A stretch of 64,000 bases of DNA. Source: Bacteroidales bacterium. GTDB lineage: Bacteria; Bacteroidota; Bacteroidia; Bacteroidales; VadinHA17. The stretch covers positions 372,001 through 436,000 of the forward strand of contig JADJLX010000003.1 in NCBI GenBank assembly GCA_016709865.1, read 5' to 3'. The notes under the pieces are model-generated. The model was not told the origin of the DNA. It ran no database searches and was given only the letters and a program-made list of their open reading frames with translations. Of the stretch, positions 1-64,000 are shown in pieces (position 1 is the first letter of the stretch; each line of letters starts with the position of its first letter). The position numbers and the translations under genes were made by a program.

Positions 1-1
1 A

Positions 2-445
2 CTGGAGATTGTTGATTATCTTCTGAAGCCTTTCAGTTATGAAGAGTTTCTTGTCTCAATTCAAAAAGTCCAGAGGTTGATGAGCCTTGAAAAGAGAGCT
101 GCCATTAAGGTTGATGCCAATAATGAATTCCTTTTTCTTAAATCTGATTATAAGATTAAGAGGATAAATTTCAATGATATCCTTTATATTGAAGGTCTTA
201 AAGACTATGTAAAGGTATTTACTCAAAATGCCAGCAAGCCTTTATTATCGCTCACCTCACTTAAATTACTTGAATCAAAACTGCCTGATAGTAAGTTCAT
301 GAGGGTCCACCGATCATTTATTGTGAACCTTGAGAAGATTGATACTATTGAAAGAAGCAGAATTGTTTTCGGCAAGGAGTATATCCCCGTCAGCGATCAG
401 TACAAAGACATATTCCAGGAGTACCTTGACAAAAACTTCCTGTAA
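2..445 (+). CDS. LytTR-family response regulator, 3' part only
   Basis: The reading frame is open from the left edge, so the N-terminus lies outside the window. The first residues (VDYLLKPFSYEEF) match the end of a receiver domain, including the conserved Lys-Pro before the last helix. A LytTR DNA-binding domain follows over about 100 residues, with the typical blocks ILYIEGLKDYVKV, LKLLESKLP, FMRVHRSFIVN and VSDQYKD. Such proteins bind direct repeats and usually pair with a membrane histidine kinase, which would have to lie upstream of the window. A TTG/ATG at 77-82 could start a shorter protein, but the receiver-like residues before it make an internal start unlikely. The stop codon directly abuts the stop of the convergent GH97 gene, leaving no spacer. 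Targets are unknown. Confidence 0.9.
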   Translation: MEIVDYLLKPFSYEEFLVSIQKVQRLMSLEKRAAIKVDANNEFLFLKSDYKIKRINFNDILYIEGLKDYVKVFTQNASKPLLSLTSLKLLESKLPDSKFMRVHRSFIVNLEKIDTIERSRIVFGKEYIPVSDQYKDIFQEYLDKNFL

Positions 446-2350
446 TTATTTTAGCGGTCTGATGTGCATTGCAAAGCCATTATTTGCCGCAAGGCTTACA
501 GGAAGGACAGTTTTATTATTTACTTCAGTACTATCAACCCTAACACGTGTTCTTGTTTCAATTGCGGGATCGTCTGAATAAATTTTTACTGAGTATTTTA
601 CACCGGGTGAAAGGAATTCCAGTCTGATATCTAATTTCCTTGCGGTTTCACCATTAATACCCCCGACAAACCATTCCTTATCTTTTTCTCTCGCAATTAC
701 ACCTATCTCACCGGGTTTAGCATAAAGAACCTTTGTATTATCCCACACTGTCGGAACATTGTTAAAAAATTCAAGTTCAGGTTCATCTCCTATATAATTA
801 GTGGTGCCCCATAATCCATCATCTTTCTTAAGAGATGGAGATGCTTTATCATACCAGTAAATGAACTGTAAAGGACTGAAGATACAAACCGCTTTAGCAA
901 GCTGGGATGCATGTGATCCCATTTTCTTGTCAACTCTCTCATTATAATAGCATATCGTATTATCACCCTGTCCGGCAATCATCCTTGTGAACATGGTAGT
1001 GAGAGTGTGTGAATTTGTTGGACTCTCCTCGTCTCCCCTGATTCCTTCCATTGTCAGGAAGTTGGGGTATGTACGCGAAAATCCTGTTGTCCTGTATTCA
1101 TCATGAACATCAGCAACCATTTGGTATTGAGCAGCTTTCTTAATTGATTCATGCAGCCAGCCTGTGACCTTCTGGTTTCCTACCTGAACAAAACCGAATT
1201 TAATTCCTTTTATTCCCCACTCTTTATATATAGGTAAAAGAGTGTCTATCTGTCTTTCAAGTGCTCTTCTGTTTACATATAAAAGGATGCCAATATTTTT
1301 TGAATTGGCATAGCTGATAACCTCCCTCATATCAAGCGGCCCTTTCGATCTTGCAGGATCGAGATTCACAGCCTTCGCATCAGATTCATCCTTGTTTTCC
1401 GGTCCGTACCATCCGGCATCAAATTCCACATACTGCATATTATGAGATGATGTGAAGTCAATGGCTGCTATGGCACCTTTTGTTGTAAGGGTAACCTCAC
1501 GAAGCACCTTTCCCGGTTTAATCCACGACATATCCTCAATTGCAGAAGGATCATTAAGGTTAAGAACAAAATAGTTTTTCTCAAGAAGGTCGCCAGCATT
1601 TTTCCCTATCATAACATATCTCCAGGGCGATTGGAAAGGCAGAGCCATTTTAACTTCTCCGTCAAGCCGGCTTCTTATTGATATTCCGCCCGATGAATCT
1701 GGTTCGAACTTCATTCTGGCATAATCTATCAGTTTAGCTTCACCAAGTGCTATTGTCAGTGTCGTATCATATTCAATTACCAGAGGCCTCTCACAACCTT
1801 TCTCAATCTGACTAAGTGGTACATGTTTATACATAGCCTGTGCCCTGGCGGCAGACCAGGCTTTGTAATCTTCAGGGAATCTGAAGGTAAATCTCTCATC
1901 AGCTATTTCGATGGAATCAATACCCGGTTGTTCAGGAAACACATACGCAATTGCAACGCCCTCATTATAAGCCCTGCAGATCAGATTTAGTTTCAATGAG
2001 GAACTCTCGAGGTAAATAGTAGTCTGATTATAACTATCCGGTACTTCTCTTCTCTCTCCAAAAGGATTGATCCAGATAGTATCAGATTTCATTGTTGATG
2101 TGCCTGTAATCCGGAATCCTGAAATGTCATCATGGTTCTTCAGTACTATATCAAGGTTAGAGGGAAGCAAAATAGTTCTGCCACCTGAGCTTACTGAAAA
2201 TCCAACCAGAGAATTCACCGTATTATTGTCTGATTGTTTGATTTGAATCTTTATTGTTCCATCAGGAGAATATACATCTACTTTTTTCTGAAATGAACAG
2301 CCACTGGCAATTATTACCGCTATAAATATGGTCAGGATTTCTTTTTTCAT
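446..2350 (-). CDS. GH97 glycoside hydrolase lipoprotein (SusB-like active site)
   Basis: The 634-residue protein has a lipoprotein signal with lipobox ASGC near residue 18, so it is probably membrane-anchored. It has the GH97 layout: N-terminal beta-sandwich (VDVYSPDGTIKIQI), TIM barrel (VEFDAGWYGPENKDE, GILLYVNRRALE, MVADVHDEYRTTGFSRTYPN, MEGIRGDEE, FTRMIAGQGD) and a C-terminal beta domain. Where retaining GH97 enzymes have a nucleophile Asp (KVDF in the paralogue at 48369), this protein has KFGF. It keeps Glu residues in the GIRGDEE region, as in the inverting alpha-glucosidase SusB. An inverting alpha-glucosidase-like activity is therefore inferred; the substrate is not known. No SusC/SusD genes lie in the window. 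A good Bacteroidota promoter precedes the start. Confidence 0.9.
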   Translation of the reverse strand: MKKEILTIFIAVIIASGCSFQKKVDVYSPDGTIKIQIKQSDNNTVNSLVGFSVSSGGRTILLPSNLDIVLKNHDDISGFRITGTSTMKSDTIWINPFGERREVPDSYNQTTIYLESSSLKLNLICRAYNEGVAIAYVFPEQPGIDSIEIADERFTFRFPEDYKAWSAARAQAMYKHVPLSQIEKGCERPLVIEYDTTLTIALGEAKLIDYARMKFEPDSSGGISIRSRLDGEVKMALPFQSPWRYVMIGKNAGDLLEKNYFVLNLNDPSAIEDMSWIKPGKVLREVTLTTKGAIAAIDFTSSHNMQYVEFDAGWYGPENKDESDAKAVNLDPARSKGPLDMREVISYANSKNIGILLYVNRRALERQIDTLLPIYKEWGIKGIKFGFVQVGNQKVTGWLHESIKKAAQYQMVADVHDEYRTTGFSRTYPNFLTMEGIRGDEESPTNSHTLTTMFTRMIAGQGDNTICYYNERVDKKMGSHASQLAKAVCIFSPLQFIYWYDKASPSLKKDDGLWGTTNYIGDEPELEFFNNVPTVWDNTKVLYAKPGEIGVIAREKDKEWFVGGINGETARKLDIRLEFLSPGVKYSVKIYSDDPAIETRTRVRVDSTEVNNKTVLPVSLAANNGFAMHIRPLK

Positions 2351-2372
2351 TTGATTTTAAGCTTAGGGTATT

Positions 2373-2402
2373 CAAAGGTATATTTTAATTCTTTGAATCA
2401 AA
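2373..2402 (-). promoter_or_regulatory. Bacteroidota-type promoter for the GH97 gene
   Basis: On the minus strand TTTG (2402-2399) is followed after 18 bp by TACCTTTG (2380-2373), matching the -33 TTTG and -7 TAnnTTTG elements. The -7 box lies about 22 bp before the ATG at 2350, implying a short leader. Confidence 0.65.
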
Positions 2403-2566
2403 ATCTTTTAAAAACACAAGGAGAAGATGCATCTCTTATAATTTAGAAAAAATATAAATAAATTCCAAACACCCCTATAAAAAAGGGGAATATAAATCAA
2501 AAAAGAATAAAAAAGACGTATGTACCCCCTAAAAAAGATATGTAAAATAAAATAAATAGTAAAATA

Positions 2567-2598
2567 TTTGATCTGACCCCCTAAATTTATTATGTTTG
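2567..2598 (+). promoter_or_regulatory. Bacteroidota-type promoter for amt-glnB
   Basis: TTTG (2567-2570), a 20 bp spacer and TATGTTTG (2591-2598) match the Bacteroidota consensus. The expected transcript start near 2604 lies so close to the TTG at 2613 that initiation at the ATG at 2640 is much more likely. The surrounding 250 bp are very AT-rich. I saw no clear sigma54 box here, although amt-glnK operons in proteobacteria often have one. Confidence 0.7.
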
Positions 2599-2639
2599 TC
2601 ACGAAAAATTAATTGCCTATTGGTAACAATAAAAATGTG

Positions 2640-3971
2640 ATGAAGATGTCAGGAAAAAGAAAACTGCTAATGGTAGTGCTGCTGATGATAAGCAGCACGG
2701 GTCTGTTTGCTGCAGACGGAACACCGATTGACACAGGGGCAACGGCGTGGATGTTAACTTCCACTGCTCTTGTTTTATTAATGATACCCGGACTTGCAAT
2801 GTTCTACGGAGGATTGGTAAGGTCAAAAAACGTTCTGGGAACGATTATGCATAGTTATGTGGCTATGGGAATCATCAGCGTTTTATGGGTAATTGTGGGC
2901 TATAGCATGAGTTTTGGTACAAATGTTTTTGGCGGATGGTTCGGGTGGAATCCTGATTACTTCTTCCTCAAAGGAATTGATACCAACGTCATGGATGCCG
3001 GGGTTCCGGAGTACGTTTTTTCAATGTTCCAGGGAAAATTTGCAATTATTACACCTGCGCTTATCGCAGGAGCTTTTGCTGAAAGGATAGCTTTCAAAGC
3101 ATATTGTTTCTTCATTGCTCTTTGGGGATTGCTTGTCTATAATCCGCTTTGTCACTGGGTTTGGGCTTCTGATGGTTTCCTTTTCAATCTTGGAGCAAAA
3201 GGTGCCATAGATTTCGCAGGAGGTACAGTAGTGCATATATCAGCCGGGATTAGTGGCCTGGTTGCAGCATTATATCTGGGTGCACGCCGCGGATATCCTT
3301 ACCAGGTCATTCGGCCGAACAACCTCGTAATAACAATGCTTGGTGCAGGACTATTGTGGGTGGGTTGGTTTGGATTCAATGCAGGTAGCAGTATATCTTC
3401 CGGATTAAGCACAGCTCAGGCTCTCACAGCCACTCAGGTTGCTGCCGCTGCCGGTGCACTTACATGGGTACTTATTGAAAGTTACCATCAGGGTAAGGCA
3501 ACAGCACTTGGATTTGCCAGCGGTATCCTTGCCGGACTTGTAGCAGTTACCCCTGCAGCCGGTGTTGTTCAGCCTTATGGAGCAATGGCCCTTGGAATTC
3601 TGGCCTCAGTTATTTGTTATATGGCAATTCAGTTGAAAAATAAACTCGGATATGATGACAGCCTTGATGCTTTCGGGATACATGGAGTTGGCGGAATCGT
3701 TGGTGCTCTGTTCCTTGTTTTCTTTATCCGTAAATCATGGATGGCTGAAGCTGCTGTTGCAGCCGGAGGAAAATGGACCGTATGGAATCAGCTCGGAGTA
3801 CAGGCACTGGCAGTTGGAATTGCAATAGTATTCGCAGGTGTAATGACTTTCATAATTCTCTACAGCCTTGATAAGATTATGAAGATACGATCTAAGGAAG
3901 ATGATGAAATGGCTGGTCTCGACAGAGCCTATCATGGGGAGAGAGGTTATGGTATGTTAAATCCAAGTTAA
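2640..3971 (+). CDS. amt: Ammonium transporter (Amt/MEP/Rh family)
   Basis: The protein moves ammonium/ammonia across the inner membrane. From the ATG at 2640 it has a cleavable signal peptide ending near GLFAADG, as in other Amt proteins, then about eleven membrane helices. Visible family signatures include GLAMFYGGLVRSKNVLG, FAGGTVVHISAG, WFGFNAGSS (pore region) and DAFGIHGVGG. An in-frame TTG at 2613 would add nine residues before the signal peptide and sits almost on the predicted transcript start, so I rejected it. The cytoplasmic tail ends in DRAYHGERGYGM, the segment that contacts PII in homologues. glnB follows 26 bp downstream, the standard arrangement for PII control of the channel. 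Confidence 0.95.
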   Translation: MKMSGKRKLLMVVLLMISSTGLFAADGTPIDTGATAWMLTSTALVLLMIPGLAMFYGGLVRSKNVLGTIMHSYVAMGIISVLWVIVGYSMSFGTNVFGGWFGWNPDYFFLKGIDTNVMDAGVPEYVFSMFQGKFAIITPALIAGAFAERIAFKAYCFFIALWGLLVYNPLCHWVWASDGFLFNLGAKGAIDFAGGTVVHISAGISGLVAALYLGARRGYPYQVIRPNNLVITMLGAGLLWVGWFGFNAGSSISSGLSTAQALTATQVAAAAGALTWVLIESYHQGKATALGFASGILAGLVAVTPAAGVVQPYGAMALGILASVICYMAIQLKNKLGYDDSLDAFGIHGVGGIVGALFLVFFIRKSWMAEAAVAAGGKWTVWNQLGVQALAVGIAIVFAGVMTFIILYSLDKIMKIRSKEDDEMAGLDRAYHGERGYGMLNPS

Positions 3972-3997
3972 TTGACTAATCTTATAAACATCATAAA

Positions 3998-4342
3998 ATG
4001 AAATTAATAACAGCAATAATAAGAGAGGTACAGCTTGACAAAGTCAGAGAGACTCTGATCGAAGCTGAGATTACAAGAATAACAGTTAGCAGGGTATCCG
4101 GACATGGTCAGCAGAGGATTGAAGAGATGTACAGGGGACAGAGAATCGTCCCGGATCTCATACCCAAAATAAAAATTGAAATAGCAGTAAATGAGGCATT
4201 TGTTGATATTACCGTAAATGCAATTCTTAAATCTGCGAGAACAAACGGAGCCGGTTCAGTTGGCGATGGCAAGATATTCATCACACCTCTTGAAGAGTGC
4301 ATAAGAATACGTACCGGAGAAAGAGGCGGTACTGCAATATAG
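3998..4342 (+). CDS. glnB: PII nitrogen regulatory protein (GlnB/GlnK), T-loop lacks Tyr51
   Basis: The 114-residue trimeric signal protein would bind ATP/ADP and 2-oxoglutarate and block the Amt channel when nitrogen is plentiful. The fold signatures are present: MKLITAIIREVQLDKVRETL, PKIKIEIAV, VGDGKIFITPLEE and IRIRTGERG. The T-loop reads EEMYRGQRIVPDL. The Tyr46 equivalent is kept (Tyr45 here), but the Tyr51 that GlnD uridylylates in Escherichia coli is Ile50. Regulation is therefore probably through ligand binding or another modification. The B-loop (TNGAGSVGDGKIF) is three residues longer than the E. coli form. It is translated with amt and ends at a strong terminator. Confidence 0.95.
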   Translation: MKLITAIIREVQLDKVRETLIEAEITRITVSRVSGHGQQRIEEMYRGQRIVPDLIPKIKIEIAVNEAFVDITVNAILKSARTNGAGSVGDGKIFITPLEECIRIRTGERGGTAI

Positions 4343-4371
4343 GGTTTGTTAGGTTGGTTAGTTAGTTTTGA

Positions 4372-4400
4372 AACCCGGAGTTTAACGCTCCGGGTTTTTT
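4372..4400 (+). terminator. Rho-independent terminator after amt-glnB
   Basis: A 9 bp GC-rich stem (AACCCGGAG / CTCCGGGTT) with a 7 nt loop is followed by a T run. It lies 30 bp past the glnB stop. Confidence 0.9.
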
Positions 4401-4519
4401 ATTACCAAATGTTAAAAAAATATAATTAGTTGCATTTATACTCAGGTTATTAACTAAGATTAAACTGTTTTTGTAAATTTATCATCTCTTACTAATTACC
4501 TACCAATTATCTACCTACT

Positions 4520-6064
4520 ATGAGTAATAAAAAACTAAACAGGAAATCGTCGGAAAGTAAAAGCATTTCAAGGCGGAACTTTCTGGGTACAACAGCTGCA
4601 GCAACAGCAGCATTTACAATAATTCCCCGTCATGTAATGGGAGGAACCGGATATACAGCTGCCAGCGATATGATTAATGTTGCCGGAATTGGGGTTGGAA
4701 GCCAGGGAGGTGGTGACATTCAGCAGATTTGTTCACCTGATGTTCCGATTGCAAGACCACAGAGAAACTCCAACGGTACTCCAATGACTGCTGAACAGAT
4801 TGCTGAGCAGCAGGCAAGAATGGCTGCAAGACAACGTCCTGCCGGTGCAGCAGGAGCTCCGGGAGGCATGAATACAAACGCAACAGTTCAAATGGGAGCC
4901 GCAGGAAGCGGACAGAAAATCGCCCTGGCAAATATCTATGCACTCTGCGATGTTGATCATACTTATGCCGGACATATTCTCGCTGGATATCCTAAAGCAA
5001 AAAAATATACCGACTGGCGCGAAATGCTTGAAAAGGAAAAATCTATCGATGCAGTTGTCATAGGCACTCCCGATCATAACCATGCAATAATAGCTTCTGC
5101 CTTTATGAAGGCTAAAAAGCACGTCTATCTTGAGAAACCAATGGCGAAAACTATTGTTGAATGCCGTAAACTTGCAGAACTCGCAAAAGAGACAGGAGTT
5201 GTTACCCAAATGGGAAACCAGGGGCATGCAACTGAAGGGACACGCAAAACTGTTGAATGGATTCAGGGAGGCGTAATAGGCGATGTAAGGGAGGTTCAGT
5301 TATCAACTAACCGTCCGATGGGATTCTGGCCTCAGGGCGACATGAAAAGACCTGCAGGAATGCCAACTCCTGCCGGACTAAATTATGATGTATGGCTCGG
5401 ACCGGCTCCTGAAAAACCTTATCATCCCGATACACTTCACTTCTTCTGGAGAGGTTTATGGGATTATGGTACAGGTGCAATGGGAGATATGGGTGCTCAT
5501 ATCTTTGATGCTGCAATATGGGCTCTGAACCTTGGTATGCCAACAAAAATTCAGGCTACAAGTTCTCCATATAGCACTGATTATATGCCTCTTTGTGAGC
5601 TTGTTACATATGAATTTCCTGCAAGGGGCAATATGCCTTCAGTAAAAGTAACCTGGACAGATGGCGGATTAAGGCCTCCGCGTCCTGAGAAACTTGAAGC
5701 CGGCCGTGCAATGAAAGATGCAACATACTATGGATCAAAAGGTATAATCACTCATGCAAGTCACGGAGCAGTTCCGGAACTTATTCCTGCTGATCCCGGA
5801 TTCACTGGTCCTGCTGCAACTATCCCCCGCACAGGTAATATTTTTGAAGACTGGATTGGTGCTATTAAAAATGGCAAAAAATCATGCAATGATTTTGCAA
5901 TTGCATCGAAACTAACTGAAATTATGCTTTTGACAAACATAGCTGTTAAACATCAGCGTGCTAACGTGACTCTTGAGTATGATGCAGCCAATATGAAAAT
6001 TACCAATCTGCCTGAGGCAAACAGCATGTTTCATTATGAGTACCGCAACGGATGGGCATTATAA
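4520..6064 (+). CDS. Tat-exported Gfo/Idh/MocA oxidoreductase with low-complexity insert
   Basis: A 514-residue NAD(P)-dependent oxidoreductase of the GFO_IDH_MocA type. The N-terminus has a twin-arginine signal (SRRNFLG then an Ala-rich segment), so it is probably exported folded to the periplasm. The Rossmann domain starts at INVAGIGVGSQGGG. DAVVIGTPDHNHA and the EKP motif (VYLEKPMAKT) follow, then the C-terminal alpha/beta domain with DYGTGAMGDMGAHIFD. An unusual insert of about 55 residues (roughly 76-130), rich in Pro, Gly, Ala, Gln and Arg, lies between the first strand and LANIYALCDVD. A similar insert is found in the next gene, 39 bp downstream. This pairing with a xylose-isomerase-like TIM barrel suggests oxidation/epimerisation of a sugar or inositol; the substrate is unknown. 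Confidence 0.88.
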   Translation: MSNKKLNRKSSESKSISRRNFLGTTAAATAAFTIIPRHVMGGTGYTAASDMINVAGIGVGSQGGGDIQQICSPDVPIARPQRNSNGTPMTAEQIAEQQARMAARQRPAGAAGAPGGMNTNATVQMGAAGSGQKIALANIYALCDVDHTYAGHILAGYPKAKKYTDWREMLEKEKSIDAVVIGTPDHNHAIIASAFMKAKKHVYLEKPMAKTIVECRKLAELAKETGVVTQMGNQGHATEGTRKTVEWIQGGVIGDVREVQLSTNRPMGFWPQGDMKRPAGMPTPAGLNYDVWLGPAPEKPYHPDTLHFFWRGLWDYGTGAMGDMGAHIFDAAIWALNLGMPTKIQATSSPYSTDYMPLCELVTYEFPARGNMPSVKVTWTDGGLRPPRPEKLEAGRAMKDATYYGSKGIITHASHGAVPELIPADPGFTGPAATIPRTGNIFEDWIGAIKNGKKSCNDFAIASKLTEIMLLTNIAVKHQRANVTLEYDAANMKITNLPEANSMFHYEYRNGWAL

Positions 6065-6103
6065 TTTCAGACTATCTAATCAATCTACTTAATAATTAAA
6101 TTT

Positions 6104-7198
6104 ATGGAAAGTAATAAATCAAAAAAGGCTATTTCAAGGCGTAAATTCCTTGGTAATGGTGCTGCTTTAGCCGCATTATCAGTTGTTCCTGTTTCTGCAT
6201 TTGGTAATGTTGGCGGATTATCAATTCCTGCATCCAAAAAGGAAAGTGGTTCAAATTTCGGTGGCGTTAAATTTGGCGCAATAACCTATAGCTGGAGGAG
6301 CATGCCCGGCGGACTTGAAAACATTGTAAAATATTGCAAAGAATCAGGTATAAGCAATATTGAACTTATGAGCGGTGATCTGGAGACATTCCTTGGAGCA
6401 CCAAAGAATCCAATGCAGGGAATGGGTGGCGCACCCAGGCCTGCTGCACCTCCCGCAGGCGGAATGCCGGCAGGGGCACCCGGAGCACCCGGAGCACAGG
6501 CTGGCGGAGCTCAGCAACGTCCCCAGAGGACTCCCGAACAGATAGCTGCAGCTGAAAAGTATGCTGCTGATCTAAAAGACTGGAGGATATCTCTTCCAAT
6601 GTCAAAAGTTGAAGCTGCCAAAAAACTTCTAACTGATGCTGGTATCAGTGCTCATATTGTAAAATTCTCTCCATCGCGCTGGTCGGATGAGGAGATTGAC
6701 TATGCTTTCAAAGTTGCAAAAGCTATGGGTGCTAAAGGAGTTTGCGATGAAATAGGTGAGGAAGCTGTTAAAAAAATGGCTCCATTTGCTGAGAAGCATG
6801 GGATGTATGCCATTTTTCATAATCATATGCAATTTGCAACTCCCGGATTTAGTTATGATCCTTTCCTCGCAGTTTCAAAATCAGTTATGATGAATTTTGA
6901 TACGGGTCATTTCTTCGGTTCAACAGGAATTCACCCTAATACAATTATTGAAAAATACCACGATCGGATTATAAGTGTTCATATGAAAGATAAAACCGGT
7001 CCGAAAACAGATCCGGCAAATACAAACCAGGTCTGGGGACAAGGCGAATCTCCAATTTCTGACATTCTGCTTCTTCTTAAAAAATCAAAGTGGCCGATAC
7101 ACGCAGATATTGAACTTGAATATGAAATTAAACCATGGTCTAATCAGGTGAAGGAAACTGCAACCTGTGTTCAGTATGCACGTAATATTCTTATTTAG
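6104..7198 (+). CDS. Tat-exported sugar phosphate isomerase/epimerase-like TIM barrel
   Basis: A 364-residue protein of the xylose-isomerase-like TIM barrel family (AP_endonuc_2). A twin-arginine signal (SRRKFLG) opens it. The barrel motifs are GAITYSWRSMPGG, GISNIELMSG, IFHNHMQF, MMNFDTGHFFGS, IISVHMKDKTG and HADIELEYE; His, Asp and Glu at these strand ends are the usual divalent-metal ligands. Residues about 95-150 form a Gly/Pro/Ala-rich stretch ending in QQRPQRTPEQIAAAEKYAADL, which interrupts the barrel near its N-terminal end and resembles the insert in the preceding oxidoreductase. Co-transcription with that gene and release of both to the periplasm are inferred. Substrate unknown. Confidence 0.85.
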   Translation: MESNKSKKAISRRKFLGNGAALAALSVVPVSAFGNVGGLSIPASKKESGSNFGGVKFGAITYSWRSMPGGLENIVKYCKESGISNIELMSGDLETFLGAPKNPMQGMGGAPRPAAPPAGGMPAGAPGAPGAQAGGAQQRPQRTPEQIAAAEKYAADLKDWRISLPMSKVEAAKKLLTDAGISAHIVKFSPSRWSDEEIDYAFKVAKAMGAKGVCDEIGEEAVKKMAPFAEKHGMYAIFHNHMQFATPGFSYDPFLAVSKSVMMNFDTGHFFGSTGIHPNTIIEKYHDRIISVHMKDKTGPKTDPANTNQVWGQGESPISDILLLLKKSKWPIHADIELEYEIKPWSNQVKETATCVQYARNILI

Positions 7199-7219
7199 AA
7201 TAACATAACACCTTCAAAG

Positions 7220-7252
7220 CCCGGGTGGTCTGCAATGATTACCCGGGTTTTT
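7220..7252 (+). terminator. Rho-independent terminator after the oxidoreductase pair
   Basis: CCCGGGT (7220-7226) pairs with ACCCGGG (7241-7247) around a 14 nt loop, followed by TTTTTC. It separates the pair from the DUF4249 gene. Confidence 0.75.
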
Positions 7253-7283
7253 CTTTACGTTTACCTCCTTAGAATTTCTTTGA

Positions 7284-8534
7284 ATGGGAGCCATAAAAAA
7301 AATTGTTTCATTTTTACTTTTGGTTGCATTCGCATCATGTATCGATCCATATATTCCGGTCCTCAATAACTATAGTTCACTTCTTGTGGTGGAGGGTCTA
7401 ATTACTAATGAAAATAAACCTTATAAGATCAAGCTTGGAAGGACAACAAGCCACGAAGAGTCTATACCTGAGATGGTTAATGATGCCAATGTCAGCATCA
7501 TTGATGGAAATGGAAGAAAGGTCACTCTTCAGCATTGTGGTGACGGATACTATAAAACTGACAGCACTTCATTTACAGGTGTAATCGGCCAGAAGTACAC
7601 TCTCCAAATTATTACAAGTGACGGAAAAGATTATAAATCCGAAGAGTCAGTTATGTTGCCTGTTGCCCCAATTGATAAAATTTATTTTGAGAAAGGTGAA
7701 GAGATTTCCGGAATATTGGGAGAGTTATTTACAGGTCTTAAGATATTTGTTAATTCATCAGTTGCACCTGAAATGAATAAATTCTTCCGCTGGTCCTATG
7801 AAGAGGATTGGAAGATCAGGATGCCAAACCCACAGGTGTACACATACGAGTACGTTAATGATACAACAATAAATTTTGAGTATGTACCTGTTATAAAATC
7901 ATTTTGCTGGAAGAAGTATCAACCGGGTGAAATAATAACAGGTTCAATCCTCCCGGGTGAAGATAATCAGATGTTAAAAAAGGAGATCAGCTTTATTGCT
8001 CCGGTTAAATCTGACAGACTGACAATTCAATATAGCATACTAGTAAAACAGTACTCAATTTCCGAGATGGAATTCAACTTTTGGAATAATCTGAAGAAAG
8101 CCGGGGAAGCCGGAGGAGATATTTTCGCTTCACAACCATTTCCTGTAATAAGTAATATTCATAATGTGAATAACAGGGAGGAACAGGTTTTGGGTTTCTT
8201 TGAAGTATCATCGGTTACCCGGAAAAGACTCTTTGTAACGTCACATGAGCTTGAGGCACTAAATCTCCCTCATTACAGATCAGCTTGCGACGAGATCCCT
8301 AAATCACCTGATGATTTTGGTACTGCAAACTTTACATGGGACGATGTTTACCACATGTATACTGATAAGGGCAAGTATGTTTTTGTAAGACCTGAAGTCA
8401 CCCCCAATACTCTTGTTGCGGGTCATGTATATGTCAGGAATCTACTTGAATTAGTTTTTGCTCCAACTGCATGTGTCGTATGCGAAACTTCCGGACTTAC
8501 AACAAAACCGGATTTTTGGATTGATCTGGAATAA
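7284..8534 (+). CDS. DUF4249-type lipoprotein, orphan
   Basis: A 416-residue protein with a lipoprotein signal (lipobox FASC near residue 19) and the start typical of DUF4249 proteins: CIDPYIPVLNNYSSLLVVEGLITNENKPY, where beta-rich Ig-like repeats follow. These proteins are common in Bacteroidota and usually sit beside a TonB-dependent receptor, suggesting a role at the outer membrane. No receptor gene is next to this one: the upstream neighbour is behind a terminator and the downstream gene is comM. It ends in a Cys-containing stretch (TACVVCETSG). Start chosen at the only nearby ATG, directly before the signal peptide. Function is unknown. Confidence 0.75.
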   Translation: MGAIKKIVSFLLLVAFASCIDPYIPVLNNYSSLLVVEGLITNENKPYKIKLGRTTSHEESIPEMVNDANVSIIDGNGRKVTLQHCGDGYYKTDSTSFTGVIGQKYTLQIITSDGKDYKSEESVMLPVAPIDKIYFEKGEEISGILGELFTGLKIFVNSSVAPEMNKFFRWSYEEDWKIRMPNPQVYTYEYVNDTTINFEYVPVIKSFCWKKYQPGEIITGSILPGEDNQMLKKEISFIAPVKSDRLTIQYSILVKQYSISEMEFNFWNNLKKAGEAGGDIFASQPFPVISNIHNVNNREEQVLGFFEVSSVTRKRLFVTSHELEALNLPHYRSACDEIPKSPDDFGTANFTWDDVYHMYTDKGKYVFVRPEVTPNTLVAGHVYVRNLLELVFAPTACVVCETSGLTTKPDFWIDLE

Positions 8535-8628
8535 TTGACCTGTTACAAAAATTTCTATATCGACTCACGCAGGGCATTCATTTTCTTATGTGTATAATTC
8601 TTCTGCCTTTTAAAAATCAGATCAGGTT

Positions 8629-8659
8629 TTTGTCTTTTATCTTATTCTTCCTATATTTG
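8629..8659 (+). promoter_or_regulatory. Bacteroidota-type promoter for comM
   Basis: TTTG (8629-8632), a 19 bp spacer and TATATTTG (8652-8659) fit the consensus closely, about 37 bp before the ATG at 8696. Confidence 0.7.
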
Positions 8660-8695
8660 AATAAGTGTTTCGTTTCGTGCTAAAAACTTATCACT

Positions 8696-10234
8696 ATGTT
8701 AATAAGAACATTTGCCAGTGCCGTAAATGGTATTGATGCCGCCACTGTAACTATTGAAGTTAATGTCTCACGTGGTATTCAGTTTTTTCTTGTTGGATTG
8801 CCTGATTCAGCTGTGAAGGAGAGTCAGCACAGGATTGCATCTGCCCTCCGTTCGCTGGGTTTTAAGTGGCCCGGAAAACAGGTTGTCATAAACATGGCTC
8901 CAGCTGATATCCGCAAGGAGGGATCATCTTACGACCTGCCTCTGGCGATGGGCATACTTGTTGCCGATGAGGAAGTAACAAAAGGTGCCATTGAATCTTT
9001 TGTAATGATGGGGGAACTGTCGCTCGACGGAACCCTGCAGCCTGTAAAAGGTGTTTTGCCTATTGCACTGAGAGCGAGGGAGGAAGGATTCAAAGGAATT
9101 ATTGTTCCTTCAAAAAATGCCAGGGAAGCTGCTGTAGTTGAGGGACTTGATGTATATGGGATGGAGAATCTCAAAGATGTTGTTGATTTTTTCAACGGTT
9201 CACGTCAGTTTAGTCCGGTAAGGGTAGACCTGAAGGAACTATTTGCATGTGAGGCGAATAAATATGATATTGATTTTTCTGATGTCCGGGGCCAGGAGAA
9301 TGTTAAAAGGGCCCTGGAGGTAGCGGCTGCCGGAATGCATAATATTATAATGGTAGGACCTCCCGGTGCCGGCAAGACTATGCTGGCAAAAAGAATTCCG
9401 ACAATAATTCCGCCTCTTACCCTTGAGGAAGCGCTTGAAACTACCAAAATACATTCGGTTGCAGGCAAAATAGATGACCATACTGCTCTCATGACCAAGA
9501 GGCCATTCAGATCGCCACACCATACAATATCAGATGTCGCTTTGGTAGGCGGTGGTACATTTCCACAGCCCGGAGAAATTTCCCTGGGACATAATGGCGT
9601 TTTATTCCTTGATGAGCTGCCGGAGTTCAAGAGAACTGTACTTGAGGTCATGCGACAGCCTCTTGAAGACAGGGTAATTACAATTTCGAGAGCAAAATCA
9701 ACATGCGATTACCCCGCAAGCTTCATGCTGGTGGCCTCAATGAATCCATGTCCGTGCGGGTTTCATAATCACCCTGAAAAAGAGTGTATGTGCTCACCGG
9801 GGATGGTTCAGAAATATCTCAATCGTATATCAGGACCGCTGCTCGACAGGATCGACATTCATATTGAGGTTGTCCCGGTAAATTATGATAAGCTTTCAGA
9901 TTCCGGAAAAGTGGAACACTCATCGACTGTTCGCGAGAGGGTTGTAAAAGCGAGGGCTATACAGGCAAAGCGTTTTGAATCGGTGAAAGGTGTTTATTCT
10001 AATTCACAGATGTCGTCGTCGATGCAAAGGAAGTATTGCCAGCTCGATGAGAATGGCGGCAGATTACTTAAGACAGCTATGGAGATCAGGGGATTATCGG
10101 CCAGAGCTTATGATCGCATATTAAAAGTGGCCAGGACGATTGCAGATCTGGCTGATTCTGATAATATCACAGCCGAACATATTTCAGAAGCAATTAACTA
10201 CCGGAATCTCGACAGGGAAGGGTGGGCAGGATGA
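8696..10234 (+). CDS. comM: YifB/ComM-family Mg-chelatase-like AAA+ ATPase
   Basis: The 512-residue length is standard for YifB/ComM, a hexameric helicase that promotes branch migration and integration of imported DNA in naturally transformable bacteria. The order is an N-terminal Lon-like domain (VNVSRGIQFFLVGLPDSAVKE, MGELSLDGTLQPVKG), an AAA+ core with Walker A GPPGAGKTML and Walker B LFLDELPEF, a Cys cluster (NPCPCGFHNHPEKECMC) and a C-terminal lid (RDLSARAYDRILKVARTIADL-like block). It is probably cytosolic. It has its own promoter and no competence genes adjacent, although comF lies at 41.5 kb. Confidence 0.93.
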   Translation: MLIRTFASAVNGIDAATVTIEVNVSRGIQFFLVGLPDSAVKESQHRIASALRSLGFKWPGKQVVINMAPADIRKEGSSYDLPLAMGILVADEEVTKGAIESFVMMGELSLDGTLQPVKGVLPIALRAREEGFKGIIVPSKNAREAAVVEGLDVYGMENLKDVVDFFNGSRQFSPVRVDLKELFACEANKYDIDFSDVRGQENVKRALEVAAAGMHNIIMVGPPGAGKTMLAKRIPTIIPPLTLEEALETTKIHSVAGKIDDHTALMTKRPFRSPHHTISDVALVGGGTFPQPGEISLGHNGVLFLDELPEFKRTVLEVMRQPLEDRVITISRAKSTCDYPASFMLVASMNPCPCGFHNHPEKECMCSPGMVQKYLNRISGPLLDRIDIHIEVVPVNYDKLSDSGKVEHSSTVRERVVKARAIQAKRFESVKGVYSNSQMSSSMQRKYCQLDENGGRLLKTAMEIRGLSARAYDRILKVARTIADLADSDNITAEHISEAINYRNLDREGWAG

Positions 10235-10356
10235 GGGTCAGAGTTCGGCTTCTCTCACTCTGACTAATAATCATACCCCAGAGGAGTGGCAGGAAAAGTT
10301 TTTTATTAAATTTGTTAGACTCAAGTTCTTTCAATTTAATTCTCAAAACCTGTCAA

Positions 10357-11553
10357 ATGAAAAAGATATCATTACTCGGTACCGGACTTATAGGGGCCTT
10401 CTATGCAATGTCGTTGCATTCGCACAGAAGAAAAGATGTTATTCTTAATGTCTGTTCTGCTCATGAGGAATCTGCCAGGGATTTCTCCAAAAGATTTAAT
10501 ATTCCTAAACATACTACAAACCTGAAAGAAGCGATCGAAGATCCTGATATTGATACAGTTATTGTGGCTCTTCCGAATTACCTTCATAAAGAGACTATAC
10601 TGATGGCATGCAGGGCAAAAAAGAATGTACTGGTTACAAAACCATTTGCCATGAATGCAGTTGAAGCAAAAGAGATCCTGGATGCTGCAGAAAAGTCAGG
10701 AGTCTTTACGGGGTATCTTGAAGACCTTGTATATACGCCAAAAACGTTAAAGGCAGTTGAGATGGTTAAAAACGGATCGTGCGGCAGGATACTCTGGACC
10801 AGATCACGTGAAGCACATTCCGGTCCTCACAGCGCATGGTTCTGGGATAAATCCAAATCAGGAGGCGGCGCCCTGGTCGATCTGGGTTGCCATTGCATAG
10901 AGATAGGAAGGAATTTCATAGGAAAAGATATCAGGCCTGTTGAGGTAATGTGCTGGGCAGAGACTCAGGTAAAACCTATAGAAGCAGAGGACCATGCTAT
11001 AGCTCTGATTAAATATGAAACAGGTGCAATATCCCAGATAGAAGTCAGCTGGAATTTCAGAGGAGGAATGGACCTGAGAGATGAGGTGTCCGGTACTGAG
11101 GGTACAATAAGGCTAGATCACTGGCTGAGAACCGGATTTGAGGTATTCACATCAGGAAGTACAAATAAATATGTTTCAGAAAAGACCGAGAGTGATACCG
11201 GCTGGCTTTTTCCTGTAGGAGATGAGGTAAATGAGCTCGGTTATTCCGATATGTTTACAGATATGTTTGAATCTATGGAGTCGGGAAGGGACCCCCTGGA
11301 GACATTTTACGATGGCTATATAGTTAATGCTATTATGGATGCCTGCTATAAATCTGCTTCAACAAAAAAGTGGGAGCCTGTTGAGATTTCAGACTGGAGA
11401 GGGAAAGTAGGACTCTCTTCTCACGTTGATCTTGTGGATTATGACGAAAAATTCTTTCTGATTAAAAAGGAGAAGATGCCGGATGGAAAGGTAAAAATTA
11501 TGCTTAAAGATAAATCATCGGGCCAGATTGTACAGAAGATTATTGAAAATTGA
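10357..11553 (+). CDS. Gfo/Idh/MocA family oxidoreductase, cytosolic
   Basis: A 398-residue oxidoreductase without a signal peptide. The Rossmann start is MKKISLLGTGLIGAFYAMSLH, so the ATG at 10357 is preferred over an upstream in-frame start at 10312 that would add 15 unrelated residues. Later blocks are DTVIVALPNYLHKE, VTKPFAMNAVEAKEILDAAEKSG (the family EKP motif is TKP here), EAHSGPHSAWFWDKSKSGGGALVDLGCHCIE and AISQIEVSWNFRGG. NAD(P)-dependent oxidation of a sugar-like compound is expected; the substrate cannot be told. It follows comM by 122 bp and may be independently expressed. It is not closely similar to the exported homologue at 4520. Confidence 0.85.
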   Translation: MKKISLLGTGLIGAFYAMSLHSHRRKDVILNVCSAHEESARDFSKRFNIPKHTTNLKEAIEDPDIDTVIVALPNYLHKETILMACRAKKNVLVTKPFAMNAVEAKEILDAAEKSGVFTGYLEDLVYTPKTLKAVEMVKNGSCGRILWTRSREAHSGPHSAWFWDKSKSGGGALVDLGCHCIEIGRNFIGKDIRPVEVMCWAETQVKPIEAEDHAIALIKYETGAISQIEVSWNFRGGMDLRDEVSGTEGTIRLDHWLRTGFEVFTSGSTNKYVSEKTESDTGWLFPVGDEVNELGYSDMFTDMFESMESGRDPLETFYDGYIVNAIMDACYKSASTKKWEPVEISDWRGKVGLSSHVDLVDYDEKFFLIKKEKMPDGKVKIMLKDKSSGQIVQKIIEN

Positions 11554-11668
11554 AAAGAGCATAAATATCATAAAAGATTTTTGGCATGATATTTTCTATA
11601 TATTTGTTGCAGCTGTTAAAATATTAACAGTTGATTGTTAAAAGAATATTTACTTAAAACTAAGGATT

Positions 11669-12205
11669 ATGATATTAAAGAAAGGACTTTTAATGATTTG
11701 TGTTGCATTGCTTCTGGGAAGCGTTGCTTCAGCTCAGAATTTCAAGTATATTGGTTCTGATAAGTGTAAACTCTGCCATAATAAGCCAGCTACAGGCGAC
11801 CAGTATGGTAAATGGCTTAAAGATCCACACTCACAGGCTATGAAATCACTTAGCAGTCAGGCTTCACTTGATTATGCTAAGAAAAACGGTATAGCTGACC
11901 CTGCAAAAGACGCCAAATGTCTGAAGTGCCATTCTACTTTTGACAGTGTTGATCCCAAGATGAGAAGCACCATAACTCAGGCCGAAGGTGTTGGATGCGA
12001 ATCATGTCACGGACCAGGCAGTGCATATAAATCTCCTGCTGTAATGAAAAGCAGAGAGCAGTCAATGAAGATGGGACTGGTTCTTCCTACAAAAGAATTA
12101 TGCGTGAAATGCCATAATAAGGAGAATCCTTTCCACAAAGAATTTAATTTCGAGACTTTCTCCGCAAAAATCGCTCATCCTAATCCTGCTGCAAAGAAAA
12201 GCTAA
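11669..12205 (+). CDS. Periplasmic tetraheme cytochrome c (c554-like)
   Basis: A 178-residue protein with a Sec signal (cleavage near SVASAQ). It has four CxxCH haem sites: Cys33-His37, Cys84-His88, Cys110-His114 and Cys145-His149. Additional His residues (for example in DPHSQAMK, CHGPGS and NPFHKEF) could be distal ligands. The spacing and the CHGPGS element resemble the cytochrome c554 family that carries electrons in the periplasm. A TATATTTG box at 11599-11606 is a possible -7 element, but the nearest TTTG lies only 15 bp upstream. The gene sits alone before an 820 bp gap; the NrfD operon begins beyond it. Service as the periplasmic partner of that operon is inferred from proximity only. 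Confidence 0.9.
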   Translation: MILKKGLLMICVALLLGSVASAQNFKYIGSDKCKLCHNKPATGDQYGKWLKDPHSQAMKSLSSQASLDYAKKNGIADPAKDAKCLKCHSTFDSVDPKMRSTITQAEGVGCESCHGPGSAYKSPAVMKSREQSMKMGLVLPTKELCVKCHNKENPFHKEFNFETFSAKIAHPNPAAKKS

Positions 12206-12233
12206 GGATATTCGCAGAGAATCAAATTATAAG

Positions 12234-12269
12234 GCCTTTGCTCTGATTAGAGCAAAGGCTTTCTTTTTT
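12234..12269 (+). terminator. Rho-independent terminator after the tetraheme cytochrome
   Basis: A perfect 11 bp stem (GCCTTTGCTCT / AGAGCAAAGGC) with a 4 nt loop is followed by TTTCTTTTTT, ending cytochrome transcription before the next operon. Confidence 0.93.
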
Positions 12270-12270
12270 A

Positions 12271-12735
12271 TAATCCCTTATAACTCAAAATCCCTGTAAT
12301 ATTCGGAGGCGCCATGACTTGTGGTAAGAAATACGGAAGTGTTGTAAGGTATATGCAAGACTTTCTCCCCACCTTTATAACAATACCTGTGTTATTCCGA
12401 GTCTCCATAAAATTATATTGTACATCAAGTATTATGACAAACGGCTCTGAAAGAGCCCAATATGAATAACCCCCGGTGTAACCCTAATCTTTATACACAT
12501 CTTTTTTGTTAAGTTCCTGCTATGTGTCACCAAGTTACCTGTCATCCCTGAGCGGTAGTGAGGGATCTCCTTATCTCTTTAAGCAATTGATTAAAAAAGA
12601 AATGTGATGGCAACCACGGATTTTTCATATTTAGCCACTTCGTGGCATAGAAATCTGCCAGGATTCTCCATTAAATTATTTACCTGTTCCTTCAGAAATA
12701 ATTTGAATAAATTATTTCCTTCTTCTTTCAATTAA
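12271..12735. other. Non-coding stretch holding repeat fragments
   Basis: No convincing gene is present. It contains small hairpins (GGCTC/GAGCC at 12443-12457, GCCAC/GTGGC at 12635-12647). It also holds a segment at 12485-12570 that matches parts of the palindromic element at 60.8-61.1 kb: the 42 bp ending in AGTTCCTGC, then GTCATCCCTGAGC and GAGGGATCTCC. I read it as a place where intergenic repeats have accumulated and decayed. Confidence 0.6.
12485..12570 (+). repeat. Partial copy of the nested palindromic intergenic element
   Basis: Positions 12485-12526 match 60790-60831 with few differences (TAATCTTTA ... CTTTTTTGTT ... AGTTCCTGCT). Positions 12540-12570 match the right outer arm of the other copies (TGTCATCCC, a variable GCG segment, GAGGGATCTCC). 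The central GGGAAAGAAGTGGCGA palindrome is absent, so this is a deletion derivative or a half-element. Confidence 0.7.
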
Positions 12736-12743
12736 ATCTAAAA

Positions 12744-12862
12744 AACACGAAAAGTGTTGTATAAATCATCAAGTGTTGAATAAATACACACATGGTTTAA
12801 CCCCCTTAATAATCACAACATTGAGAGTATAGAAAATATACACTGTATATTAATTCAACACT
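12744..12862 (+). promoter_or_regulatory. Repeated AGTGTTG boxes, candidate enhancer (UAS)
   Basis: AAGTGTTGTATAAAT (from 12752) and AAGTGTTGAATAAAT (from 12771) are direct repeats 19 bp apart. The first is also half of a dyad AACAC-N5-GTGTT (12744-12758). An inverted copy, ATTCAACACT, lies at 12853-12862. They sit about 75-190 bp before a sigma54-type promoter, the usual position for NtrC-class activator sites. Binding by the regulator at 19327 is inferred. Confidence 0.45.
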
Positions 12863-12935
12863 ATTGTAAAATTAATATATTGAAATAAATTGACTAACAA
12901 ACAGAAATACAGATATATAGAGGGTTGAAAATTAT

Positions 12936-12952
12936 TTGGCACCATTGTTGAA
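12936..12952 (+). promoter_or_regulatory. Candidate sigma54 (-24/-12) promoter of the NrfD/GcvH-like operon
   Basis: TTGGCAC-N5-TTGAA matches the sigma54 consensus TTGGCAC-N5-TTGCA except that the -12 GC is GA. GG and the -12 G have the correct 10 bp spacing. It lies 74 bp before the ATG at 13026. The operon it would drive encodes a sigma54-dependent activator (GAFTGA motif). The -12 mismatch lowers certainty. Confidence 0.5.
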
Positions 12953-13025
12953 AACCTCAAATTCAGATATTAAAATATGGCCAGAACACAGAGATTTTTA
13001 ACAAAGACAACAAATAACTAAAGCA

Positions 13026-14741
13026 ATGAAACGAGCAATCACATTTTTAACATGCTTATTAATAGTAGGTTACAGCTGTATCGCTGGAAACGCACCGTTA
13101 AGTGAGAGCAGATCCCTTTCGTCTGACTCAATTATGGTCCTCAGTACCCCTGATTTGTATAATATCTCAACAAAGTGGGCTGCGGAATACAATAAATTAA
13201 ATACCGGGACAAAAATCAGTGTTTTTTCAGTTACTGATGCCGGTATGGAAGAAACCCTTTCCACAAAAGGAAAAATCGGGTTCATATCAGGTGATGTCCC
13301 CTCTTTCCTGAATGAGGAACCATTTTCAAAGCTTGTTGTTGGCAGAGATGTTCTGATTCCTGTAATAAACTCAAATAACCCCCTTCTTAAAGAAATAGAT
13401 CTTAAAGGGATCTCTCCGGAGAACCTGCTTTTATACCTTAATCGCAGCGAAGGAAGAAACTGGGGAACACTGTTAAGTGGTTCACAAAGTACTCCTGCAA
13501 ATTTCTATTTTGTCGATGATAAAACAATCTCCGATGGAATAGCAGGCTTTTTAGGGAAACCGGAATTGCAGATTGCTGGTATTAAAAAAGAAAACAGCAG
13601 TGAATTGCTGGCTGCCATTCAAAAAGATCCGTACGGCATTGGATTCTGCAAAATGGTAAATGTTATAGATTTTCAGAATCAGGCACTAATTGAAAACATT
13701 AGTCTGATGCCTATCGACAGGAATAATAACGGAGTGCTGGATTACAATGAGAATATCTATACCGATTTAAACAATTTTTCAAGAGGCGTATGGATAGGAA
13801 AATATCCCAGATCATTATTCAGTAATATTTATTCGGTCACTTTAAAACAGCCAATAAGTGAAAATGAGTCAGCATTTCTGAAATGGGTCCTTAACGAAGG
13901 GCAACAGTTTCTTTATTCAAACGGATACTCTGATCTGTTGATCAGTGAAAGGGCCACTAATACCGATAAATTGTATGAAGCACAGGTTTATGCAGGAGCA
14001 GATGCTGAGAATAAATCTGTATTTGGTACTATTCTGATATTTACTCTCTGCCTGGTGCTGGCAGGCTTCTTGGCTGATTCCGCAATCAGGTATTTCAGGA
14101 GGGATAAAACACTGCAGACTACCTCATCACCGATACCTAATCCTGTACTAAATACCAACGGGCTGAGTGTCCCCGGAGGAATCCTTTTTGATAAGACTCA
14201 TACTTGGGCATTTATGGAACAAAACGGATATGTTAAAGTCGGAATTGATGATTTCCTTCAGCATATCACAGGAACTATAACAAGGATCAAAATGAAAAAG
14301 GAAGGGGACAAAGTCAAGAAGGGTGATCAGATTCTTTCAATCATTCAGAACGGGAAACAGCTGAACCTCTATGCTCCGGTCTCAGGAACTATAAGAGAGA
14401 TAAACACCATGCTTGACACAAACGGATCAGTAGTTAATACTTCACCATATAACGAAGGATGGGTATATAGAATGGAGCCCTCAAACTGGCACAGGGAAAA
14501 CCAGCTGCTGTTCATGGCTGAAAAGCAGAAGGAGTATATTAAAAATGAATTCATCAGGCTGAAAGATTTCTTAGCCACAGCCCTTGGAACAGATAAGGAA
14601 ATGTATGCCCAGGTTATACTTCAGGATGGAGGTGAGCTTGTCGATAACACTCTGTCGAATCTCGGACCTGAAGTATGGGAAGACTTTCAGTCGAAATTTA
14701 TCGACCCGTCAAGACAGATATGGTTTCATGAATTATTTTAG
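13026..14741 (+). CDS. PstS-like binding domain - membrane helix - GcvH-like fusion protein
   Basis: The 571-residue protein is an uncommon fusion. A Sec signal is followed by a periplasmic domain (about 35-325) resembling PstS-type substrate-binding proteins. Inside it an EF-hand-like loop (Asp231 to Glu242, DRNNNGVLDYNE) suggests Ca2+ binding. A membrane helix (331-353) precedes RYFRRDK, which by the positive-inside rule places the rest in the cytoplasm. There a GcvH-like lipoyl fold follows (about 383-490: THTWAFM, DDFLQHITG, GDKVKKGD, APVSGTI, GWVYRMEPSNW). A lysine (Lys444, IQNGKQL) lies close to where GcvH carries lipoate. The last 60 residues (VILQDGGELVDNTLSNLGPE) recur in the protein at 16899. 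It starts a same-strand run of eight genes. Ligand and function are unknown; it is not glycine-cleavage H protein. Confidence 0.75.
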   Translation: MKRAITFLTCLLIVGYSCIAGNAPLSESRSLSSDSIMVLSTPDLYNISTKWAAEYNKLNTGTKISVFSVTDAGMEETLSTKGKIGFISGDVPSFLNEEPFSKLVVGRDVLIPVINSNNPLLKEIDLKGISPENLLLYLNRSEGRNWGTLLSGSQSTPANFYFVDDKTISDGIAGFLGKPELQIAGIKKENSSELLAAIQKDPYGIGFCKMVNVIDFQNQALIENISLMPIDRNNNGVLDYNENIYTDLNNFSRGVWIGKYPRSLFSNIYSVTLKQPISENESAFLKWVLNEGQQFLYSNGYSDLLISERATNTDKLYEAQVYAGADAENKSVFGTILIFTLCLVLAGFLADSAIRYFRRDKTLQTTSSPIPNPVLNTNGLSVPGGILFDKTHTWAFMEQNGYVKVGIDDFLQHITGTITRIKMKKEGDKVKKGDQILSIIQNGKQLNLYAPVSGTIREINTMLDTNGSVVNTSPYNEGWVYRMEPSNWHRENQLLFMAEKQKEYIKNEFIRLKDFLATALGTDKEMYAQVILQDGGELVDNTLSNLGPEVWEDFQSKFIDPSRQIWFHELF

Positions 14742-14762
14742 AATCAATAAAATATAAATATT

Positions 14763-15626
14763 ATGGCTCTGAACAGAAAAGACTTTTTTAAAGTACTGGG
14801 CGTAACAGGAGTTACACTGGCTATCGGGAAAGAGGCCGGGGCAGTACCAAAAAAGGAAGAAAGTATTGAATTCAAAGGAATTCTTTACGACTCAACAAGA
14901 TGCGCTGGCTGCCAGACCTGTGAGTCAGCATGTGCTGAGGCAAACGGCTTGCCTTCACCCACTGCAGCTATTGAAGCAGGTGTTATCAGAAATACTGATG
15001 AAGTTCACCGGACGGTAGTTAATGCATTCAATTCAAGTAAGGGTGAAACCTATTTGAAAAAGCAGTGTATGCATTGCAACGAACCAGCCTGTACTGCTGC
15101 CTGCCTTACACAGGCCATGTATAAAACAAAGGAGGGAGCTGTGATCTGGAGAGGAGATAAATGCATGGGTTGCCGCTATTGCATGGTTTCCTGCCCGTTT
15201 GATGTTCCGAAATTCGAATATCATAGTGCAAATCCGAAGATAGAAAAATGCAATATGTGTTACAGCAGGCTGGGTGAAGGTAAAATACCGGCATGTGTTG
15301 AGAATTGTCCTGCTGAAGCTTTGATGTATGGGCCAAGGCGCGACCTGATTAAGGAGGCGAGGAAAAGAATTGTCGAAAATCCCGATCAGTATGTCGATCA
15401 TATTTACGGCGAACATGAAGCAGGGGGAACAGGTTTTCTTTATATCGCAGGTGTCCCTTTTGAAGAGCTTGGGCTGAATACTTCCATTCAGAAGGAGTCA
15501 TATCCATCCTTATCGAAAGGGTTCCTGTACAGCGTCCCGACAATATTTGTTCTGTGGCCGGCCATTTTGCTGGGTATCCGTGAATCAACCAAAAATAATC
15601 ACCTCAAATCTGATGAGAATGAATAG
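14763..15626 (+). CDS. HybA/DmsB-type 4x[4Fe-4S] ferredoxin subunit, membrane-anchored
   Basis: A 287-residue electron-transfer protein. Four cysteine groups bind four [4Fe-4S] clusters: CAGCQTCESAC (from residue 47), CMHCNEPACTAAC, CMGCRYCMVSCPFDVP and CNMCYSRLGEGKIPACVENCP. The N-terminus (NRKDFFKVLGVTGVTLAIG) resembles a Tat signal with Arg-Lys instead of Arg-Arg, so a periplasmic location is likely. A C-terminal hydrophobic segment (VPTIFVLWPAILLGI) would anchor it, as in HybA. It lies 21 bp after the fusion gene and overlaps the NrfD gene by 8 bp, indicating a complex of the two. No molybdopterin or hydrogenase catalytic subunit is adjacent, so the usual partner of such a subunit is missing. 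Confidence 0.9.
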   Translation: MALNRKDFFKVLGVTGVTLAIGKEAGAVPKKEESIEFKGILYDSTRCAGCQTCESACAEANGLPSPTAAIEAGVIRNTDEVHRTVVNAFNSSKGETYLKKQCMHCNEPACTAACLTQAMYKTKEGAVIWRGDKCMGCRYCMVSCPFDVPKFEYHSANPKIEKCNMCYSRLGEGKIPACVENCPAEALMYGPRRDLIKEARKRIVENPDQYVDHIYGEHEAGGTGFLYIAGVPFEELGLNTSIQKESYPSLSKGFLYSVPTIFVLWPAILLGIRESTKNNHLKSDENE

Positions 15627-16848
15627 TCTAAACTACACAATAGCAAAAGACAACGATGGTAAATCCATCTGGAAATTCCTTGCAGGCGAAATGAAACCCA
15701 GAGGGAGTTTCCTCACACCTTTTAATATAATATCCATTCCCATAATGATTCTGGGACTGGTGTTGATTGTAATCCGCTTCTGGAAAGGACTAGGCTCTGT
15801 TACAAACCTGACACAGGAGGTACCCTGGGGCTTGTGGATTGGATTTGATGTTGTTACCGGTGTTGCATTTGCAGGGGGCGCTTATGTACTGACATTCATG
15901 GTGTATATTCTCAACATGCAGAAATATCACTCAATTGTCAGGATCACAGTGCTTAACGGATTTCTGGCATATGTATTCTATGCGGGAGCCCTGCTTCTCG
16001 ACCTGGGAAGACCATGGAATGTCATAAACCCGATAATTGGCAACAGTTTCGGAACAAGCTCAGTATTGTTTCTGGTAGCATGGCACTTCCTGCTCTACAT
16101 GATTGCCCAGCTCATTGAGTTTTCACCGGCTGTTGCAGAATGGCTTGGTGCCAGGAAAGCAAGAAAAATTCTCTCGGGAATGACTGTTGCAGCTGTCATT
16201 TTCGGTATCACGCTTTCAACTCTGCACCAATCTGGTCTGGGAGCTTTATACCTGATGGCTAAAGACAAAATTCATCCTCTCTGGTACAATGAATTCATTC
16301 CGATTATGTTTTTTGTTTCCAGTATCTTTGCCGGTCTCTCCATGGTAATCTTCGAAGGATCAATAAGTCACAGGGTCTTTTTCAATCAGATAAGCGAAGA
16401 AAACCATAAATCTCACAACAGTATTATAATAGGTTTGTCAAAGATCTGCGCAGTTGCGATGTTTGCCTATTTCTTTCTTCAGGTTCTCGTATTCGTGCAT
16501 GGTAAGCGCTGGGACCTTCTTTTTACACCAATGGGTTATTGGTATCTGCTTGAGATGTTTGGTTTTGTAATGTTTCCGATGCTGTTGTTTTTCTACAGTT
16601 ACCGGAGGAAAAACATTAACCTAGTTAAGGTAGCAGCAATACTGACAATGCTTGGAGTAATACTTAACAGACTCAATGTAACTGTTATTGGTTTCAAATG
16701 GGACGCAGCGATAAGATACATTCCTACATGGATGGAACTGGTTGTTACCCTGGCAGTTATATTTACTGAGATTTGGATATTCAGATGGGTAGTCAACCGT
16801 ATGCCGGTACTGAGGGAATCACCTTCGTGGGTAAATGATAAACATTAA
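15619..16848 (+). CDS. NrfD/HybB-type quinone-interacting membrane subunit
   Basis: A 409-residue polytopic protein with about ten hydrophobic helices, matching the NrfD/PsrC/HybB family that exchanges electrons with membrane quinones. Recognisable blocks are PWGLWIGFDVVTGVAFAGGAY near the start, LLDLGRPW, STLHQSGLGALYLM and a C-terminal GFKWDAAIRYIPTWMELVVT. The ATG at 15619 overlaps the ferredoxin stop (ATGAATAG); an ATG at 15613 and a longer in-frame start at 15547 are less likely because they extend into the ferredoxin gene. With the preceding ferredoxin it forms the core of a quinone-linked redox complex. The electron acceptor or donor is not encoded by a recognisable catalytic subunit here. 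Confidence 0.92.
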   Translation: MNSLNYTIAKDNDGKSIWKFLAGEMKPRGSFLTPFNIISIPIMILGLVLIVIRFWKGLGSVTNLTQEVPWGLWIGFDVVTGVAFAGGAYVLTFMVYILNMQKYHSIVRITVLNGFLAYVFYAGALLLDLGRPWNVINPIIGNSFGTSSVLFLVAWHFLLYMIAQLIEFSPAVAEWLGARKARKILSGMTVAAVIFGITLSTLHQSGLGALYLMAKDKIHPLWYNEFIPIMFFVSSIFAGLSMVIFEGSISHRVFFNQISEENHKSHNSIIIGLSKICAVAMFAYFFLQVLVFVHGKRWDLLFTPMGYWYLLEMFGFVMFPMLLFFYSYRRKNINLVKVAAILTMLGVILNRLNVTVIGFKWDAAIRYIPTWMELVVTLAVIFTEIWIFRWVVNRMPVLRESPSWVNDKH

Positions 16849-16898
16849 TATTAACAGGTTTGGGCAAGCATTAATGCTCATACACAAAACATAATACA

Positions 16899-17609
16899 AT
16901 GGACGGATTCAGCTACAATAACATTTTTGAGACAAAAGGAATTGAATATCTGATTATAATCGCATTCCTTATTTTAATAATACCTTTCTGGATGGTTATA
17001 AACAAACAGTCCGGAGTTAAGGTGAATATAAAGAAAGCAATTGGAGCACTTACAGCAGGTATCCTGAGGATACCTAAGGGACTCTTTTACAGCAGCAACC
17101 ATACATGGGCGCATTTGCAGAAATCTGGCAATGCCCTGGTTGGTCTCGATGATTTCCTGATGCATATCACCGGCGAGGTCAGGTTCAGAAACCTGAGAGA
17201 CCGCGGCGACTATATTCAAAAAGGAGAGATAATGGCAGAAGTCATTCAAAATGGTAAGACTCTTAAAATTGCATCTCCCTTATCAGGCGAAATTGTTGAT
17301 CTGAATTCATTGCTTGATGAGAATCCCGGTATTCTGAATGAAGATCCATACGGCAACGGCTGGGTGTACAGTATAAAACCGGATGACTGGAAAAAGGAAA
17401 CCAGTACTTACTTTCTGGCTGATGAGGCTGTTGACTGGTCTAAAAAGGAACTGTTAAGATTTAAAGATTTCATGGCACATTCTGTGAAAAAATACAGCCC
17501 TGAAACATCGATGGTAATCCTGCAGGATGGCGGCGAATTATGTGACCGGCCACTTTCAGAACTACCTGAACCGGTATGGCAGGATTTTCAAAAATCTTTT
17601 TTAAATTAG
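16899..17609 (+). CDS. Membrane-tethered GcvH-like protein
   Basis: A 236-residue protein: short N-terminus, one membrane helix (about 18-36, YLIIIAFLILIIPFWMVI), then a Lys-rich segment predicting a cytoplasmic C-terminal part. The GcvH-like domain (about 65-165) contains NHTWAHLQ, DDFLMHITGEV, GDYIQKGE, SPLSGEIVDLNSLLDENP and NEDPYGNGWVYSIKPDDW, close to real H proteins. Lys120 (IQNGKTL) lies one residue off the exact register of the lipoyl-lysine. The C-terminal stretch MVILQDGGELCDRPLSELPE parallels the end of the fusion protein at 13026. No gcvP, gcvT or lipoate ligase is near. A role as a lipoyl-type carrier tied to the NrfD complex is inferred; annotation as gcvH would mislead. Confidence 0.8.
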   Translation: MDGFSYNNIFETKGIEYLIIIAFLILIIPFWMVINKQSGVKVNIKKAIGALTAGILRIPKGLFYSSNHTWAHLQKSGNALVGLDDFLMHITGEVRFRNLRDRGDYIQKGEIMAEVIQNGKTLKIASPLSGEIVDLNSLLDENPGILNEDPYGNGWVYSIKPDDWKKETSTYFLADEAVDWSKKELLRFKDFMAHSVKKYSPETSMVILQDGGELCDRPLSELPEPVWQDFQKSFLN

Positions 17610-17643
17610 AACTTTGGAAATATGAACTAATCACAGGCATAAA

Positions 17644-19314
17644 ATGGGTTTGTCAGGTAACAGAACACCCAATGATAATAAGTTAAAATCAATACTTGTA
17701 AAGTATTTTAGTTTTCGTTCTTCAATATACAGCAGGGTAGTCTATATCATAACTGTATCATCTGTTATTCTGTTTGTCTCTTTCGGTATAATATTCAGAT
17801 CGGTATACGAACAGAATCTTAATACTGTTATCCGGCAAAACGGGAACAACGTGGGCTCTATTGTTGAGGGATCTTTATATCATTCCATGCTGCAGAATGA
17901 TAAGAGCACACTTCAGAGTACCCTTGACATAATTAATACAATGTCGGGGATCGACGATGTGAATATGTATGATGCAAAAGACAGCCTTGTTTATTCCTCG
18001 TTCTCATCAGATATAACAACACATACCGATCCGAACTGTAAAAGCTGTCATCCCGATATCCAGTCGATGTTTCCGAGGAATGAAAAATCCTACAGGATTA
18101 TCGACCTCGACAGTGAATGCAGCATGAACAAGAATGATAATAGTCAGCGGCATCTGTTGATAAGATCTCCTATTCTGAATGAAAAATCCTGTTATACCGC
18201 TTCATGTCACGCCCATCCGGAGAGCGATGTTGTTCTTGGATCACTAATTATCAAACTTCCGCTTTCCGACCTGGATGAAGCAGTAGCCAGATCTTCTGCA
18301 AAATTTTATTTGCTTGCAACAATTATAACCATCCTTCTCGTCTTCTCACTGATTTTGTTTACAAGGAAAAATATAAAAGATCCTTTAAATGAGATTATTA
18401 AAGCCAGTGTTGCCGTTTCCAATGGTAATAAAAACACCCGACTGGAAATCAAACCGAACCAGCTTAACGATATGAGGATGGTTTCTCAGGCATTTAATAA
18501 TATGCTCGATAATCTTCAGTCAGCTACCGAAGAGTTGCAGAACTGGTCACAGCAGCTTGAATATAAAGTCCAGAAGAAATCTGAAGAATTGGGAGCTGCC
18601 CAGAATGAATTGATACACATTGAACGGATTGCCTCGCTTGGCAAGTTATCATCGTCGGTAGCTCACGAGATAAATAATCCTCTTTCCGGCATACTAGTAT
18701 ATACTAAGCTTATATACAAGCAATTGAGCGACCCTGAGCTTTATGCTTCCAAAAGAGATTCGATGTTAAAGCATCTTAAACTCATTGAAAATGAGACAAA
18801 AAGATGTGGTGAAATTGTAAAGGGACTTCTTGATTTTTCGAGAAAAGAGCAGGAAGATTTTGAGTCAAAGCATCTGCATAAAATCCTTCAGGAGACATAT
18901 GAGCTGATGACACATCCGATAAAAATCGCCAACATAAACTTCTTAACAAACTTCACAGCAAAATCTGACCTTATTTTCTGCAGTCCAAACCAGATAAAAC
19001 AGGCGTGTGTAGCTATCCTTGTTAATGCCTCTGAGGCGGTTCTTGAAAATGGCGAGATAATAATTTCAACAAGTAATCCGGATAGTGATACTATTAAAAT
19101 AGATATTTCAGATAACGGAATCGGTATTCCGGAGGATGATCTTCCACACATCTTTGAACCATTCTTTTCAACAAAGCAGGATACCTCCGGAATAGGACTG
19201 GGTCTTGCAATTGTTCATGGCATTGTTAAGAGCCATAATGGCACTATTGGGGTTAAATCGGAACTTGCAAGGGGAACCACAATATCCATAACACTCCCTG
19301 TTATAAGGACTTAA
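17644..19314 (+). CDS. Sensor histidine kinase with two haem-c type motifs in the periplasmic domain
   Basis: A 556-residue kinase with membrane helices near residues 32-54 and 222-244. The periplasmic domain between them carries CKSCH (132-136), a canonical haem c site, and CYTASCH (183-189), a CX4CH variant. A HAMP-like segment ([19 protein letters not shown]) and a coiled coil lead to the HisKA helix ([13 protein letters not shown], phospho-acceptor His341) and the ATPase domain ([26 protein letters not shown]). It would sense redox state, NO, O2 or another haem ligand, or simply electron flow. The response regulator starts 12 bp downstream, a clear cognate pair within the redox operon. 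Confidence 0.9.
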
Positions 19315-19326
19315 GAAGATTAAACT

Positions 19327-20667
19327 ATGACAAAAAAGATTTCGATATTAATTGTTGACGATGAAGAATCAGTACGAGATTCATTGTTCAACTGGTTCAT
19401 AGAGGACGGATATCATGTGGCAGTTGCAGAAAATGCAAACAAGGCCCTGTCGATGCTTGAATCTGAGAGTTTTGATATCATTCTTGCCGACATCAAGATG
19501 CCCGGAATGGATGGACTGGAGATGCTCCGGAGGATCAAAATACTAAAATCAGAGTCAATAGTCATTGTTATGACTGCTTTTGCAACTGTTGATACTGCTG
19601 TTCAGGCACTTAAAGACGGAGCATTTGATTATGTAACAAAACCATTCGATCCTGACGACCTGTCTCATCTGATCAGAAATGCTTCAAAACAGATAACTCT
19701 TTCTGAAGAGAATGAGAGCCTTCGTACAAAAGTCCTTACACTCGAGAATGTTGAAGATCTGATTGGAGAAAGTGAGCCAATGAAGAGGGTACTGAAGGAT
19801 ATTGAAAATGTGGCACAATCTAATTCCTCGGTTGTTATTACTGGTGAGAGCGGAACTGGCAAAGAGCTGGTAGCGAAGGCTATACATTCTAATTCATCAC
19901 GTAAGTTCTTTCCCCTTGTGAGTGTCCATTGCGGTGCATTAACTGAAAGTCTGCTTGAGAGCGAACTGTTCGGACATGAAAAAGGGGCATTTACTGGAGC
20001 TATGTATAACCGGAAAGGCCGGTTTGAAATGGCCGATAACGGAACAATATTTCTTGATGAGATTGCAACGATATCGATGAAAATGCAGATAGATCTTCTG
20101 CGCGTTCTCGAGACTAAGAAATTCACCAGGGTTGGTGGCAACAAAGAGATCTCCTCAGATTTCAGGGTAATTTGCGCAACAAACAGAGATCTTAAAAGTC
20201 TGGTTGAAAAAGGATTATTCAGAGAGGACCTTTTTTACCGTCTTAATGTTGTAAATATTTTTGTGCCCCCTTTGCGCGAGAGAATTGAAGACATCCCTTT
20301 ACTTGTTGATTATTTTATCAGGAAGTATTGCCTGTCGATGAATAAGCCTCCGTTAACAATCGATTCCTCCGCATTAAAACGGCTGGAGGAGTTTAATTTC
20401 CCGGGCAATGTCAGAGAGCTTGAGAATATGATCGAACGTGCTATTGTTGTTGGTAATGGAAAGAAGATCACACTGAAAGACCTTCCATTGGAAAAAACAA
20501 TGATAACCAGCTCTGTTGAGAGCCTTGATGACCTTGAGAAATCACATATTTATATGATATTGAATAAATACAGCTGGAACATCTCCAGGGCAGCAAAAGC
20601 CCTCAAGGTTGACCGGGTAACTCTCTATAATAAAATCAGCAGGTACGGATTAAAGCCTAAAGAATAG
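19327..20667 (+). CDS. NtrC-class sigma54-dependent response regulator
   Basis: A 446-residue activator: receiver domain (VDDEES, phospho-acceptor Asp55 in ADIKMPGMDG, Lys in TKPFD), AAA+ domain (Walker A GESGTGKE, sigma54-contact loop GAFTGA, Walker B TIFLDEI, arginine-finger region FREDLFYRLNVV) and a C-terminal Fis-type helix-turn-helix (ISRAAKALKVDRVTLYNKI). The intact GAFTGA loop shows that it acts with sigma54. It is the partner of the haem-binding kinase immediately upstream. The sigma54-type promoter at 12936 and AGTGTTG boxes before the operon are its likely target, giving autoregulation. Confidence 0.95.
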   Translation: MTKKISILIVDDEESVRDSLFNWFIEDGYHVAVAENANKALSMLESESFDIILADIKMPGMDGLEMLRRIKILKSESIVIVMTAFATVDTAVQALKDGAFDYVTKPFDPDDLSHLIRNASKQITLSEENESLRTKVLTLENVEDLIGESEPMKRVLKDIENVAQSNSSVVITGESGTGKELVAKAIHSNSSRKFFPLVSVHCGALTESLLESELFGHEKGAFTGAMYNRKGRFEMADNGTIFLDEIATISMKMQIDLLRVLETKKFTRVGGNKEISSDFRVICATNRDLKSLVEKGLFREDLFYRLNVVNIFVPPLRERIEDIPLLVDYFIRKYCLSMNKPPLTIDSSALKRLEEFNFPGNVRELENMIERAIVVGNGKKITLKDLPLEKTMITSSVESLDDLEKSHIYMILNKYSWNISRAAKALKVDRVTLYNKISRYGLKPKE

Positions 20668-20693
20668 TAATAGCCGATACTCTTAATTCTTAA

Positions 20694-21236
20694 ATGGATC
20701 TGCAAAATATAACATTGATCTCATTCGGCTATTTCGAGGATGGTTTTCTTGAGAATATCGCCGCTACAGTGACCCACGAATTACATTACCCCGTAATTAT
20801 TAAGGAGGGCCATATTGATATCACTGAATTTTACGATCCCGGACGTCGTCAGTATAATGGAAACAAGCTGCTTAAGGAGGTTGATTCTATGTATGCTTCC
20901 GATTCATGTAAGACTATTGGCCTATTTAACGTCGATCTTTTTATTCCTATTCTTACATATATTTTTGGACAGGCATTTCTCTCGGGCAGGACTGGTATAG
21001 CCTCATTGTACAGGTTTAGCAATGAGCGTTATGGAATGGGTGCTGATGATAAGCTGGCTGCTGAACGCTTCAGAAAAGAGATTATCCATGAACTGGGCCA
21101 TACCTTAGGATTAATACATTGTCATGTTTCAACCTGTGTTATGCGATCCAGCACATATGTTGAAGACATAGACCTTAAAAGTGTCAGCCTGTGCAATAAA
21201 TGCAGGAGTGATGTGAGCAATAACCGATTATCCTGA
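20694..21236 (+). CDS. amzA: Archaemetzincin family zinc metalloprotease
   Basis: A 180-residue predicted metalloprotease. The signature is complete: the HExxHxxGxxH metal-binding motif (HELGHTLGLIH, from His132) followed by Cys, four residues, Cys-Val-Met and, 16 residues later, CNKC, which in archaemetzincins binds a second zinc. No signal peptide is seen, so it is cytosolic. The family is patchily distributed in archaea and some bacteria and has no settled substrate. It follows the sigma54 regulator by 26 bp and precedes the SiaB-like gene; its link to the redox operon is by position only. Confidence 0.9.
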   Translation: MDLQNITLISFGYFEDGFLENIAATVTHELHYPVIIKEGHIDITEFYDPGRRQYNGNKLLKEVDSMYASDSCKTIGLFNVDLFIPILTYIFGQAFLSGRTGIASLYRFSNERYGMGADDKLAAERFRKEIIHELGHTLGLIHCHVSTCVMRSSTYVEDIDLKSVSLCNKCRSDVSNNRLS

Positions 21237-21303
21237 TTTTTGTTGGTAAAATAATCAATTTGTACTAATTTTAACTTCTCTAAAAATATCTGATCTTCTT
21301 TGC

Positions 21304-22419
21304 ATGGATCTGACCCGCCGTATTCGAGACAAAATGATGAAAGAACGCCTTATGTTTGTATACAGGGGCGTTGTTACAACTGAAAACTCGGTCCCTCTGC
21401 TTATGCTTCTGGAGAAAGAGATGGAGAATTCGGAATTTGGATTCGTGGGCAGAAAACGGCTTTTCATGTTTGTACTTGAAAGTCTGCAGAATGTTACCAG
21501 ACACAGCACTCAGAACCAGCACGCCGATATGTCACTTGTTGTCTATTCAAAATCAGGGAATGGATATACGGTTACCACCGGAAATGTGCTCCCAACATCA
21601 GCCATCAAGGACCTCAAATTAAAGCTCGATGAGATCAATAGTCTGGAAACCAAAGAGATAAGAAATGTTTACAGGCAGATGCTCAGCACCTCTGAATTCA
21701 GCAGCAAGGGGGGGGCCGGTCTGGGCCTGATAGAGATGGCTAAAAAGACAGGCAATAAGCTTGACTACGACTTTGTTAAACTTGACAACGATTACTCATA
21801 TTTTATTCTTAGCAAAACTGTCGATTCAGGTGGTGTCGGATCGCATTTCGGTACAAATGAAAAACCATTTCATGGTAAATCAGTCTCACAGCTTGAAAGA
21901 CTGATGGCCGAGAACAGTGTTTACCTCATCTGGTCGGGACATATCTCCCCGGATGTGGGAAAAGAGGTTCTCTCATTTACTGAGACAAAACTATCTGAAG
22001 ATGATGTTGAGTCAAATCTGAAGAAAAGAGTGTTCAGCATTCTTGTCGAAATACTCGAGAATGTAGCCAAGTATAGTCCGGGAAGGGAGCCTGAAGAAGA
22101 ATTTGGAATGCCGGTGGCAATGATCAGGCTGATTGATAAGGTATTCTCTCTCACAACAGGTAACCTGATCCTTAATGATAAGGTTGAACATCTTAAGGAA
22201 AAACTTGACACTATTAATAAATACGATAAGATTGGACTGAAAGAACTCTTCAGAAAATCCCTCTCTGGTCAGACTATAACCACTGATAGCACAGGTAATA
22301 TGGGGCTTATCGATATGGCCCGGAAATCGGGCAGCAAACTGGTATATCAGTTTGAAAAGGTGAACGACACCTATTCTTATTATACTCTTACTGTAAAGGT
22401 TGAGGACAGGGGAGATTAG
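21304..22419 (+). CDS. Tandem SiaB-like (DUF6272) GHKL-type ATPase/kinase
   Basis: The 371-residue protein consists of two similar halves of about 180 residues. Each has an N-box-like helix (FVLESLQNVTRHS; LVEILENVAKYSPG), a TTGNxxxxxxxxxLKxKLDxIN block (TVTTGNVLPTS; SLTTGNLILND) and a Gly-rich C-terminal motif (GGAGLGLIEMAKKTGNKLDY; TGNMGLIDMARKSGSKLVY). This matches single-domain SiaB-type proteins, which phosphorylate STAS partners (SiaC) in Pseudomonas. The second half has a weaker glycine motif, so one half may be regulatory. No SiaC-like gene is in view. The 3' end overlaps the convergent lpxH gene by 4 bp. Confidence 0.7.
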   Translation: MDLTRRIRDKMMKERLMFVYRGVVTTENSVPLLMLLEKEMENSEFGFVGRKRLFMFVLESLQNVTRHSTQNQHADMSLVVYSKSGNGYTVTTGNVLPTSAIKDLKLKLDEINSLETKEIRNVYRQMLSTSEFSSKGGAGLGLIEMAKKTGNKLDYDFVKLDNDYSYFILSKTVDSGGVGSHFGTNEKPFHGKSVSQLERLMAENSVYLIWSGHISPDVGKEVLSFTETKLSEDDVESNLKKRVFSILVEILENVAKYSPGREPEEEFGMPVAMIRLIDKVFSLTTGNLILNDKVEHLKEKLDTINKYDKIGLKELFRKSLSGQTITTDSTGNMGLIDMARKSGSKLVYQFEKVNDTYSYYTLTVKVEDRGD

Positions 22420-23162
22420 TCGAGAAGCCTGAAGGAGAGCTTGTTTTTATCCCATTCTGCAAAACTTCCGTTTCGTATCCAGTCGCCCAGGAACACTATT
22501 TCAACTCCTTCCTGAAGTTTATAGCTCATTGCCAGGTGCCTGTGACCGAATATGAAATAATCGACTTTCTCAGTCTGAAGGACACTTTTTGCATACCTGA
22601 TAAGATCCTCTTTATCTTCGCCAAGGAACTCTTTTGTAATTCCTTTTCCCAGCCTTGAACTTAGCGACCAGCTGTGTCCGATACCCATTCCTATTGAAGG
22701 GTGCAAGGCAGAGTACATAGCCTGGAGGGGTTTATTTCGGAATATGGAAAGAAGTATTTTATATCCCTGGTCTTTTGTTCCAAGACCCTCTCCGTGTGCG
22801 AGGTGGATCTTCTTGCCATCGAAGATTTTTGTAACCGGTGAAGTATGCACTATTACACCGCACTCATTTACAAGATAATCACCGACCCACATATCGTGAT
22901 TCCCTGTAAAAAAATGAACAGGGATACCAGAATCTGTTATAGCTGAGATCGTACCCAGAAACCTTGTAAATCCTTTTGGGACAACTAGTTTATATTCCCA
23001 CCAGAAGTCAAAAATATCACCAAGAAGGTAGATTTCTTTAGCATCGGGTGTGATTGTATTTAACCACTTTACAACCCGCTTTTCTCTCTCAATGGGAGGT
23101 GCTCCTGCGGGTAATCCCAGGTGAAAGTCTGAGGCGAAATATATTTTTCCGTTATCGGCCAA
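22416..23162 (-). CDS. lpxH: UDP-2,3-diacylglucosamine diphosphatase
   Basis: A 248-residue calcineurin-like phosphoesterase of lipid A synthesis that cleaves UDP-2,3-diacylglucosamine to lipid X and UMP. The metal-binding blocks are all present: ASDFHLG, LLGDIFDFW, TGNHDMW, HGEG and FGHRH. The segment GHSWSLSSRLGKG fits the LpxH lid region. It lies 11 bp after the thioredoxin-fold lipoprotein genes on the same strand and is probably co-transcribed with them, although no functional link is evident. Confidence 0.93.
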   Translation of the reverse strand: MADNGKIYFASDFHLGLPAGAPPIEREKRVVKWLNTITPDAKEIYLLGDIFDFWWEYKLVVPKGFTRFLGTISAITDSGIPVHFFTGNHDMWVGDYLVNECGVIVHTSPVTKIFDGKKIHLAHGEGLGTKDQGYKILLSIFRNKPLQAMYSALHPSIGMGIGHSWSLSSRLGKGITKEFLGEDKEDLIRYAKSVLQTEKVDYFIFGHRHLAMSYKLQEGVEIVFLGDWIRNGSFAEWDKNKLSFRLLD

Positions 23163-23173
23163 ATTACACGCTG

Positions 23174-24331
23174 TTAATTTAACAACTGATCAAGTTTTAT
23201 CTGCAATGATTTACCGTGAAGATTCGTTCCGATTATCTTTCCTTCTTTGTCGAAGAGATAGTTTGTAGGTACGGCTTTTACATTAAACAGAACCACATTT
23301 ACCGGATTTGCCGGGTCATCCTCCCTGGTGCTTATCCAGGGCAACTCATCGAATTTGACGGCTGATTTCCAGGCATTTTCATCTTCATCAATGTTTATCT
23401 GGTAGATCTCAAAGCCTTTATTTTTATAAATTTTATAGTATTGTTTCAGCTGAAGGTTTTCATTTACACATTCCTGCGATCTTATTGACCAGAAAGTTAA
23501 AAGGACATATTTGCCTTTCAGAGAGGAGAGAGCTATCCTTTTTCCATCAGTGTTTTTCAGATCAGGGTCGAGCTTGGTAGGAGGGAGATCTTTTGCAATC
23601 TCTTCGAGTTTGCTGACATACATATTATTCATCTCCTTGGAAAAGTCCCTTGACAGTGCCTGAACATGTTTGGACTTAGGATAATGCAATGAAAGAGAGT
23701 CAGTTACAATTTTCATAAATTGCAGATCCTTAGGATCGTAAAGAACATAGGCTTCAGGGCTGAACCTCTGGTAAACTGCCTTAATAGAAGCAAGGGAACC
23801 TGTATTTTTAATGATGAAATCAATATTTTTCATCCTTTGTTCCATCAAAACTTTATTATACTTCTCCTCAAGGAGAGGTCCGGCAACATCGAATCCTGGT
23901 TCCTTTGATGCTTTAGCATAGACAGTACTAAGCGAGTCAAGTTTTCTCTTTGTATCTGCTAGGGTGTTGTCGAGATACTGAAGTTTTTCCGATCCTTCCG
24001 ATCCTTCGACACTGTATTTTTCAAACAGGGTTTTTCCTTCAAACAGGAGTTTTATCTTTTCACCTGGTTCAGCAAGAATCGTAATAAAGTCTGATTCAGA
24101 GAAGCCAATCTGGTAAAAATCAGCGTCAGTCGCTTTAACACTGAACCTGAATTCTCCCTTACTGTTTACCTTTGCCGAGTCAATAAAAACAAGGTTGTCA
24201 ACTTCCAGCCTGTTTAAATAGATCTGCTTTTTGGTTTCTCCTTTTATTACTCCTGTTACAGAAAATTTTGACTTATCCTGACATGATGCCACAATAATAA
24301 TTAAGGTCAGGAGAAATAGAATCCTTTTCAT
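23174..24331 (-). CDS. DUF4369-thioredoxin-fold lipoprotein with degenerate active site
   Basis: A 385-residue paralogue of the next gene. From the ATG at 24331 it opens with a typical lipoprotein signal (MKRILFLLTLIIIVASC). A TTG at 24361 gives a longer frame, but its ten extra residues before the signal are unlikely. An N-terminal DUF4369-type beta domain (VTGVIKGETKKQIYLNRLE) is followed by a helical spacer and a TlpA/AhpC-like thioredoxin fold (LKGKYVLLTFW, EIYQINIDEDENAW, PTNYLFDKEGKI). The redox motif WCxxC is replaced by RSQEC: the first Cys is lost and the second kept. It can hardly act as a dithiol oxidoreductase; a one-Cys or binding role is possible. Confidence 0.85.
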   Translation of the reverse strand: MKRILFLLTLIIIVASCQDKSKFSVTGVIKGETKKQIYLNRLEVDNLVFIDSAKVNSKGEFRFSVKATDADFYQIGFSESDFITILAEPGEKIKLLFEGKTLFEKYSVEGSEGSEKLQYLDNTLADTKRKLDSLSTVYAKASKEPGFDVAGPLLEEKYNKVLMEQRMKNIDFIIKNTGSLASIKAVYQRFSPEAYVLYDPKDLQFMKIVTDSLSLHYPKSKHVQALSRDFSKEMNNMYVSKLEEIAKDLPPTKLDPDLKNTDGKRIALSSLKGKYVLLTFWSIRSQECVNENLQLKQYYKIYKNKGFEIYQINIDEDENAWKSAVKFDELPWISTREDDPANPVNVVLFNVKAVPTNYLFDKEGKIIGTNLHGKSLQIKLDQLLN

Positions 24332-24364
24332 TAAAGTTAGTTTTACCGTTTTTTCTTTCAAATA

Positions 24365-25531
24365 TTATTGTTTGAAGATTTCTGCAAGCTTTTCCTGTAA
24401 TTTCTCTCCTCTGAGGTTTGATGCTATAATCTTACCATCCTTATCGAGAAGAAGATTTGTAGGGATGGATTCAATTTTATAAAGAGGAACAACTACCGAA
24501 TTCCAGTATTGAATATCGCTGACATGGATCCATCTTTCCAGTTTGTCATCTTTTATACCTTTCATCCAGGCTTCTTTGGTTTTGTCGAGAGATACCTGGT
24601 AAATCTCAAATCCCTTTTTATGATAGAGATCGTACGCTTTCACGAGATTAGGGTTTTCCATTCTGCAAGGACCGCACCATGCTGCCCAGAAATCAAGAAG
24701 GACTATTGATCCTCTTGTTGACGAAAGTTTAATTGTATCTCCGTTTGGCGAGGGAAGAGTTATCTCAGGAGCTTCGGCACCGCCACCTGTAACCGGAGGA
24801 ACTTTCATATTGGCAGGCATACCTGCTATGAATTCTTTTACCTGAGTGTGGAGCATAGTAACTGGCTCATATTCAGGATACGTGCTGAAAAGAGATGAAT
24901 CAACTTTCATAAAATATTTCATGTCCTCAGTAGGATTGAGCACATATACATTTGGTGCTACCTGCTGGTATAATGCAATAAGGCAAACCAATGATGAGAT
25001 GTTCTGGTCGATATAGTTTTTAGTGTAACCGTTGATCTCAGTAAGGTAAATGTTGGCGAGACTGTCGAGTGATTCAATAATTTTTGGCAGCTGCGGATTT
25101 TCCGCATTCTGCATATAGATGTTATTGAGGCTGGTCAGTTTATTAATCGTCTTTCTGAGATTTACATTATACTCAGCCATTAGTTCCGTCCCCTTTGAAC
25201 CGGTTACTGACCCGGGAAAGTTCAATGAATCATATTTTGCCTCGACAGACACTTTTTCCCCTGGTTCAACAAGCATGGTCAGGAAGTTTTCATCGCTGAC
25301 TTTTATGAGATAAAATGCAGGGTTTTTAATATCTATCTTAAAATCAAAAGTACCTTTGTCTGAAATCACCACTGAATCAACAGTTGCAAGATTATTTGCT
25401 TTCAACTCATCAAGAAATACATACGCACCTTTAACCGGGTTAGTAAGAGTCCCCGAGATCTGAACCGAATTGTTTTTACATCCGGCAAATAAGATGATCG
25501 CAAATAGTAAAAGAAATAGCTTTCTGTACAT
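24365..25531 (-). CDS. DUF4369-TlpA-like thiol-disulfide oxidoreductase lipoprotein
   Basis: A 388-residue lipoprotein (lipobox FAGC near residue 18). The N-terminal DUF4369-type domain (ISGTLTNPVKGAYVFLDELK) and spacer are followed by a thioredoxin domain with intact WCGPC (LLDFWAAWCGPCRMENP), cis-Pro segment (SIPTNLLLDKDGKI) and TlpA-type insert. It would reduce or shuffle disulfides in the periplasm, for instance in cytochrome maturation, although no substrate is visible. The downstream paralogue lacks the first active-site Cys, suggesting duplication and division of labour. It begins the minus-strand run ending with lpxH. Confidence 0.9.
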   Translation of the reverse strand: MYRKLFLLLFAIILFAGCKNNSVQISGTLTNPVKGAYVFLDELKANNLATVDSVVISDKGTFDFKIDIKNPAFYLIKVSDENFLTMLVEPGEKVSVEAKYDSLNFPGSVTGSKGTELMAEYNVNLRKTINKLTSLNNIYMQNAENPQLPKIIESLDSLANIYLTEINGYTKNYIDQNISSLVCLIALYQQVAPNVYVLNPTEDMKYFMKVDSSLFSTYPEYEPVTMLHTQVKEFIAGMPANMKVPPVTGGGAEAPEITLPSPNGDTIKLSSTRGSIVLLDFWAAWCGPCRMENPNLVKAYDLYHKKGFEIYQVSLDKTKEAWMKGIKDDKLERWIHVSDIQYWNSVVVPLYKIESIPTNLLLDKDGKIIASNLRGEKLQEKLAEIFKQ

Positions 25532-25574
25532 TAATTAAAGTGTTAATTGATAATTATTTTAATAATTTGAAGTG

Positions 25575-25582
25575 CAAAGTTA
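25575..25582 (-). promoter_or_regulatory. -7 element for the thioredoxin-lipoprotein/lpxH run
   Basis: TAACTTTG on the minus strand matches TAnnTTTG and lies about 44 bp before the ATG at 25531. No convincing TTTG is present at -33. Confidence 0.45.
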
Positions 25583-25713
25583 TTCTTTTTTTTATCCGGC
25601 ACTACTTTTATGAAATTTTATTACTTTTCTTTGCCACTTTTCCTGCAGTTTGCAATCTTCAGGAATAATTGTTATCTTACATAGAATTTTTGAAAAAAAC
25701 AAATTGTAACTAT

Positions 25714-27660
25714 ATGAGTTATATTAAGTTCGAGAAAAGTCAGGTAGTAAATCTTGAATATTCTTTAGCCAGGGAAGTGATCAGGACTAACAGAGCCGGC
25801 TCATATTCCTCTACTACCATTGTTGGCTGCAATACACGCAAGTATCACGGATTGCTGATTTGTCCTGTAGATGAGTTTGGAGGTGAGAGATTTGTCCTCC
25901 TGTCCGCACTTGATATTACTGTTGTAAATAATGATAAAAGCTTTAATACAGGAATAAGAAAGTACAAAGGTGATTATTTTAACCCTAAAGGGCATAAGTA
26001 CATTGAGGACTTCAATGCAGATAATATCCCGTCGAGGGTATACAGGGTGGGAGGGGTTATGATTAAACAGGAAAGGCTTCTTGTTCATTATGAGGAGCAG
26101 TTCCTTCTCAGAATAACTGTTCTGGAAGCCTCTGAGCCCATGGTCCTTCAGTTACGTCCTTTTCTTGCATTCAGGAATATCCATCAGCTTACTCATGCAA
26201 ACCTGGCTGCTAATACAAAAGTAGACTTTATTGAAAACGGTATCAGATCGAAAATGTATGAAGGATTCCCTTATCTGAATATGCAGTTTTCCGCAAAGGC
26301 TGAGTTTATACCTGTTCCTGACTGGTATCTTGGTGTTGAATATCCTGAAGAACAAAAACGCGGATATGATTTCTCCGAAGACCTTTTTACTCCCGGATTC
26401 TTTGAGATCAAAGCCAAAGAGGGGGACGAGATAATCTTTTCTGCTTCAACAAAGGAAGAAAAAACAGCCGGACTAAAGCAGAAGTTTGCAAAGACTGTTA
26501 CCGGAAAGATACAAAGAGACAGTTTCAAGAATTGTTTAAGGAATGCAGCACAGCAGTTCGTTGAAAAAAGAGGCGGTAAAACTCTTATCATTGCAGGATA
26601 TCCCTGGTTCGGAGCCTGGGGAAGAGACACCTTTATTTCTTTACCGGGAATTGCTCTCGCACGACATAAACTGGCTCTTTATAAGGAGGTATTGAATACA
26701 CAGGTTGAACGGATGAAAAACGGTCTCTTCCCAAATATGGGTGAAGAAAGTAATCCGGCATTCAATACAGTAGACGCTGCACTTTGGTTTTTCTGGGCAA
26801 TACAGCAGTATGTTGAGCAGGGTGGCACAGATGCATGGGAACTGTATGGCGAAGCCGCAAAATCAGTACTTAATGCTTATAAAAGCGGCACGTCATATAA
26901 TATCCATATGAGAGATAACGGACTTATTTATGCTGATGCTCCGGGCAAATCTCTGACATGGATGGACGCAGTTGTTCACGGAGTGCCTGTTACTCCAAGA
27001 AGAGGCTATGATGTAGAGATTAATGCACTCTGGTATAATGCTGTATGTTTCTCACTTGAAATGGCCCGCTTAAATAATGACAAAAAGTTCATTAAGGAAT
27101 ACGAAAAATTGCCTGAACTAATTAAGAAATCATTTCTTGAGATTTTCTGGGATCCCAGACTTAACACATTAGCTGATTATGTAAATGATACTGAAGGTGT
27201 CAACCTGTTCGTAAGGCCCAATATGGTCATTGCAGTATCAATGCCCTATTCAATGCTTGATAAGGATCAGATGAAAAGCATTCTTGATGTGGCTGATAAA
27301 GAGCTTGTTACAATAAGAGGGCTCAGAACATTGTCTCCCAGGAATAAAATGTACAAGGGAGTCTATAAGGGAAGTCAGGAGGAACGGGATAATGCTTACC
27401 ACCAGGGAACTGTATGGCCATGGCTCTTTGGACCATTCTGTGAAGGATGGCTGAAAGTCTATGGGAAGCAGGGCGTTCAGAAGGTAAAGAACCTTATATT
27501 CGGACTTGAGGCTGTGATGAATGAGCATGGAATAAGTACAATTTCTGAGATATATGACGGAGATCCTCCTCATGCACCCCAGGGATCAATTTCCCAGGCA
27601 TGGAGTGTTGGTGAGGTATTGAGAATTATGGATCTTCTTGAAACAAAGTATTCGAACTAA
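25714..27660 (+). CDS. Glycogen debranching enzyme (amylo-alpha-1,6-glucosidase type)
   Basis: A 648-residue cytosolic enzyme that would remove alpha-1,6 branches from glycogen. The N-terminal bacterial GDE domain (LAREVIRTNRAGSYSSTT, CNTRKYHGLLI) and the C-terminal alpha/alpha barrel (PWFGAWGRDTFISLPGIAL, TVDAALWFFWAIQQY, DAVVHGVPVTPRRGYDVEIN, YHQGTVWPWLFGPFCEG, SISQAWSVGE) are complete. Asp and Glu in WGRDTF and SEIYDG are expected catalytic residues. The ATG at 25714 (MSYIKFEKSQ) is preferred to a TTG at 25669. It leads the glycogen gene set and is spaced 15 bp from the next gene. Confidence 0.92.
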   Translation: MSYIKFEKSQVVNLEYSLAREVIRTNRAGSYSSTTIVGCNTRKYHGLLICPVDEFGGERFVLLSALDITVVNNDKSFNTGIRKYKGDYFNPKGHKYIEDFNADNIPSRVYRVGGVMIKQERLLVHYEEQFLLRITVLEASEPMVLQLRPFLAFRNIHQLTHANLAANTKVDFIENGIRSKMYEGFPYLNMQFSAKAEFIPVPDWYLGVEYPEEQKRGYDFSEDLFTPGFFEIKAKEGDEIIFSASTKEEKTAGLKQKFAKTVTGKIQRDSFKNCLRNAAQQFVEKRGGKTLIIAGYPWFGAWGRDTFISLPGIALARHKLALYKEVLNTQVERMKNGLFPNMGEESNPAFNTVDAALWFFWAIQQYVEQGGTDAWELYGEAAKSVLNAYKSGTSYNIHMRDNGLIYADAPGKSLTWMDAVVHGVPVTPRRGYDVEINALWYNAVCFSLEMARLNNDKKFIKEYEKLPELIKKSFLEIFWDPRLNTLADYVNDTEGVNLFVRPNMVIAVSMPYSMLDKDQMKSILDVADKELVTIRGLRTLSPRNKMYKGVYKGSQEERDNAYHQGTVWPWLFGPFCEGWLKVYGKQGVQKVKNLIFGLEAVMNEHGISTISEIYDGDPPHAPQGSISQAWSVGEVLRIMDLLETKYSN

Positions 27661-27675
27661 TAACTGAGGTAGCAT

Positions 27676-28974
27676 ATGCGAGTGTTAATGTTTGGATGGG
27701 AATTTCCTCCACATATCTCCGGGGGATTAGGTACTGCCAGCTATGGTCTGACCAAAGGCATGGCTACGCTCGATGACCTCGAGGTGATCTTTGTGGTTCC
27801 AAAGGCATGGGGAGACGAGGATCAGAGTATGGTGAGGCTTGTCGGGGCAAATAAAGTGCCGGTAGCTTTCAGAAAGGTCTTTTACAAAGGATTCAGATAC
27901 CCGCTGGAAAAAATTGAAGTCTCCTCAAAAATTGTACCCTATACAGATCCTGAAGATTTCTGGAAAGTAGCGAGGTCGGAGGTTTCCGGATATAGCCTTT
28001 TTATTCAGACAAACAGCAAGGGAACAGTCGACTTCTCCGGACGGTATGACGGTTCACTAATGGATGAGATCAATAAATATGCTGTTGTTGCCTCTGTTAT
28101 AGCCGAGGAGAATGAGTTTGATGTGATACACGCTCACGACTGGCTTGCTTATCCTGCCGGTATGGCAGCAATGGAGGTTTCAGGTAAACCTTTGGTTATA
28201 CATGTGCATGCCACCGACTTTGACCGCAGCGGCGGAAATGTTAATCCTGATGTTTACCGGATTGAGAAAAGCGGGATGGATGCCGCTTCCAAAATTATCA
28301 CGGTAAGCAACTTAACCCGCGATATAGTTATAAACAAATACAATATTCATCCCGATAAAGTAGAGACGGTTTATAATGCTGTTGAACCTGTTAAGATCTC
28401 GGAAAACCTTACTATTCATAAAGGTTTTGATGAAAAAGTGGTTACATTCCTCGGCAGGATAACAATGCAAAAAGGACCCGAATACTTCATTGAAGCAGCA
28501 TATAAAGTGCTGAAAGTTATGGATAACGTGAGGTTTGTTATGGCTGGTTCAGGCGACATGATGGAAAGAATGATGAGGAGGGCTGCAGCTTTAAAAATCA
28601 CTGACAGATTTCACTTTACCGGATTTCTGCGTGGTTCCGATGTTTTCAGAATGCTCGATATGAGCGATGTATATATTATGCCATCAGTTTCAGAGCCGTT
28701 CGGAATATCTCCTCTGGAAGCAATGCAGTCGAATGTGCCGGTAATCATAAGCAAACAATCGGGTGTAGCGGAAATCCTTACTCATGCAGTTAAAACAGAT
28801 TTCTGGGACATTGATGCAATGGCCGATGCAATCTATGGTATCCTTAACTATCCGGCTCTCTCCAACATGTTCATAAAGAACGGGAAAGAGGAGGTTATAA
28901 GGTTAAAGTGGGATAATTCAGCACGACATGTTCGTGATATATATTACAGGGTTACCGAGAATAATAAGAATTAA
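27676..28974 (+). CDS. GT4 glycosyltransferase, glycogen synthase-like
   Basis: A 432-residue GT-B fold enzyme. The start MFGWEFPPHISGGLGTASYG is the N-terminal donor-binding loop seen in starch/glycogen synthases of the GT4/GT5 type. DVIHAHDWLAYPAG, VVTFLGRITMQKGPEYFIEA and SVSEPFGISPLEAM (the EX7E motif) follow. It probably uses ADP- or UDP-glucose to extend an alpha-glucan or make a maltosyl primer. It is placed between debranching enzyme and a GH57 amylase with only 3 bp to the latter. A second, unrelated (GT3) synthase domain is encoded in the same cluster, so the division of work is open. Confidence 0.88.
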   Translation: MRVLMFGWEFPPHISGGLGTASYGLTKGMATLDDLEVIFVVPKAWGDEDQSMVRLVGANKVPVAFRKVFYKGFRYPLEKIEVSSKIVPYTDPEDFWKVARSEVSGYSLFIQTNSKGTVDFSGRYDGSLMDEINKYAVVASVIAEENEFDVIHAHDWLAYPAGMAAMEVSGKPLVIHVHATDFDRSGGNVNPDVYRIEKSGMDAASKIITVSNLTRDIVINKYNIHPDKVETVYNAVEPVKISENLTIHKGFDEKVVTFLGRITMQKGPEYFIEAAYKVLKVMDNVRFVMAGSGDMMERMMRRAAALKITDRFHFTGFLRGSDVFRMLDMSDVYIMPSVSEPFGISPLEAMQSNVPVIISKQSGVAEILTHAVKTDFWDIDAMADAIYGILNYPALSNMFIKNGKEEVIRLKWDNSARHVRDIYYRVTENNKN

Positions 28975-28977
28975 GAT

Positions 28978-30564
28978 ATGAGTGTTTCTACCAAAAAAGC
29001 AATTTGCCTCTATTTTCAGGTTCATCAACCTTTCAGGCTAAAAAGGTACAGATTTTTTGACCTTGGACATGACCACTATTACTATGATGATTACTCGAAT
29101 GAATCAATCATGAGAAAAGTGGCAGATAAATGCTATATCCCGGCAAATAAGATAATTCTGGAACTTATCCAGAAACATAAGGGGAAGTTCAAAGTTACTT
29201 TCTCACTTTCCGGGCTGGCTATTAACCAGTTCAGATTATATGCTCCCGAGGTTCTCGAATCCTTCAGAGAGCTTGCCCAAACAGGCATGGTTGAGTTCCT
29301 GGCCGAGACCAACTCTCATTCCCTCTCGTCAATAAAAAGCAGGAGCGAATTTGAACGTCAGGTCAATAAACATAAAGAGATGCTCAGGGAATTCCTTGGA
29401 TATGAGGCAACATCTTTCCGTAATACCGAATTAATATATTCAGATTCAATAGGATCGTGGGTTGCAGATATGGGATTCAAATCTATAATGACAGAAGGTG
29501 CCAAACATGTTCTGGGCTGGAAGAGTCCCAATTACCTGTATTGTAACGCACTTAATCCAAGGCTTAAAGTACTTCTCAGAAATTTTGTTTTAAGTGATGA
29601 TATTGCATTCAGGTTCTCAAACAGAGATTGGATAGAATGGCCTTTAACCGCAGATAAATACGCTTCATGGGTTAACAAGCTTGCTTCAAAGAGCGAACTT
29701 TTGAATATATTCCTCGACTACGAAACTTTCGGTGAACATAACTGGAAAGAGTCAGGAATATTCGATTTTCTTTATCACATGCCTGGTGCAGTACTGAAGA
29801 AAACACCATTCCGTTTCATGACACCTACGGAAATAGCTGATACACTTCAGCCTGTTTCCGCTATAAGCATTCCTTCTCCTATATCATGGGCTGACGAAGA
29901 AAGAGACATCACTGCCTGGCATGGAAATGAGCTTCAGGTAGCAGCCCTTGATAAACTCTACAGTCTTGCCGGAAAAGTAAACCGTTGCGAGGATGAGACT
30001 ATAAGAAAGGATTGGGACTATCTTCAGTCCAGTGATCATTTTTACTACATGGCAACAAAGTTCTTTTCCGATGGAGCAGTACATGCTTACTTCAACCCAT
30101 ATGAAACGCCATATGATGCATTTATGAATTATATGAACGTACTGAGCGATTTTGAAATCAGGCTGAAAAAATGGTTCCCCGATACAGCTGAGCAGGATCA
30201 GATATTCAAACTTGGTGCCCAGGTTATTGAAAAGGATATGATTATTGAGGAGCTTACTGTTCAGGTAAAAAAACTTGAAAAAAAGATAGGAAAGGTCAAA
30301 CCGGAAGCTAAAGCTGCAAAAAAGCCGGTTGTGAAAACAGCTGCAAAAGCAAATAAAAAGGAAAAAAGCAAGGCTGCTGTGAAACCATTAACAGTAAAAT
30401 CAACTGAAGAGAAAACTGTTAAGAGTCCTGTCAAAAAAACTGTTACCAAAAAAGTGGTGAAGAAAACTAAAACTCCTGTAAAGAAAATTACAGCATCAAA
30501 AGCTAAGAAAAATTCGTCTGCAGCGACTACTTTAAAAAAGAAAAAAAGTACAAAAACTAAGTAA
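28978..30564 (+). CDS. GH57 alpha-amylase/glucanotransferase with lysine-rich C-terminal tail
   Basis: A 528-residue protein. The first 420 residues are a GH57 catalytic domain: FQVHQPFRLKRYRF at the start, VEFLAETNSHSL with the probable nucleophile Glu, ATSFRNTELIYSD, and FLDYETFGEHNW with the probable acid Asp. It would act on alpha-1,4-glucan, for example glycogen, in the cytosol. After a short coiled-coil-like segment (VIEKDMIIEELTVQVKKLEKKIG) the last 100 residues are a Lys/Ala/Thr/Pro tail like histone H1 (KTAAKANKKEKSKAAVK, KKTKTPVKKITASKAKK), not part of the family domain. The tail might bind nucleic acid, glycogen phosphate or acidic proteins. The base and codon pattern otherwise fits the neighbours. 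Confidence 0.9.
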   Translation: MSVSTKKAICLYFQVHQPFRLKRYRFFDLGHDHYYYDDYSNESIMRKVADKCYIPANKIILELIQKHKGKFKVTFSLSGLAINQFRLYAPEVLESFRELAQTGMVEFLAETNSHSLSSIKSRSEFERQVNKHKEMLREFLGYEATSFRNTELIYSDSIGSWVADMGFKSIMTEGAKHVLGWKSPNYLYCNALNPRLKVLLRNFVLSDDIAFRFSNRDWIEWPLTADKYASWVNKLASKSELLNIFLDYETFGEHNWKESGIFDFLYHMPGAVLKKTPFRFMTPTEIADTLQPVSAISIPSPISWADEERDITAWHGNELQVAALDKLYSLAGKVNRCEDETIRKDWDYLQSSDHFYYMATKFFSDGAVHAYFNPYETPYDAFMNYMNVLSDFEIRLKKWFPDTAEQDQIFKLGAQVIEKDMIIEELTVQVKKLEKKIGKVKPEAKAAKKPVVKTAAKANKKEKSKAAVKPLTVKSTEEKTVKSPVKKTVTKKVVKKTKTPVKKITASKAKKNSSAATTLKKKKSTKTK

Positions 30565-30590
30565 TTATCTGAAACAAATAAAGACATAAG

Positions 30591-33500
30591 ATGAAGGTTG
30601 ATTTTATATTTGAAACCAGTTGGGAAGTATGTAATAAAGTAGGCGGAATACACACAGTTATATCTACAAAAGCGCTCAAAATTGTAAATGAAATAGGTGA
30701 TAACTATATACTTATCGGACCAGATGTCTGGAGGGAAGATGTTACTAATCCTGAGTTCATCCCTGATGAGACACTGTTTGCCGACTGGAAATGCAGTGCA
30801 GCAGCAGAAGGATTAAGAGTTAAGACAGGAAGATGGAACATTGCAGGCAAACCTATTGTCATCCTTTTGGATTTCACACCATATTTTGGACAACAGAATG
30901 AGATATTTGCCGGATTCTGGGAAACATATAAACTTGACAGCATCTCTGGTCAGTGGGATTATGTAGAACCTGCACTTTTCGGCTATGCTGCCGGTAAACT
31001 TATTGAGAGCTTCACTTCATTTCACCATGGACATCACAATATAATCGCTCAGTTTCACGAGTGGATGACTGGTACCGGGGTCCTTTATCTCGAAAAATTT
31101 GCTCCTTGGATTGCAACCTCATTTACATCACATGCTACAGTACTGGGCAGGTGTGTTGCCGGAAATAACCGCCCGCTGTATGGCAAAATGGAGAGTTATA
31201 ATCCGATACAGATTTCCCGTGAATTTAATGTTATTGCAAAGCAGTCGCTCGAAAAGATCTCCGCTGCAACCGCTGATGTTTTTACAACGGTAAGTGAAAT
31301 AACATCAAGAGAGTGCAGTCATTTTCTGGGTAAGAATGTTGACATTGTAACACCTAATGGTTTTGAGGATTCATTTGTCCCAGCAAGTGACAGGTTTGAC
31401 GGGGTAAGAACTAAAGCAAGGTCGGCTCTGAAGAATGTTGCTGAAGCCGTTCTTGGATACACACTATCAGACGATTGCCTGTTTGTTGTTAACAGCGGAA
31501 GGTATGAATTCAGAAATAAGGGGATCGATATTTTTATTGATTCGCTCGGAGAACTTCAAAAGGAGAATAAGATTAAGAAAGAGTGCGTTGCCTTCTTCCT
31601 GATTCCCGCATATCATAAGGGACCACGTCAGGAAATAGTTGATATACTTAATAATAACGGAACAACACATAATGGTGACAGATATCTGACTCATAGCCTG
31701 CATTATCCGCATACCGATCCTGTTTTGCAAAGAATTGTAACAAACAATATACACAATGGTCAGGATTCAAAGGTAAAGATCATCTTTGTTCCATCTTACC
31801 TGAATGGTAATGACGGAATTTTTAATATCCCGTATTTTGATCTTTTGATCGGATTTGACCTGTCTGTATTTCCTTCATATTACGAGCCCTGGGGATATAC
31901 TCCACTTGAGAGCCTAATGTTTTCTATACCCACTGTAACCACTTCACTCTCCGGATTCGGATTATGGGTTAAAACATACTTTACAGATCCGGGAAATGGT
32001 ATTGCTGTAATTGAAAGGACCGACGACAACGAAGCTGAGGTAATTGATAAGATCAGGGCCTTCATGTCGATGTTTATCAGTCTCAGCGATAAAGAAATAC
32101 TGGAAGCCAGAAAAAAAGCTCACGAAGTTTCGAGAATTGCAATGTGGGATACCCTGGTTGATCACTATTTCTATGCATATAAAATGGCTCTTGAGAAAAG
32201 CAGTGAAAGAAGAGATGAGCCAAGAGAATTTGCACAATTTGTTGAAGCCCCGGGTTTACTTTCGCGCAAACCTCATCAGGTACCTGTCTGGAAAGACATT
32301 TATGTTCAGAGCGATGTTCCGGAGAAACTGGCAACACTCAAGGAACTGGCAGATAACCTGTGGTGGTCGTGGAACTTTGAAGCTGAATTACTTTTTAATA
32401 ATATGGACCCGTCTCTCTGGGAACAGGTGAAGCATAATCCTAAGCTTTTGCTTGAGAAGATTGATTACAAGAGACTTATGGTTCTTGAGGACGATGATGA
32501 GTTTACTGCAGAACTAAAGAGGATATATGATCTTTTCTGTGTTTACAGGGATCGTCCGGATGATACTACAAATCCATCCGTTGCCTATTTTAGCATGGAA
32601 TTTGGTATTCACCCATGCCTTAAGACTTATTCGGGAGGATTAGGAATTCTGGCAGGAGACTATCTGAAGGAGGCAAGCGATTCAAATCTGAATATCACAG
32701 GAATAGGCTTACTTTACAGATATGGCTATTTCAAGCAGAAGCTCGGACCACGGGGTGAACAGTTACCTGTTTATGACGCGGAGGAGTTTTCAAGACTACC
32801 TATCAACCCTGTAAAGGATGCCGATGGCAATCATATGGTAGTCAGCCTGGTTTGGCCCGGAAGACCTGTAAAAATAAGGGTTTGGGAAGCGATGGTTGGA
32901 AAAGTAAGGCTTGTTCTCCTTGATACTGATTTCGATGATAATTTGCCGGAGGATCGCACTGTTACTCATTACCTCTATGGTGGGGATAACGAAAACAGGC
33001 TGAGGCAGGAGCTTATTCTTGGCATCGGAGGAATAAGAGCTCTTGAGGCTATGGGAATACATCCCGATGTCTATCATAGCAACGAGGGTCATTCAGCATT
33101 TATTAGTCTCGAAAGAATGCGGTTGCTGATAATCGATCACCATCTGACATTTAATCAGGCACTTGAGGCTATCAGATCATCAACACTTTTTACCACACAT
33201 ACTCCGGTACCGGCAGGACATGATGCATTTGATGAAGATCTGCTTCGTAAATATATTTCGCATTATCATAGCCGTTTGTCTATCTCCTGGGAAGAACTTA
33301 TGGCCCTTGGTCAGTGTGAAGGCGATAATGATAAGAAATTCAATATGAGTTATCTGGCTACCCGGATGTCTCAGGAAGTGAACGGTGTAAGTAAACTTCA
33401 TGGGGAGGTGAGCCGTGGGATGTTCAATAAACTGTGGCCCGGATTCCTTAAGGAAGAGTTGTTTATAGGGCATGTTACAAATGGTGTTCATCACCCTACC

Positions 33501-34814
33501 TGGACTGCACCTGAATGGAGAGAGATTTATACAGAGCTTACCGGTAACATAAACTTTGACCAGACCGACAGGAATCTCTGGGAAAAGCTCTATACAGTAG
33601 AAGACAAAAAGATCTATGAGGTTAAAACCCATCTCAAGAAGAAGCTCTTCTCAAATATAAGAAAGCGTCTTCAGTCGGATATGATAGATAAGCATGTGAG
33701 TCCGCGTACATTATTGAATATCAGCAATCATCTCGATGAAAAAGCGCTGACAATAGGATTCGCAAGAAGGTTCGCAACCTATAAAAGAGCATCTTTGCTC
33801 TTCAGAGATCTCGACAGGCTTGACAGGATAGTTAATAATCCTGAAAAACCGGTTCAGTTCATTTATGCGGGTAAGGCTCATCCGAACGACGGAGGCGGAC
33901 AGGATCTGATCAAGAGGATCTTTGAAATATCTCAGATGCCCCGGTTTACCGGTAAGGTAATCTTCCTTGAAAACTATGATATTGAACTTGCCAAGTATCT
34001 TGTAAGAGGTGTCGACATCTGGCTTAATACACCAACAAGACCTCTTGAGGCCTCGGGTACAAGCGGTGAAAAAGCCGTTATGAATGGTACAATACATTTT
34101 AGTGTCCTTGATGGCTGGTGGGTTGAGGGATACAGGGCGTTTGCAGGATGGGCTTTACCAAAGAAGAGGACCTTTGAAAATCAGGATCTTCAGGATGATA
34201 TTGATGCTGAGACCATTTATAATATGCTTGAATATGAGATAGTACCGGCTTATTATGCATTCAACGACCAGGGAGTCCCTGTTGAGTGGGTAAGTCTGGT
34301 CAAGAATACAATGGTTAAGATCGCTCCGGAGTTTACAATGAAGAGGCAGATTGACGATTATTATGAGAAGTATTACTCAAAGCTGTACCAGAGAAACAAA
34401 TACCTGATCAGCAATGATTTTGAAAAGTCAAAAGAGCTTGCTGCCTGGAAGCAGACAATGAGGGAAGAATGGGATAATATTGAGGTTATCAACTATAGCT
34501 TTGAAAAGGCCGGTGAAAATGTTTACAGGTCAGGTCACGATTATACAGCAGAGATTGCTCTTAATGTTAAAAACATTCCAAAGGAAAATGTTGGTGTTGA
34601 GTTCATTATTACACATATGGGCAAACATGGAGAGCATGAGTTTGTCGCGAGTGAAGAGTTTCAGCTTGTAAGCTGCAAAAGTGGCAAGTGTCTTTACCGT
34701 GCAAACCTTGTTCCGGAAAAGGCAGGTTCTTTCTTCTACGGAATCAGAATTTATCCAAAGCATCCCGATCTTCCTCACAAACAGGATTTTGCCCTGTTGC
34801 GCTGGATTGATTAA
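30591..34814 (+). CDS. GT3 glycogen synthase - GT35 alpha-glucan phosphorylase fusion
   Basis: The 1407-residue protein joins the enzymes that build and degrade glycogen. Residues 1 to about 545 form a eukaryote-like GT3 glycogen synthase: FETSWEVCNKVGGIHTVIS, FHEWMTGTGVLYLE, TVSEITSRECSHFLG, TPNGFE and the EX7E segment YEPWGYTPLESLMFS. From about 560 a short-type alpha-glucan phosphorylase follows: DNLWWSWNFEAELLF (DUF3417-like), VAYFSMEFGIHPCLKTYSGGLG, DVYHSNEGHSAF, HVTNGVHHPTW, and the PLP-lysine region ASGTSGEKAVMNG. The last ~100 residues make a beta domain. Similar fusions are common in Bacteroidota. It ends with a 4 bp overlap with the convergent branching enzyme gene. How opposite activities are balanced is unknown. 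Confidence 0.93.
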   Translation: MKVDFIFETSWEVCNKVGGIHTVISTKALKIVNEIGDNYILIGPDVWREDVTNPEFIPDETLFADWKCSAAAEGLRVKTGRWNIAGKPIVILLDFTPYFGQQNEIFAGFWETYKLDSISGQWDYVEPALFGYAAGKLIESFTSFHHGHHNIIAQFHEWMTGTGVLYLEKFAPWIATSFTSHATVLGRCVAGNNRPLYGKMESYNPIQISREFNVIAKQSLEKISAATADVFTTVSEITSRECSHFLGKNVDIVTPNGFEDSFVPASDRFDGVRTKARSALKNVAEAVLGYTLSDDCLFVVNSGRYEFRNKGIDIFIDSLGELQKENKIKKECVAFFLIPAYHKGPRQEIVDILNNNGTTHNGDRYLTHSLHYPHTDPVLQRIVTNNIHNGQDSKVKIIFVPSYLNGNDGIFNIPYFDLLIGFDLSVFPSYYEPWGYTPLESLMFSIPTVTTSLSGFGLWVKTYFTDPGNGIAVIERTDDNEAEVIDKIRAFMSMFISLSDKEILEARKKAHEVSRIAMWDTLVDHYFYAYKMALEKSSERRDEPREFAQFVEAPGLLSRKPHQVPVWKDIYVQSDVPEKLATLKELADNLWWSWNFEAELLFNNMDPSLWEQVKHNPKLLLEKIDYKRLMVLEDDDEFTAELKRIYDLFCVYRDRPDDTTNPSVAYFSMEFGIHPCLKTYSGGLGILAGDYLKEASDSNLNITGIGLLYRYGYFKQKLGPRGEQLPVYDAEEFSRLPINPVKDADGNHMVVSLVWPGRPVKIRVWEAMVGKVRLVLLDTDFDDNLPEDRTVTHYLYGGDNENRLRQELILGIGGIRALEAMGIHPDVYHSNEGHSAFISLERMRLLIIDHHLTFNQALEAIRSSTLFTTHTPVPAGHDAFDEDLLRKYISHYHSRLSISWEELMALGQCEGDNDKKFNMSYLATRMSQEVNGVSKLHGEVSRGMFNKLWPGFLKEELFIGHVTNGVHHPTWTAPEWREIYTELTGNINFDQTDRNLWEKLYTVEDKKIYEVKTHLKKKLFSNIRKRLQSDMIDKHVSPRTLLNISNHLDEKALTIGFARRFATYKRASLLFRDLDRLDRIVNNPEKPVQFIYAGKAHPNDGGGQDLIKRIFEISQMPRFTGKVIFLENYDIELAKYLVRGVDIWLNTPTRPLEASGTSGEKAVMNGTIHFSVLDGWWVEGYRAFAGWALPKKRTFENQDLQDDIDAETIYNMLEYEIVPAYYAFNDQGVPVEWVSLVKNTMVKIAPEFTMKRQIDDYYEKYYSKLYQRNKYLISNDFEKSKELAAWKQTMREEWDNIEVINYSFEKAGENVYRSGHDYTAEIALNVKNIPKENVGVEFIITHMGKHGEHEFVASEEFQLVSCKSGKCLYRANLVPEKAGSFFYGIRIYPKHPDLPHKQDFALLRWID

Positions 34815-36838
34815 AGATCAGTTGCCTTTCTTACAGGCTCGCGTTTGAAAACGAGTCCTGTTCTTGACGGCAGATATAAATAAAGGTATAAAGGAGCATT
34901 TATAATGTTCCTTTCTGCTTTTTTAATAGACAGGTATAATGGTTTTCTGTCAATCCTGTTAAATCCGCCAAACAACTGATCGTCTGTATCAAGAACAATC
35001 CTGAAACGTCCATGAACCGGTATCCCGTAATCAGTGAATGACAGTGTAGGGTGGAAATTAAATACAAATAGCAGATCTCCTCTGATGAATGCAATTACCT
35101 TGTCGCTGTTATTCTCATAAATTCTTTCAACCACCGGATGATTTAGTAAATTATGAACCTGATTAAGCTTGACCATTTCGCGGTCAAACTTTCCTAGGTT
35201 GTAGTACTTAAGCAATTTATTTTCAGCCAGATTCCATTGCCTGCGGGCAAATTTATAACTCCAGTTATTTCCTTCCCTCGGAAAATCAATCCATTCCGGA
35301 TGTCCGAATTCATTACCCATAAAGTTCAGGTAACCGCCTCCTGATGTGGCGAAGGTTATAAGCCTGATCATTTTATGGAGAGCAATGCCCCTATCGGTTG
35401 TAAAAGTATGAACTGACTTCTCCATGCATGAATACATCTCTGCATCGAGCATTCTGAATATAAGCGTTTTATCGCCAACAAGTGCCTGGTCGTGAGACTC
35501 GCAGTATGAGATTATCTTTTCCTCCGGACGGTGTTGGGTTAATTCATACATCAGCTTGCCCATATCCCAGTTCTCATCAACAGTCTCTTTTACCAGTTTT
35601 ATCCAGTAATCAGGCACTCCCATAGATAACCGGTAATCAAAACCAAAGCCTTTCTTCTCTGTCTCTGATGCTATGCCCGGCATTCCGCTCATCTCCTCAG
35701 CAATTGTAAGGGCACCGGGTTTATAATTATGTATCAGTTTATTGGCCAGGTAGAGGTAGATAAGTGCATCTTCATCCTGATTACCATCGAAATATTCATC
35801 ATATGAGGTAAAATTCTTCTCGAGGCCATGATCAAAATAGATCATACTTGTGATCCCGTCGAAACGAAATCCGTCAAACTTATATTCTTCAATCCAGTAC
35901 CGGCAGTTGGAGAGGAGAAAATGAATCACATTATCTTTTCCGTAATCGAAACAGAGTGAGTCCCAGGCTTTGTGATATCTCCTTTCATTGGAATGAAAAT
36001 ATTGTCCGGGATTACCATCGAAGAGTCCGAGTCCTTCATTAATATTTTTAACAGAGTGGGAATGAACAAGGTCCATAATTACCCGTAATCCTTCAGCATG
36101 TGCTTTATCTACAAGTTCCTTTAATTCCTCAGGTGTACCAAACCTTGATGAGGCAGCAAAAAAACTGGAAACATGGTATCCGAAAGAGCCATAGAACGGG
36201 TGCTCCTGGATTGCCATAAGCTGAATTGTGTTATACCCCGATTTTTTAATACGCGGAATAATGTTATCGATGAATTCACGGAATGTCCCGGTTTTTTCCT
36301 CCATCGTAGCCATTCCGACATGTGCCTCATATATAACAGGTGCACTCTTTTCCGGGGTAAAGTTCTTCTTTATCCATTTATACTCTGCTTCGGGATGCCA
36401 TACCTGGGCACTGAAGATCTTGGTCTTATCATCCTGAACAAGTCTTGTGGCATAAGATGGAATACGTTCTCCTTTTCCGCCTTCCCAGAGAACAGACAGT
36501 TTGAACAGATCGCCATGCTTAAGGGAGCTGACCGGCAATTTTAATTCCCAGTCGCCATTGGCATTTAACCTTTTCATGCGGAATTCTTCCTTCTCTTTCC
36601 ATCCGTTAAAGACTCCTATAAGGAATATACTTTTTGCATTTGGAGCCCATTCCCTGAAAACCCACGAATCGCTACTGCGGTGTAAACCGTAATAGTAGTG
36701 TCCCATGGCAAAATCCGACAATGAACCGGTTCCTGTCAGATGTTTCTCCTTAAGAAGGCATTTCTCTATACGTTTTTCAATAGTATCAGTATAAGGCTTC
36801 AGCCATGAGTCGGTATTATAGAAAGGTGCCGGATTCAT
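34811..36838 (-). CDS. glgB: 1,4-alpha-glucan branching enzyme, eukaryote-like GH13
   Basis: A 675-residue GH13 branching enzyme. A CBM48-like N-terminal domain (YYYGLHRSSDSWVFREWAPNAKSIFLIG) precedes the barrel: APVIYEAHVGMATMEE, VIMDLVHSHS, FDGFRFDGITSM (nucleophile Asp), LTIAEEMSGMPG (acid Glu) and ISYCESHDQALVGDKT (stabilising Asp). Sequence and domain order resemble eukaryotic GBE1 more than E. coli GlgB. The ATG at 36838 (MNPAPFYN) is used; a TTG 39 bases upstream adds unrelated residues. It is the only glycogen gene on the minus strand and converges on the synthase-phosphorylase fusion. Confidence 0.95.
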   Translation of the reverse strand: MNPAPFYNTDSWLKPYTDTIEKRIEKCLLKEKHLTGTGSLSDFAMGHYYYGLHRSSDSWVFREWAPNAKSIFLIGVFNGWKEKEEFRMKRLNANGDWELKLPVSSLKHGDLFKLSVLWEGGKGERIPSYATRLVQDDKTKIFSAQVWHPEAEYKWIKKNFTPEKSAPVIYEAHVGMATMEEKTGTFREFIDNIIPRIKKSGYNTIQLMAIQEHPFYGSFGYHVSSFFAASSRFGTPEELKELVDKAHAEGLRVIMDLVHSHSVKNINEGLGLFDGNPGQYFHSNERRYHKAWDSLCFDYGKDNVIHFLLSNCRYWIEEYKFDGFRFDGITSMIYFDHGLEKNFTSYDEYFDGNQDEDALIYLYLANKLIHNYKPGALTIAEEMSGMPGIASETEKKGFGFDYRLSMGVPDYWIKLVKETVDENWDMGKLMYELTQHRPEEKIISYCESHDQALVGDKTLIFRMLDAEMYSCMEKSVHTFTTDRGIALHKMIRLITFATSGGGYLNFMGNEFGHPEWIDFPREGNNWSYKFARRQWNLAENKLLKYYNLGKFDREMVKLNQVHNLLNHPVVERIYENNSDKVIAFIRGDLLFVFNFHPTLSFTDYGIPVHGRFRIVLDTDDQLFGGFNRIDRKPLYLSIKKAERNIINAPLYLYLYLPSRTGLVFKREPVRKATDL

Positions 36839-36893
36839 TCGGATCAGATTAAAAGATATCTTTCTATAAAAGTACAAAAACTAAATCATTATA

Positions 36894-36925
36894 TTGTTCA
36901 ATTTCAATGGGCTTTGCTATTTTTG
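36894..36925 (+). promoter_or_regulatory. Possible promoter for ribF
   Basis: TATTTTTG (36918-36925) matches TAnnTTTG; a TTG at 36894-36896 lies 21 bp upstream as a weak -33 element. The -7 box is 18 bp before the ATG. Confidence 0.5.
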
Positions 36926-36942
36926 CAACTTAATATTCTTCT

Positions 36943-37878
36943 ATGATAATTCATTATGGATGTGAGAGTCTTAATCTGGGTTCACCCGTCGTGACTCTTG
37001 GGATTTTTGACGGAGTTCACCGCGGACACATGACTCTTTTGTCAAGTCTCGTTTTAAGGGCGAAAGAGGCAAACGGGGAATCGGTTGTTATTACTTTCTC
37101 GCCACATCCGCGACTAGTTCTGTCGAAAGACCAGGCTGATCTCATGTTTCTTACAACTATGAAGGAAAAACAGGTACTTCTTGAAGGTGCAGGGATTGAC
37201 CATCTGATAGTACTTGATTTCAGCGAGGAGTTCAGCAGAATGAATGCATGTGATTTTGTGAGTGAAGTTCTTGTTGACAAAATCGGAACAAAACATCTGC
37301 TGGTTGGGTATAATCATCACTTTGGAAGAAGGGGAGAGGGTGATTTCAATACAATAGTCCAATGCTCGGAATCATTTAACTTTAAAGTAGAACAGGTGCA
37401 GGGTTTTCAATCAGAGGAGGGAGCAATCAGCTCATCAATTATCCGGAAAGCACTGACTGAAGGAAGGCTTGATGCGGCGAACTCCATGCTGGGTTACCCA
37501 TATTCTCTCAGCGGAGAGGTTGTACCGGGAAAGCAGCTTGGCCGCTCACTCGGATTTCCTACTGCCAATATAAAACCCGATGATAAACATAAACTTATTC
37601 CCGCAAATGGTGTTTATGCTGTGGAGGTCATGATAAAAGGAACAGAATATAAGGGGATGCTGAGTATAGGTACAAATCCTACAGTAAATGACAGTTCTGC
37701 GGACAGGAGTATTGAGGTAAATATTTTAAATTTTGAGAAGGATATTTACGGAGAGAATATTACAATAACATTTAAGAAATGGCTACGAGATGAAATCAGA
37801 TTCAACAATGTATCTGAACTTACGAGACAGATGGAGATAGATAAACAGGATACAATCAGGTTGCTGTCACATAAATAA
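36943..37878 (+). CDS. ribF: Bifunctional riboflavin kinase/FMN adenylyltransferase
   Basis: A 311-residue enzyme making FMN and FAD. The N-terminal nucleotidyl-transferase domain shows [39 protein letters not shown] and [10 protein letters not shown]. The C-terminal riboflavin kinase domain shows [43 protein letters not shown] and the [12 protein letters not shown] block. Length and motif order are those of standard RibF. It is divergent from glgB and followed 43 bp later by ahcY, which has its own -7 box. Confidence 0.96.
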
Positions 37879-37890
37879 CAATAGTTTTAT

Positions 37891-37898
37891 TATCTTTG
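37891..37898 (+). promoter_or_regulatory. -7 element for ahcY
   Basis: TATCTTTG matches TAnnTTTG and lies 23 bp before the ATG. The expected -33 position overlaps the end of ribF and has no clear TTTG. Confidence 0.45.
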
Positions 37899-37921
37899 CA
37901 GACTTAAAAACAGATAAATAT

Positions 37922-39337
37922 ATGAACGTAAAAGTTGATCCAATGCATTACCAGGTTAAAGATATATCGCTTGCAGATTTTGGAAGAAAAGAGATTGAGA
38001 TTGCTGAGAAAGAGATGCCGGGACTTCTGGCTATCAGAAAAAAATATTCAAAGGAGAAGCCTTTAAAAGGTGCCCGTATAACAGGTTCTCTGCACATGAC
38101 AATACAGACAGCTGTTCTTATTGAGACACTTGCTGAACTCGGAGCAGATGTACGCTGGGCTAGCTGTAATATTTTCTCAACACAGGATCATGCAGCAGCT
38201 GCTATAGCTGCGAAGGGTATTCCTGTATTTGCCTGGAAAGGCGAAACTCTTGAGGAGTACTGGTGGTGTACCGCTCAGGCTCTGACTTTCCCCGGCGGGA
38301 AAGGACCACATCTGCTTGTTGACGATGGAGGTGATGCTTCACTAATGGTTCATCTAGGATATAAGGCAGAGAAAAATCCTTCAATACTCGATAAAAAAGC
38401 TGAGAACAGGGAAGAATCAATAATTCTTGCGACACTGAAAGATCTGCTTGTGAAAGAGCCGGGTAAATGGACACGTGCAGTGAAAGATCTTAAGGGCATT
38501 TCAGAGGAGACTACAACAGGCGTTCACAGGCTTTATCAGATGATGGAAGCAGGTGAATTACTTGTTCCTGCTATCAATGTTAACGATTCTGTTACCAAAT
38601 CAAAATTCGACAATCTTTATGGTTGCCGCGAATCGCTTGCCGATGGTATCAAGAGGGCAACAGATGTGATGCTTGCAGGAAAAGTTGTTGTAGTTTGCGG
38701 ATACGGAGATGTTGGTAAGGGATGCGCAAAATCGATGAAGTCGTACGGCGCTAGGGTAATAGTTACCGAAATCGATCCTATATGCGCACTTCAGGCTCTG
38801 ATGGAAGGCTTTGAAGTAAAGACAATTGAAGATTCTCTGGATGAAGGTAATATATATGTTACTGCAACAGGAAACAAAGATATTGTTACTGTAGAACATA
38901 TGAAGAAGATGAAGGATCAGTCAATAGTTTGTAATATCGGCCATTTTGATAATGAGATCCAGGTTGACAAACTGAATGCATTGAAAGATGTAAAAATGAT
39001 AAATATCAAGCCTCAGGTTGATAAATATGTGTTTCCTGACGGTCATTCAATTTTCATGCTGGCAGAGGGAAGACTTGTGAATCTAGGTTGTGCAACCGGA
39101 CATCCTTCATTTGTAATGAGTAACTCATTCAGTAATCAGACTCTTGCACAGATTGAACTCTGGACCAAGAAATACGAAGTTGGTGTTTACAGGCTTCCGA
39201 AAGATCTCGATGAAGAGGTTGCCCGTCTGCATCTTGGTCAGCTGGGTGCTAAACTGACTATCCTTACTAAAGATCAATCAGATTATATTGGAGTTAGTCA
39301 ATCAGGACCTTACAAACCTGATCATTACAGATACTAA
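37922..39337 (+). CDS. ahcY: Adenosylhomocysteinase
   Basis: A 471-residue NAD-dependent enzyme that splits S-adenosylhomocysteine into adenosine and homocysteine, keeping methylation going. Family blocks: [82 protein letters not shown] (NAD site), [18 protein letters not shown] and the C-terminal KPDHYRY with the Lys and Tyr that reach the partner subunit's NAD. It has the ~40-residue insert seen in many bacterial forms (around [17 protein letters not shown]). A repeat-rich hairpin region follows. Confidence 0.97.
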
Positions 39338-39342
39338 ATCAA

Positions 39343-39454
39343 TTAACCACGAAGGACACTAAGGAAACTCAAAGCACACAAAGGGAAAAATTAATTCTTA
39401 ATTCTTTATCCTTTGTGTCCTTCGTGAAAAAACCTTTGTGCCCTTTGTGGTTAA
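39343..39454. repeat. Inverted repeat built of YTTYGTG units, after ahcY
   Basis: Nested arms: TTAACCAC/GTGGTTAA (39343-39350 with 39447-39454) and a 17 bp arm at 39348-39364 pairing with 39410-39426 with one mismatch. The right half is a run of CTTTGTG/CTTCGTG heptamers starting at 39411, 39420, 39434 and 39443. It may end ahcY transcription but has no clean T tract. The same heptamer style recurs at 47.4-47.6 kb. Confidence 0.75.
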
Positions 39455-39483
39455 AATATTTCTATAAATAACATTGAAAATTC

Positions 39484-39969
39484 TCAATAGTTATTCCATA
39501 CCCTTACATATCTTCCGTCGAAGCTGGTCTTGTAGTTCTTGAGAGGATATCTGCCAACGCCCCCGGGAGAGGGTGTACCGTAAGATGCAAGTTCATAAAC
39601 AGTTCCGCATTTGGGGCAGACAGCTTTGGCGAAGTTGACTTTATCTATCCTCACCTGTACGTTCAGATTATTCACTGCATAATCGTGCGGACAGGTGCGG
39701 TCGTAAGCATAAAACTCATTTACCCCGCTTGTTACGATTATTCCGTTGCTGTTGTATCCTGCTGATCTCCTTCCCCAGTTATTGGTGCGATAATCAACTG
39801 TATCAGAGCCGAATATTGAATTCAGATTAACGAATTCAGGGTCTAATAGATCGAGTGTGAAATCAACATATACATCAGGTATCACATCGTTTTTCTTATT
39901 GCAGGAACTTGTGATTACTGCAAAGATCAATGTGATTAAAAAAAATCTTATTTTTGGAACTGATGTCAC
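39484..39969 (-). CDS. Rieske-like lipoprotein with CxH/CxxC ligands
   Basis: A 161-residue lipoprotein (lipobox TSSC, Cys23). The C-terminal half resembles a small Rieske [2Fe-2S] domain: YDRTCPHDYAV (Cys93, His95) and AKAVCPKCGTVYELASYGTPSPGGVGRYPLKNY (Cys118, Cys121), with the proline-rich loop and PLKNY strand of that fold. The last ligand position, normally His in CxxH, is Cys121, so a three-Cys/one-His set is implied if a cluster binds. A TAATTTTG box at 39996-39989 may be its -7 element. No partner oxygenase or cytochrome b is adjacent; function unknown. Confidence 0.65.
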   Translation of the reverse strand: MTSVPKIRFFLITLIFAVITSSCNKKNDVIPDVYVDFTLDLLDPEFVNLNSIFGSDTVDYRTNNWGRRSAGYNSNGIIVTSGVNEFYAYDRTCPHDYAVNNLNVQVRIDKVNFAKAVCPKCGTVYELASYGTPSPGGVGRYPLKNYKTSFDGRYVRVWNNY

Positions 39970-40050
39970 CCGGTATATTTTAGTACTGCAAAATTAGTAT
40001 AACCCCGGGAATTTAACGTCACGATGATATTTTTATTGTAATGACTGAAA

Positions 40051-40443
40051 ATGAATAATATATCTATGAAGAAACTTTATATTTTACTATTTATTTCAAC
40101 ACTTGCTATCGGATCGGCGAATGCCCAGCTTTTTCATAGAAATGCAGCACGGAGTGCTGAGAAAGGATTGTTTGGTAAGTCACTCAGTAAGAAAAAGCAA
40201 GTCAAGGTGAAGGAGCCCCGCAGCGTACTGAAAGCAAAAAAGAAGCAGGAGGCTAATGAGAACAAGATCAAGAAGGATTATGCTGCACATGTTAAGAAAT
40301 CGCAAAAGAGAACTGTTGACATACAAACGCCTGAAGTACAGGAGCGTATGAAACAGAATCAAAAGAATATGGAGCTAAGGGACAAAGCAAAAAAGAAGAA
40401 AACCCGCACAAGCAGCAAGAAAGCCGGAAAAAAATATAATTAG
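40051..40443 (+). CDS. Small secreted lysine-rich protein, unknown
   Basis: A 130-residue protein (125 from an alternative ATG at 40066). A Sec signal peptide (MKKLYILLFISTLAIGSANAQ) is followed by a very basic, helix-prone mature part (about one Lys in four: GKSLSKKKQVKVKEPRS, KAKKKQEANENKIKK, DKAKKKKTRTSSKKAGKK). No domain is recognised. The signal peptide and uninterrupted frame support a real gene. It could bind nucleic acid, lipopolysaccharide or other anions outside the inner membrane; this is a guess. Confidence 0.6.
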   Translation: MNNISMKKLYILLFISTLAIGSANAQLFHRNAARSAEKGLFGKSLSKKKQVKVKEPRSVLKAKKKQEANENKIKKDYAAHVKKSQKRTVDIQTPEVQERMKQNQKNMELRDKAKKKKTRTSSKKAGKKYN

Positions 40444-40496
40444 AATGAAAATTTTACTTTAAATACTTGTAAAACACCTGTTCACAGGATTTTTAA

Positions 40497-40527
40497 TTTG
40501 TAATTTATTAAAAAATTTGTATATTTG
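40497..40527 (+). promoter_or_regulatory. Bacteroidota-type promoter for greA
   Basis: TTTG (40497-40500), 19 bp, TATATTTG (40520-40527). The ~55 nt leader contains a small hairpin (TTCCGG/CCGGAA, 40539-40555) before the ATG at 40588. Confidence 0.75.
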
Positions 40528-40587
40528 TTTTTGAAGAGTTCCGGCAACCCCGGAATTCTTCTTATTTTTTAAATACAAGAGAGAAAA

Positions 40588-41061
40588 ATGTCAGAGGTTA
40601 TTTATGTAACTGGGGAAGGTTTGCAAAAACTTAAAGAAGAGCTCGAACAGCTTAGAAATGTTGAGCGTCCTTCTATATCAAGGCAGATAGCAGAGGCAAG
40701 AGACAAGGGTGACCTTTCTGAAAATGCAGAATATGCTGCTGCCAAGGAGGCACAGGGAATGCTTGAGATGAAAATAAACAAGCTTGAGGATCTCGTTGCC
40801 AGAGCCAGGATTATTGACGAATCCAAAATCGATATATTTACAGTTCAGATACTTAATAAAGTAAAGATTAAGAACAAGACAAATAATTCAGTTATGGAGT
40901 ACCAGCTTGTCCCGGAAAGTGAAGCAAATTTCAAGCTGGGCAAGATAGCTGTCAGTTCTCCGATTGCACAGGGACTAATAGGTAAGAAGGTGGGAGATGT
41001 TGTGAATATAAAAGTCCCTTCAGGAGTAATTCCTTTTGAAATTATTTCTATTTCGATGTAA
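40588..41061 (+). CDS. greA: Transcription elongation factor GreA
   Basis: A 157-residue factor that rescues backtracked RNA polymerase by stimulating transcript cleavage. The N-terminal coiled coil carries the acidic tip (ARDKGDLSENAEYAAAKEAQ), and the C-terminal FKBP-like domain includes LIGKKVGDVVNIKVPSG. Length is normal. It has its own promoter and precedes the HIT gene by 21 bp. Confidence 0.97.
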   Translation: MSEVIYVTGEGLQKLKEELEQLRNVERPSISRQIAEARDKGDLSENAEYAAAKEAQGMLEMKINKLEDLVARARIIDESKIDIFTVQILNKVKIKNKTNNSVMEYQLVPESEANFKLGKIAVSSPIAQGLIGKKVGDVVNIKVPSGVIPFEIISISM

Positions 41062-41082
41062 TAATTTTATTCTTAGTTCATC

Positions 41083-41487
41083 ATGGCAACCATTTTTACA
41101 AAAATCATTAATGGGGAAATTCCTTGTTATAAGGTAGCTGAGGACGAAAACTATTTTGCATTTCTCGACATAAATCCTTTAAGAGCAGGTCATACGCTCG
41201 TTGTCCCGAAGAAAGAGACTGATTATATTTTTGATCTGGGTGATGATCAGCTCGCCGGGATAATTCTTTTTTCGAAAAAGGTTGCTGCAGCCATCAAGGA
41301 AGCATATCCATGCAACCGCATTGGTGTTGCAATTCTTGGGCTGGAAGTACCTCATGCACACATTCATCTTGTTCCGATGGATAGCATGGAAGATGTTAAC
41401 TTCAAAAATCCAAAGCTTAAGTTCTCACCTGAAGAATTTAAGGAGATAGCTGCCAGAATCAACAGCAAAATCATTTTACCATTTTAG
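41083..41487 (+). CDS. HIT family nucleotide hydrolase (HINT-like)
   Basis: A 134-residue protein of the histidine triad family. The start TIFTKIINGEIPCYKV, the block FLDINPLRAGHTLVVPK and the triad PHAHIHLVP are typical of HINT purine nucleoside phosphoramidases. It would hydrolyse AMP-lysine-type or related nucleotide conjugates in the cytosol. It is probably co-transcribed with greA; comF follows after 37 bp. Confidence 0.93.
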   Translation: MATIFTKIINGEIPCYKVAEDENYFAFLDINPLRAGHTLVVPKKETDYIFDLGDDQLAGIILFSKKVAAAIKEAYPCNRIGVAILGLEVPHAHIHLVPMDSMEDVNFKNPKLKFSPEEFKEIAARINSKIILPF

Positions 41488-41524
41488 AAAATTTGTATCT
41501 TACAGGTATAATTCTGCCCGCTGC

Positions 41525-42226
41525 ATGAATTACCTGTATGATCTGTGGGATGACTTTATAAGTCTTCTCTTTCCGCGGCTTTGCTATGGTTGCGGAAACC
41601 ACCTGATGAGAAATGAATACCTCATCTGCACAGAGTGTTATGTAGTTATTCCAAGAACAGACTATCATAATATACCTGAAAATCCTGTGGCTCAGCTCTT
41701 CTGGGGACGATGCCACCTGGAGAAAGCCGCAGCATTCTCATATTATAATAAAGGCAGCAGGATCAGAACACTTATTCATAATCTTAAATACAAAGGGATA
41801 AAGGAAATAGGACCTGAACTTGGTTCCATATACGGAAAAACACTCAAATCTTCAGGCTTTGTTGATGACGTTGATCTGATTATTCCTGTTCCTCTTCATC
41901 CGTTTAAGCAGAGAAAGCGGGGATTTAATCAAAGTGAATTAATCTGTGACGGAATAGCTGCTGTTTCAGACATTCCTGTTGACATCAATTCTCTGATCAG
42001 ATCAACCCGGTCGGAAACACAGACAAAAAGATCGCGTTATGAAAGATGGACTAATGTGGAAGGCATCTTTTGCCTTACTGATCCTGCACCCCTGACGGGG
42101 AAACATATTCTGCTTGTGGATGATGTAATAACAACTGGCTCTACAATCGAATCGTGTGCCAGCGAGTTACTGAAGGTGGAAGGTGTTAAGGTAAGTGTTG
42201 TGGCACTTGCCTATGCTGTTATGTAA
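41525..42226 (+). CDS. comF: ComF family phosphoribosyltransferase-like protein
   Basis: A 233-residue protein. The N-terminal zinc-binding part has LCYGCGNHL and LICTECYVV. The C-terminal phosphoribosyltransferase fold has IIPVPLHPFKQRKRGFNQSELI and the PRPP loop ILLVDDVITTGSTIESCA. ComF proteins support uptake of transforming single-stranded DNA across the inner membrane, and together with the comM-like gene at 8.7 kb this hints at natural competence, though core uptake genes are not in view. It ends 7 bp before the convergent ruvC stop. Confidence 0.93.
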   Translation: MNYLYDLWDDFISLLFPRLCYGCGNHLMRNEYLICTECYVVIPRTDYHNIPENPVAQLFWGRCHLEKAAAFSYYNKGSRIRTLIHNLKYKGIKEIGPELGSIYGKTLKSSGFVDDVDLIIPVPLHPFKQRKRGFNQSELICDGIAAVSDIPVDINSLIRSTRSETQTKRSRYERWTNVEGIFCLTDPAPLTGKHILLVDDVITTGSTIESCASELLKVEGVKVSVVALAYAVM

Positions 42227-42233
42227 CAATCCC

Positions 42234-42803
42234 TTACTCTTTCGTCTTAACCCTTTTTGGATTTTTATTCATAAAATCTTTCCAGCTGTTATAGGCTTTT
42301 TCCTGTGTGGGATTGTTGGTCTGATAGAAATGGCACAATGCAGCTGCCAGACCGTCGGTTGCATCAAGTTTGATATCTGTAAGGCTGAATTTCAGGATAT
42401 TCATAAGCATCGCAGCCACCTGCTCCTTTGAGGCTGCACCCTGACCGGTTATCGACATCTTAATTTTTCTGGGAGCATACTCGAAAATAGGCAGCGATCT
42501 CGAAAGAGCCGCAGCTATTGCAGCACCCTGAGCCCTTCCTAGTTTAAGCATCGACTGAACGTTCTTCCCGAAAAACGGCGCTTCAATAGCCAGTTCGTCA
42601 GGATGATACTCATCAATTATGCCTGTTGTACGGTCGAAAATATGTTTCAGCTTAACATAGTGGTCATCAAATTTTGAGAGGTCGATCTGTCCGATAGTTA
42701 TGAGCTCGGGAATTGTGCCCACGGTTCTGATAACTCCATATCCAGTGATACTGGTGCCAGGGTCGATACCCAGAATTATTCGTTCTTTTGGTTTTGCTTT
42801 CAA
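42234..42803 (-). CDS. ruvC: Holliday junction resolvase RuvC
   Basis: A 189-residue endonuclease that cuts four-way junctions with RuvAB. Acidic catalytic residues lie in [26 protein letters not shown] and the C-terminal [12 protein letters not shown]. The C-terminus has a 25-residue basic extension ([18 protein letters not shown]). It lies 23 bp after the S41 protease gene on the same strand. Confidence 0.96.
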
Positions 42804-42826
42804 GATATCTGTTAATGAGGACTAAT

Positions 42827-44146
42827 CTACTTATCCATTACAAAGGCATTATTCATCCATGCCGGTTTTTCTGAAAACTGTGGATAACGGCTGAATTCCT
42901 GAGAACCTTTTCCGGAAACAGTACCGTTTTCAAGATAATAAATTGCCTCTTTCAGACAAGCTTCATTACGGTCGTCGAAATCACGGGTAATATCGTCGGT
43001 CGCGATTTTCGCAGGGAAGATGCCATCAAAGAATTCACCCAGGTTTTGTGAATTGACTATTTTAAATGCGATAGGCAGCATTGCATATTTCTTACCAACA
43101 TACCAGGGATACATGCCGGTAGGTTTTCCATTTGTTGTATCGCCAAAACTGACAACATTTACAATCGGTTTGAGACCATTCATAACATCCTCGCTTGCAG
43201 AAGCAGTTGTACGTGAGGTTATTACCATTAGTCTTGGGAGAGCTACTGAATAATCTGTTGTTTTGAAAGCCAGGGATGTGTTATAGTTCTGAAGCTTGTC
43301 ATTATGCGAAAGCTTGGCAAATACTATTCCTTTATATGCATTTCCTGCAATATAGCTTGCAAGTGTTTGCGCAATATTCAGGTCACCACCTGAATTATAC
43401 CTCAGATCGAGTATTAAATCCTTGATGCCATTTGCCTGAAAAAATGAAAATGCAGTTATTAGCTCTTGCGGAGCAGGGTTATAGAACGATTCGAATACAA
43501 GATGCCCGGCAACTACTCCTGATTTTAGATGAATAGTGTCATATAACAAAACAGTATTTACACTAAAAGTGGATTTTGTTGTTGGTATTGTTACATCAGT
43601 CCCATCGGGTTTAGTAAAGACAAAGACGTTTGTAATCCCGGCAGTGCTTGCGCCAATCAGATTAGTGTATGCTGCACCATCTCCTGATATAAGAATAGGG
43701 GCCGGGTCAACTCCGTTTATTGTTTTTATTATCCATCCTCTTCGAACACCATTAGTATAAAGATTTGAGTTTTTATAGATCATGGCAATACGGGCTTTTC
43801 CCGAATTGTCAACTCCTATCCTGAAACCATGACCTACAAATTCCCCCTGCAATTCAGCCATGAACTTATCATAATCGGCAACAAAGCTCCATCTGTCGAG
43901 CTTCCTGTAGCGCATTGCCTCAAGAAGTTCATAAGGATCTTTATAGTTATCCTTATTAGCTGTAGTAACACTGCTTGCTTCCGGCATATTGTACCAGAAA
44001 TAGACATCTTTCATTATATCGTAAAGACTGTCGCGTGCCATGGCAGGAGTCAGCGTATTGTCGGGCAGTACAGGATCTTTCTTGCATGATGTAAAGAGTG
44101 CAAGAAATAATATTGGTAAGAAAATAAGCTTCTTCATATTATTCAT
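42827..44146 (-). CDS. S41 family C-terminal processing peptidase-like lipoprotein
   Basis: A 439-residue lipoprotein (lipobox FTSC). The order is a helical N-terminal domain (LYDIMKDVYFWYNMPE), a PDZ-like domain (GVRRGWIIKTINGVDP) and the S41 catalytic core: VAGHLVFESFYNP, DLILDLRYNSGGDLNIAQTLASY and ITSRTTASASEDVMNGL with the probable catalytic Ser. It would cleave proteins near their C-termini at the cell envelope. ATGs at 44146 and 44137 are both possible starts; a TTG upstream is rejected. A -7 box (TATCTTTG, 44179-44172) precedes it. Confidence 0.9.
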   Translation of the reverse strand: MNNMKKLIFLPILFLALFTSCKKDPVLPDNTLTPAMARDSLYDIMKDVYFWYNMPEASSVTTANKDNYKDPYELLEAMRYRKLDRWSFVADYDKFMAELQGEFVGHGFRIGVDNSGKARIAMIYKNSNLYTNGVRRGWIIKTINGVDPAPILISGDGAAYTNLIGASTAGITNVFVFTKPDGTDVTIPTTKSTFSVNTVLLYDTIHLKSGVVAGHLVFESFYNPAPQELITAFSFFQANGIKDLILDLRYNSGGDLNIAQTLASYIAGNAYKGIVFAKLSHNDKLQNYNTSLAFKTTDYSVALPRLMVITSRTTASASEDVMNGLKPIVNVVSFGDTTNGKPTGMYPWYVGKKYAMLPIAFKIVNSQNLGEFFDGIFPAKIATDDITRDFDDRNEACLKEAIYYLENGTVSGKGSQEFSRYPQFSEKPAWMNNAFVMDK

Positions 44147-44171
44147 TAACAAAATTGAAAGAATAAGTGTT

Positions 44172-44179
44172 CAAAGATA
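44172..44179 (-). promoter_or_regulatory. -7 element for the S41 peptidase-ruvC pair
   Basis: TATCTTTG on the minus strand fits TAnnTTTG, 26 bp before the ATG at 44146. The -33 position would fall in the end of the EamA gene and shows no TTTG. Confidence 0.4.
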
Positions 44180-44184
44180 ATTAT

Positions 44185-45072
44185 TTAAACGCTGGCAGAT
44201 TTACGGTTCTGGATCAATATTCCTGAGATGATCAGAAGCAAACCGGCCGGAGTTGTATAATAAACGGGTTCGTGAAGAATAAAGTGTACAAATACCAGGG
44301 AAAGAAATGGAGCCAGGTATACAAGATTGCTGACCTTGTCAGTAGTTGAGGCCAGCTGCAGGGCCTTAAGCCAGAAGAGAAATGTTATGCCCATTTCAAA
44401 TATGCCTACATAAACTGATGCAGCTATACCCTTCATACCGAAATCTGTTTGCCATTTACCTGTAATGAACATTGCAGCAGTTAGATAGATAGATCCGAAT
44501 AGAAAATTCAGAAATAGTTTTACTGCTTCATCCCTTTTATCTTTTACATTTAGTATAAAGTAAAATGCCCAGAAAACAGAACTTCCTGTTGCTAACAATA
44601 CTCCGGTCAGGTTGGCCTGTCCCGGACTAAAAATCTTCCCCTGCGATGAAATTATATACACGCCGGCAAAACTGATTAAGAGAGCTATAAAGCTCTTTTT
44701 CTCTATTTTTTGTCCCAGTATTGGAACTGATAAGAAAACCAGGATAATAGGCCAGATCATGTTAAGAGGCTGTGCAACCTGTGCGGGCAGCAGCTGGTAG
44801 GCTTTAAGAAGAATGAGATAATAAATAAAAGGGTTAATGAACCCAAGTATAGCAGAGCCCGCCAGTTCGCGGGGAGATGTTTTTTTTATCAGGTCCGTTT
44901 TATTCCCTGCCAGAACGACTATTAAAAGAACCAGTGTTGAGGTATAGGTTGCGATTGTAAGCATTGGAAGAACCTCAAGTTCTCCAAGGCTGATCTTAAA
45001 GGCAGTCGGGACCGTTGACCAGAATAGGATAGCCAATAAGGCATACAGGTATGATTTTTTGATCTGGTCCAT
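44185..45072 (-). CDS. EamA/DMT-superfamily transporter
   Basis: A 295-residue membrane protein with ten predicted helices in two five-helix repeats, as in EamA (RhaT/YdcZ-like) exporters. Visible hallmarks are the N-terminal SYLYALLAILFWSTVPTAFK, the end of repeat 1 (SFAGVYIISSQG) and repeat 2 from LTGVLLATGSSVFWAFYFILN. Such proteins export amino acids, nucleotide sugars or other metabolites; the substrate is not predictable. The cytoplasmic segment NVKDKRDEAVK between helices fits positive-inside topology. Confidence 0.9.
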   Translation of the reverse strand: MDQIKKSYLYALLAILFWSTVPTAFKISLGELEVLPMLTIATYTSTLVLLIVVLAGNKTDLIKKTSPRELAGSAILGFINPFIYYLILLKAYQLLPAQVAQPLNMIWPIILVFLSVPILGQKIEKKSFIALLISFAGVYIISSQGKIFSPGQANLTGVLLATGSSVFWAFYFILNVKDKRDEAVKLFLNFLFGSIYLTAAMFITGKWQTDFGMKGIAASVYVGIFEMGITFLFWLKALQLASTTDKVSNLVYLAPFLSLVFVHFILHEPVYYTTPAGLLLIISGILIQNRKSASV

Positions 45073-45102
45073 GGGTGAGTTTGTTTTTAATCCTTAAATT
45101 TT

Positions 45103-45197
45103 GCCCCCCAACCCCCCTAAAGGGGGGCTAATTTCTTCACATTAAGATAATTACGTTCATTACGACAGTTAACCCCCCTTTAGGGGGGAAGGGGGGC
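45103..45197. repeat. C6/G6 nested palindrome touching the serS stop codon
   Basis: Two 16 bp hairpins, CCCCCCTAAAGGGGGG (45112-45127) and CCCCCCTTTAGGGGGG (45173-45188), are themselves halves of a larger inverted repeat (25 bp arms, 45103-45127 and 45173-45197, two mismatches) around an AT-rich 45 bp centre. The G runs could also form quadruplex structures. Its right end is the last base of the serS stop codon, so it probably shapes the serS transcript end. Confidence 0.85.
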
Positions 45198-46471
45198 TAG
45201 CTAATCAATTCAAATCCGGTATACGGTATCAGAACAGGTGGTATTTTGATTCCTGCCTCTGTCTGATTATTCTCAAGAAGAGCAGCAACGATTCTGGGTA
45301 GAGCCAAAGCGCTTCCGTTGAGGGTATGAACCAGGCGGGTTTGTTTGTCTCCCTTCTCCTTGAATCTGCATTTCAGCCTGTTGGCCTGGAAAGATTCGAA
45401 GTTGGAGACAGAACTTACCTCGAGCCATCTCTTCTGTGCAGCAGACCAGACCTCAAAGTCGTAGGTAAGTGCTGAAGTAAAAGACATATCGCCGCCACAA
45501 AGTCTCAGGATCCGGTAAGGAAGTCCAAGCTTTGAAACCAATCCCTCAACATGGGTTACCATCTCTTCAAGAGATTTGTAGGAATTGTCGGGATGAGCTA
45601 TCTGCACTATCTCAACTTTATCGAACTGATGAAGACGGTTAAGTCCTCTGACATGTGCTCCCCACGATCCGGCTTCTCTGCGGAAGCATGGCGTGTAGGC
45701 AATATTTTTTACAGGAAGAACTTCGGCATTAAGTATCACATCCCTGTAGATATTTGTAACCGGGACTTCTGCTGTAGGGATAAGATAAAAATTATCGGCG
45801 GTAGCATGGTACATCTGTCCCTCTTTATCTGGCAGCTGACCCGTACCGAATCCGGAATCTTCATTTACCATAATGGGCGGCATTACCTCGTTATAACCGG
45901 CTTTTTCGCCCTCGTCGAGGAAAAAGTTAATAAGAGCTCTCTGGAGTTTGGCACCTTTTCCTTTATAAACGGGGAATCCTGCACCGGTAAGTTTGATTCC
46001 GAGATCGAAATCAATAATATCATATTTCTTAATAAGGTCCCAGTGAGGCAATGCATTTTCTGCTATCGTTGGCATAGCGCCGCCTTCCCTTACCTTTACA
46101 TTATCATCTGCACCATGTCCGGTTGACACCGATTCATGGGGAAGGTTCGGAAGCCTTACAATTTCGTTCTTTAGTTCTGTATCTATCGGTAACAGTCTGT
46201 CTGTAAGTGTTTTGATTTCTTCTTTAAGAGAGTATGTCTTTTGCTTTGCGGCTTCTGCTTCTGCTTTTCTCCCGTCTTTCATCATGTTCCCGATCTCTTT
46301 TGAGATGAGGTTCATTTCAGCCTGCATCGAATCTGTTTTAACCTGTATTTCACGTCTCGAGGAATCAAGGGCGATTATTTTGTCGATGATTGCAGCCGCG
46401 TCAAAGTTTTTGACTTTCAGACGTTCGGTAATGAATTCTTTCTTTTCGCGGATGAGGTTTAATGTTAGCAT
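45197..46471 (-). CDS. serS: Seryl-tRNA synthetase
   Basis: A 424-residue class II synthetase. An N-terminal coiled-coil arm (residues about 30-105) grips the long variable arm of tRNA-Ser. The catalytic core follows, with motif 1 region (GAKLQRALINFFLDEGEKAGYNEVMPP), motif 2 (FRREAGSWGAHVRGLNRLHQF) and motif 3 (GSALALPRIVAALLENNQ). Complete and of usual length. Preceded by two terminator-like hairpins that separate it from rpmA. Confidence 0.97.
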   Translation of the reverse strand: MLTLNLIREKKEFITERLKVKNFDAAAIIDKIIALDSSRREIQVKTDSMQAEMNLISKEIGNMMKDGRKAEAEAAKQKTYSLKEEIKTLTDRLLPIDTELKNEIVRLPNLPHESVSTGHGADDNVKVREGGAMPTIAENALPHWDLIKKYDIIDFDLGIKLTGAGFPVYKGKGAKLQRALINFFLDEGEKAGYNEVMPPIMVNEDSGFGTGQLPDKEGQMYHATADNFYLIPTAEVPVTNIYRDVILNAEVLPVKNIAYTPCFRREAGSWGAHVRGLNRLHQFDKVEIVQIAHPDNSYKSLEEMVTHVEGLVSKLGLPYRILRLCGGDMSFTSALTYDFEVWSAAQKRWLEVSSVSNFESFQANRLKCRFKEKGDKQTRLVHTLNGSALALPRIVAALLENNQTEAGIKIPPVLIPYTGFELIS

Positions 46472-46489
46472 ACTGTCTGTTGATTAAAT

Positions 46490-46515
46490 AAAAAAGCAGG
46501 CTTAAAAATGCCTGC
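46490..46515 (-). terminator. Second terminator-like hairpin between rpmA and serS
   Basis: Minus strand: GCAGGC, 8 nt loop, GCCTGC, then TTTTTTATTT. It lies 19 bp before serS. Confidence 0.7.
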
Positions 46516-46524
46516 CGTAAAAAT

Positions 46525-46575
46525 ATTAAAAACTCCCGATAATGCTTTCCGGTAAATGAAAAGAATTTCGGGAGT
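46525..46575 (-). terminator. Terminator after rplU-rpmA
   Basis: Minus strand: ACTCCCGA (46575-46568) pairs with TCGGGAGT (46539-46532) around a 28 nt loop, followed by TTTTAATATTTTT. It lies 21 bp past the rpmA stop. Confidence 0.65.
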
Positions 46576-46596
46576 CAGTATCTTTTGGATAATGGA

Positions 46597-46857
46597 CTAT
46601 TCAGTTACCGGTTTAACCGATACATAAGTCTTATTATCTTTTTTTCTTTTGAACTCAATCTCTCCGTCTTTGAGTGCAAAGAGAGTGTGGTCTTTTCCAA
46701 GGCCTACATTGAGACCCGGATTGTGTTTAGTTCCTCTCTGGCGAACGATTATGTTGCCTGCTTTGGCTACCTGGCCTCCGAAGAGTTTCACACCCAGTCG
46801 TTTGCTTTCTGAATCGCGACCGTTACGTGAACTACCTGCTCCTTTCTTATGTGCCAT
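46597..46857 (-). CDS. rpmA: 50S ribosomal protein L27
   Basis: An 86-residue protein near the peptidyl-transferase centre. It starts directly with [22 protein letters not shown], so there is no cleavable N-terminal extension of the Firmicutes type. The rest ([24 protein letters not shown]-like [18 protein letters not shown]) is standard. It follows rplU by 32 bp. Confidence 0.98.
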
Positions 46858-46889
46858 AACTTTATATTTTTATTTGCTTTAACTTTTTA

Positions 46890-47399
46890 TTATTCTTTTC
46901 CTTTTGCTGGTTTTTTTGCTGCCGGTTTCTTCTCAGCTGGTTTTTTTGCTGCAGCTTTTTTCACCGGGGCCTCTTCTTTTTTAGCGGCTGTTTTTTTTGC
47001 GGGAGCTTTCTTCTCTTTTACAGGAGCTTCAGCTTCTTCAACTTTTTTTGCTTCTTTTTTCGGAGCTGCCTTCTTTGGTGCGCCAACACCGTTAATGCTT
47101 ACAATTTCAACCTGAGAAAAGTTCTGACGGTGACCGTTTTTAATCCTGTAACCTTTTTTTCTTTTCTTTTTGAAGACAATTACTTTGTCGCCTCTGACCT
47201 TGTCGTCAACAACAACACCTTCAACAACAGCATCTTTAATAACAGGTTCCCCGATTGTAATTTTACCTTCATCCTCAATTAAAAGAACCTGGTCGAAACT
47301 AACCTGAGTACCTTCCTCTGCTTCCAGACGGTGAACAAAAATCTTCTTGCCATTCTCTACTTTAAACTGCTGGCCTGCAATTTCTACGATTGCGTACAT
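46890..47399 (-). CDS. rplU: 50S ribosomal protein L21 with histone H1-like C-terminal tail
   Basis: The first ~103 residues are normal L21 (MYAIVEIAGQQFKVENGKKI, VVIFKKKRKKGYRIKNGHRQ-like end, FSQVEIVSI). A 66-residue tail of Lys/Ala/Pro/Glu repeats follows (APKKAAPKKEAKKVEEAE, APAKKTAAKKEEAPVKKAAA). The tail is in frame and ends at a single stop. Such tails occur in some Bacteroidota L21 proteins; it probably extends from the ribosome surface. The composition resembles the GH57 tail at 30.3-30.6 kb. Confidence 0.97.
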   Translation of the reverse strand: MYAIVEIAGQQFKVENGKKIFVHRLEAEEGTQVSFDQVLLIEDEGKITIGEPVIKDAVVEGVVVDDKVRGDKVIVFKKKRKKGYRIKNGHRQNFSQVEIVSINGVGAPKKAAPKKEAKKVEEAEAPVKEKKAPAKKTAAKKEEAPVKKAAAKKPAEKKPAAKKPAKGKE

Positions 47400-47419
47400 C
47401 TTAATAATTTTTTACGTTA

Positions 47420-47589
47420 CTCCGTGAGGCGTATATGATCATGTGATTATATAACTTTCAGTTGCCCCGTCGGATTTATTCAAATTCGGACTGCAAAGAT
47501 ATACAAATTAGGTTATTTACAAACCTTTGTCATGTATTTTTTAATATTTACTCCGTGAATGACTCCGTGTTACTCTGTGCAACTCCGTG
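47420..47589 (+). repeat. CTCCGTG heptamer repeats upstream of rplU
   Basis: Copies of CTCCGTG/CTCTGTG start at 47420, 47551, 47563, 47573 and 47583; the last four are spaced 12, 10 and 10 bp and end in GTGGTTT, like the repeat after ahcY. The rest of the 327 bp gap (47400-47726) contains the rplU promoter and AT-rich sequence; I see no gene in it. Confidence 0.6.
47494..47523 (-). promoter_or_regulatory. Bacteroidota-type promoter for rplU-rpmA
   Basis: Minus strand TTTG (47523-47520), 18 bp, TATCTTTG (47501-47494). A leader of about 90 nt separates it from the rplU ATG, long enough for autogenous control, though no defined L21 site is recognised. Confidence 0.7.
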
Positions 47590-47726
47590 GTTTATATATT
47601 TCTTTTAATAGTAAAGAACCTGTTGATAAAAAAGATTAATGTTAAACCAGCTGTTACTGCTAATATCCATATATTTGTCAGAGACAATCTAAAACCTGTT
47701 ATTCATCTGATGCATAATTAATTGAT

Positions 47727-48326
47727 ATGAAGAGAGTAAAGCTTAAGGTTACGGGCATTTCTTACAGCCAGACTCAATCGGGAGCTTATGCATTGATTCT
47801 TAATGAAGAAAATGGAGACAGAAGAATACCTATTATAATTGGAGGTTTTGAAGCGCAGGCAATAGTAATAAAGCTTGAAAATCTCGATCCTCCCAGGCCG
47901 CTAACCCATGATCTGTTCAAGAAATTCGCAGATGAATTCAGTATTGCGGTTTCTGAAGTAATGATCTACAAGCTGGAAGAGGGTGTCTTCTTCTCAAAAC
48001 TTGTCTGCAATAATGGAGTAAAGGAATACTCTATCGACAGCAGAACATCTGACGCAGTTGCGCTTGCCCTTCGCTTCGACTGTCCGATCTTTATCACCGA
48101 AGAGATCCTCGAAAAAGCCGGAATAACAGTTAGTCAGTCTGAATCTGACACTTCTCCTTCCGCTGAACCCGATAATGTATTTGCAACTGAAAGCGGTAAA
48201 TATTCCTCATACACTGATGAAGAGCTTTATAAAATGATTGACGATTCAGTGAAGACCGAAGATTATGAGCGGGCTGCCTCGATCAGGGATGAGATCGAAA
48301 AAAGGAAAAAGAAGAAGAAAAAATAG
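47727..48326 (+). CDS. Bifunctional nuclease family protein with UVR motif
   Basis: A 199-residue protein. The first ~135 residues are a BFN/DUF151 domain (MKRVKLKVTGISYSQTQSGAYALIL, RRIPIIIGGFEAQAIVIKLE, RPLTHDLF, YSIDSRTSDAVALALRF). After a Ser-rich linker a C-terminal UVR-like helix pair (YTDEELYKMIDDSVKTEDYE, RAASIRDEIEKRKKKK) follows, a UvrB/UvrC contact motif. Bacterial homologues are usually annotated as nucleases, but the biochemical role is poorly settled. It lies 42 bp before the GH97 gene. Confidence 0.9.
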   Translation: MKRVKLKVTGISYSQTQSGAYALILNEENGDRRIPIIIGGFEAQAIVIKLENLDPPRPLTHDLFKKFADEFSIAVSEVMIYKLEEGVFFSKLVCNNGVKEYSIDSRTSDAVALALRFDCPIFITEEILEKAGITVSQSESDTSPSAEPDNVFATESGKYSSYTDEELYKMIDDSVKTEDYERAASIRDEIEKRKKKKKK

Positions 48327-48368
48327 ATACCGTTCCCTTCTGCAATCAAAAATTAATCAGTTATTAAA

Positions 48369-50318
48369 ATGAAAAATTCATTATTATTTGTTTCTCTATT
48401 GTTGTTTTCCGGTTCTTTCCTTTCAGCAAAGGAATACAAAGTAAATTCTCCCGACGGAAAGATCGCTGTTACAGTAAATGTGACGGAGGAGATAAAATGG
48501 TCAGCATCAATTGACGGAAAAGAAGTAATCAATTCCACAAAAGTTGCAATGATGCTCGACGATGGCCGGGTACTTGGCAAAGCTGAGAAGGTGAAGAGTG
48601 CAAAAGTGACTGTTCAGAATGAAACCTCCAAACCGGTTGTTGCCAGCAAGAGATCGGAAATTTTAGAGCACTGTAATATACTCACAATAGCTTTTAATTC
48701 AGGATTCGCTCTTCAGTTCAGAGCTTATGATGATGGAGTTGCATATAGGTTTGAGACTTTCTTCAAAGAAGAGATTACAGTAAAAAATGAGATCTCTGAT
48801 TATACTTTCCCGGCAGGATCACATTCATGGTATCCTCTTGAGGAGAGTTTCATGTCGCACAATGAGAGAACATTCCTCTACTCTTCGCTCGACACAATAG
48901 GGAAGAAACACCTGGCAAGTCTGCCAACCCTGTTTAAAGTAAATGACATAAATGTTCTTATTACCGAATCTGATATTGAGGATTACCCTGGGATGTGGAT
49001 TACAGGCGAAGGAGCCGGAAAAATTACAGGTACATGGTCAAAATATCCTGATACTGAAAGACTTTCGAGAGACCGGGACCTTCATATCACCGGGAGTAAG
49101 GATTATATTGCAAAAACAAAAGGTACAAGGACATTCCCCTGGAGAGCATTCGTAATTGCGCGAACAGATGTTAACCTTATAGAGAGCGACCTGGTTTATA
49201 AACTTGCAAAGCCGAATCAGATTAAAGATCCGGGATGGATAAAACCAGGCCAGGTTGCATGGGACTGGTGGAACGCAAATAATATATTCGGAGTTGATTT
49301 TGTAGCAGGAATAAATAATGACACCTATAAGTACTATATTGATTTTGCTGCTAAAAACGGGATTGAATATGTAATTCTTGATGAGGGATGGTACAAGTTG
49401 GGTAATGTTACAGAGCAGGTGCCGGGCATTGATGTAGCTGAGTTATGCAGGTATGCTGAAAGTAAAAATGTCAGCATCATCCTGTGGGTTGTATGGAAAT
49501 CATTCTGGGATAAGCTTGATGAATCAATTGCACTTTATGAAAAGTGGGGTGTGAAGGGTGTAAAGGTTGATTTTATGCAGCGGGACGATCAGAAGATTGT
49601 CAATTTTTACCTTGAAGCAACAAGGAAAACAGCAGAGCATCATCTTTTGATAGATTTTCACGGCGCATATAAGCCTGATGGTCTGGGACGTACATGGCCA
49701 AATGCCCTTACCCGCGAAGGTGTAAAAGGAATGGAAAATAACAAGTGGAGTAAGGACATAAACCCAGATCATGATGTAACATTACCATTTACCAGGATGG
49801 TTGCCGGTCCGATGGATTATACTCCGGGAGCAATGATCAACATGGACAAAACCAACTTCAGTCCTCAGTTTACAAGACCTGAGAGCCAGGGAACAAGGGC
49901 ACACCAGGTTGCATTATATGTAATTTATGAAAGCCCTCTTCAGATGCTGTCAGATAGCCCCTCGAACTACATGAAGGAACAGGAAACAACTGATTTCATT
50001 GTGAATATTCCTGTTGTCTGGGATGATATTATCGGACTCGACGGTAAAGTAGGGGATTATCTTCTGCTTGCCAGACGCTCGGGTAAAGAGTGGTTTGTTG
50101 GAGCATTGACTGACTGGACCAGCCGTGATATGGAACTCAACCTGTCATTTCTGCCGGCAGGAGAATATGTGATGGAAGTATTTCAGGATGGAATAAACGC
50201 AGATAAATATGCCGGTGATTATAAACATTTGAAAAAAGGTGTAAAATCAGGCGATAAAATGAATATCCATCTTGCTCCCGGTGGCGGATGGGCAGCAAGA
50301 ATTACTCCTGTAAAATAA
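48369..50318 (+). CDS. GH97 glycoside hydrolase, retaining type
   Basis: A 649-residue secreted enzyme with a Sec signal (cleavage near SFLSAKE). GH97 blocks: [82 protein letters not shown] and [16 protein letters not shown]. The Asp in KVDFM matches the nucleophile of retaining GH97 alpha-galactosidases, unlike the paralogue at 446-2350, where it is Gly. An alpha-galactosidase-like retaining activity is the best guess. The stop is 14 bp before thyA; co-transcription with thyA-folA is likely but functionally odd. Confidence 0.93.
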
Positions 50319-50332
50319 TTGAAGAGGAGAGG

Positions 50333-51127
50333 ATGAAGCAGTATTTAGATCTACTCGATCATGTTTTAAAGAATGGCAATGAGAAGTCCGACCGTACAGG
50401 AACCGGGACGAGAAGTGTGTTTGGTTACCAGATGAGATTTAACCTTGAGGAAGGATTTCCGGTTCTGACAACAAAAAAGCTTCATCTGAAATCAATAATT
50501 CATGAATTACTCTGGTTTATTGCAGGTGATACTAACATAAAATACCTTACTGAAAACGGAGTAAAGATCTGGAATGAGTGGGCCGATAAAGACGGAAATC
50601 TTGGTCCGATATACGGATCCCAGTGGAGGTCGTGGACTGCAGAGGGCGGGAGGAAAATTGACCAGCTTACAAATGTGATAAACTCACTTAAGAAATCACC
50701 CGACTCACGCCGTCATATTGTTTGTGCATGGAATGTTGGTGACCTCGACCGGATGGCACTTCCTCCGTGTCATATACTTTTTCAGTTTTATGTTGCTGAC
50801 GGAAAACTTTCATGTCAGCTTTACCAGCGAAGTGCCGATATATTTATTGGTGTCCCGTTTAACATAGCATCATATGCCCTATTAACACATATGGTTGCGC
50901 AGGTAACCGGATTAAAACCGGGTGATTTTGTTCACACTTTCGGTGATGCACATATATATCTTAATCATATTGATCAGGTTAAACTTCAGCTTACCAGGGA
51001 GCCTTATAAACTGCCAAAGATGGTTATCAATCCGGCGGTAAATGATATTTTCAAATTCCGTTTTGAGGATTTTGAATTGACAGACTATGTGTCTCATCCG
51101 CATATTAAAGGTGAAATTGCAGTATAA
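50333..51127 (+). CDS. thyA: Thymidylate synthase
   Basis: Exactly 264 residues from the ATG at 50333, the usual ThyA length; a start at 50288 would add 15 residues and overlap the GH97 gene. It methylates dUMP using methylene-tetrahydrofolate. The motifs are complete: [47 protein letters not shown] (catalytic Cys), [16 protein letters not shown] and [13 protein letters not shown] purine-rich GAGGAGAGG just before the ATG resembles a Shine-Dalgarno site but is very close to it. folA follows 10 bp later to recycle the dihydrofolate. Confidence 0.98.
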
Positions 51128-51137
51128 TACTTAAATT

Positions 51138-51626
51138 ATGATATCAATAATTGTAGCTGTTTCCGACGATTGGGGTATAGGCAAGAATAATGAGCTCTTG
51201 TGGAATATTTCTGAAGACCTGAAGAGGTTTAAGCGTCTGACAATGGGCAATACCATAATAATGGGCAAAAAAACATGGGAGTCATTACCCAAACGCCCAC
51301 TTCCGGGAAGAAAGAATATTGTTCTGACAGATGTTCCTAATGAGTGTGTTGATTGCTCTGTAACAGCCTATTCAATTGAAGATGCCCTGAGCAAATGCGA
51401 CAAGAATGAAGAGATTTTTATTATTGGCGGGGGAAGCGTTTACAGGCAGTTTATGCCGCTTGCCGACAGACTTTATATTACACATGTGCATAAAAAGGCC
51501 CCGGCAGATATTTATTTCCCTGAGATTGATATGAATATCTGGAAAGTAGTTGAAAAGGAAGAGTTTCCTGCCAGCGAAACTGTTACCATTCCGTATACCT
51601 ATGTAATATACGAGAGGAAGGTTTAA
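51138..51626 (+). CDS. folA: Dihydrofolate reductase
   Basis: A 162-residue chromosomal-type enzyme regenerating tetrahydrofolate for ThyA. Motifs: ISIIVAVSDDWGIGKNNELLW, EDLKRFKRLTMGNTIIMGKKTWESLP, PGRKNIVLT, IFIIGGGSVYRQFMPLADRLYITHV. The active-site acidic residue is the Glu in the SEDLKRF helix. It is not of a plasmid trimethoprim-resistance type, judging by its neighbourhood with thyA. Confidence 0.97.
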   Translation: MISIIVAVSDDWGIGKNNELLWNISEDLKRFKRLTMGNTIIMGKKTWESLPKRPLPGRKNIVLTDVPNECVDCSVTAYSIEDALSKCDKNEEIFIIGGGSVYRQFMPLADRLYITHVHKKAPADIYFPEIDMNIWKVVEKEEFPASETVTIPYTYVIYERKV

Positions 51627-51632
51627 TATTAC

Positions 51633-51696
51633 GGTGCTCTGCACCTTTTATACATCACCCATCCTAATTACTACAAATATTCTGGTGCTACGCACC
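51633..51696. repeat. Two small GGTGC/GCACC hairpins after folA
   Basis: GGTGCTCTGCACC (51633-51645) and GGTGCTACGCACC (51684-51696) share the same 5 bp stem with different 3 nt loops. Neither has a strong T tract. Confidence 0.6.
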
Positions 51697-51733
51697 TGAA
51701 AAAGTCCATTTATAATGCTTAGTTAAATTGTTT

Positions 51734-51912
51734 GGAGATCCTTCGCTAACGCTCAGGATGACAGGACTCTTGGGTAAATAAGAGGGAAAGAAGTGGCGAG
51801 CCGCAAACGTAATAATCTTCCATTTATCATGTATCTAACTGCGGCTCGCCGCTTCTTTCCCTCTATTTATCATCTACATACATGTCATCCCGAAGCGTCA
51901 GCGAGGGATCCC
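51734..51912. repeat. Nested palindromic intergenic element, copy 1
   Basis: Outer arms GGAGATCCTTCGC...GGATGACAGG (51734-51765) and TGTCATCCC...GAGGGATCC (51883-51912) enclose inner 23 bp arms at 51782-51804 and 51841-51863 (GAGGGAAAGAAGTGGCGAG and its complement, with one T-G wobble position). The centre is 36 bp. No ORF. It belongs to the same family as 60.8-61.1 kb and 12.5 kb. Confidence 0.85.
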
Positions 51913-51958
51913 AGGGAATTAGCAGGAGCCTTTTTGGGCTAAAACCCTTTTGGTCCTA

Positions 51959-52028
51959 ATCAAGTAATCACGGACTTAAGTCCGTGGTTGCTTGATATTG
52001 AGTAGATTATGGACTTTAGTCCATAATC
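51959..52028. repeat. Two GGACTTNAGTCC hairpins before the unknown lipoprotein
   Basis: The hairpin at 51959-51996 has 17 bp arms (ATCAAGTAATCACGGAC) with two G-T wobbles; the one at 52005-52028 has perfect 11 bp arms (GATTATGGACT/AGTCCATAATC). The two share the GGACTTNAGTCC core. Together with the upstream hairpins they fill the 496 bp gap 51627-52122, where no gene is seen. Confidence 0.75.
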
Positions 52029-52122
52029 TTTACATTTTTTTTCTCAGAACATTAAACCTTTTCATTTTGTTACCATCTATAAGTTTGTTAATCGGAATTA
52101 TTCATTTAAAAAGATAGAACTT

Positions 52123-52983
52123 ATGAAAACAAAATTTTTTCTGATGATGGCAGCATTTGCCGTGTTAATTTTTACTTCATGTCAAAAAGACAATACACTG
52201 ATTGATCAGACAAGTGTTGATCTGGCTGATGATGAGGCAGTAACAGATGCAATCTTTGAGGATGTATTCAGCACAGCAGACAATGCAACAATAATCCTTG
52301 ATCAGATGGCAAAGGGAGATGATGCAAAATCAGTTGTTGTTGCTGATACATGTCCGGTGATAACAGTAACCCGTACGGGCGATGGACTATGGCCAAAAAC
52401 TGTAACTGTCGATTTCGGTACAGGTTGTGAAGGCTTAAACAATAATGTCAGAAAGGGTAAGATCGTAATTGAAGTGACCGCTCCCCGTGCCACAGCTGGC
52501 GCAAAACGGACAGTTACTTTTGTTAACTACTACTTCAATGACATTAAAGTTGAAGGAACTAAAGTACTTGAGAACAAAGGATTCAGCAGCAGTCAGAATC
52601 CGCTTGTTTCAATAACTCTGACAGGGGGTAAGCTTACCCTGCCCGACGGCAAAACTATTGAAAGGTCATTTCAGCATCAGAGAGAATGGACTGCAGGCTT
52701 CCTGACACGTAATATCTGGGATGATGAGTGTCTGGTAACCGGTACTGCGACAGGAAAAAATATAAACGGTGTGGCATACACAAATACGATCATGACTGCA
52801 TTACAGTGGAAACGTGCCTGCTATTTTATTGTTGCAGGTGTTATAAAGATGGAAAGAGCTGGTAAAGAGCCGGTTGAATTGAATTACGGCACTGGCGAGT
52901 GTGATGCAAAAGCTGTTGTATCGAGAGGTGGAGAATCTAAAGAGATACTTCTGAGAAACAAACACAGGAATATGAATCCCTGA
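52123..52983 (+). CDS. Uncharacterised lipoprotein
   Basis: A 286-residue protein with a clear lipoprotein signal (MKTKFFLMMAAFAVLIFTSC). The mature part is beta-rich, with VKIVIEVTAPR-like and TVTFVNYYFNDIKVEGTK segments and a C-terminal block (TMTALQWKRACYFIVAGVIKMER-like). Conserved-looking Cys residues are at TCPVITV, GTGCEGL, DDECLV, KRACYF and GECDAK. I do not recognise the family; proteins of this size and style are frequent in Bacteroidota. A TAAGTTTG box (52080-52087) lies 36 bp upstream, without a good -33 element. It is followed by a terminator. Confidence 0.75.
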   Translation: MKTKFFLMMAAFAVLIFTSCQKDNTLIDQTSVDLADDEAVTDAIFEDVFSTADNATIILDQMAKGDDAKSVVVADTCPVITVTRTGDGLWPKTVTVDFGTGCEGLNNNVRKGKIVIEVTAPRATAGAKRTVTFVNYYFNDIKVEGTKVLENKGFSSSQNPLVSITLTGGKLTLPDGKTIERSFQHQREWTAGFLTRNIWDDECLVTGTATGKNINGVAYTNTIMTALQWKRACYFIVAGVIKMERAGKEPVELNYGTGECDAKAVVSRGGESKEILLRNKHRNMNP

Positions 52984-53000
52984 TACCATTAATTGAAACT

Positions 53001-53032
53001 AAAAAGGGATCCTGATTTGGATCCCTTTTTTT
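53001..53032. terminator. Bidirectional terminator between the lipoprotein and clpX
   Basis: AAAAAGGGATCC / GGATCCCTTTTTTT is a near-perfect palindrome with a 6 nt loop, giving a T run in both directions. Two bases of the clpX stop codon (complement TTA, 53031-53033) fall inside the T run, so clpX transcription must end immediately after translation stops. Confidence 0.9.
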
Positions 53033-54245
53033 ATGATGCTTTAAGTACCGCAAGGTCAATTCTTTCAAGTTTTCGTGCGGCGTAATCGATTGTTATTTCA
53101 AGTTCGCTGGTATCAACCGATGGTGTTTCAAACATTGCATCGAGCATAATTGTCTCACAGATTGATCTTAGTCCACGTGCCCCAAGTTTAAATTCAATTG
53201 CTTTGTCTACAATATAATCAAGAACTCCGTCAGCAAAAGTGAGTTCAATACCATCCATTTTAAACAGTTTGAAATACTGTTTTACAAGTGCATTTTTAGG
53301 TTCTGTTAATATTGCTCTGAGTGCTTCCCTGTCGAGAGGGTTCAGATGGGAAATAACCGGCAGTCTGCCTATTATCTCAGGAATAAGTCCAAATGATCTA
53401 AGATCCTGAGGGGCAATATATTGCAGAAGGTTCTTAGCATCAACCCTATCCCTGTTTTTGGAAGCGCCGTAGCCTACAATCTTGGTATTCAGTCTTTGTG
53501 CGATCTTCTTCTCTATTCCATCAAATGCACCGCCGCATATAAAAAGGATGTTCTTAGTATCGACAGGTATCATCTTTTGTTCAGGATGTTTACGTCCACC
53601 CTGAGGCGGAACGTTAACTATTGAGCCTTCAAGCAGTTTAAGCAATCCCTGCTGAACACCCTCACCTGAAACATCACGGGTTATAGAAGGATTATCACCT
53701 TTTCTTGCGATCTTATCAATCTCATCAATAAATACAATACCTTTTTCAGCTGCCTTTACATCATAATCAGCGTTTTGCAGCAATCGGGTGAGCAGGCTCT
53801 CTATATCTTCACCTACATATCCAGCTTCAGTTAGCACTGTTGCATCAACTATAGTAAACGGAACATGAAGCATTTTTGCAACTGTTCTTGCAAGAAGTGT
53901 TTTCCCTGTTCCGGTTTCTCCGACAAGGATAATATTTGATTTCTCAATTTCAATATCTTCAGCATCAGCTTTTTGCATCAGCCTCTTATAATGATTGTAT
54001 ACGGCTACTGATATTACTTTTTTAGCCATATCCTGACCGATAACATACTGGTCGAGGAAATTTTTGATCTCCTGTGGTTTCAGAAGTTTGACATTATCGA
54101 GCTTTATATTCTTTTTGCTGCCAAGTTCTTCCTTCATAATGCTGTGAGCCTGTTCAATGCAAGTATCACAGATGTGACCTTCAAGACCGGCTATGAGCAT
54201 ATTGGCCTCTTTCTTGGATCTACCGCAAAATGAACACTTATCCAT
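53031..54245 (-). CDS. clpX: ATP-dependent Clp protease ATPase subunit ClpX
   Basis: A 404-residue AAA+ unfoldase that feeds substrates to ClpP. The N-terminal zinc-binding domain ([10 protein letters not shown] ... HICDTC) is followed by Walker A GETGTGKT, Walker [13 protein letters not shown], the pore loop ([10 protein letters not shown]), the ClpP-docking IGF-type loop region and sensor motifs ([13 protein letters not shown]). It lies 9 bp after clpP and is translated with it. Confidence 0.98.
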
Positions 54246-54254
54246 CAGATAGTT

Positions 54255-54932
54255 CTATTTATTGTTTTTCTGAAGAATCTCGTCAATCATACCGTAATCT
54301 TTTGCTTCCTGTGATGTCATCCAGTAATCCCTGTCTGAATCCTTTTCAACTTTTTCAACGGTATTCCCTGAGTGAAGAGCTATTATTTCGTAAAGTTCTC
54401 TCTTAAGCTTAACAATTTCACGAACAGTAATTTCTATATCGGAAGCTTGTCCTTCAGCGCCGCCCATTGGCTGGTGAATCATTATTCTGGAGTGTTTGAG
54501 GGCTGATCTTTTACCTTTTTTACCGGCAGTTAAAAGAACTGCTCCCATCGAAGCTGCCATACCAGTGCAGATTGTAGCAATATCAGCTGATATATACTGC
54601 ATTGTATCATAAATTCCAAGACCTGCATTTACTGATCCTCCGGGAGTATTGAAATATATCTGAATATCTTTTCCCGGATCGGAAGAGTCGAGATAAAGTA
54701 ACTGTGCCTGTATAATATTAGCTACATAATCATCGATTGGAAGACCAAGGAAGATTATCCTGTCCATCATCAGACGGGAAAAGACATCCATTGATGCCAC
54801 GTTTAGCTGTCTTTCTTCAATAATTGTTGGTGATATATAGCTACCATATACTGATGTATAGCGGTGCAGGTTTAGACTGCTTATCCCGCGTTTGCTTTTT
54901 GCATATTTTCCAAAGTCGTCAAGAATGCTCAT
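54255..54932 (-). CDS. clpP: ATP-dependent Clp protease proteolytic subunit ClpP
   Basis: A 225-residue serine protease forming the tetradecameric chamber. The catalytic Ser is in GMAASMGAVLL, His in RIMIHQPMGG and Asp in the SDRDYWMT block. The N-terminal 30 residues (YAKSKRGISSLNLHRYTSVYG) are longer than in E. coli and may include a propeptide. It precedes clpX and follows tig in the common tig-clpP-clpX order, with a -7 box of its own. Confidence 0.97.
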   Translation of the reverse strand: MSILDDFGKYAKSKRGISSLNLHRYTSVYGSYISPTIIEERQLNVASMDVFSRLMMDRIIFLGLPIDDYVANIIQAQLLYLDSSDPGKDIQIYFNTPGGSVNAGLGIYDTMQYISADIATICTGMAASMGAVLLTAGKKGKRSALKHSRIMIHQPMGGAEGQASDIEITVREIVKLKRELYEIIALHSGNTVEKVEKDSDRDYWMTSQEAKDYGMIDEILQKNNK

Positions 54933-54957
54933 TTTATCAGGATTAATAATTAACTAA

Positions 54958-54990
54958 CAAAGATAGTAAAATAATAAATATCTGCTGCAA
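54958..54990 (-). promoter_or_regulatory. Possible promoter for clpP-clpX
   Basis: Minus strand TATCTTTG (54965-54958) fits the -7 consensus; the nearest TTG (54990-54988) is 22 bp upstream, slightly long. It lies in the tig-clpP gap, 26 bp before the clpP ATG. Confidence 0.45.
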
Positions 54991-55001
54991 TGTGCTGATT
55001 A

Positions 55002-56351
55002 CTATTCGAAAAGCTTATTGAACTCATCAACAGCCACACTCTTGTTTTCAAGTTTTACAAGTTCTTTCATCAGAAGTATTACTTTCTCTTCAAGTACCTT
55101 ATCGGCAATCCGTTTTGCATCTTCCTCTCTTTTCAGAGTCTCTTTTGCGTAGTTATTTATCTGATCGTCAGTTGCATAGAACAGTCCGTACTGCTGAAAC
55201 TGATATCTTGTAATATTTGCAGCTTCCTGCAATAACTCCTCTTCGGTAATCTTCACCTCATTATCCTTGGCGATCTTATTTCTTAGAAGCTGCCATTTGA
55301 GGTCTTTTTTAAAGCTGTCAAATTCTTTCTCAATCTGCTCTTCAGTGGTGTTTTCATTGACTCTGAGCAGCCATTTCTTAAGAAATGCTTCAGGGAGGTC
55401 GAAATCTGATTTCTCGAGTGCAAGTGCTTTGATGTCCATCATAAGTTTGAAATCGCTTTCTTTTTTAAGGTTTCCTGCGATTTCGGTCTCGAGTCTGCTT
55501 CTGAATTCTTCTTCCGTTTTAACAACTCCTTCACCATATATTCTGTCGTACAGATCGGTTCCCAGTTCAGCAGGAAAGAAACGGCTTATGTCGGTAATTG
55601 TAAACCGGTAGTCAGGATTGATACCTTCAACTTCTTCCTTCTTAATTCTCAGGATACCAGCAATTTCTGTATCATTAGGGTACGCCTTCTTAATGTCAAA
55701 ATCAACAGTATCGTTAAGTCCTTTGCCAATGAACTGTTTTTTTATTTTTTTGTCTTTTATGATATCTATTCCAAGGGATGTTTCCTCAACGGAAGGGCCT
55801 TCAGCAATAACGTTGCCATTCTTATCAACAGCCTCTATCTTTCCCTTGATAACATCCTTTTCTTCTGTGGAATCAGCTTTTCTGAGTTCTCCGTAACGGC
55901 GAGTATAGTTTTCGAGATAATCATTCTTCATTTTATCATCGATGATGATCTCATACTGTGTTATCTTATTTTTTTTCGAGAGTTTCAAATCAATCACCGG
56001 TGAAAGTCCAACCTCGAATGAGAAGGTGAATTCCTGCTGTGTATCGAAGTCAATCGACTCCTGTTCATCAGTTTTTGGAAGCGGATCGCCCAGGATCTCA
56101 AGTTTTTCGTCAACGAGGTACTTCTGAATATTCTCTGTAACAATTTTGTTTATTTCATCGATCTCAACTGCTCTTCCGTACATCTTTTTTACAAGTCCGA
56201 TCGGAACCATACCAGGACGGAATCCTTTAATGTTTGCTTTTTTCCTGTAATCTTTTAAAACAGTCTCAACTTTTTCTTCGTAATCGGCTTTTTCGATCTT
56301 TACTTTCAGAACAGCATTCAGCTCATCAATGTTTTCTCTGGTGATATTCAT
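55002..56351 (-). CDS. tig: Trigger factor
   Basis: A 449-residue ribosome-bound chaperone. The N-terminal ribosome-binding domain has the signature IKGFRPGMVPIGLVKKMYG, preceded by NITRENIDELNAVLKVKI. A divergent PPIase-like insert and a long helical C-terminal domain follow (KKESDFKLMMDIKALALEKSD ...). The start at 56351 is preferred: the frame is open for 49 further codons, but those run through a terminator and a tRNA gene. The PPIase part is less conserved than in E. coli, as is usual in Bacteroidota. Confidence 0.93.
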   Translation of the reverse strand: MNITRENIDELNAVLKVKIEKADYEEKVETVLKDYRKKANIKGFRPGMVPIGLVKKMYGRAVEIDEINKIVTENIQKYLVDEKLEILGDPLPKTDEQESIDFDTQQEFTFSFEVGLSPVIDLKLSKKNKITQYEIIIDDKMKNDYLENYTRRYGELRKADSTEEKDVIKGKIEAVDKNGNVIAEGPSVEETSLGIDIIKDKKIKKQFIGKGLNDTVDFDIKKAYPNDTEIAGILRIKKEEVEGINPDYRFTITDISRFFPAELGTDLYDRIYGEGVVKTEEEFRSRLETEIAGNLKKESDFKLMMDIKALALEKSDFDLPEAFLKKWLLRVNENTTEEQIEKEFDSFKKDLKWQLLRNKIAKDNEVKITEEELLQEAANITRYQFQQYGLFYATDDQINNYAKETLKREEDAKRIADKVLEEKVILLMKELVKLENKSVAVDEFNKLFE

Positions 56352-56374
56352 TTTTATTATTGTTTTTGCATAGT

Positions 56375-56419
56375 TAAAAAAACCGCCAAAACGCACTATT
56401 AAAGAGGTTACGGGCGGTT
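56375..56419 (-). terminator. Terminator after tRNA-Leu
   Basis: Minus strand: AACCGCC (56419-56413) pairs with GGCGGTT (56387-56381) around a 25 nt loop, followed by TTTTT. It ends 24 bp before tig. Confidence 0.8.
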
Positions 56420-56430
56420 TGTTACTTTTG

Positions 56431-56513
56431 TGCGGATGAAGGGACTCGAACCCCCACGTCACGAAGACACAAGATCCTAAGTCTTGCTCGGCTACCAATT
56501 ACGACACATCCGC
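56431..56513 (-). tRNA. tRNA-Leu (anticodon UAG)
   Basis: An 83 nt class II tRNA. The acceptor stem GCGGATG pairs with CATCCGC followed by discriminator A (CCA not encoded). The anticodon arm CAAGA-CTTAGGA-TCTTG gives anticodon TAG. A long variable arm (TGTCTTCGTGACG) is present, and the T loop is TTCGAGT with two G-U pairs in the stem. The D arm has GGTAG. Confidence 0.95.
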
Positions 56514-56570
56514 GTGTAAAAAATTCCCCGCAAAAGTATAATAATTTATTGTGAAAACAAATTGATTCTG

Positions 56571-57296
56571 TTACCGGCGCAATTCAAAGTTCTTTCCGAG
56601 GTACACTTTTCTTACAAGCTCATCGTCTGCAAGTTGGACAGAAGTGCCTGATTTGAGAATTTTCCCTTCAAAAAGAAGGTAAGCCCTGTCGGTAATGGTA
56701 AGGGTCTCATGGACATTGTGATCGGTAATGAGAATACCGATATTTTTCTCTCTTAGTTTTGATACAATTTCCTGTATATCTTCAACTGCGATAGGGTCAA
56801 CACCAGCAAATGGTTCGTCGAGCAAGATGAATTTAGGCTTTAGGGCCAGTGCTCTGGCAATCTCGGTCCGTCTTCTTTCCCCGCCGGAGAGTTGAATGCC
56901 TTTGCTTCTTCTTATCTTATGAAGTCCGAATTCTGTAAGCAATGTTTCAAGTCTCTCTTCCTGTTCTTGTTTTGGGAATCCTGACATTTCAAGTACTGCC
57001 TTAATATTATCTTCAACCGACATGTTCCTGAATACTGAAGCTTCCTGGGCAAGATATCCTATTCCTCTTCTGGCTCTTTTGTATACAGGAAGGGAAGTGA
57101 TCTCCTCTTCATCAAGAAAAATCTTGCCTTCTCTTGGCCTTATGAGCCCTACAATCATATAGAAAGATGTAGTTTTTCCTGCTCCGTTAGGTCCCAGAAG
57201 ACCAACGATTTCTCCCTGTTCAACCTCAATCGAAACATGATCTACAACTGTTCTGCTGCGATACTTCTTTACCAGATTTTCAGTATATAGTTTCAT
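56571..57296 (-). CDS. lptB: LPS export ABC transporter ATPase LptB
   Basis: A 241-residue ATPase that powers LPS extraction from the inner membrane with LptF/G. Walker [10 protein letters not shown]-loop [16 protein letters not shown] (typical of LptB), signature [15 protein letters not shown], Walker [14 protein letters not shown] and the H-loop ITDHNVHE are intact. The permease genes are not in the window. It is spaced 8 bp from tatC on the same strand. Confidence 0.95.
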
Positions 57297-57304
57297 TCAG
57301 GTTA

Positions 57305-58180
57305 TTATGAATTTGCAGTTTCTGTTTTTTCTTCGTCATCCTTAAAGAATTCACTCCTGCTTTTTTCTTTTTGCCTCATCACTCTACCAGAGATTAAAAT
57401 ACTTACCTCATATAATATAAGGAGTGGTATTGCCACCAGTGTCTGTGAAAAGACATCCGGAGGAGTAATGATTGCGGCAAGAATGAAAATAATGACGATT
57501 GCATGCTTCCTGTATTTTCGCATAAATGCAGGTGTTACGATCCCGATTTTTGTAAGGAAGAAAGCTATGATCGGAAGTTCAAATACCAATCCGGTAGCAA
57601 GACAGAGTGATGTAAGAGTGCCAATATATGATCTGACATTTATCTGGTTAACAACATCAGCACTGATTTCATATGTACTGAGGAAGTGTATTGATAATGG
57701 AGCAAGTATGAAGAATCCGAAGCATACACCAACAAAAAACAGCATTGATGCTGCAAAAACAGCTCCCTGTGCATATCTTGCTTCGCTTGGCTTGAGGGCA
57801 GGTTTGAAAAACTGCCAGAACTCCCACAGAATTACAGGGAAAGCAAGTATCAATCCTGCAATAAGCGAAACTGTGATGTGTGTTGTAAGCTGTCCCGACA
57901 TTTTTATGTTTATCAGGTTCAGGGGCTTGGTATTTATACAAAGAGCATCTGTATCGAAGTATTCTCCAAGCTGGCAGAAGAGTCGGTTTGTTATAAACTG
58001 AGAATTCTGCGGAGCAAGTATAATCTTGTCGAAAATTATATTTTTGAAAATGAATGCAACGATCATTAAGATGACTACAGCCAGTACTGATCGTATTATG
58101 TGCCATCTTAATTCTTCAAGATGTTCCAGAAATGACATCTCCTTTTCACCCTTCTTCCCTTTATTCCATAACATTGCCAT
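57305..58180 (-). CDS. tatC: Sec-independent translocase subunit TatC
   Basis: A 291-residue (from the ATG at 58180) six-helix membrane protein. Conserved features: EMSFLEHLEELRWHIIRSVLAV at the cytoplasmic start, FKPALKPSEARYA, FELPIIAFFLTKIGIVTPAFMRKYRKHAIVIIFILAAIITPPDVFSQ. Its C-terminal tail is charged (EKSRSEFFKDDEEKTE). It would export the folded Tat proteins predicted in this window (oxidoreductases at 4520 and 6104, perhaps the ferredoxin at 14763). An upstream TTG gives a longer, less likely N-terminus. Confidence 0.95.
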   Translation of the reverse strand: MAMLWNKGKKGEKEMSFLEHLEELRWHIIRSVLAVVILMIVAFIFKNIIFDKIILAPQNSQFITNRLFCQLGEYFDTDALCINTKPLNLINIKMSGQLTTHITVSLIAGLILAFPVILWEFWQFFKPALKPSEARYAQGAVFAASMLFFVGVCFGFFILAPLSIHFLSTYEISADVVNQINVRSYIGTLTSLCLATGLVFELPIIAFFLTKIGIVTPAFMRKYRKHAIVIIFILAAIITPPDVFSQTLVAIPLLILYEVSILISGRVMRQKEKSRSEFFKDDEEKTETANS

Positions 58181-58528
58181 GAGCACCTTATTAAAATCGT
58201 TTAAATAGAGCCTGTAAAGATGATAAATCTTCTTTTGCAAAACAATATTAATATTTTTCTGTTATCATATTTCATCATTGCTGGTTAATTGTATGTTAAA
58301 TATTGTGAAAATCAGCATAGTGTATTGAAAGTTATATTTGAAATTCGTATATTAGCTTAGAGAAGGGAAATACAAGTGTGCTTTTAGATATGTTTCATTA
58401 ATTATTCAAAGGGAAACTTTTTTAATTATTAAAATTTCCTGCCGTATAATTGAGAAATTTATTAACTTTATATAAACTGGAAAAAATCCTTTTGGGTTTT
58501 TAACCGTTTTATCATCTGGGGTAAGAAT
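58181..58528. other. Divergent intergenic region tatC/recQ
   Basis: AT-rich and without a gene. TATATTTG at 58333-58340 fits a plus-strand -7 element, but the nearest upstream TTG is 27 bp away and the leader to recQ would be about 180 nt. No other structure is clear. Confidence 0.4.
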
Positions 58529-60709
58529 ATGTTGAATGACGAAACTATACATGATTACTTAAAAAAGTATTTTGGATTTGATACTTTTAAGGGCAATCAG
58601 GAACCTATAATAAGGAATGTTCTGGCTGGGAGGGATACTTTTGTGCTTATGCCTACAGGAGGAGGCAAGTCTCTTTGTTATCAGCTGCCGGCTGTTATGA
58701 AAAAAGGTACAGCAATAGTTATCTCGCCTCTTATTGCTCTGATGAAAAACCAGGTTGATGCAATGAGGAACTTCAGTACCGACGACGATGTTGCTCATTT
58801 TCTGAACTCTTCTCTCACTAAAGCAGAGATTACACGCGTAAAGAAAGATGTAATGTCGGGGAAGGCAAAACTTCTCTATGTTGCACCTGAATCGCTTACC
58901 AAAGAAGAAAATATAGAGTTCCTCAAGAATATTGAGATCTCATTCTATGCGATTGATGAAGCTCATTGTATTTCGGAGTGGGGACACGATTTCAGGCCTG
59001 AATACAGGAGAATAAGACCAATCATTGATACAATAGGCAGATCTCCTATTATTGCGCTCACCGCAACTGCGACTCCGAAAGTTCAGCATGATATACAGAA
59101 GAACCTGGGTATCCTGGAAGCGGATGTCTATAAATCATCTTTTAACAGACCTAATCTCTATTATGAGGTGAAATCAAAACAGGATGTCACCAAGGAGATT
59201 ATTAAATATATAAAGAATAATACAGGCAAATCAGGAATAATTTACTGCCTGAGCCGCAAGAAAGTTGAGGAGATGGCAGAGGTGCTTAAGGTAAATGGCA
59301 TCAAGGCATTGCCTTATCATGCAGGTATGGATTCTGCAACAAGGACTCTTAACCAGGACAAATTTCTGATGGAGGAGGCTGATGTTATTGTTGCAACAAT
59401 AGCTTTCGGGATGGGAATCGATAAACCTGATGTCAGATTTGTCATCCACTACGATATTCCCAAGAGTCTTGAAGGATATTATCAGGAAACAGGGAGGGCA
59501 GGACGCGATGGCGGAGAGGGCAATTGCATTGCATACTACAGCTACAATGATATCCTTAAGCTCGAGAAATTTATGCAGGGAAAACCGATAGCCGAACAGG
59601 AGATTGGTAAACAGCTGCTTCTCGAAACAGTGTCATACGCAGAATCATCGGTTTGCAGAAGGAAGTTATTATTGCATTATTTCGGGGAAGAATACCATAA
59701 AGAAAACTGTGAGGCCTGTGATAATTGTCTGCATCCTAAATCACAATTTGAGGGTAATGAGGCTGTTGTAAGCGTTCTTGAGACAATTCTTGCAGTAAAA
59801 GAGAAGTTTAAGGCCGATCATATTGCAAATATCCTCTCAGGGAAGGTTACCTCTGCAATTAAATCCTACAAGCATCATAAGATTGAATTCTTCGGAATAG
59901 GAGAGGATAAGGATGAGAAATTCTGGAATATGGTTATCAGACAAGCCCTTATTGCCAAATTCCTTACAAAAGATATTGAGAACTATGGGCTTTTGAAGAT
60001 AACCCAGAAAGGTTTGGATTTTCTTGAGAACCCTACTTCATTTATGCTGGCGGAGGATCACGATTATGCCGACACAACGGATGAGGAAAATGCCTTTGGA
60101 GCAAGGACAGCAGCAGTGGATGAGGAGCTCTTTAGCATTCTGAAAGATCTCAGAAAGAAGATCTCAAAGCAGAAAGATGTACCTCCCTTTGTGATCTTTC
60201 AGGATCCTTCTCTCGAAGATATGGCAATTCAATACCCGGTAAACCTGGATGAGCTTCAGAATATCTCGGGTGTTGGAGCCGGAAAAGCACAGCGATATGG
60301 TCGGGAATTTGTGGAGATCATTAAAAAATATGTCGAGGAGAAAGAGATAATCCGGCCTCTCGATATGGTTGTCAAATCTGTTGTCAACAAATCCGGTATA
60401 AAAGTTTACATCATACAGAGCATCGATATGAAGAGGCCTCTCGAGGATATTGCTGAGGCAAAAGGACTTGAGATGGGTGAGTTGATTTCGGAAATTGAGG
60501 CTATTGTAAACTCAGGCACAAGAATAAACCTCGATTATTATATCGATAATTCAATCGACGAGGAACGGCAGCACGATATCTATTCCTATTTCAGGGAGGA
60601 AGCTGAATCAGATTCACTTGAGGCAGCTATCAAAGAACTCGGGAATGAGTTTGAAGAGGAGGAGATAAGACTGGTAAGAATCAAGTTCCTTTCTGAAATG
60701 GGGAACTAA
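58529..60709 (+). CDS. recQ: ATP-dependent DNA helicase RecQ
   Basis: A 726-residue 3'-5' helicase. Superfamily 2 motifs: GNQEPIIRNVLAGRDTFVLMP (motif 0), PTGGGKSLCYQLP (I), YAIDEAHCISEWGHDFRPEY (II with aromatic loop), ALTATATPKV (III), YHAGMDSATR (IV) and QETGRAGRDG (VI). A zinc-binding block (CRRKLLLHYFGEE, CEACDNC), an RQC winged helix and an HRDC domain (PPFVIFQDPSLEDMA) follow. The C-terminal ~130 residues extend beyond E. coli RecQ and resemble an added helix-turn-helix segment. Confidence 0.96.
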   Translation: MLNDETIHDYLKKYFGFDTFKGNQEPIIRNVLAGRDTFVLMPTGGGKSLCYQLPAVMKKGTAIVISPLIALMKNQVDAMRNFSTDDDVAHFLNSSLTKAEITRVKKDVMSGKAKLLYVAPESLTKEENIEFLKNIEISFYAIDEAHCISEWGHDFRPEYRRIRPIIDTIGRSPIIALTATATPKVQHDIQKNLGILEADVYKSSFNRPNLYYEVKSKQDVTKEIIKYIKNNTGKSGIIYCLSRKKVEEMAEVLKVNGIKALPYHAGMDSATRTLNQDKFLMEEADVIVATIAFGMGIDKPDVRFVIHYDIPKSLEGYYQETGRAGRDGGEGNCIAYYSYNDILKLEKFMQGKPIAEQEIGKQLLLETVSYAESSVCRRKLLLHYFGEEYHKENCEACDNCLHPKSQFEGNEAVVSVLETILAVKEKFKADHIANILSGKVTSAIKSYKHHKIEFFGIGEDKDEKFWNMVIRQALIAKFLTKDIENYGLLKITQKGLDFLENPTSFMLAEDHDYADTTDEENAFGARTAAVDEELFSILKDLRKKISKQKDVPPFVIFQDPSLEDMAIQYPVNLDELQNISGVGAGKAQRYGREFVEIIKKYVEEKEIIRPLDMVVKSVVNKSGIKVYIIQSIDMKRPLEDIAEAKGLEMGELISEIEAIVNSGTRINLDYYIDNSIDEERQHDIYSYFREEAESDSLEAAIKELGNEFEEEEIRLVRIKFLSEMGN

Positions 60710-60789
60710 AGCCGGAAGCCCCATAATTGTCAACTTAAACTTAGTATTGAACATAAGGAAATAAGGAGAGCCCTCCCCTCCTTTAAAAG

Positions 60790-61100
60790 CTAATCTTTAC
60801 GCACAACTTTTTTGTTTAGTTCCTGCTGTGAGAAGGAGATCCCTCATTCCTTCAAACCTCCGCAAGCTCCGGTTTTTCGGAATTCGGGATGACAGAAGAA
60901 TCTTGGTATGTGGAGGGGAAAGAAGTGGCGATTCGTTAAAAATTCATCATGTGGCAATAGCGGCACGAATCGCCACTTCTTTCCCCTCATTGATCCCGTA
61001 AAGTCCTGTCATCCCGAAGCGCCAGCGAGGGATCCCCGGGTATGAGCAGGAATATTATAACATGTTTTGCCAATCAGAAAAGCGCCTGCGAGGGATCTCC
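60790..61100. repeat. Nested palindromic intergenic element, copy 2
   Basis: It fills most of the 396 bp between recQ and the glycosyltransferase. Positions 60790-60831 match 12485-12526. Outermost TTCCTGCT (60820-60827) and AGCAGGAA (61045-61052), then GGAGATCCC / GGGATCCCC, then GGGATGACAG / CTGTCATCCC, and finally perfect 23 bp arms at 60913-60935 and 60966-60988 (GAGGGGAAAGAAGTGGCGAT and complement). The right outer arm is repeated directly at 61079-61100. No ORF. Confidence 0.85.
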
Positions 61101-61105
61101 AATAC

Positions 61106-62224
61106 TTATAACCAATTTTGACAAGCACGTACATTCGAGTCAATTCCAGGTTTTCCCGGATGTATTGCTTTGAGAACAACAATCAATACATAATACGGAT
61201 AAATAATCTGTGATATCAGAAACCATTTCATGAGACTTTCCTTCCCGTACCGTCTAGTTGTGTTTTGAAGTATAAGAAAATCCGGGATTGATTTTAAAGC
61301 AAATACCACAAGAAACACAATCAGAAAGACCGGATCAAAAATTCCGGCAATTAGCAGAACAGGCTGAAGCAAAATTGTAACAAATGTTACAATTCCCAGG
61401 ACGATAGTGTAAAAATCTTTAATTGAGCCACTTTTTGAGATCCACCGGTTTCTCTGTTTTATAAATGATTTTATAGTTGGCGATGAGGCTGCAGTAATAA
61501 GTGCATTAGCCGATTCGAGCCATAAGATCTTCGATTGCGGTGCTTTTTTAATGCTGTGAAGCAGGAAGACATCATCACCTGAGGCAATCTCGTGATGCAG
61601 ATTTTCAGAGTGCTTAAGATATGATTCCTTTGTAAATGCCAGGTTTGCACCGTTACAAATGACCGGTTTGCCATTACTTGCAGTACCGGCTGTAATTCCC
61701 TGTAAACTAAGAAATTCAAGCTCCTGGAACTTTCCGAAAAATCCCGGCATCGGACTAAGCTGAACGGGACATATGATCAGATCAGGCTTATGGTCCTCAT
61801 AAAAGGAAGCAATTGTCCTGATCCAGTTTTTTCCGGGTGTGCAATCAGCATCAGTGGTTATGATAAGTTTGCCGGAGGCAGCATTGATTCCGGTCTCAAT
61901 AGCTTTCTTCTTACCAGTACCAGTATTATTAATAGTATTGATATTATTTTTTCCTGAGAATGAGCTGGCTGTTTCAAATGTCTTATCTGTTGAATTATCA
62001 TTTACAACAATAACTTCATAAAGATGAGAGGGATAGTCCTGATCTGAAAGACTGCCAAGCAGCCCGGGCAAGTGCAGCTCTTCATTCCGGCAAGCCACAA
62101 TCACCGAGACAAATTCAAGCGGTTCAGATGAGATATTGTAAGGATTAATTTTCCGGAGGCCTCTGTAAATACCGAGAAGAAGGATCAGATAGGGAACGAT
62201 CAATATAGCCGGAAGCCATTGCAT
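61106..62224 (-). CDS. Membrane GT2 glycosyltransferase
   Basis: A 372-residue protein with an N-terminal membrane anchor (LPAILIVPYLILLLGIYRGL), a GT-A domain (SVIVACRNEELHLPGLLGSL, VIVVNDNSTDKT, LIITTDADCTPGKNW, ASGDDVFLLH, the QRNRWISKS box) and two to three C-terminal helices. It would transfer a sugar from a nucleotide or lipid donor to a membrane acceptor; the acceptor is unknown. The C-terminus ends next to the repeat element. The GNAT gene is 3 bp upstream, so the two are probably co-transcribed. Confidence 0.9.
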   Translation of the reverse strand: MQWLPAILIVPYLILLLGIYRGLRKINPYNISSEPLEFVSVIVACRNEELHLPGLLGSLSDQDYPSHLYEVIVVNDNSTDKTFETASSFSGKNNINTINNTGTGKKKAIETGINAASGKLIITTDADCTPGKNWIRTIASFYEDHKPDLIICPVQLSPMPGFFGKFQELEFLSLQGITAGTASNGKPVICNGANLAFTKESYLKHSENLHHEIASGDDVFLLHSIKKAPQSKILWLESANALITAASSPTIKSFIKQRNRWISKSGSIKDFYTIVLGIVTFVTILLQPVLLIAGIFDPVFLIVFLVVFALKSIPDFLILQNTTRRYGKESLMKWFLISQIIYPYYVLIVVLKAIHPGKPGIDSNVRACQNWL

Positions 62225-62227
62225 CGG

Positions 62228-62677
62228 TTACTCCTTAAGCCATTCATACATTGTATAATGCTCACTTTGCATACCGAGAGCTTCATAAGTTTTCTGAGCT
62301 CTTTTATTATTTGTTTCCACATAGAGACGAAGTCCTGCAATCCCAATCTTATCAGCCTCATCTTTAATGTGATTGTACATCGATCTGAAGATGCCGGTCC
62401 TTCTCCAGTCGGGCAGGACATATACTGACTGGAACCACCAGACGTTTGCATTTCTCCAGTCGCTCCATTCATAAGTAATGAGAAGGGAAGCCACAACCTG
62501 ACCATTATCCTCTGCAACCCAGTATTGTCCGCGGGAATCATTTTCGAAAACTGCATTCACCCCATTTGTTACTAATTCATTCTTCAGGGTCATCTGTTCA
62601 GTTTCCCATGCCATTTTCTGCTGGAAGTCGATAATAACAGATGCATCTTCGGGGGTTGCTTTTCGGATTTTAATCAT
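62228..62677 (-). CDS. GNAT family N-acetyltransferase
   Basis: A 149-residue acetyltransferase. The start MIKIRKATPEDASVIIDFQQKMA, the acetyl-CoA loop VYVLPDWRRTGIFRSMYNHI (R/Q-x-x-G-x-G/A variant with RRTG) and the C-terminal NNKRAQKTYEALGMQSEHYTMYEW are typical. Substrate is unknown; metal-free cytosolic enzyme. It shares a transcript with the GT2 gene. Confidence 0.92.
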   Translation of the reverse strand: MIKIRKATPEDASVIIDFQQKMAWETEQMTLKNELVTNGVNAVFENDSRGQYWVAEDNGQVVASLLITYEWSDWRNANVWWFQSVYVLPDWRRTGIFRSMYNHIKDEADKIGIAGLRLYVETNNKRAQKTYEALGMQSEHYTMYEWLKE

Positions 62678-62695
62678 TAGGTCATCTATTTTTAA

Positions 62696-62721
62696 GGTAT
62701 GTGGTATGCGGCATGCGGTAT
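62696..62721 (+). repeat. 7 bp tandem repeat (GGTATGY), about 3.7 units
   Basis: GGTATGT, GGTATGC, GGCATGC, GGTAT lie in the short carB-GNAT gap, followed by a pyrimidine-rich tract (62733-62763). It is the kind of repeat that may vary in unit number between strains. Confidence 0.6.
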
Positions 62722-62769
62722 CCGGAATTCAAAATCTCCCTTTCTCCCCTTCCCCTCTTCTCCGTTTCA

Positions 62770-64000
62770 CTATTTGTACTCATCCCAGCTCTTAATCTCC
62801 AGATCATCGATGCTGAGCTTGCAGTATGCAAGGATGAATGCGCTTGCAAGGCGGGCATTTGTAATCAGAGGAACATTAAAATCAACTGCACTTCTTCGTA
62901 TTGAATAGTCGTTGTTAAGTTCAGAAGCACTCAGGTCTTTGGGAATATTGACCACAAGGTCGACCTCTCTTGTTTTGATAAGATCAATAGTATTAGGCGA
63001 CTTGTTCTCATCGGGCCAGTAGGCTACATGTGCTTCTACACCTGCATTCTCAAGAAACTGCTGTGTTCCCCTTGTTGCATAAAGCTTATGTCCTTTTTCG
63101 CGCAGGGCCCTGGCACTGTTGAGCAGCTCTACCTTTGACCGGGCCGGACCGGTAGACAGCAGGATACTCTTTTTTGGAACCCTGTATCCTACTGAGAACA
63201 TAGCCTTCAGAATAGCCTCATAAAATCCTTCGCCAATACATCCCACTTCACCTGTAGACGACATGTCTACACCCAGAACAGGATCGGCTTTTGCCAGTCG
63301 TGAGAAGCTGAACTGCGGAGCTTTTACCCCAACATAATCGAGGTCAAAGACAGCCTTATTAAGCTTTTCTGCAGGAACCCCGAGCATCACTTTTGTGGCA
63401 AGTTCGATAAGGTTATACTTAAGAACCTTAGAAACAAAAGGCATACTGCGGCTGGCCCTTAGGTTGCACTCAATGACCTTAATATCATTGTCTTTAGCAA
63501 GGAATTGTATATTAAACGGGCCTGAAATATTCAGTTCTTTTGCTATCTGTTTTGATATGCGTTTGATCCTTCTGGCTGTTTCAAAATATATCTTCTGGGC
63601 AGGGAATACCATTGTTGCATCTCCTGAATGGACTCCTGCGAATTCAACATGTTCACTTATAGCATATGCCAGCATCTCTCCGTCACGGGCGACTGCATCG
63701 AGTTCGATCTCTTTGGCATTTTCGATAAATTCAGAAACAACAACCGGATATTGCTTCGATACCTGTGCTGCTAGTTCAAGATAATGTGATAACTCACTCT
63801 TGTTCGAAACAACGTTCATGGCAGCTCCGGAAAGCACATATGAGGGCCTGATAAGGACCGGGAATCCGATACGATCAACAAAATCATTAATATCGTCAAT
63901 TGAGGAAAGTTCCTTCCAGGCTGGCTGGTCAACATCTAGATTGTCAAGCATTTCTGAAAACTTATGCCTGTTTTCTGCACGGTCAATTGATACAGGTGAA
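62770..64000 (-). CDS. carB: Carbamoyl-phosphate synthase large subunit, C-terminal part
   Basis: The frame is open to the right edge, so the gene is cut; about 410 residues remain. Present are the second ATP-grasp domain (GFPVLIRPSYVLSGAAMNVV, VSEFIENAKEIELDAVARDG, HVEFAGVHSGDATMVFPAQ, NIQFLAKDNDIKVIECNLRASRSMPFVSK) and the C-terminal MGS-like allosteric domain (LSTGPARSKVELLNSARALREKGHKLYATRGTQQFLENAGV, VDLVVNIPKD). It makes carbamoyl phosphate for pyrimidine and arginine synthesis; the small subunit gene would be beyond the window. The ATG at 63951 is internal. Confidence 0.96.
   Translation of the reverse strand, partial: SPVSIDRAENRHKFSEMLDNLDVDQPAWKELSSIDDINDFVDRIGFPVLIRPSYVLSGAAMNVVSNKSELSHYLELAAQVSKQYPVVVSEFIENAKEIELDAVARDGEMLAYAISEHVEFAGVHSGDATMVFPAQKIYFETARRIKRISKQIAKELNISGPFNIQFLAKDNDIKVIECNLRASRSMPFVSKVLKYNLIELATKVMLGVPAEKLNKAVFDLDYVGVKAPQFSFSRLAKADPVLGVDMSSTGEVGCIGEGFYEAILKAMFSVGYRVPKKSILLSTGPARSKVELLNSARALREKGHKLYATRGTQQFLENAGVEAHVAYWPDENKSPNTIDLIKTREVDLVVNIPKDLSASELNNDYSIRRSAVDFNVPLITNARLASAFILAYCKLSIDDLEIKSWDEYK

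Follow-up and report, generated by a model that had tools for sequence, protein, structure and literature searches.

Gene order of the operon and its conservation

What does a run of membrane redox genes do when its NrfD-ferredoxin core has no catalytic subunit beside it, and do the two GcvH-like membrane proteins encoded with that core carry a lipoyl group? These questions were raised by a sequence-only reading of 64,000 nucleotides from a Bacteroidales bacterium (contig JADJLX010000003.1; hereafter, the window), which described a single same-strand redox operon. All the genes that it named were found where it had placed them, on the + strand (Table 1), and we found that many Bacteroidales share this tightly conserved redox operon, which has a regulator and a promoter of its own. 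Of 47 related loci, 32 had the genes for the PBP-TM-GcvH protein (PBPH), HmcB, HmcC (NrfD), the TM-GcvH protein (HmH), a diheme histidine kinase, a sigma54 regulator, and an archaemetzincin side by side, and 10 of the 15 loci without the full seven-gene set end at a contig edge. The HmH gene directly followed that of HmcC in 44 of the 47 loci, even though HmH identity to the window protein falls as low as 44% (locus L046), indicating that the gene order is conserved far above chance. The sequence-only reading had left it to relatives to show whether the order holds, and across the 47 loci it does. In locus L042, a 3.5 kb contig, the kinase sequence comes directly after PBPH, with no HmcBC in between. 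No gene for a molybdopterin protein, a hydrogenase, or a large cytochrome was found within the window operon, in agreement with the earlier claim that the core has no adjacent catalytic subunit.

The archaemetzincin gene had been overlooked in that reading and is a conserved member of the operon. Its product scored 148.6 bits against NF033823, above the cut-off of 145, and the HELGH motif, the subsequent HC, and the CxxC pair were kept in 97% or more of the 36 sequences compared.

Table 1. Features of the redox operon and its surroundings, in window coordinates.
Feature	Position	Strand	Description
Tetraheme cytochrome c554-type	11669..12205	+	Neighbour, outside the conserved operon
UAS 3 (putative)	12754..12772	+	163 bp upstream of promoter; 161-165 bp in 28/42
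UAS 2 (putative) GTGTTGAATAAATACACAC	12773..12791	+	144 bp upstream of promoter; 143-146 bp in 16/42
UAS 1 (putative)	12843..12861	+	74 bp upstream of promoter; 73-76 bp in 31/42
Sigma54-type (-24/-12) promoter TTGGCACCATTGTTGAA	12936..12952	+	Sole zero-mismatch match in window
PBPH	13026..14741	+	571 aa; signal peptide, PstS-like domain, TM, GcvH-fold, common C-terminal domain
HmcB/HybA-type ferredoxin	14763..15626	+	287 aa; Tat-like signal, hydrophobic C-terminal tail
HmcC/NrfD quinone-type membrane subunit	15619..16848	+	409 aa; ATG at 15619
HmH (TM-GcvH)	16899..17609	+	236 aa; TM helix, GcvH-fold, common C-terminal domain
Sensor histidine kinase	17644..19314	+	Two c-type haem motifs, CxxCH + CxxxxCH
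Sigma54-dependent response regulator	19327..20667	+	Receiver, AAA+, Fis HTH
Archaemetzincin (M54) metalloprotease-like protein	20694..21236	+	Conserved last gene
SiaB/DUF6272 tandem protein	21304..22419	+	Accessory neighbour in 4/47 related loci

The HmcB and HmcC core

HmcB scored 322 bits against NF045715 and HmcC 411 bits against NF045714, neither reaching its curated cut-off (420 and 550, respectively). The Hmc models were the best among the NCBIfam models listed for these two proteins; HybA and HybB gave lower scores, 235 and 250 bits, and the QrcC and QrcD profiles far lower ones, 63 and 75 bits. Residues D77, Y118, and S148 of the window HmcC occupy the positions of HybB D58, Y99, and S129, whose QrcD equivalents are reported as essential in the account given in PMC13059093; the same account reports no significant effect on H2 oxidation when HybB S129 is changed. 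Among 41 other close HmcC homologues, Asp was found at the first position in 37, with Asn replacing it in four, and Tyr and Ser were present in all 41. The Tyr motif GCRYC of HmcB was kept in 40 of 41. HmcC keeps the proton-path and quinone-site residues of the QrcD/HybB type, and a quinone reaction is predicted for it. A PDB search with the NrfD protein gave no match.

GcvH-fold proteins and the lipoyl position

The presence of a GcvH fold in both PBPH and HmH was seen in profile matches and in the structure model; against PF01597, the domains gave E values of 1.1e-26 and 4e-23, respectively. With TIGR00527, the GcvH model, they scored 75.3 and 78.3 bits, below the cut-off of 115.85. The C-terminal region common to both (LQDGGEL..., W.DFQ), pointed out previously, was confirmed. 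That there are two membrane-tethered GcvH proteins likewise held; as to their side of the membrane, both should face the cytoplasm, judging from helix position and positive residues. In PBPH, the TM helix spans residues 332-350, and the PstS-like domain carries an EF-hand-like loop. This domain matched the PstS profile weakly, at 22 bits, and PstS chains at E values of 1e-5 to 1e-7; phosphate was set aside as its ligand because of the weak profile match. The TM helix of HmH has a weak similarity to HmcD: at an E value of 1 or less, 35 of 46 HmH members matched the profile of HmcD, all weakly (best E, 1.1e-4), and the scores printed were 12.7, 16.9, and 19.4 bits, where the cut-off is 34. The profile did not match the HmH of L046 or any of the three sister proteins tested.

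The sequence-only reading took both GcvH domains for lipoylated carriers through which the quinone pool is coupled to thiol, C1, or sulfur chemistry in the cytosol. The strong similarity to GcvH agrees with such a role, as does a lysine beside the lipoyl site that was invariant in all 240 close relatives of PBPH and HmH. However, this lysine lies one residue after the lipoyl position, and the lipoyl-lysine column itself holds Gly in 232 of the 240. Among 41 members of the wider family, two have Lys in the column and 39 another residue, a count that depends on the alignment by one residue, whereas all six parsed genuine GcvH controls (12 stretches were fetched) have E-A-V-K at the lipoyl site. 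The model also places K120 just past the hairpin tip, with strands at 111-117 and 120-125 and the turn at N118-G119. Moreover, the known GcvH-like sulfur carrier LbpA is described in PMC6067878 as retaining the lysine, and most LbpA proteins as retaining two Cys. A lipoyl-carrier role was rejected on the shifted lysine, the rarity of Lys in the lipoyl column, and the position of K120 in the model, and we regard it as very improbable. These are GcvH-fold proteins without a lipoyl-lysine at the expected position, and their sequences fit a non-lipoylated reading.

Haem-motif kinase, sigma54 regulator, and promoter

The pairing of a haem kinase with a sigma54 regulator, also claimed earlier, is borne out by the two c-type haem motifs, for which haem binding is predicted. 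Both motifs are located between the two hydrophobic helices of the kinase, and among relatives CxxCH was found in 44 of 44 and CxxxxCH in 43 of 44. Upstream of the operon, the strict sigma54 promoter form was found in 35 of 42 regions (the window is included in this and in the UAS counts of Table 1). UAS 2 is the sole match in the window at up to three mismatches, with 0.02 expected. UAS 1 to 3 are phased, palindrome-like sites of 19 bp, to which the regulator would bind, and the operon, with its -24/-12 promoter and enhancer-like sites upstream, is putatively sigma54-controlled.

A scan of 14 genomes at up to three mismatches gave 59 UAS-like forward matches versus 10 for the reversed control pattern. 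Ten of the 59 were at the operon, and all the other 49 were examined. Of these, 46 lay inside a stop-to-stop frame of more than 100 codons; a second, weaker site at a spacing of 66, 67, or 81 bp accompanied three of the matches, and a fairly good match to the promoter lay no more than 100 bp from two of them, L130 and L145. None of the 49 showed a second site at the operon spacings, and a wider regulon was rejected on this basis. The combined UAS and promoter pattern gave 27 matches versus 10 in the control, eight of them at the operon (8 of 14 genomes) and 19 elsewhere. No other convincing regulator target was found in the 14 genomes, with a limited sensitivity, as the scan detected the operon's own sites in just nine of them and can miss weaker targets, and with an excess of UAS matches over control that is partly unexplained. 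A clear shared version of the UAS motif was not seen upstream of 18 sister genes.

Proposed function of the operon

We consider it somewhat probable that the operon encodes an Hmc-type complex for electron transfer between quinone and periplasm, in which non-lipoylated GcvH-fold proteins serve as subunits for docking or regulation, and which a haem-binding sensor induces. HmcB would be the ferredoxin on the periplasmic side, with its tail in the membrane, and HmcC the NrfD subunit that reacts with quinone and has a proton path leading to the cytoplasm; through the two, electrons would pass between the menaquinone pool and a redox partner in the periplasm whose gene lies outside the operon. PBPH and HmH would expose their GcvH-fold barrels, and the C-terminal domain that they have in common, to the cytoplasm; by docking onto HmcC there, they may set the state of the complex or report on it, and the PstS-like domain of PBPH would lie in the periplasm. 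The kinase is predicted to bind haem and to sense the periplasmic redox state, and the regulator would then switch on the operon from the three phased sites, with no other target as far as found. The HmcB and HmcC scores, the conserved residues, the order kept in 32 of 47 loci, the haem motifs, and the UAS phasing were counted for this explanation. The sister receiver-GcvH fusions, the pairing with a 13-haem cytochrome, and the HmcD profile matches of HmH were also entered in its favor; on the other side were entered the lack of a conserved partner, the sub-cut-off Hmc scores, the weak HmcD match, and Asn in 4 of 41. Further points against it were the HybB S129 result, L042 without HmcBC, and a sister HmcB without a Tat signal, and the invariant lysine next to the lipoyl position has no explanation in it.

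Alternatively, HmcBC could be mainly a sensor, passing menaquinol electrons to the kinase haems, so that the operon would be a device for sensing the quinone pool, to which the PBP domain adds a second input. We judge this unlikely. It would account for a kinase and regulator that adjoin the core in most loci, for receivers fused to GcvH proteins in sister systems, and for the lack of a conserved enzyme partner; however, the sole convincing target of the regulator is the operon itself (given own sites seen in 9 of 14 genomes, others may be missed), and a pure sensor would therefore be without output. In addition, no kinase accompanies the core in the stretches fetched for sister loci L063, L065, and L067.

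Cytochromes and sister systems

The tetraheme cytochrome had been included in the island. Its gene lies 820 bp upstream and adjoins the operon in just 1 of 47 related loci (L010); a strong homologue (E ≤ 1e-40) was found in 8 of 14 genomes, on another contig in seven of these eight. It was therefore rejected as an operon member and is better seen as an optional neighbour. A weak sigma54-like match near it, at 11581, is at chance level (seven one-mismatch matches, 6.6 expected). An HmcA multihaem cytochrome was found neither in the window operon nor in the 47 loci; the sole multihaem ORF flagged there, apart from the tetraheme in L010, was a 10-haem one at the outermost edge of L030. We also rejected an HmcA-like partner conserved at another place in the genome, since the 14 genomes searched with a 13-haem HmcA-like query gave just weak matches, and in only six of them (best E value, 2.9e-6). 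A 19-haem cytochrome was near full length in 4 of 14 genomes, with one additional partial match. Across the 14 genomes and 47 loci, no cytochrome or enzyme partner was conserved with the window-type operon.

Sister versions occur in other Bacteroidota; in some, receiver-GcvH fusions lie next to a 13-haem cytochrome, and one has the HmcB that lacks a Tat signal. These bear on a narrower form of the Hmc-type explanation, held here as a tentative possibility, where HmcBC would be a respiratory exit that reduces periplasmic multihaem cytochromes of the tetraheme c554 or 19-haem type, perhaps towards extracellular acceptors. By CxxCH counts, 13-haem, 14- to 19-haem, and tetraheme cytochromes are found near HmcBC in sister loci L062, L066, and L071, and L061 has a tetraheme gene within the operon; two genomes with the operon of the window type, G010 and G012, have the tetraheme and 19-haem genes next to each other. 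Nonetheless, several operon-bearing genomes have no strong match to these cytochromes, and the usual placement of the tetraheme homologue on another contig also speaks against this form.

A broader proposal, which we find doubtful, is that the lipoate-free GcvH barrel is a dedicated docking or gating subunit of Hmc-type complexes across Bacteroidota; in Melioribacteraceae, a fused receiver would drive the barrel, with the haem-sensing kinase phosphorylating a membrane subunit and so directly controlling a respiratory complex. If the reading of the operon offered here is true, the system would be a new composition among NrfD-containing energy complexes and a non-lipoyl membrane role for the GcvH fold, and two-component control of a quinone complex would become testable in a group known here nearly entirely from metagenome-assembled genomes. 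The sigma54 regulatory signature offers a handle for finding the system and for seeking its inducing condition.

Comparison with known systems

The combination of NrfD and GcvH was not found in any paper of the literature searched, nor were a response regulator, GcvH, and a multiheme cytochrome found together, and titles and the openings of abstracts gave no name for this operon. PBPH and HmH have the fold of the lipoyl proteins GcvH and LbpA but differ from them in being membrane-tethered, in their additional C-terminal domain, and in not keeping the lipoyl-lysine position. Their barrel also has a weak profile similarity to the barrel-sandwich domains of RnfC and NqrA; unlike Rnf and Nqr, the window operon has no other Rnf/Nqr-like gene. 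With the menaquinone reductase QrcABCD, the window HmcC has quinone and proton-path residues in common, by way of the HybB equivalences, but the operon has no QrcA- or QrcB-like gene, and the QrcC/QrcD profiles score far lower. The HybA-like/HybB-like pairs surveyed in PMC10924467 (hydrogenase 2, octahaem cytochrome modules, and Fe-Fe hydrogenase loci) combine a tail-anchored ferredoxin with a quinone subunit, as in the window, but are described there as partnered with a hydrogenase or cytochrome; the portion of that survey drawn on here mentions neither GcvH nor a PBP nor an archaemetzincin as a partner, and "glycine cleavage" is absent from its main text.

The claim of an undescribed system stands in that the arrangement was not found described, but not for its core, which is related to the Hmc complex known from sulfate reducers (HmcABCDEF of Desulfovibrio vulgaris). 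Both have a ferredoxin, an NrfD protein, and a one-TM third gene in the same order, and hmc also has regulator genes, rrf1/rrf2, according to PMC10924467. In contrast to the Hmc complex, the window operon has no genes for HmcA, HmcE, or HmcF (the latter two sought within the operon), its HmcB and HmcC score under the curated cut-offs, and it adds PBP and GcvH modules, a kinase, a sigma54 regulator, and an archaemetzincin. In gene position, PBPH corresponds to HmcA in hmc.

Conservation of the Gene Order

The seven genes of the operon are closely spaced on the forward strand (see table below). PBPH, which combines a signal peptide, a PstS-like domain, a transmembrane (TM) segment and a GcvH domain, had its best protein match in P0121, 99% identical and from a Bacteroidales MAG. 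A genome-collection scan with the alignment of HmH, the TM-GcvH protein, gave 47 related loci; the scan patterns were derived from close relatives, and this number is less than a full census. Of these loci, 44 sit in records with Bacteroidota taxon names; L047, where a contig of 3.7 kb carrying part of the operon was assigned to an Actinomycetota bin, is probably a binning error. The same-strand gene order described in the sequence-only reading is shared by relatives: at a 150-bit threshold, 32/47 loci had the complete seven-gene set in the same order, with small extra ORFs between genes tolerated in two loci of this count, and HmH directly followed HmcC in 44/47. A contig end cuts the operon in 10 of the remaining 15 (L005, L016, L017, L025, L027, L029, L031, L033, L041 and L047); in L030, an opposite-strand ORF masked the HmH gene, and one locus was short of archaemetzincin alone at this threshold. 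The real exceptions were L022, with the kinase part missing, L003, where the kinase has no adjoining regulator, and L042, a possible stripped-down version or assembly fault. The island proposed earlier keeps PBPH, ferredoxin, NrfD-type subunit, HmH, kinase and regulator, but loses its tetraheme cytochrome, which adjoins the operon only in L010 among the 47 loci.

Features of the window and of related loci
Feature	Location	Strand	Remarks
Tetraheme cytochrome gene	window, 11669-12205		820 bp upstream of the operon, on the far side of the regulatory region
Seven-gene operon	window, 13026-21236	+	PBPH, HmcB/HybA-type ferredoxin, HmcC/NrfD quinone-type subunit, HmH, histidine kinase, sigma54 response regulator, archaemetzincin; intergenic gaps ≤50 bp
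Protein with SiaB/DUF6272 stretches	window, 21304-22419		two stretches in tandem
Pair of adjoining, similar-looking proteins	window, 23174-25531	-	by eye, resemble TlpA-type thioredoxin lipoproteins
Exceptional arrangement	L042:23-3547		3.5 kb contig; kinase sequence straight after PBPH, HmcBC absent between
Sister version 1	L054, L056, L059, L060, L061, L068, L073		also L069, without a called second GcvH
Degenerate second GcvH-like protein	L054:10433-11335; L061:11084-11833		N-terminal Cys-rich motif KLCDxxFxCxxCPxDxA
HmcB without Tat signal (by eye)	L049, L052-L056, L059-L061, L063-L065, L067-L069, L073		C-terminal membrane tail retained, then positive residues
Sister version 2	L062, L064, L066, L070, L071, L073
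Receiver-GcvH fusions	L071:6243-8229		PF00072 + PF01597; one with N-terminal hydrophobic anchor

The Membrane Core and the GcvH-Fold Domains

The best matches of the core proteins were the Hmc models, at 322 bits for HmcB and 411 bits for HmcC, both under the curated cut-offs. In the excerpts of PMC13059093 consulted, D70, Y110 and S138 of QrcD are essential and their HybB equivalents are given; upon alignment with E. coli HybB, residues D58, Y99 and S129 corresponded to D77, Y118 and S148 of the window HmcC. The same paper states that H2 oxidation was not significantly affected by a change at HybB S129. Among 41 other close HmcC homologues, the Asp was found in 37 and replaced by Asn in four, and the Tyr and Ser were present in all; the three residues are also retained in 15 and 6 homologues of two sister groups. 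HmcB has a C-terminal hydrophobic tail, and its Tat-like motif R[RK]xFxK was found in 33/41.

The domains of PBPH and HmH are strongly similar to GcvH. Lipoylation generally requires a Lys at the tip of the hairpin turn. In the best 120 of 1575 HmH relatives and the best 120 of at least 2402 PBPH relatives, the lipoyl-lysine column held Gly in 112/120 and 120/120, respectively (232/240), and an invariant Lys (240/240) lay one residue after it. In the HmH structure model (pLDDT 80), N118-G119 form the turn between strands 111-117 and 120-125, with K120 past it. In the wider family, Lys fell in this column in 2/41, an assignment that depends on the alignment by a residue, and some members lacked any Lys near it. 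Because the Lys is off the turn tip and the lipoyl column, we read these domains as non-lipoylated barrels, and the lipoyl-type carriers proposed earlier are not borne out. The HmH TM helix was weakly similar to HmcD (35/46 members at E ≤ 1, best 1.1e-4), a similarity that was not found in the L046 HmH or in three sister proteins tested. This weak, repeated match and the place of HmH after HmcC suggest an HmcD-like helix with a barrel added. PBPH also carries an EF-hand-like loop, DxNx[ND]xxxDxxE, in 38/41.

Regulation and Proposed Function

Two haem motifs, CxxCH (44/44 sequences) and CxxxxCH (43/44), lie between two hydrophobic helices of the kinase. A strict sigma54-type promoter was found upstream of PBPH in 35 of 42 regions, the window being one of the 42. 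Palindrome-like sites of 19 bp, the putative sites of the regulator, were located 73-76 bp from the best promoter match in 31/42 regions, with further ones at 143-146 bp in 16/42 and 161-165 bp in 28/42; four regions had no site at threshold. The total was 96 sites vs. 1.6 in shuffled sequence, and since the consensus was drawn from the very same regions, their phasing is stronger evidence than their number. Whole-genome scans of 14 genomes, with the operon's own sites seen in nine, revealed no other convincing regulator target.

Having a promoter of its own, the complex would be what the sensor switches on; therefore, we favour an effector complex that would link menaquinone to the periplasm by electron exchange and in which the GcvH barrels are putative docking or control subunits. 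The electron partner of the window-type complex is not fixed: a strong tetraheme cytochrome match was present in 8/14 genomes, and a 19-haem cytochrome was near full length in 4/14, with one additional partial match. ORFs of 927 to 932 aa with 19 CxxCH each (L101-L104) were observed in four operon-bearing genomes, the query being 646 aa; the extra length is perhaps a fusion to the b561-like gene that follows the 19-haem gene in L071. In genomes G010 and G012, a 19-CxxCH ORF lies beside a tetraheme cytochrome.

Sister Systems in Bacteroidota

At least 39/296 Bacteroidota genomes, including G001, had an HmH-type family match (E ≤ 7e-22, open frame ≥218 residues); plain GcvH made up most of the remaining matches. 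HmcB or HmcC was in view at 23 of the 26 loci inspected (L048-L073, with L048 of the window type), and neither was at L051, L057 and L072. Version 1 combines HmcC and an HmcB that lacks the Tat signal with two GcvH proteins, one of them a TM-GcvH protein and the second degenerate, and also includes the kinase, the sigma54 regulator and archaemetzincin; the Cys-rich motif of the degenerate protein is possibly a metal or Fe-S site. In L063, L065 and L067 the core was present, and kinase, regulator and archaemetzincin were absent within the stretch fetched. Version 2 has HmcB and HmcC together with a similar kinase and a 13-haem cytochrome, and its GcvH domains occur in a receiver-GcvH and a TM-receiver-GcvH protein; in L062, L066 and L071, 14- to 19-haem cytochromes and a tetraheme cytochrome (CxxCH counts) follow this set. 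PF00072 and PF01597 were both found in all of the best 120 of 4699 relatives of the TM-receiver-GcvH protein, which, where a taxon was given, belonged to Melioribacteraceae/Ignavibacteria or just Bacteroidota. The receiver fusions suggest phosphorylation control in these sister systems.

Relation to Known Systems

In the consulted part of PMC10924467, the same pair of ferredoxin and quinone subunit occurs together with cytochromes, within Hmc and together with an Fe-Fe hydrogenase, and hmc is accompanied by regulator genes; its treatment of these pairs names no GcvH partner. NrfD-like subunits are surveyed in PMC8076601, and no GcvH-type partner is named in the portion of that account consulted. 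LbpA, according to the sections of PMC6067878 consulted, retains the lipoyl-Lys and, mostly, two Cys, whereas Lys is not conserved at this position in the PBPH/HmH family. Because defining features of Hmc were looked for and found lacking here, we keep the operon outside Hmc proper and file it as a variant of the Hmc/HybAB kind.
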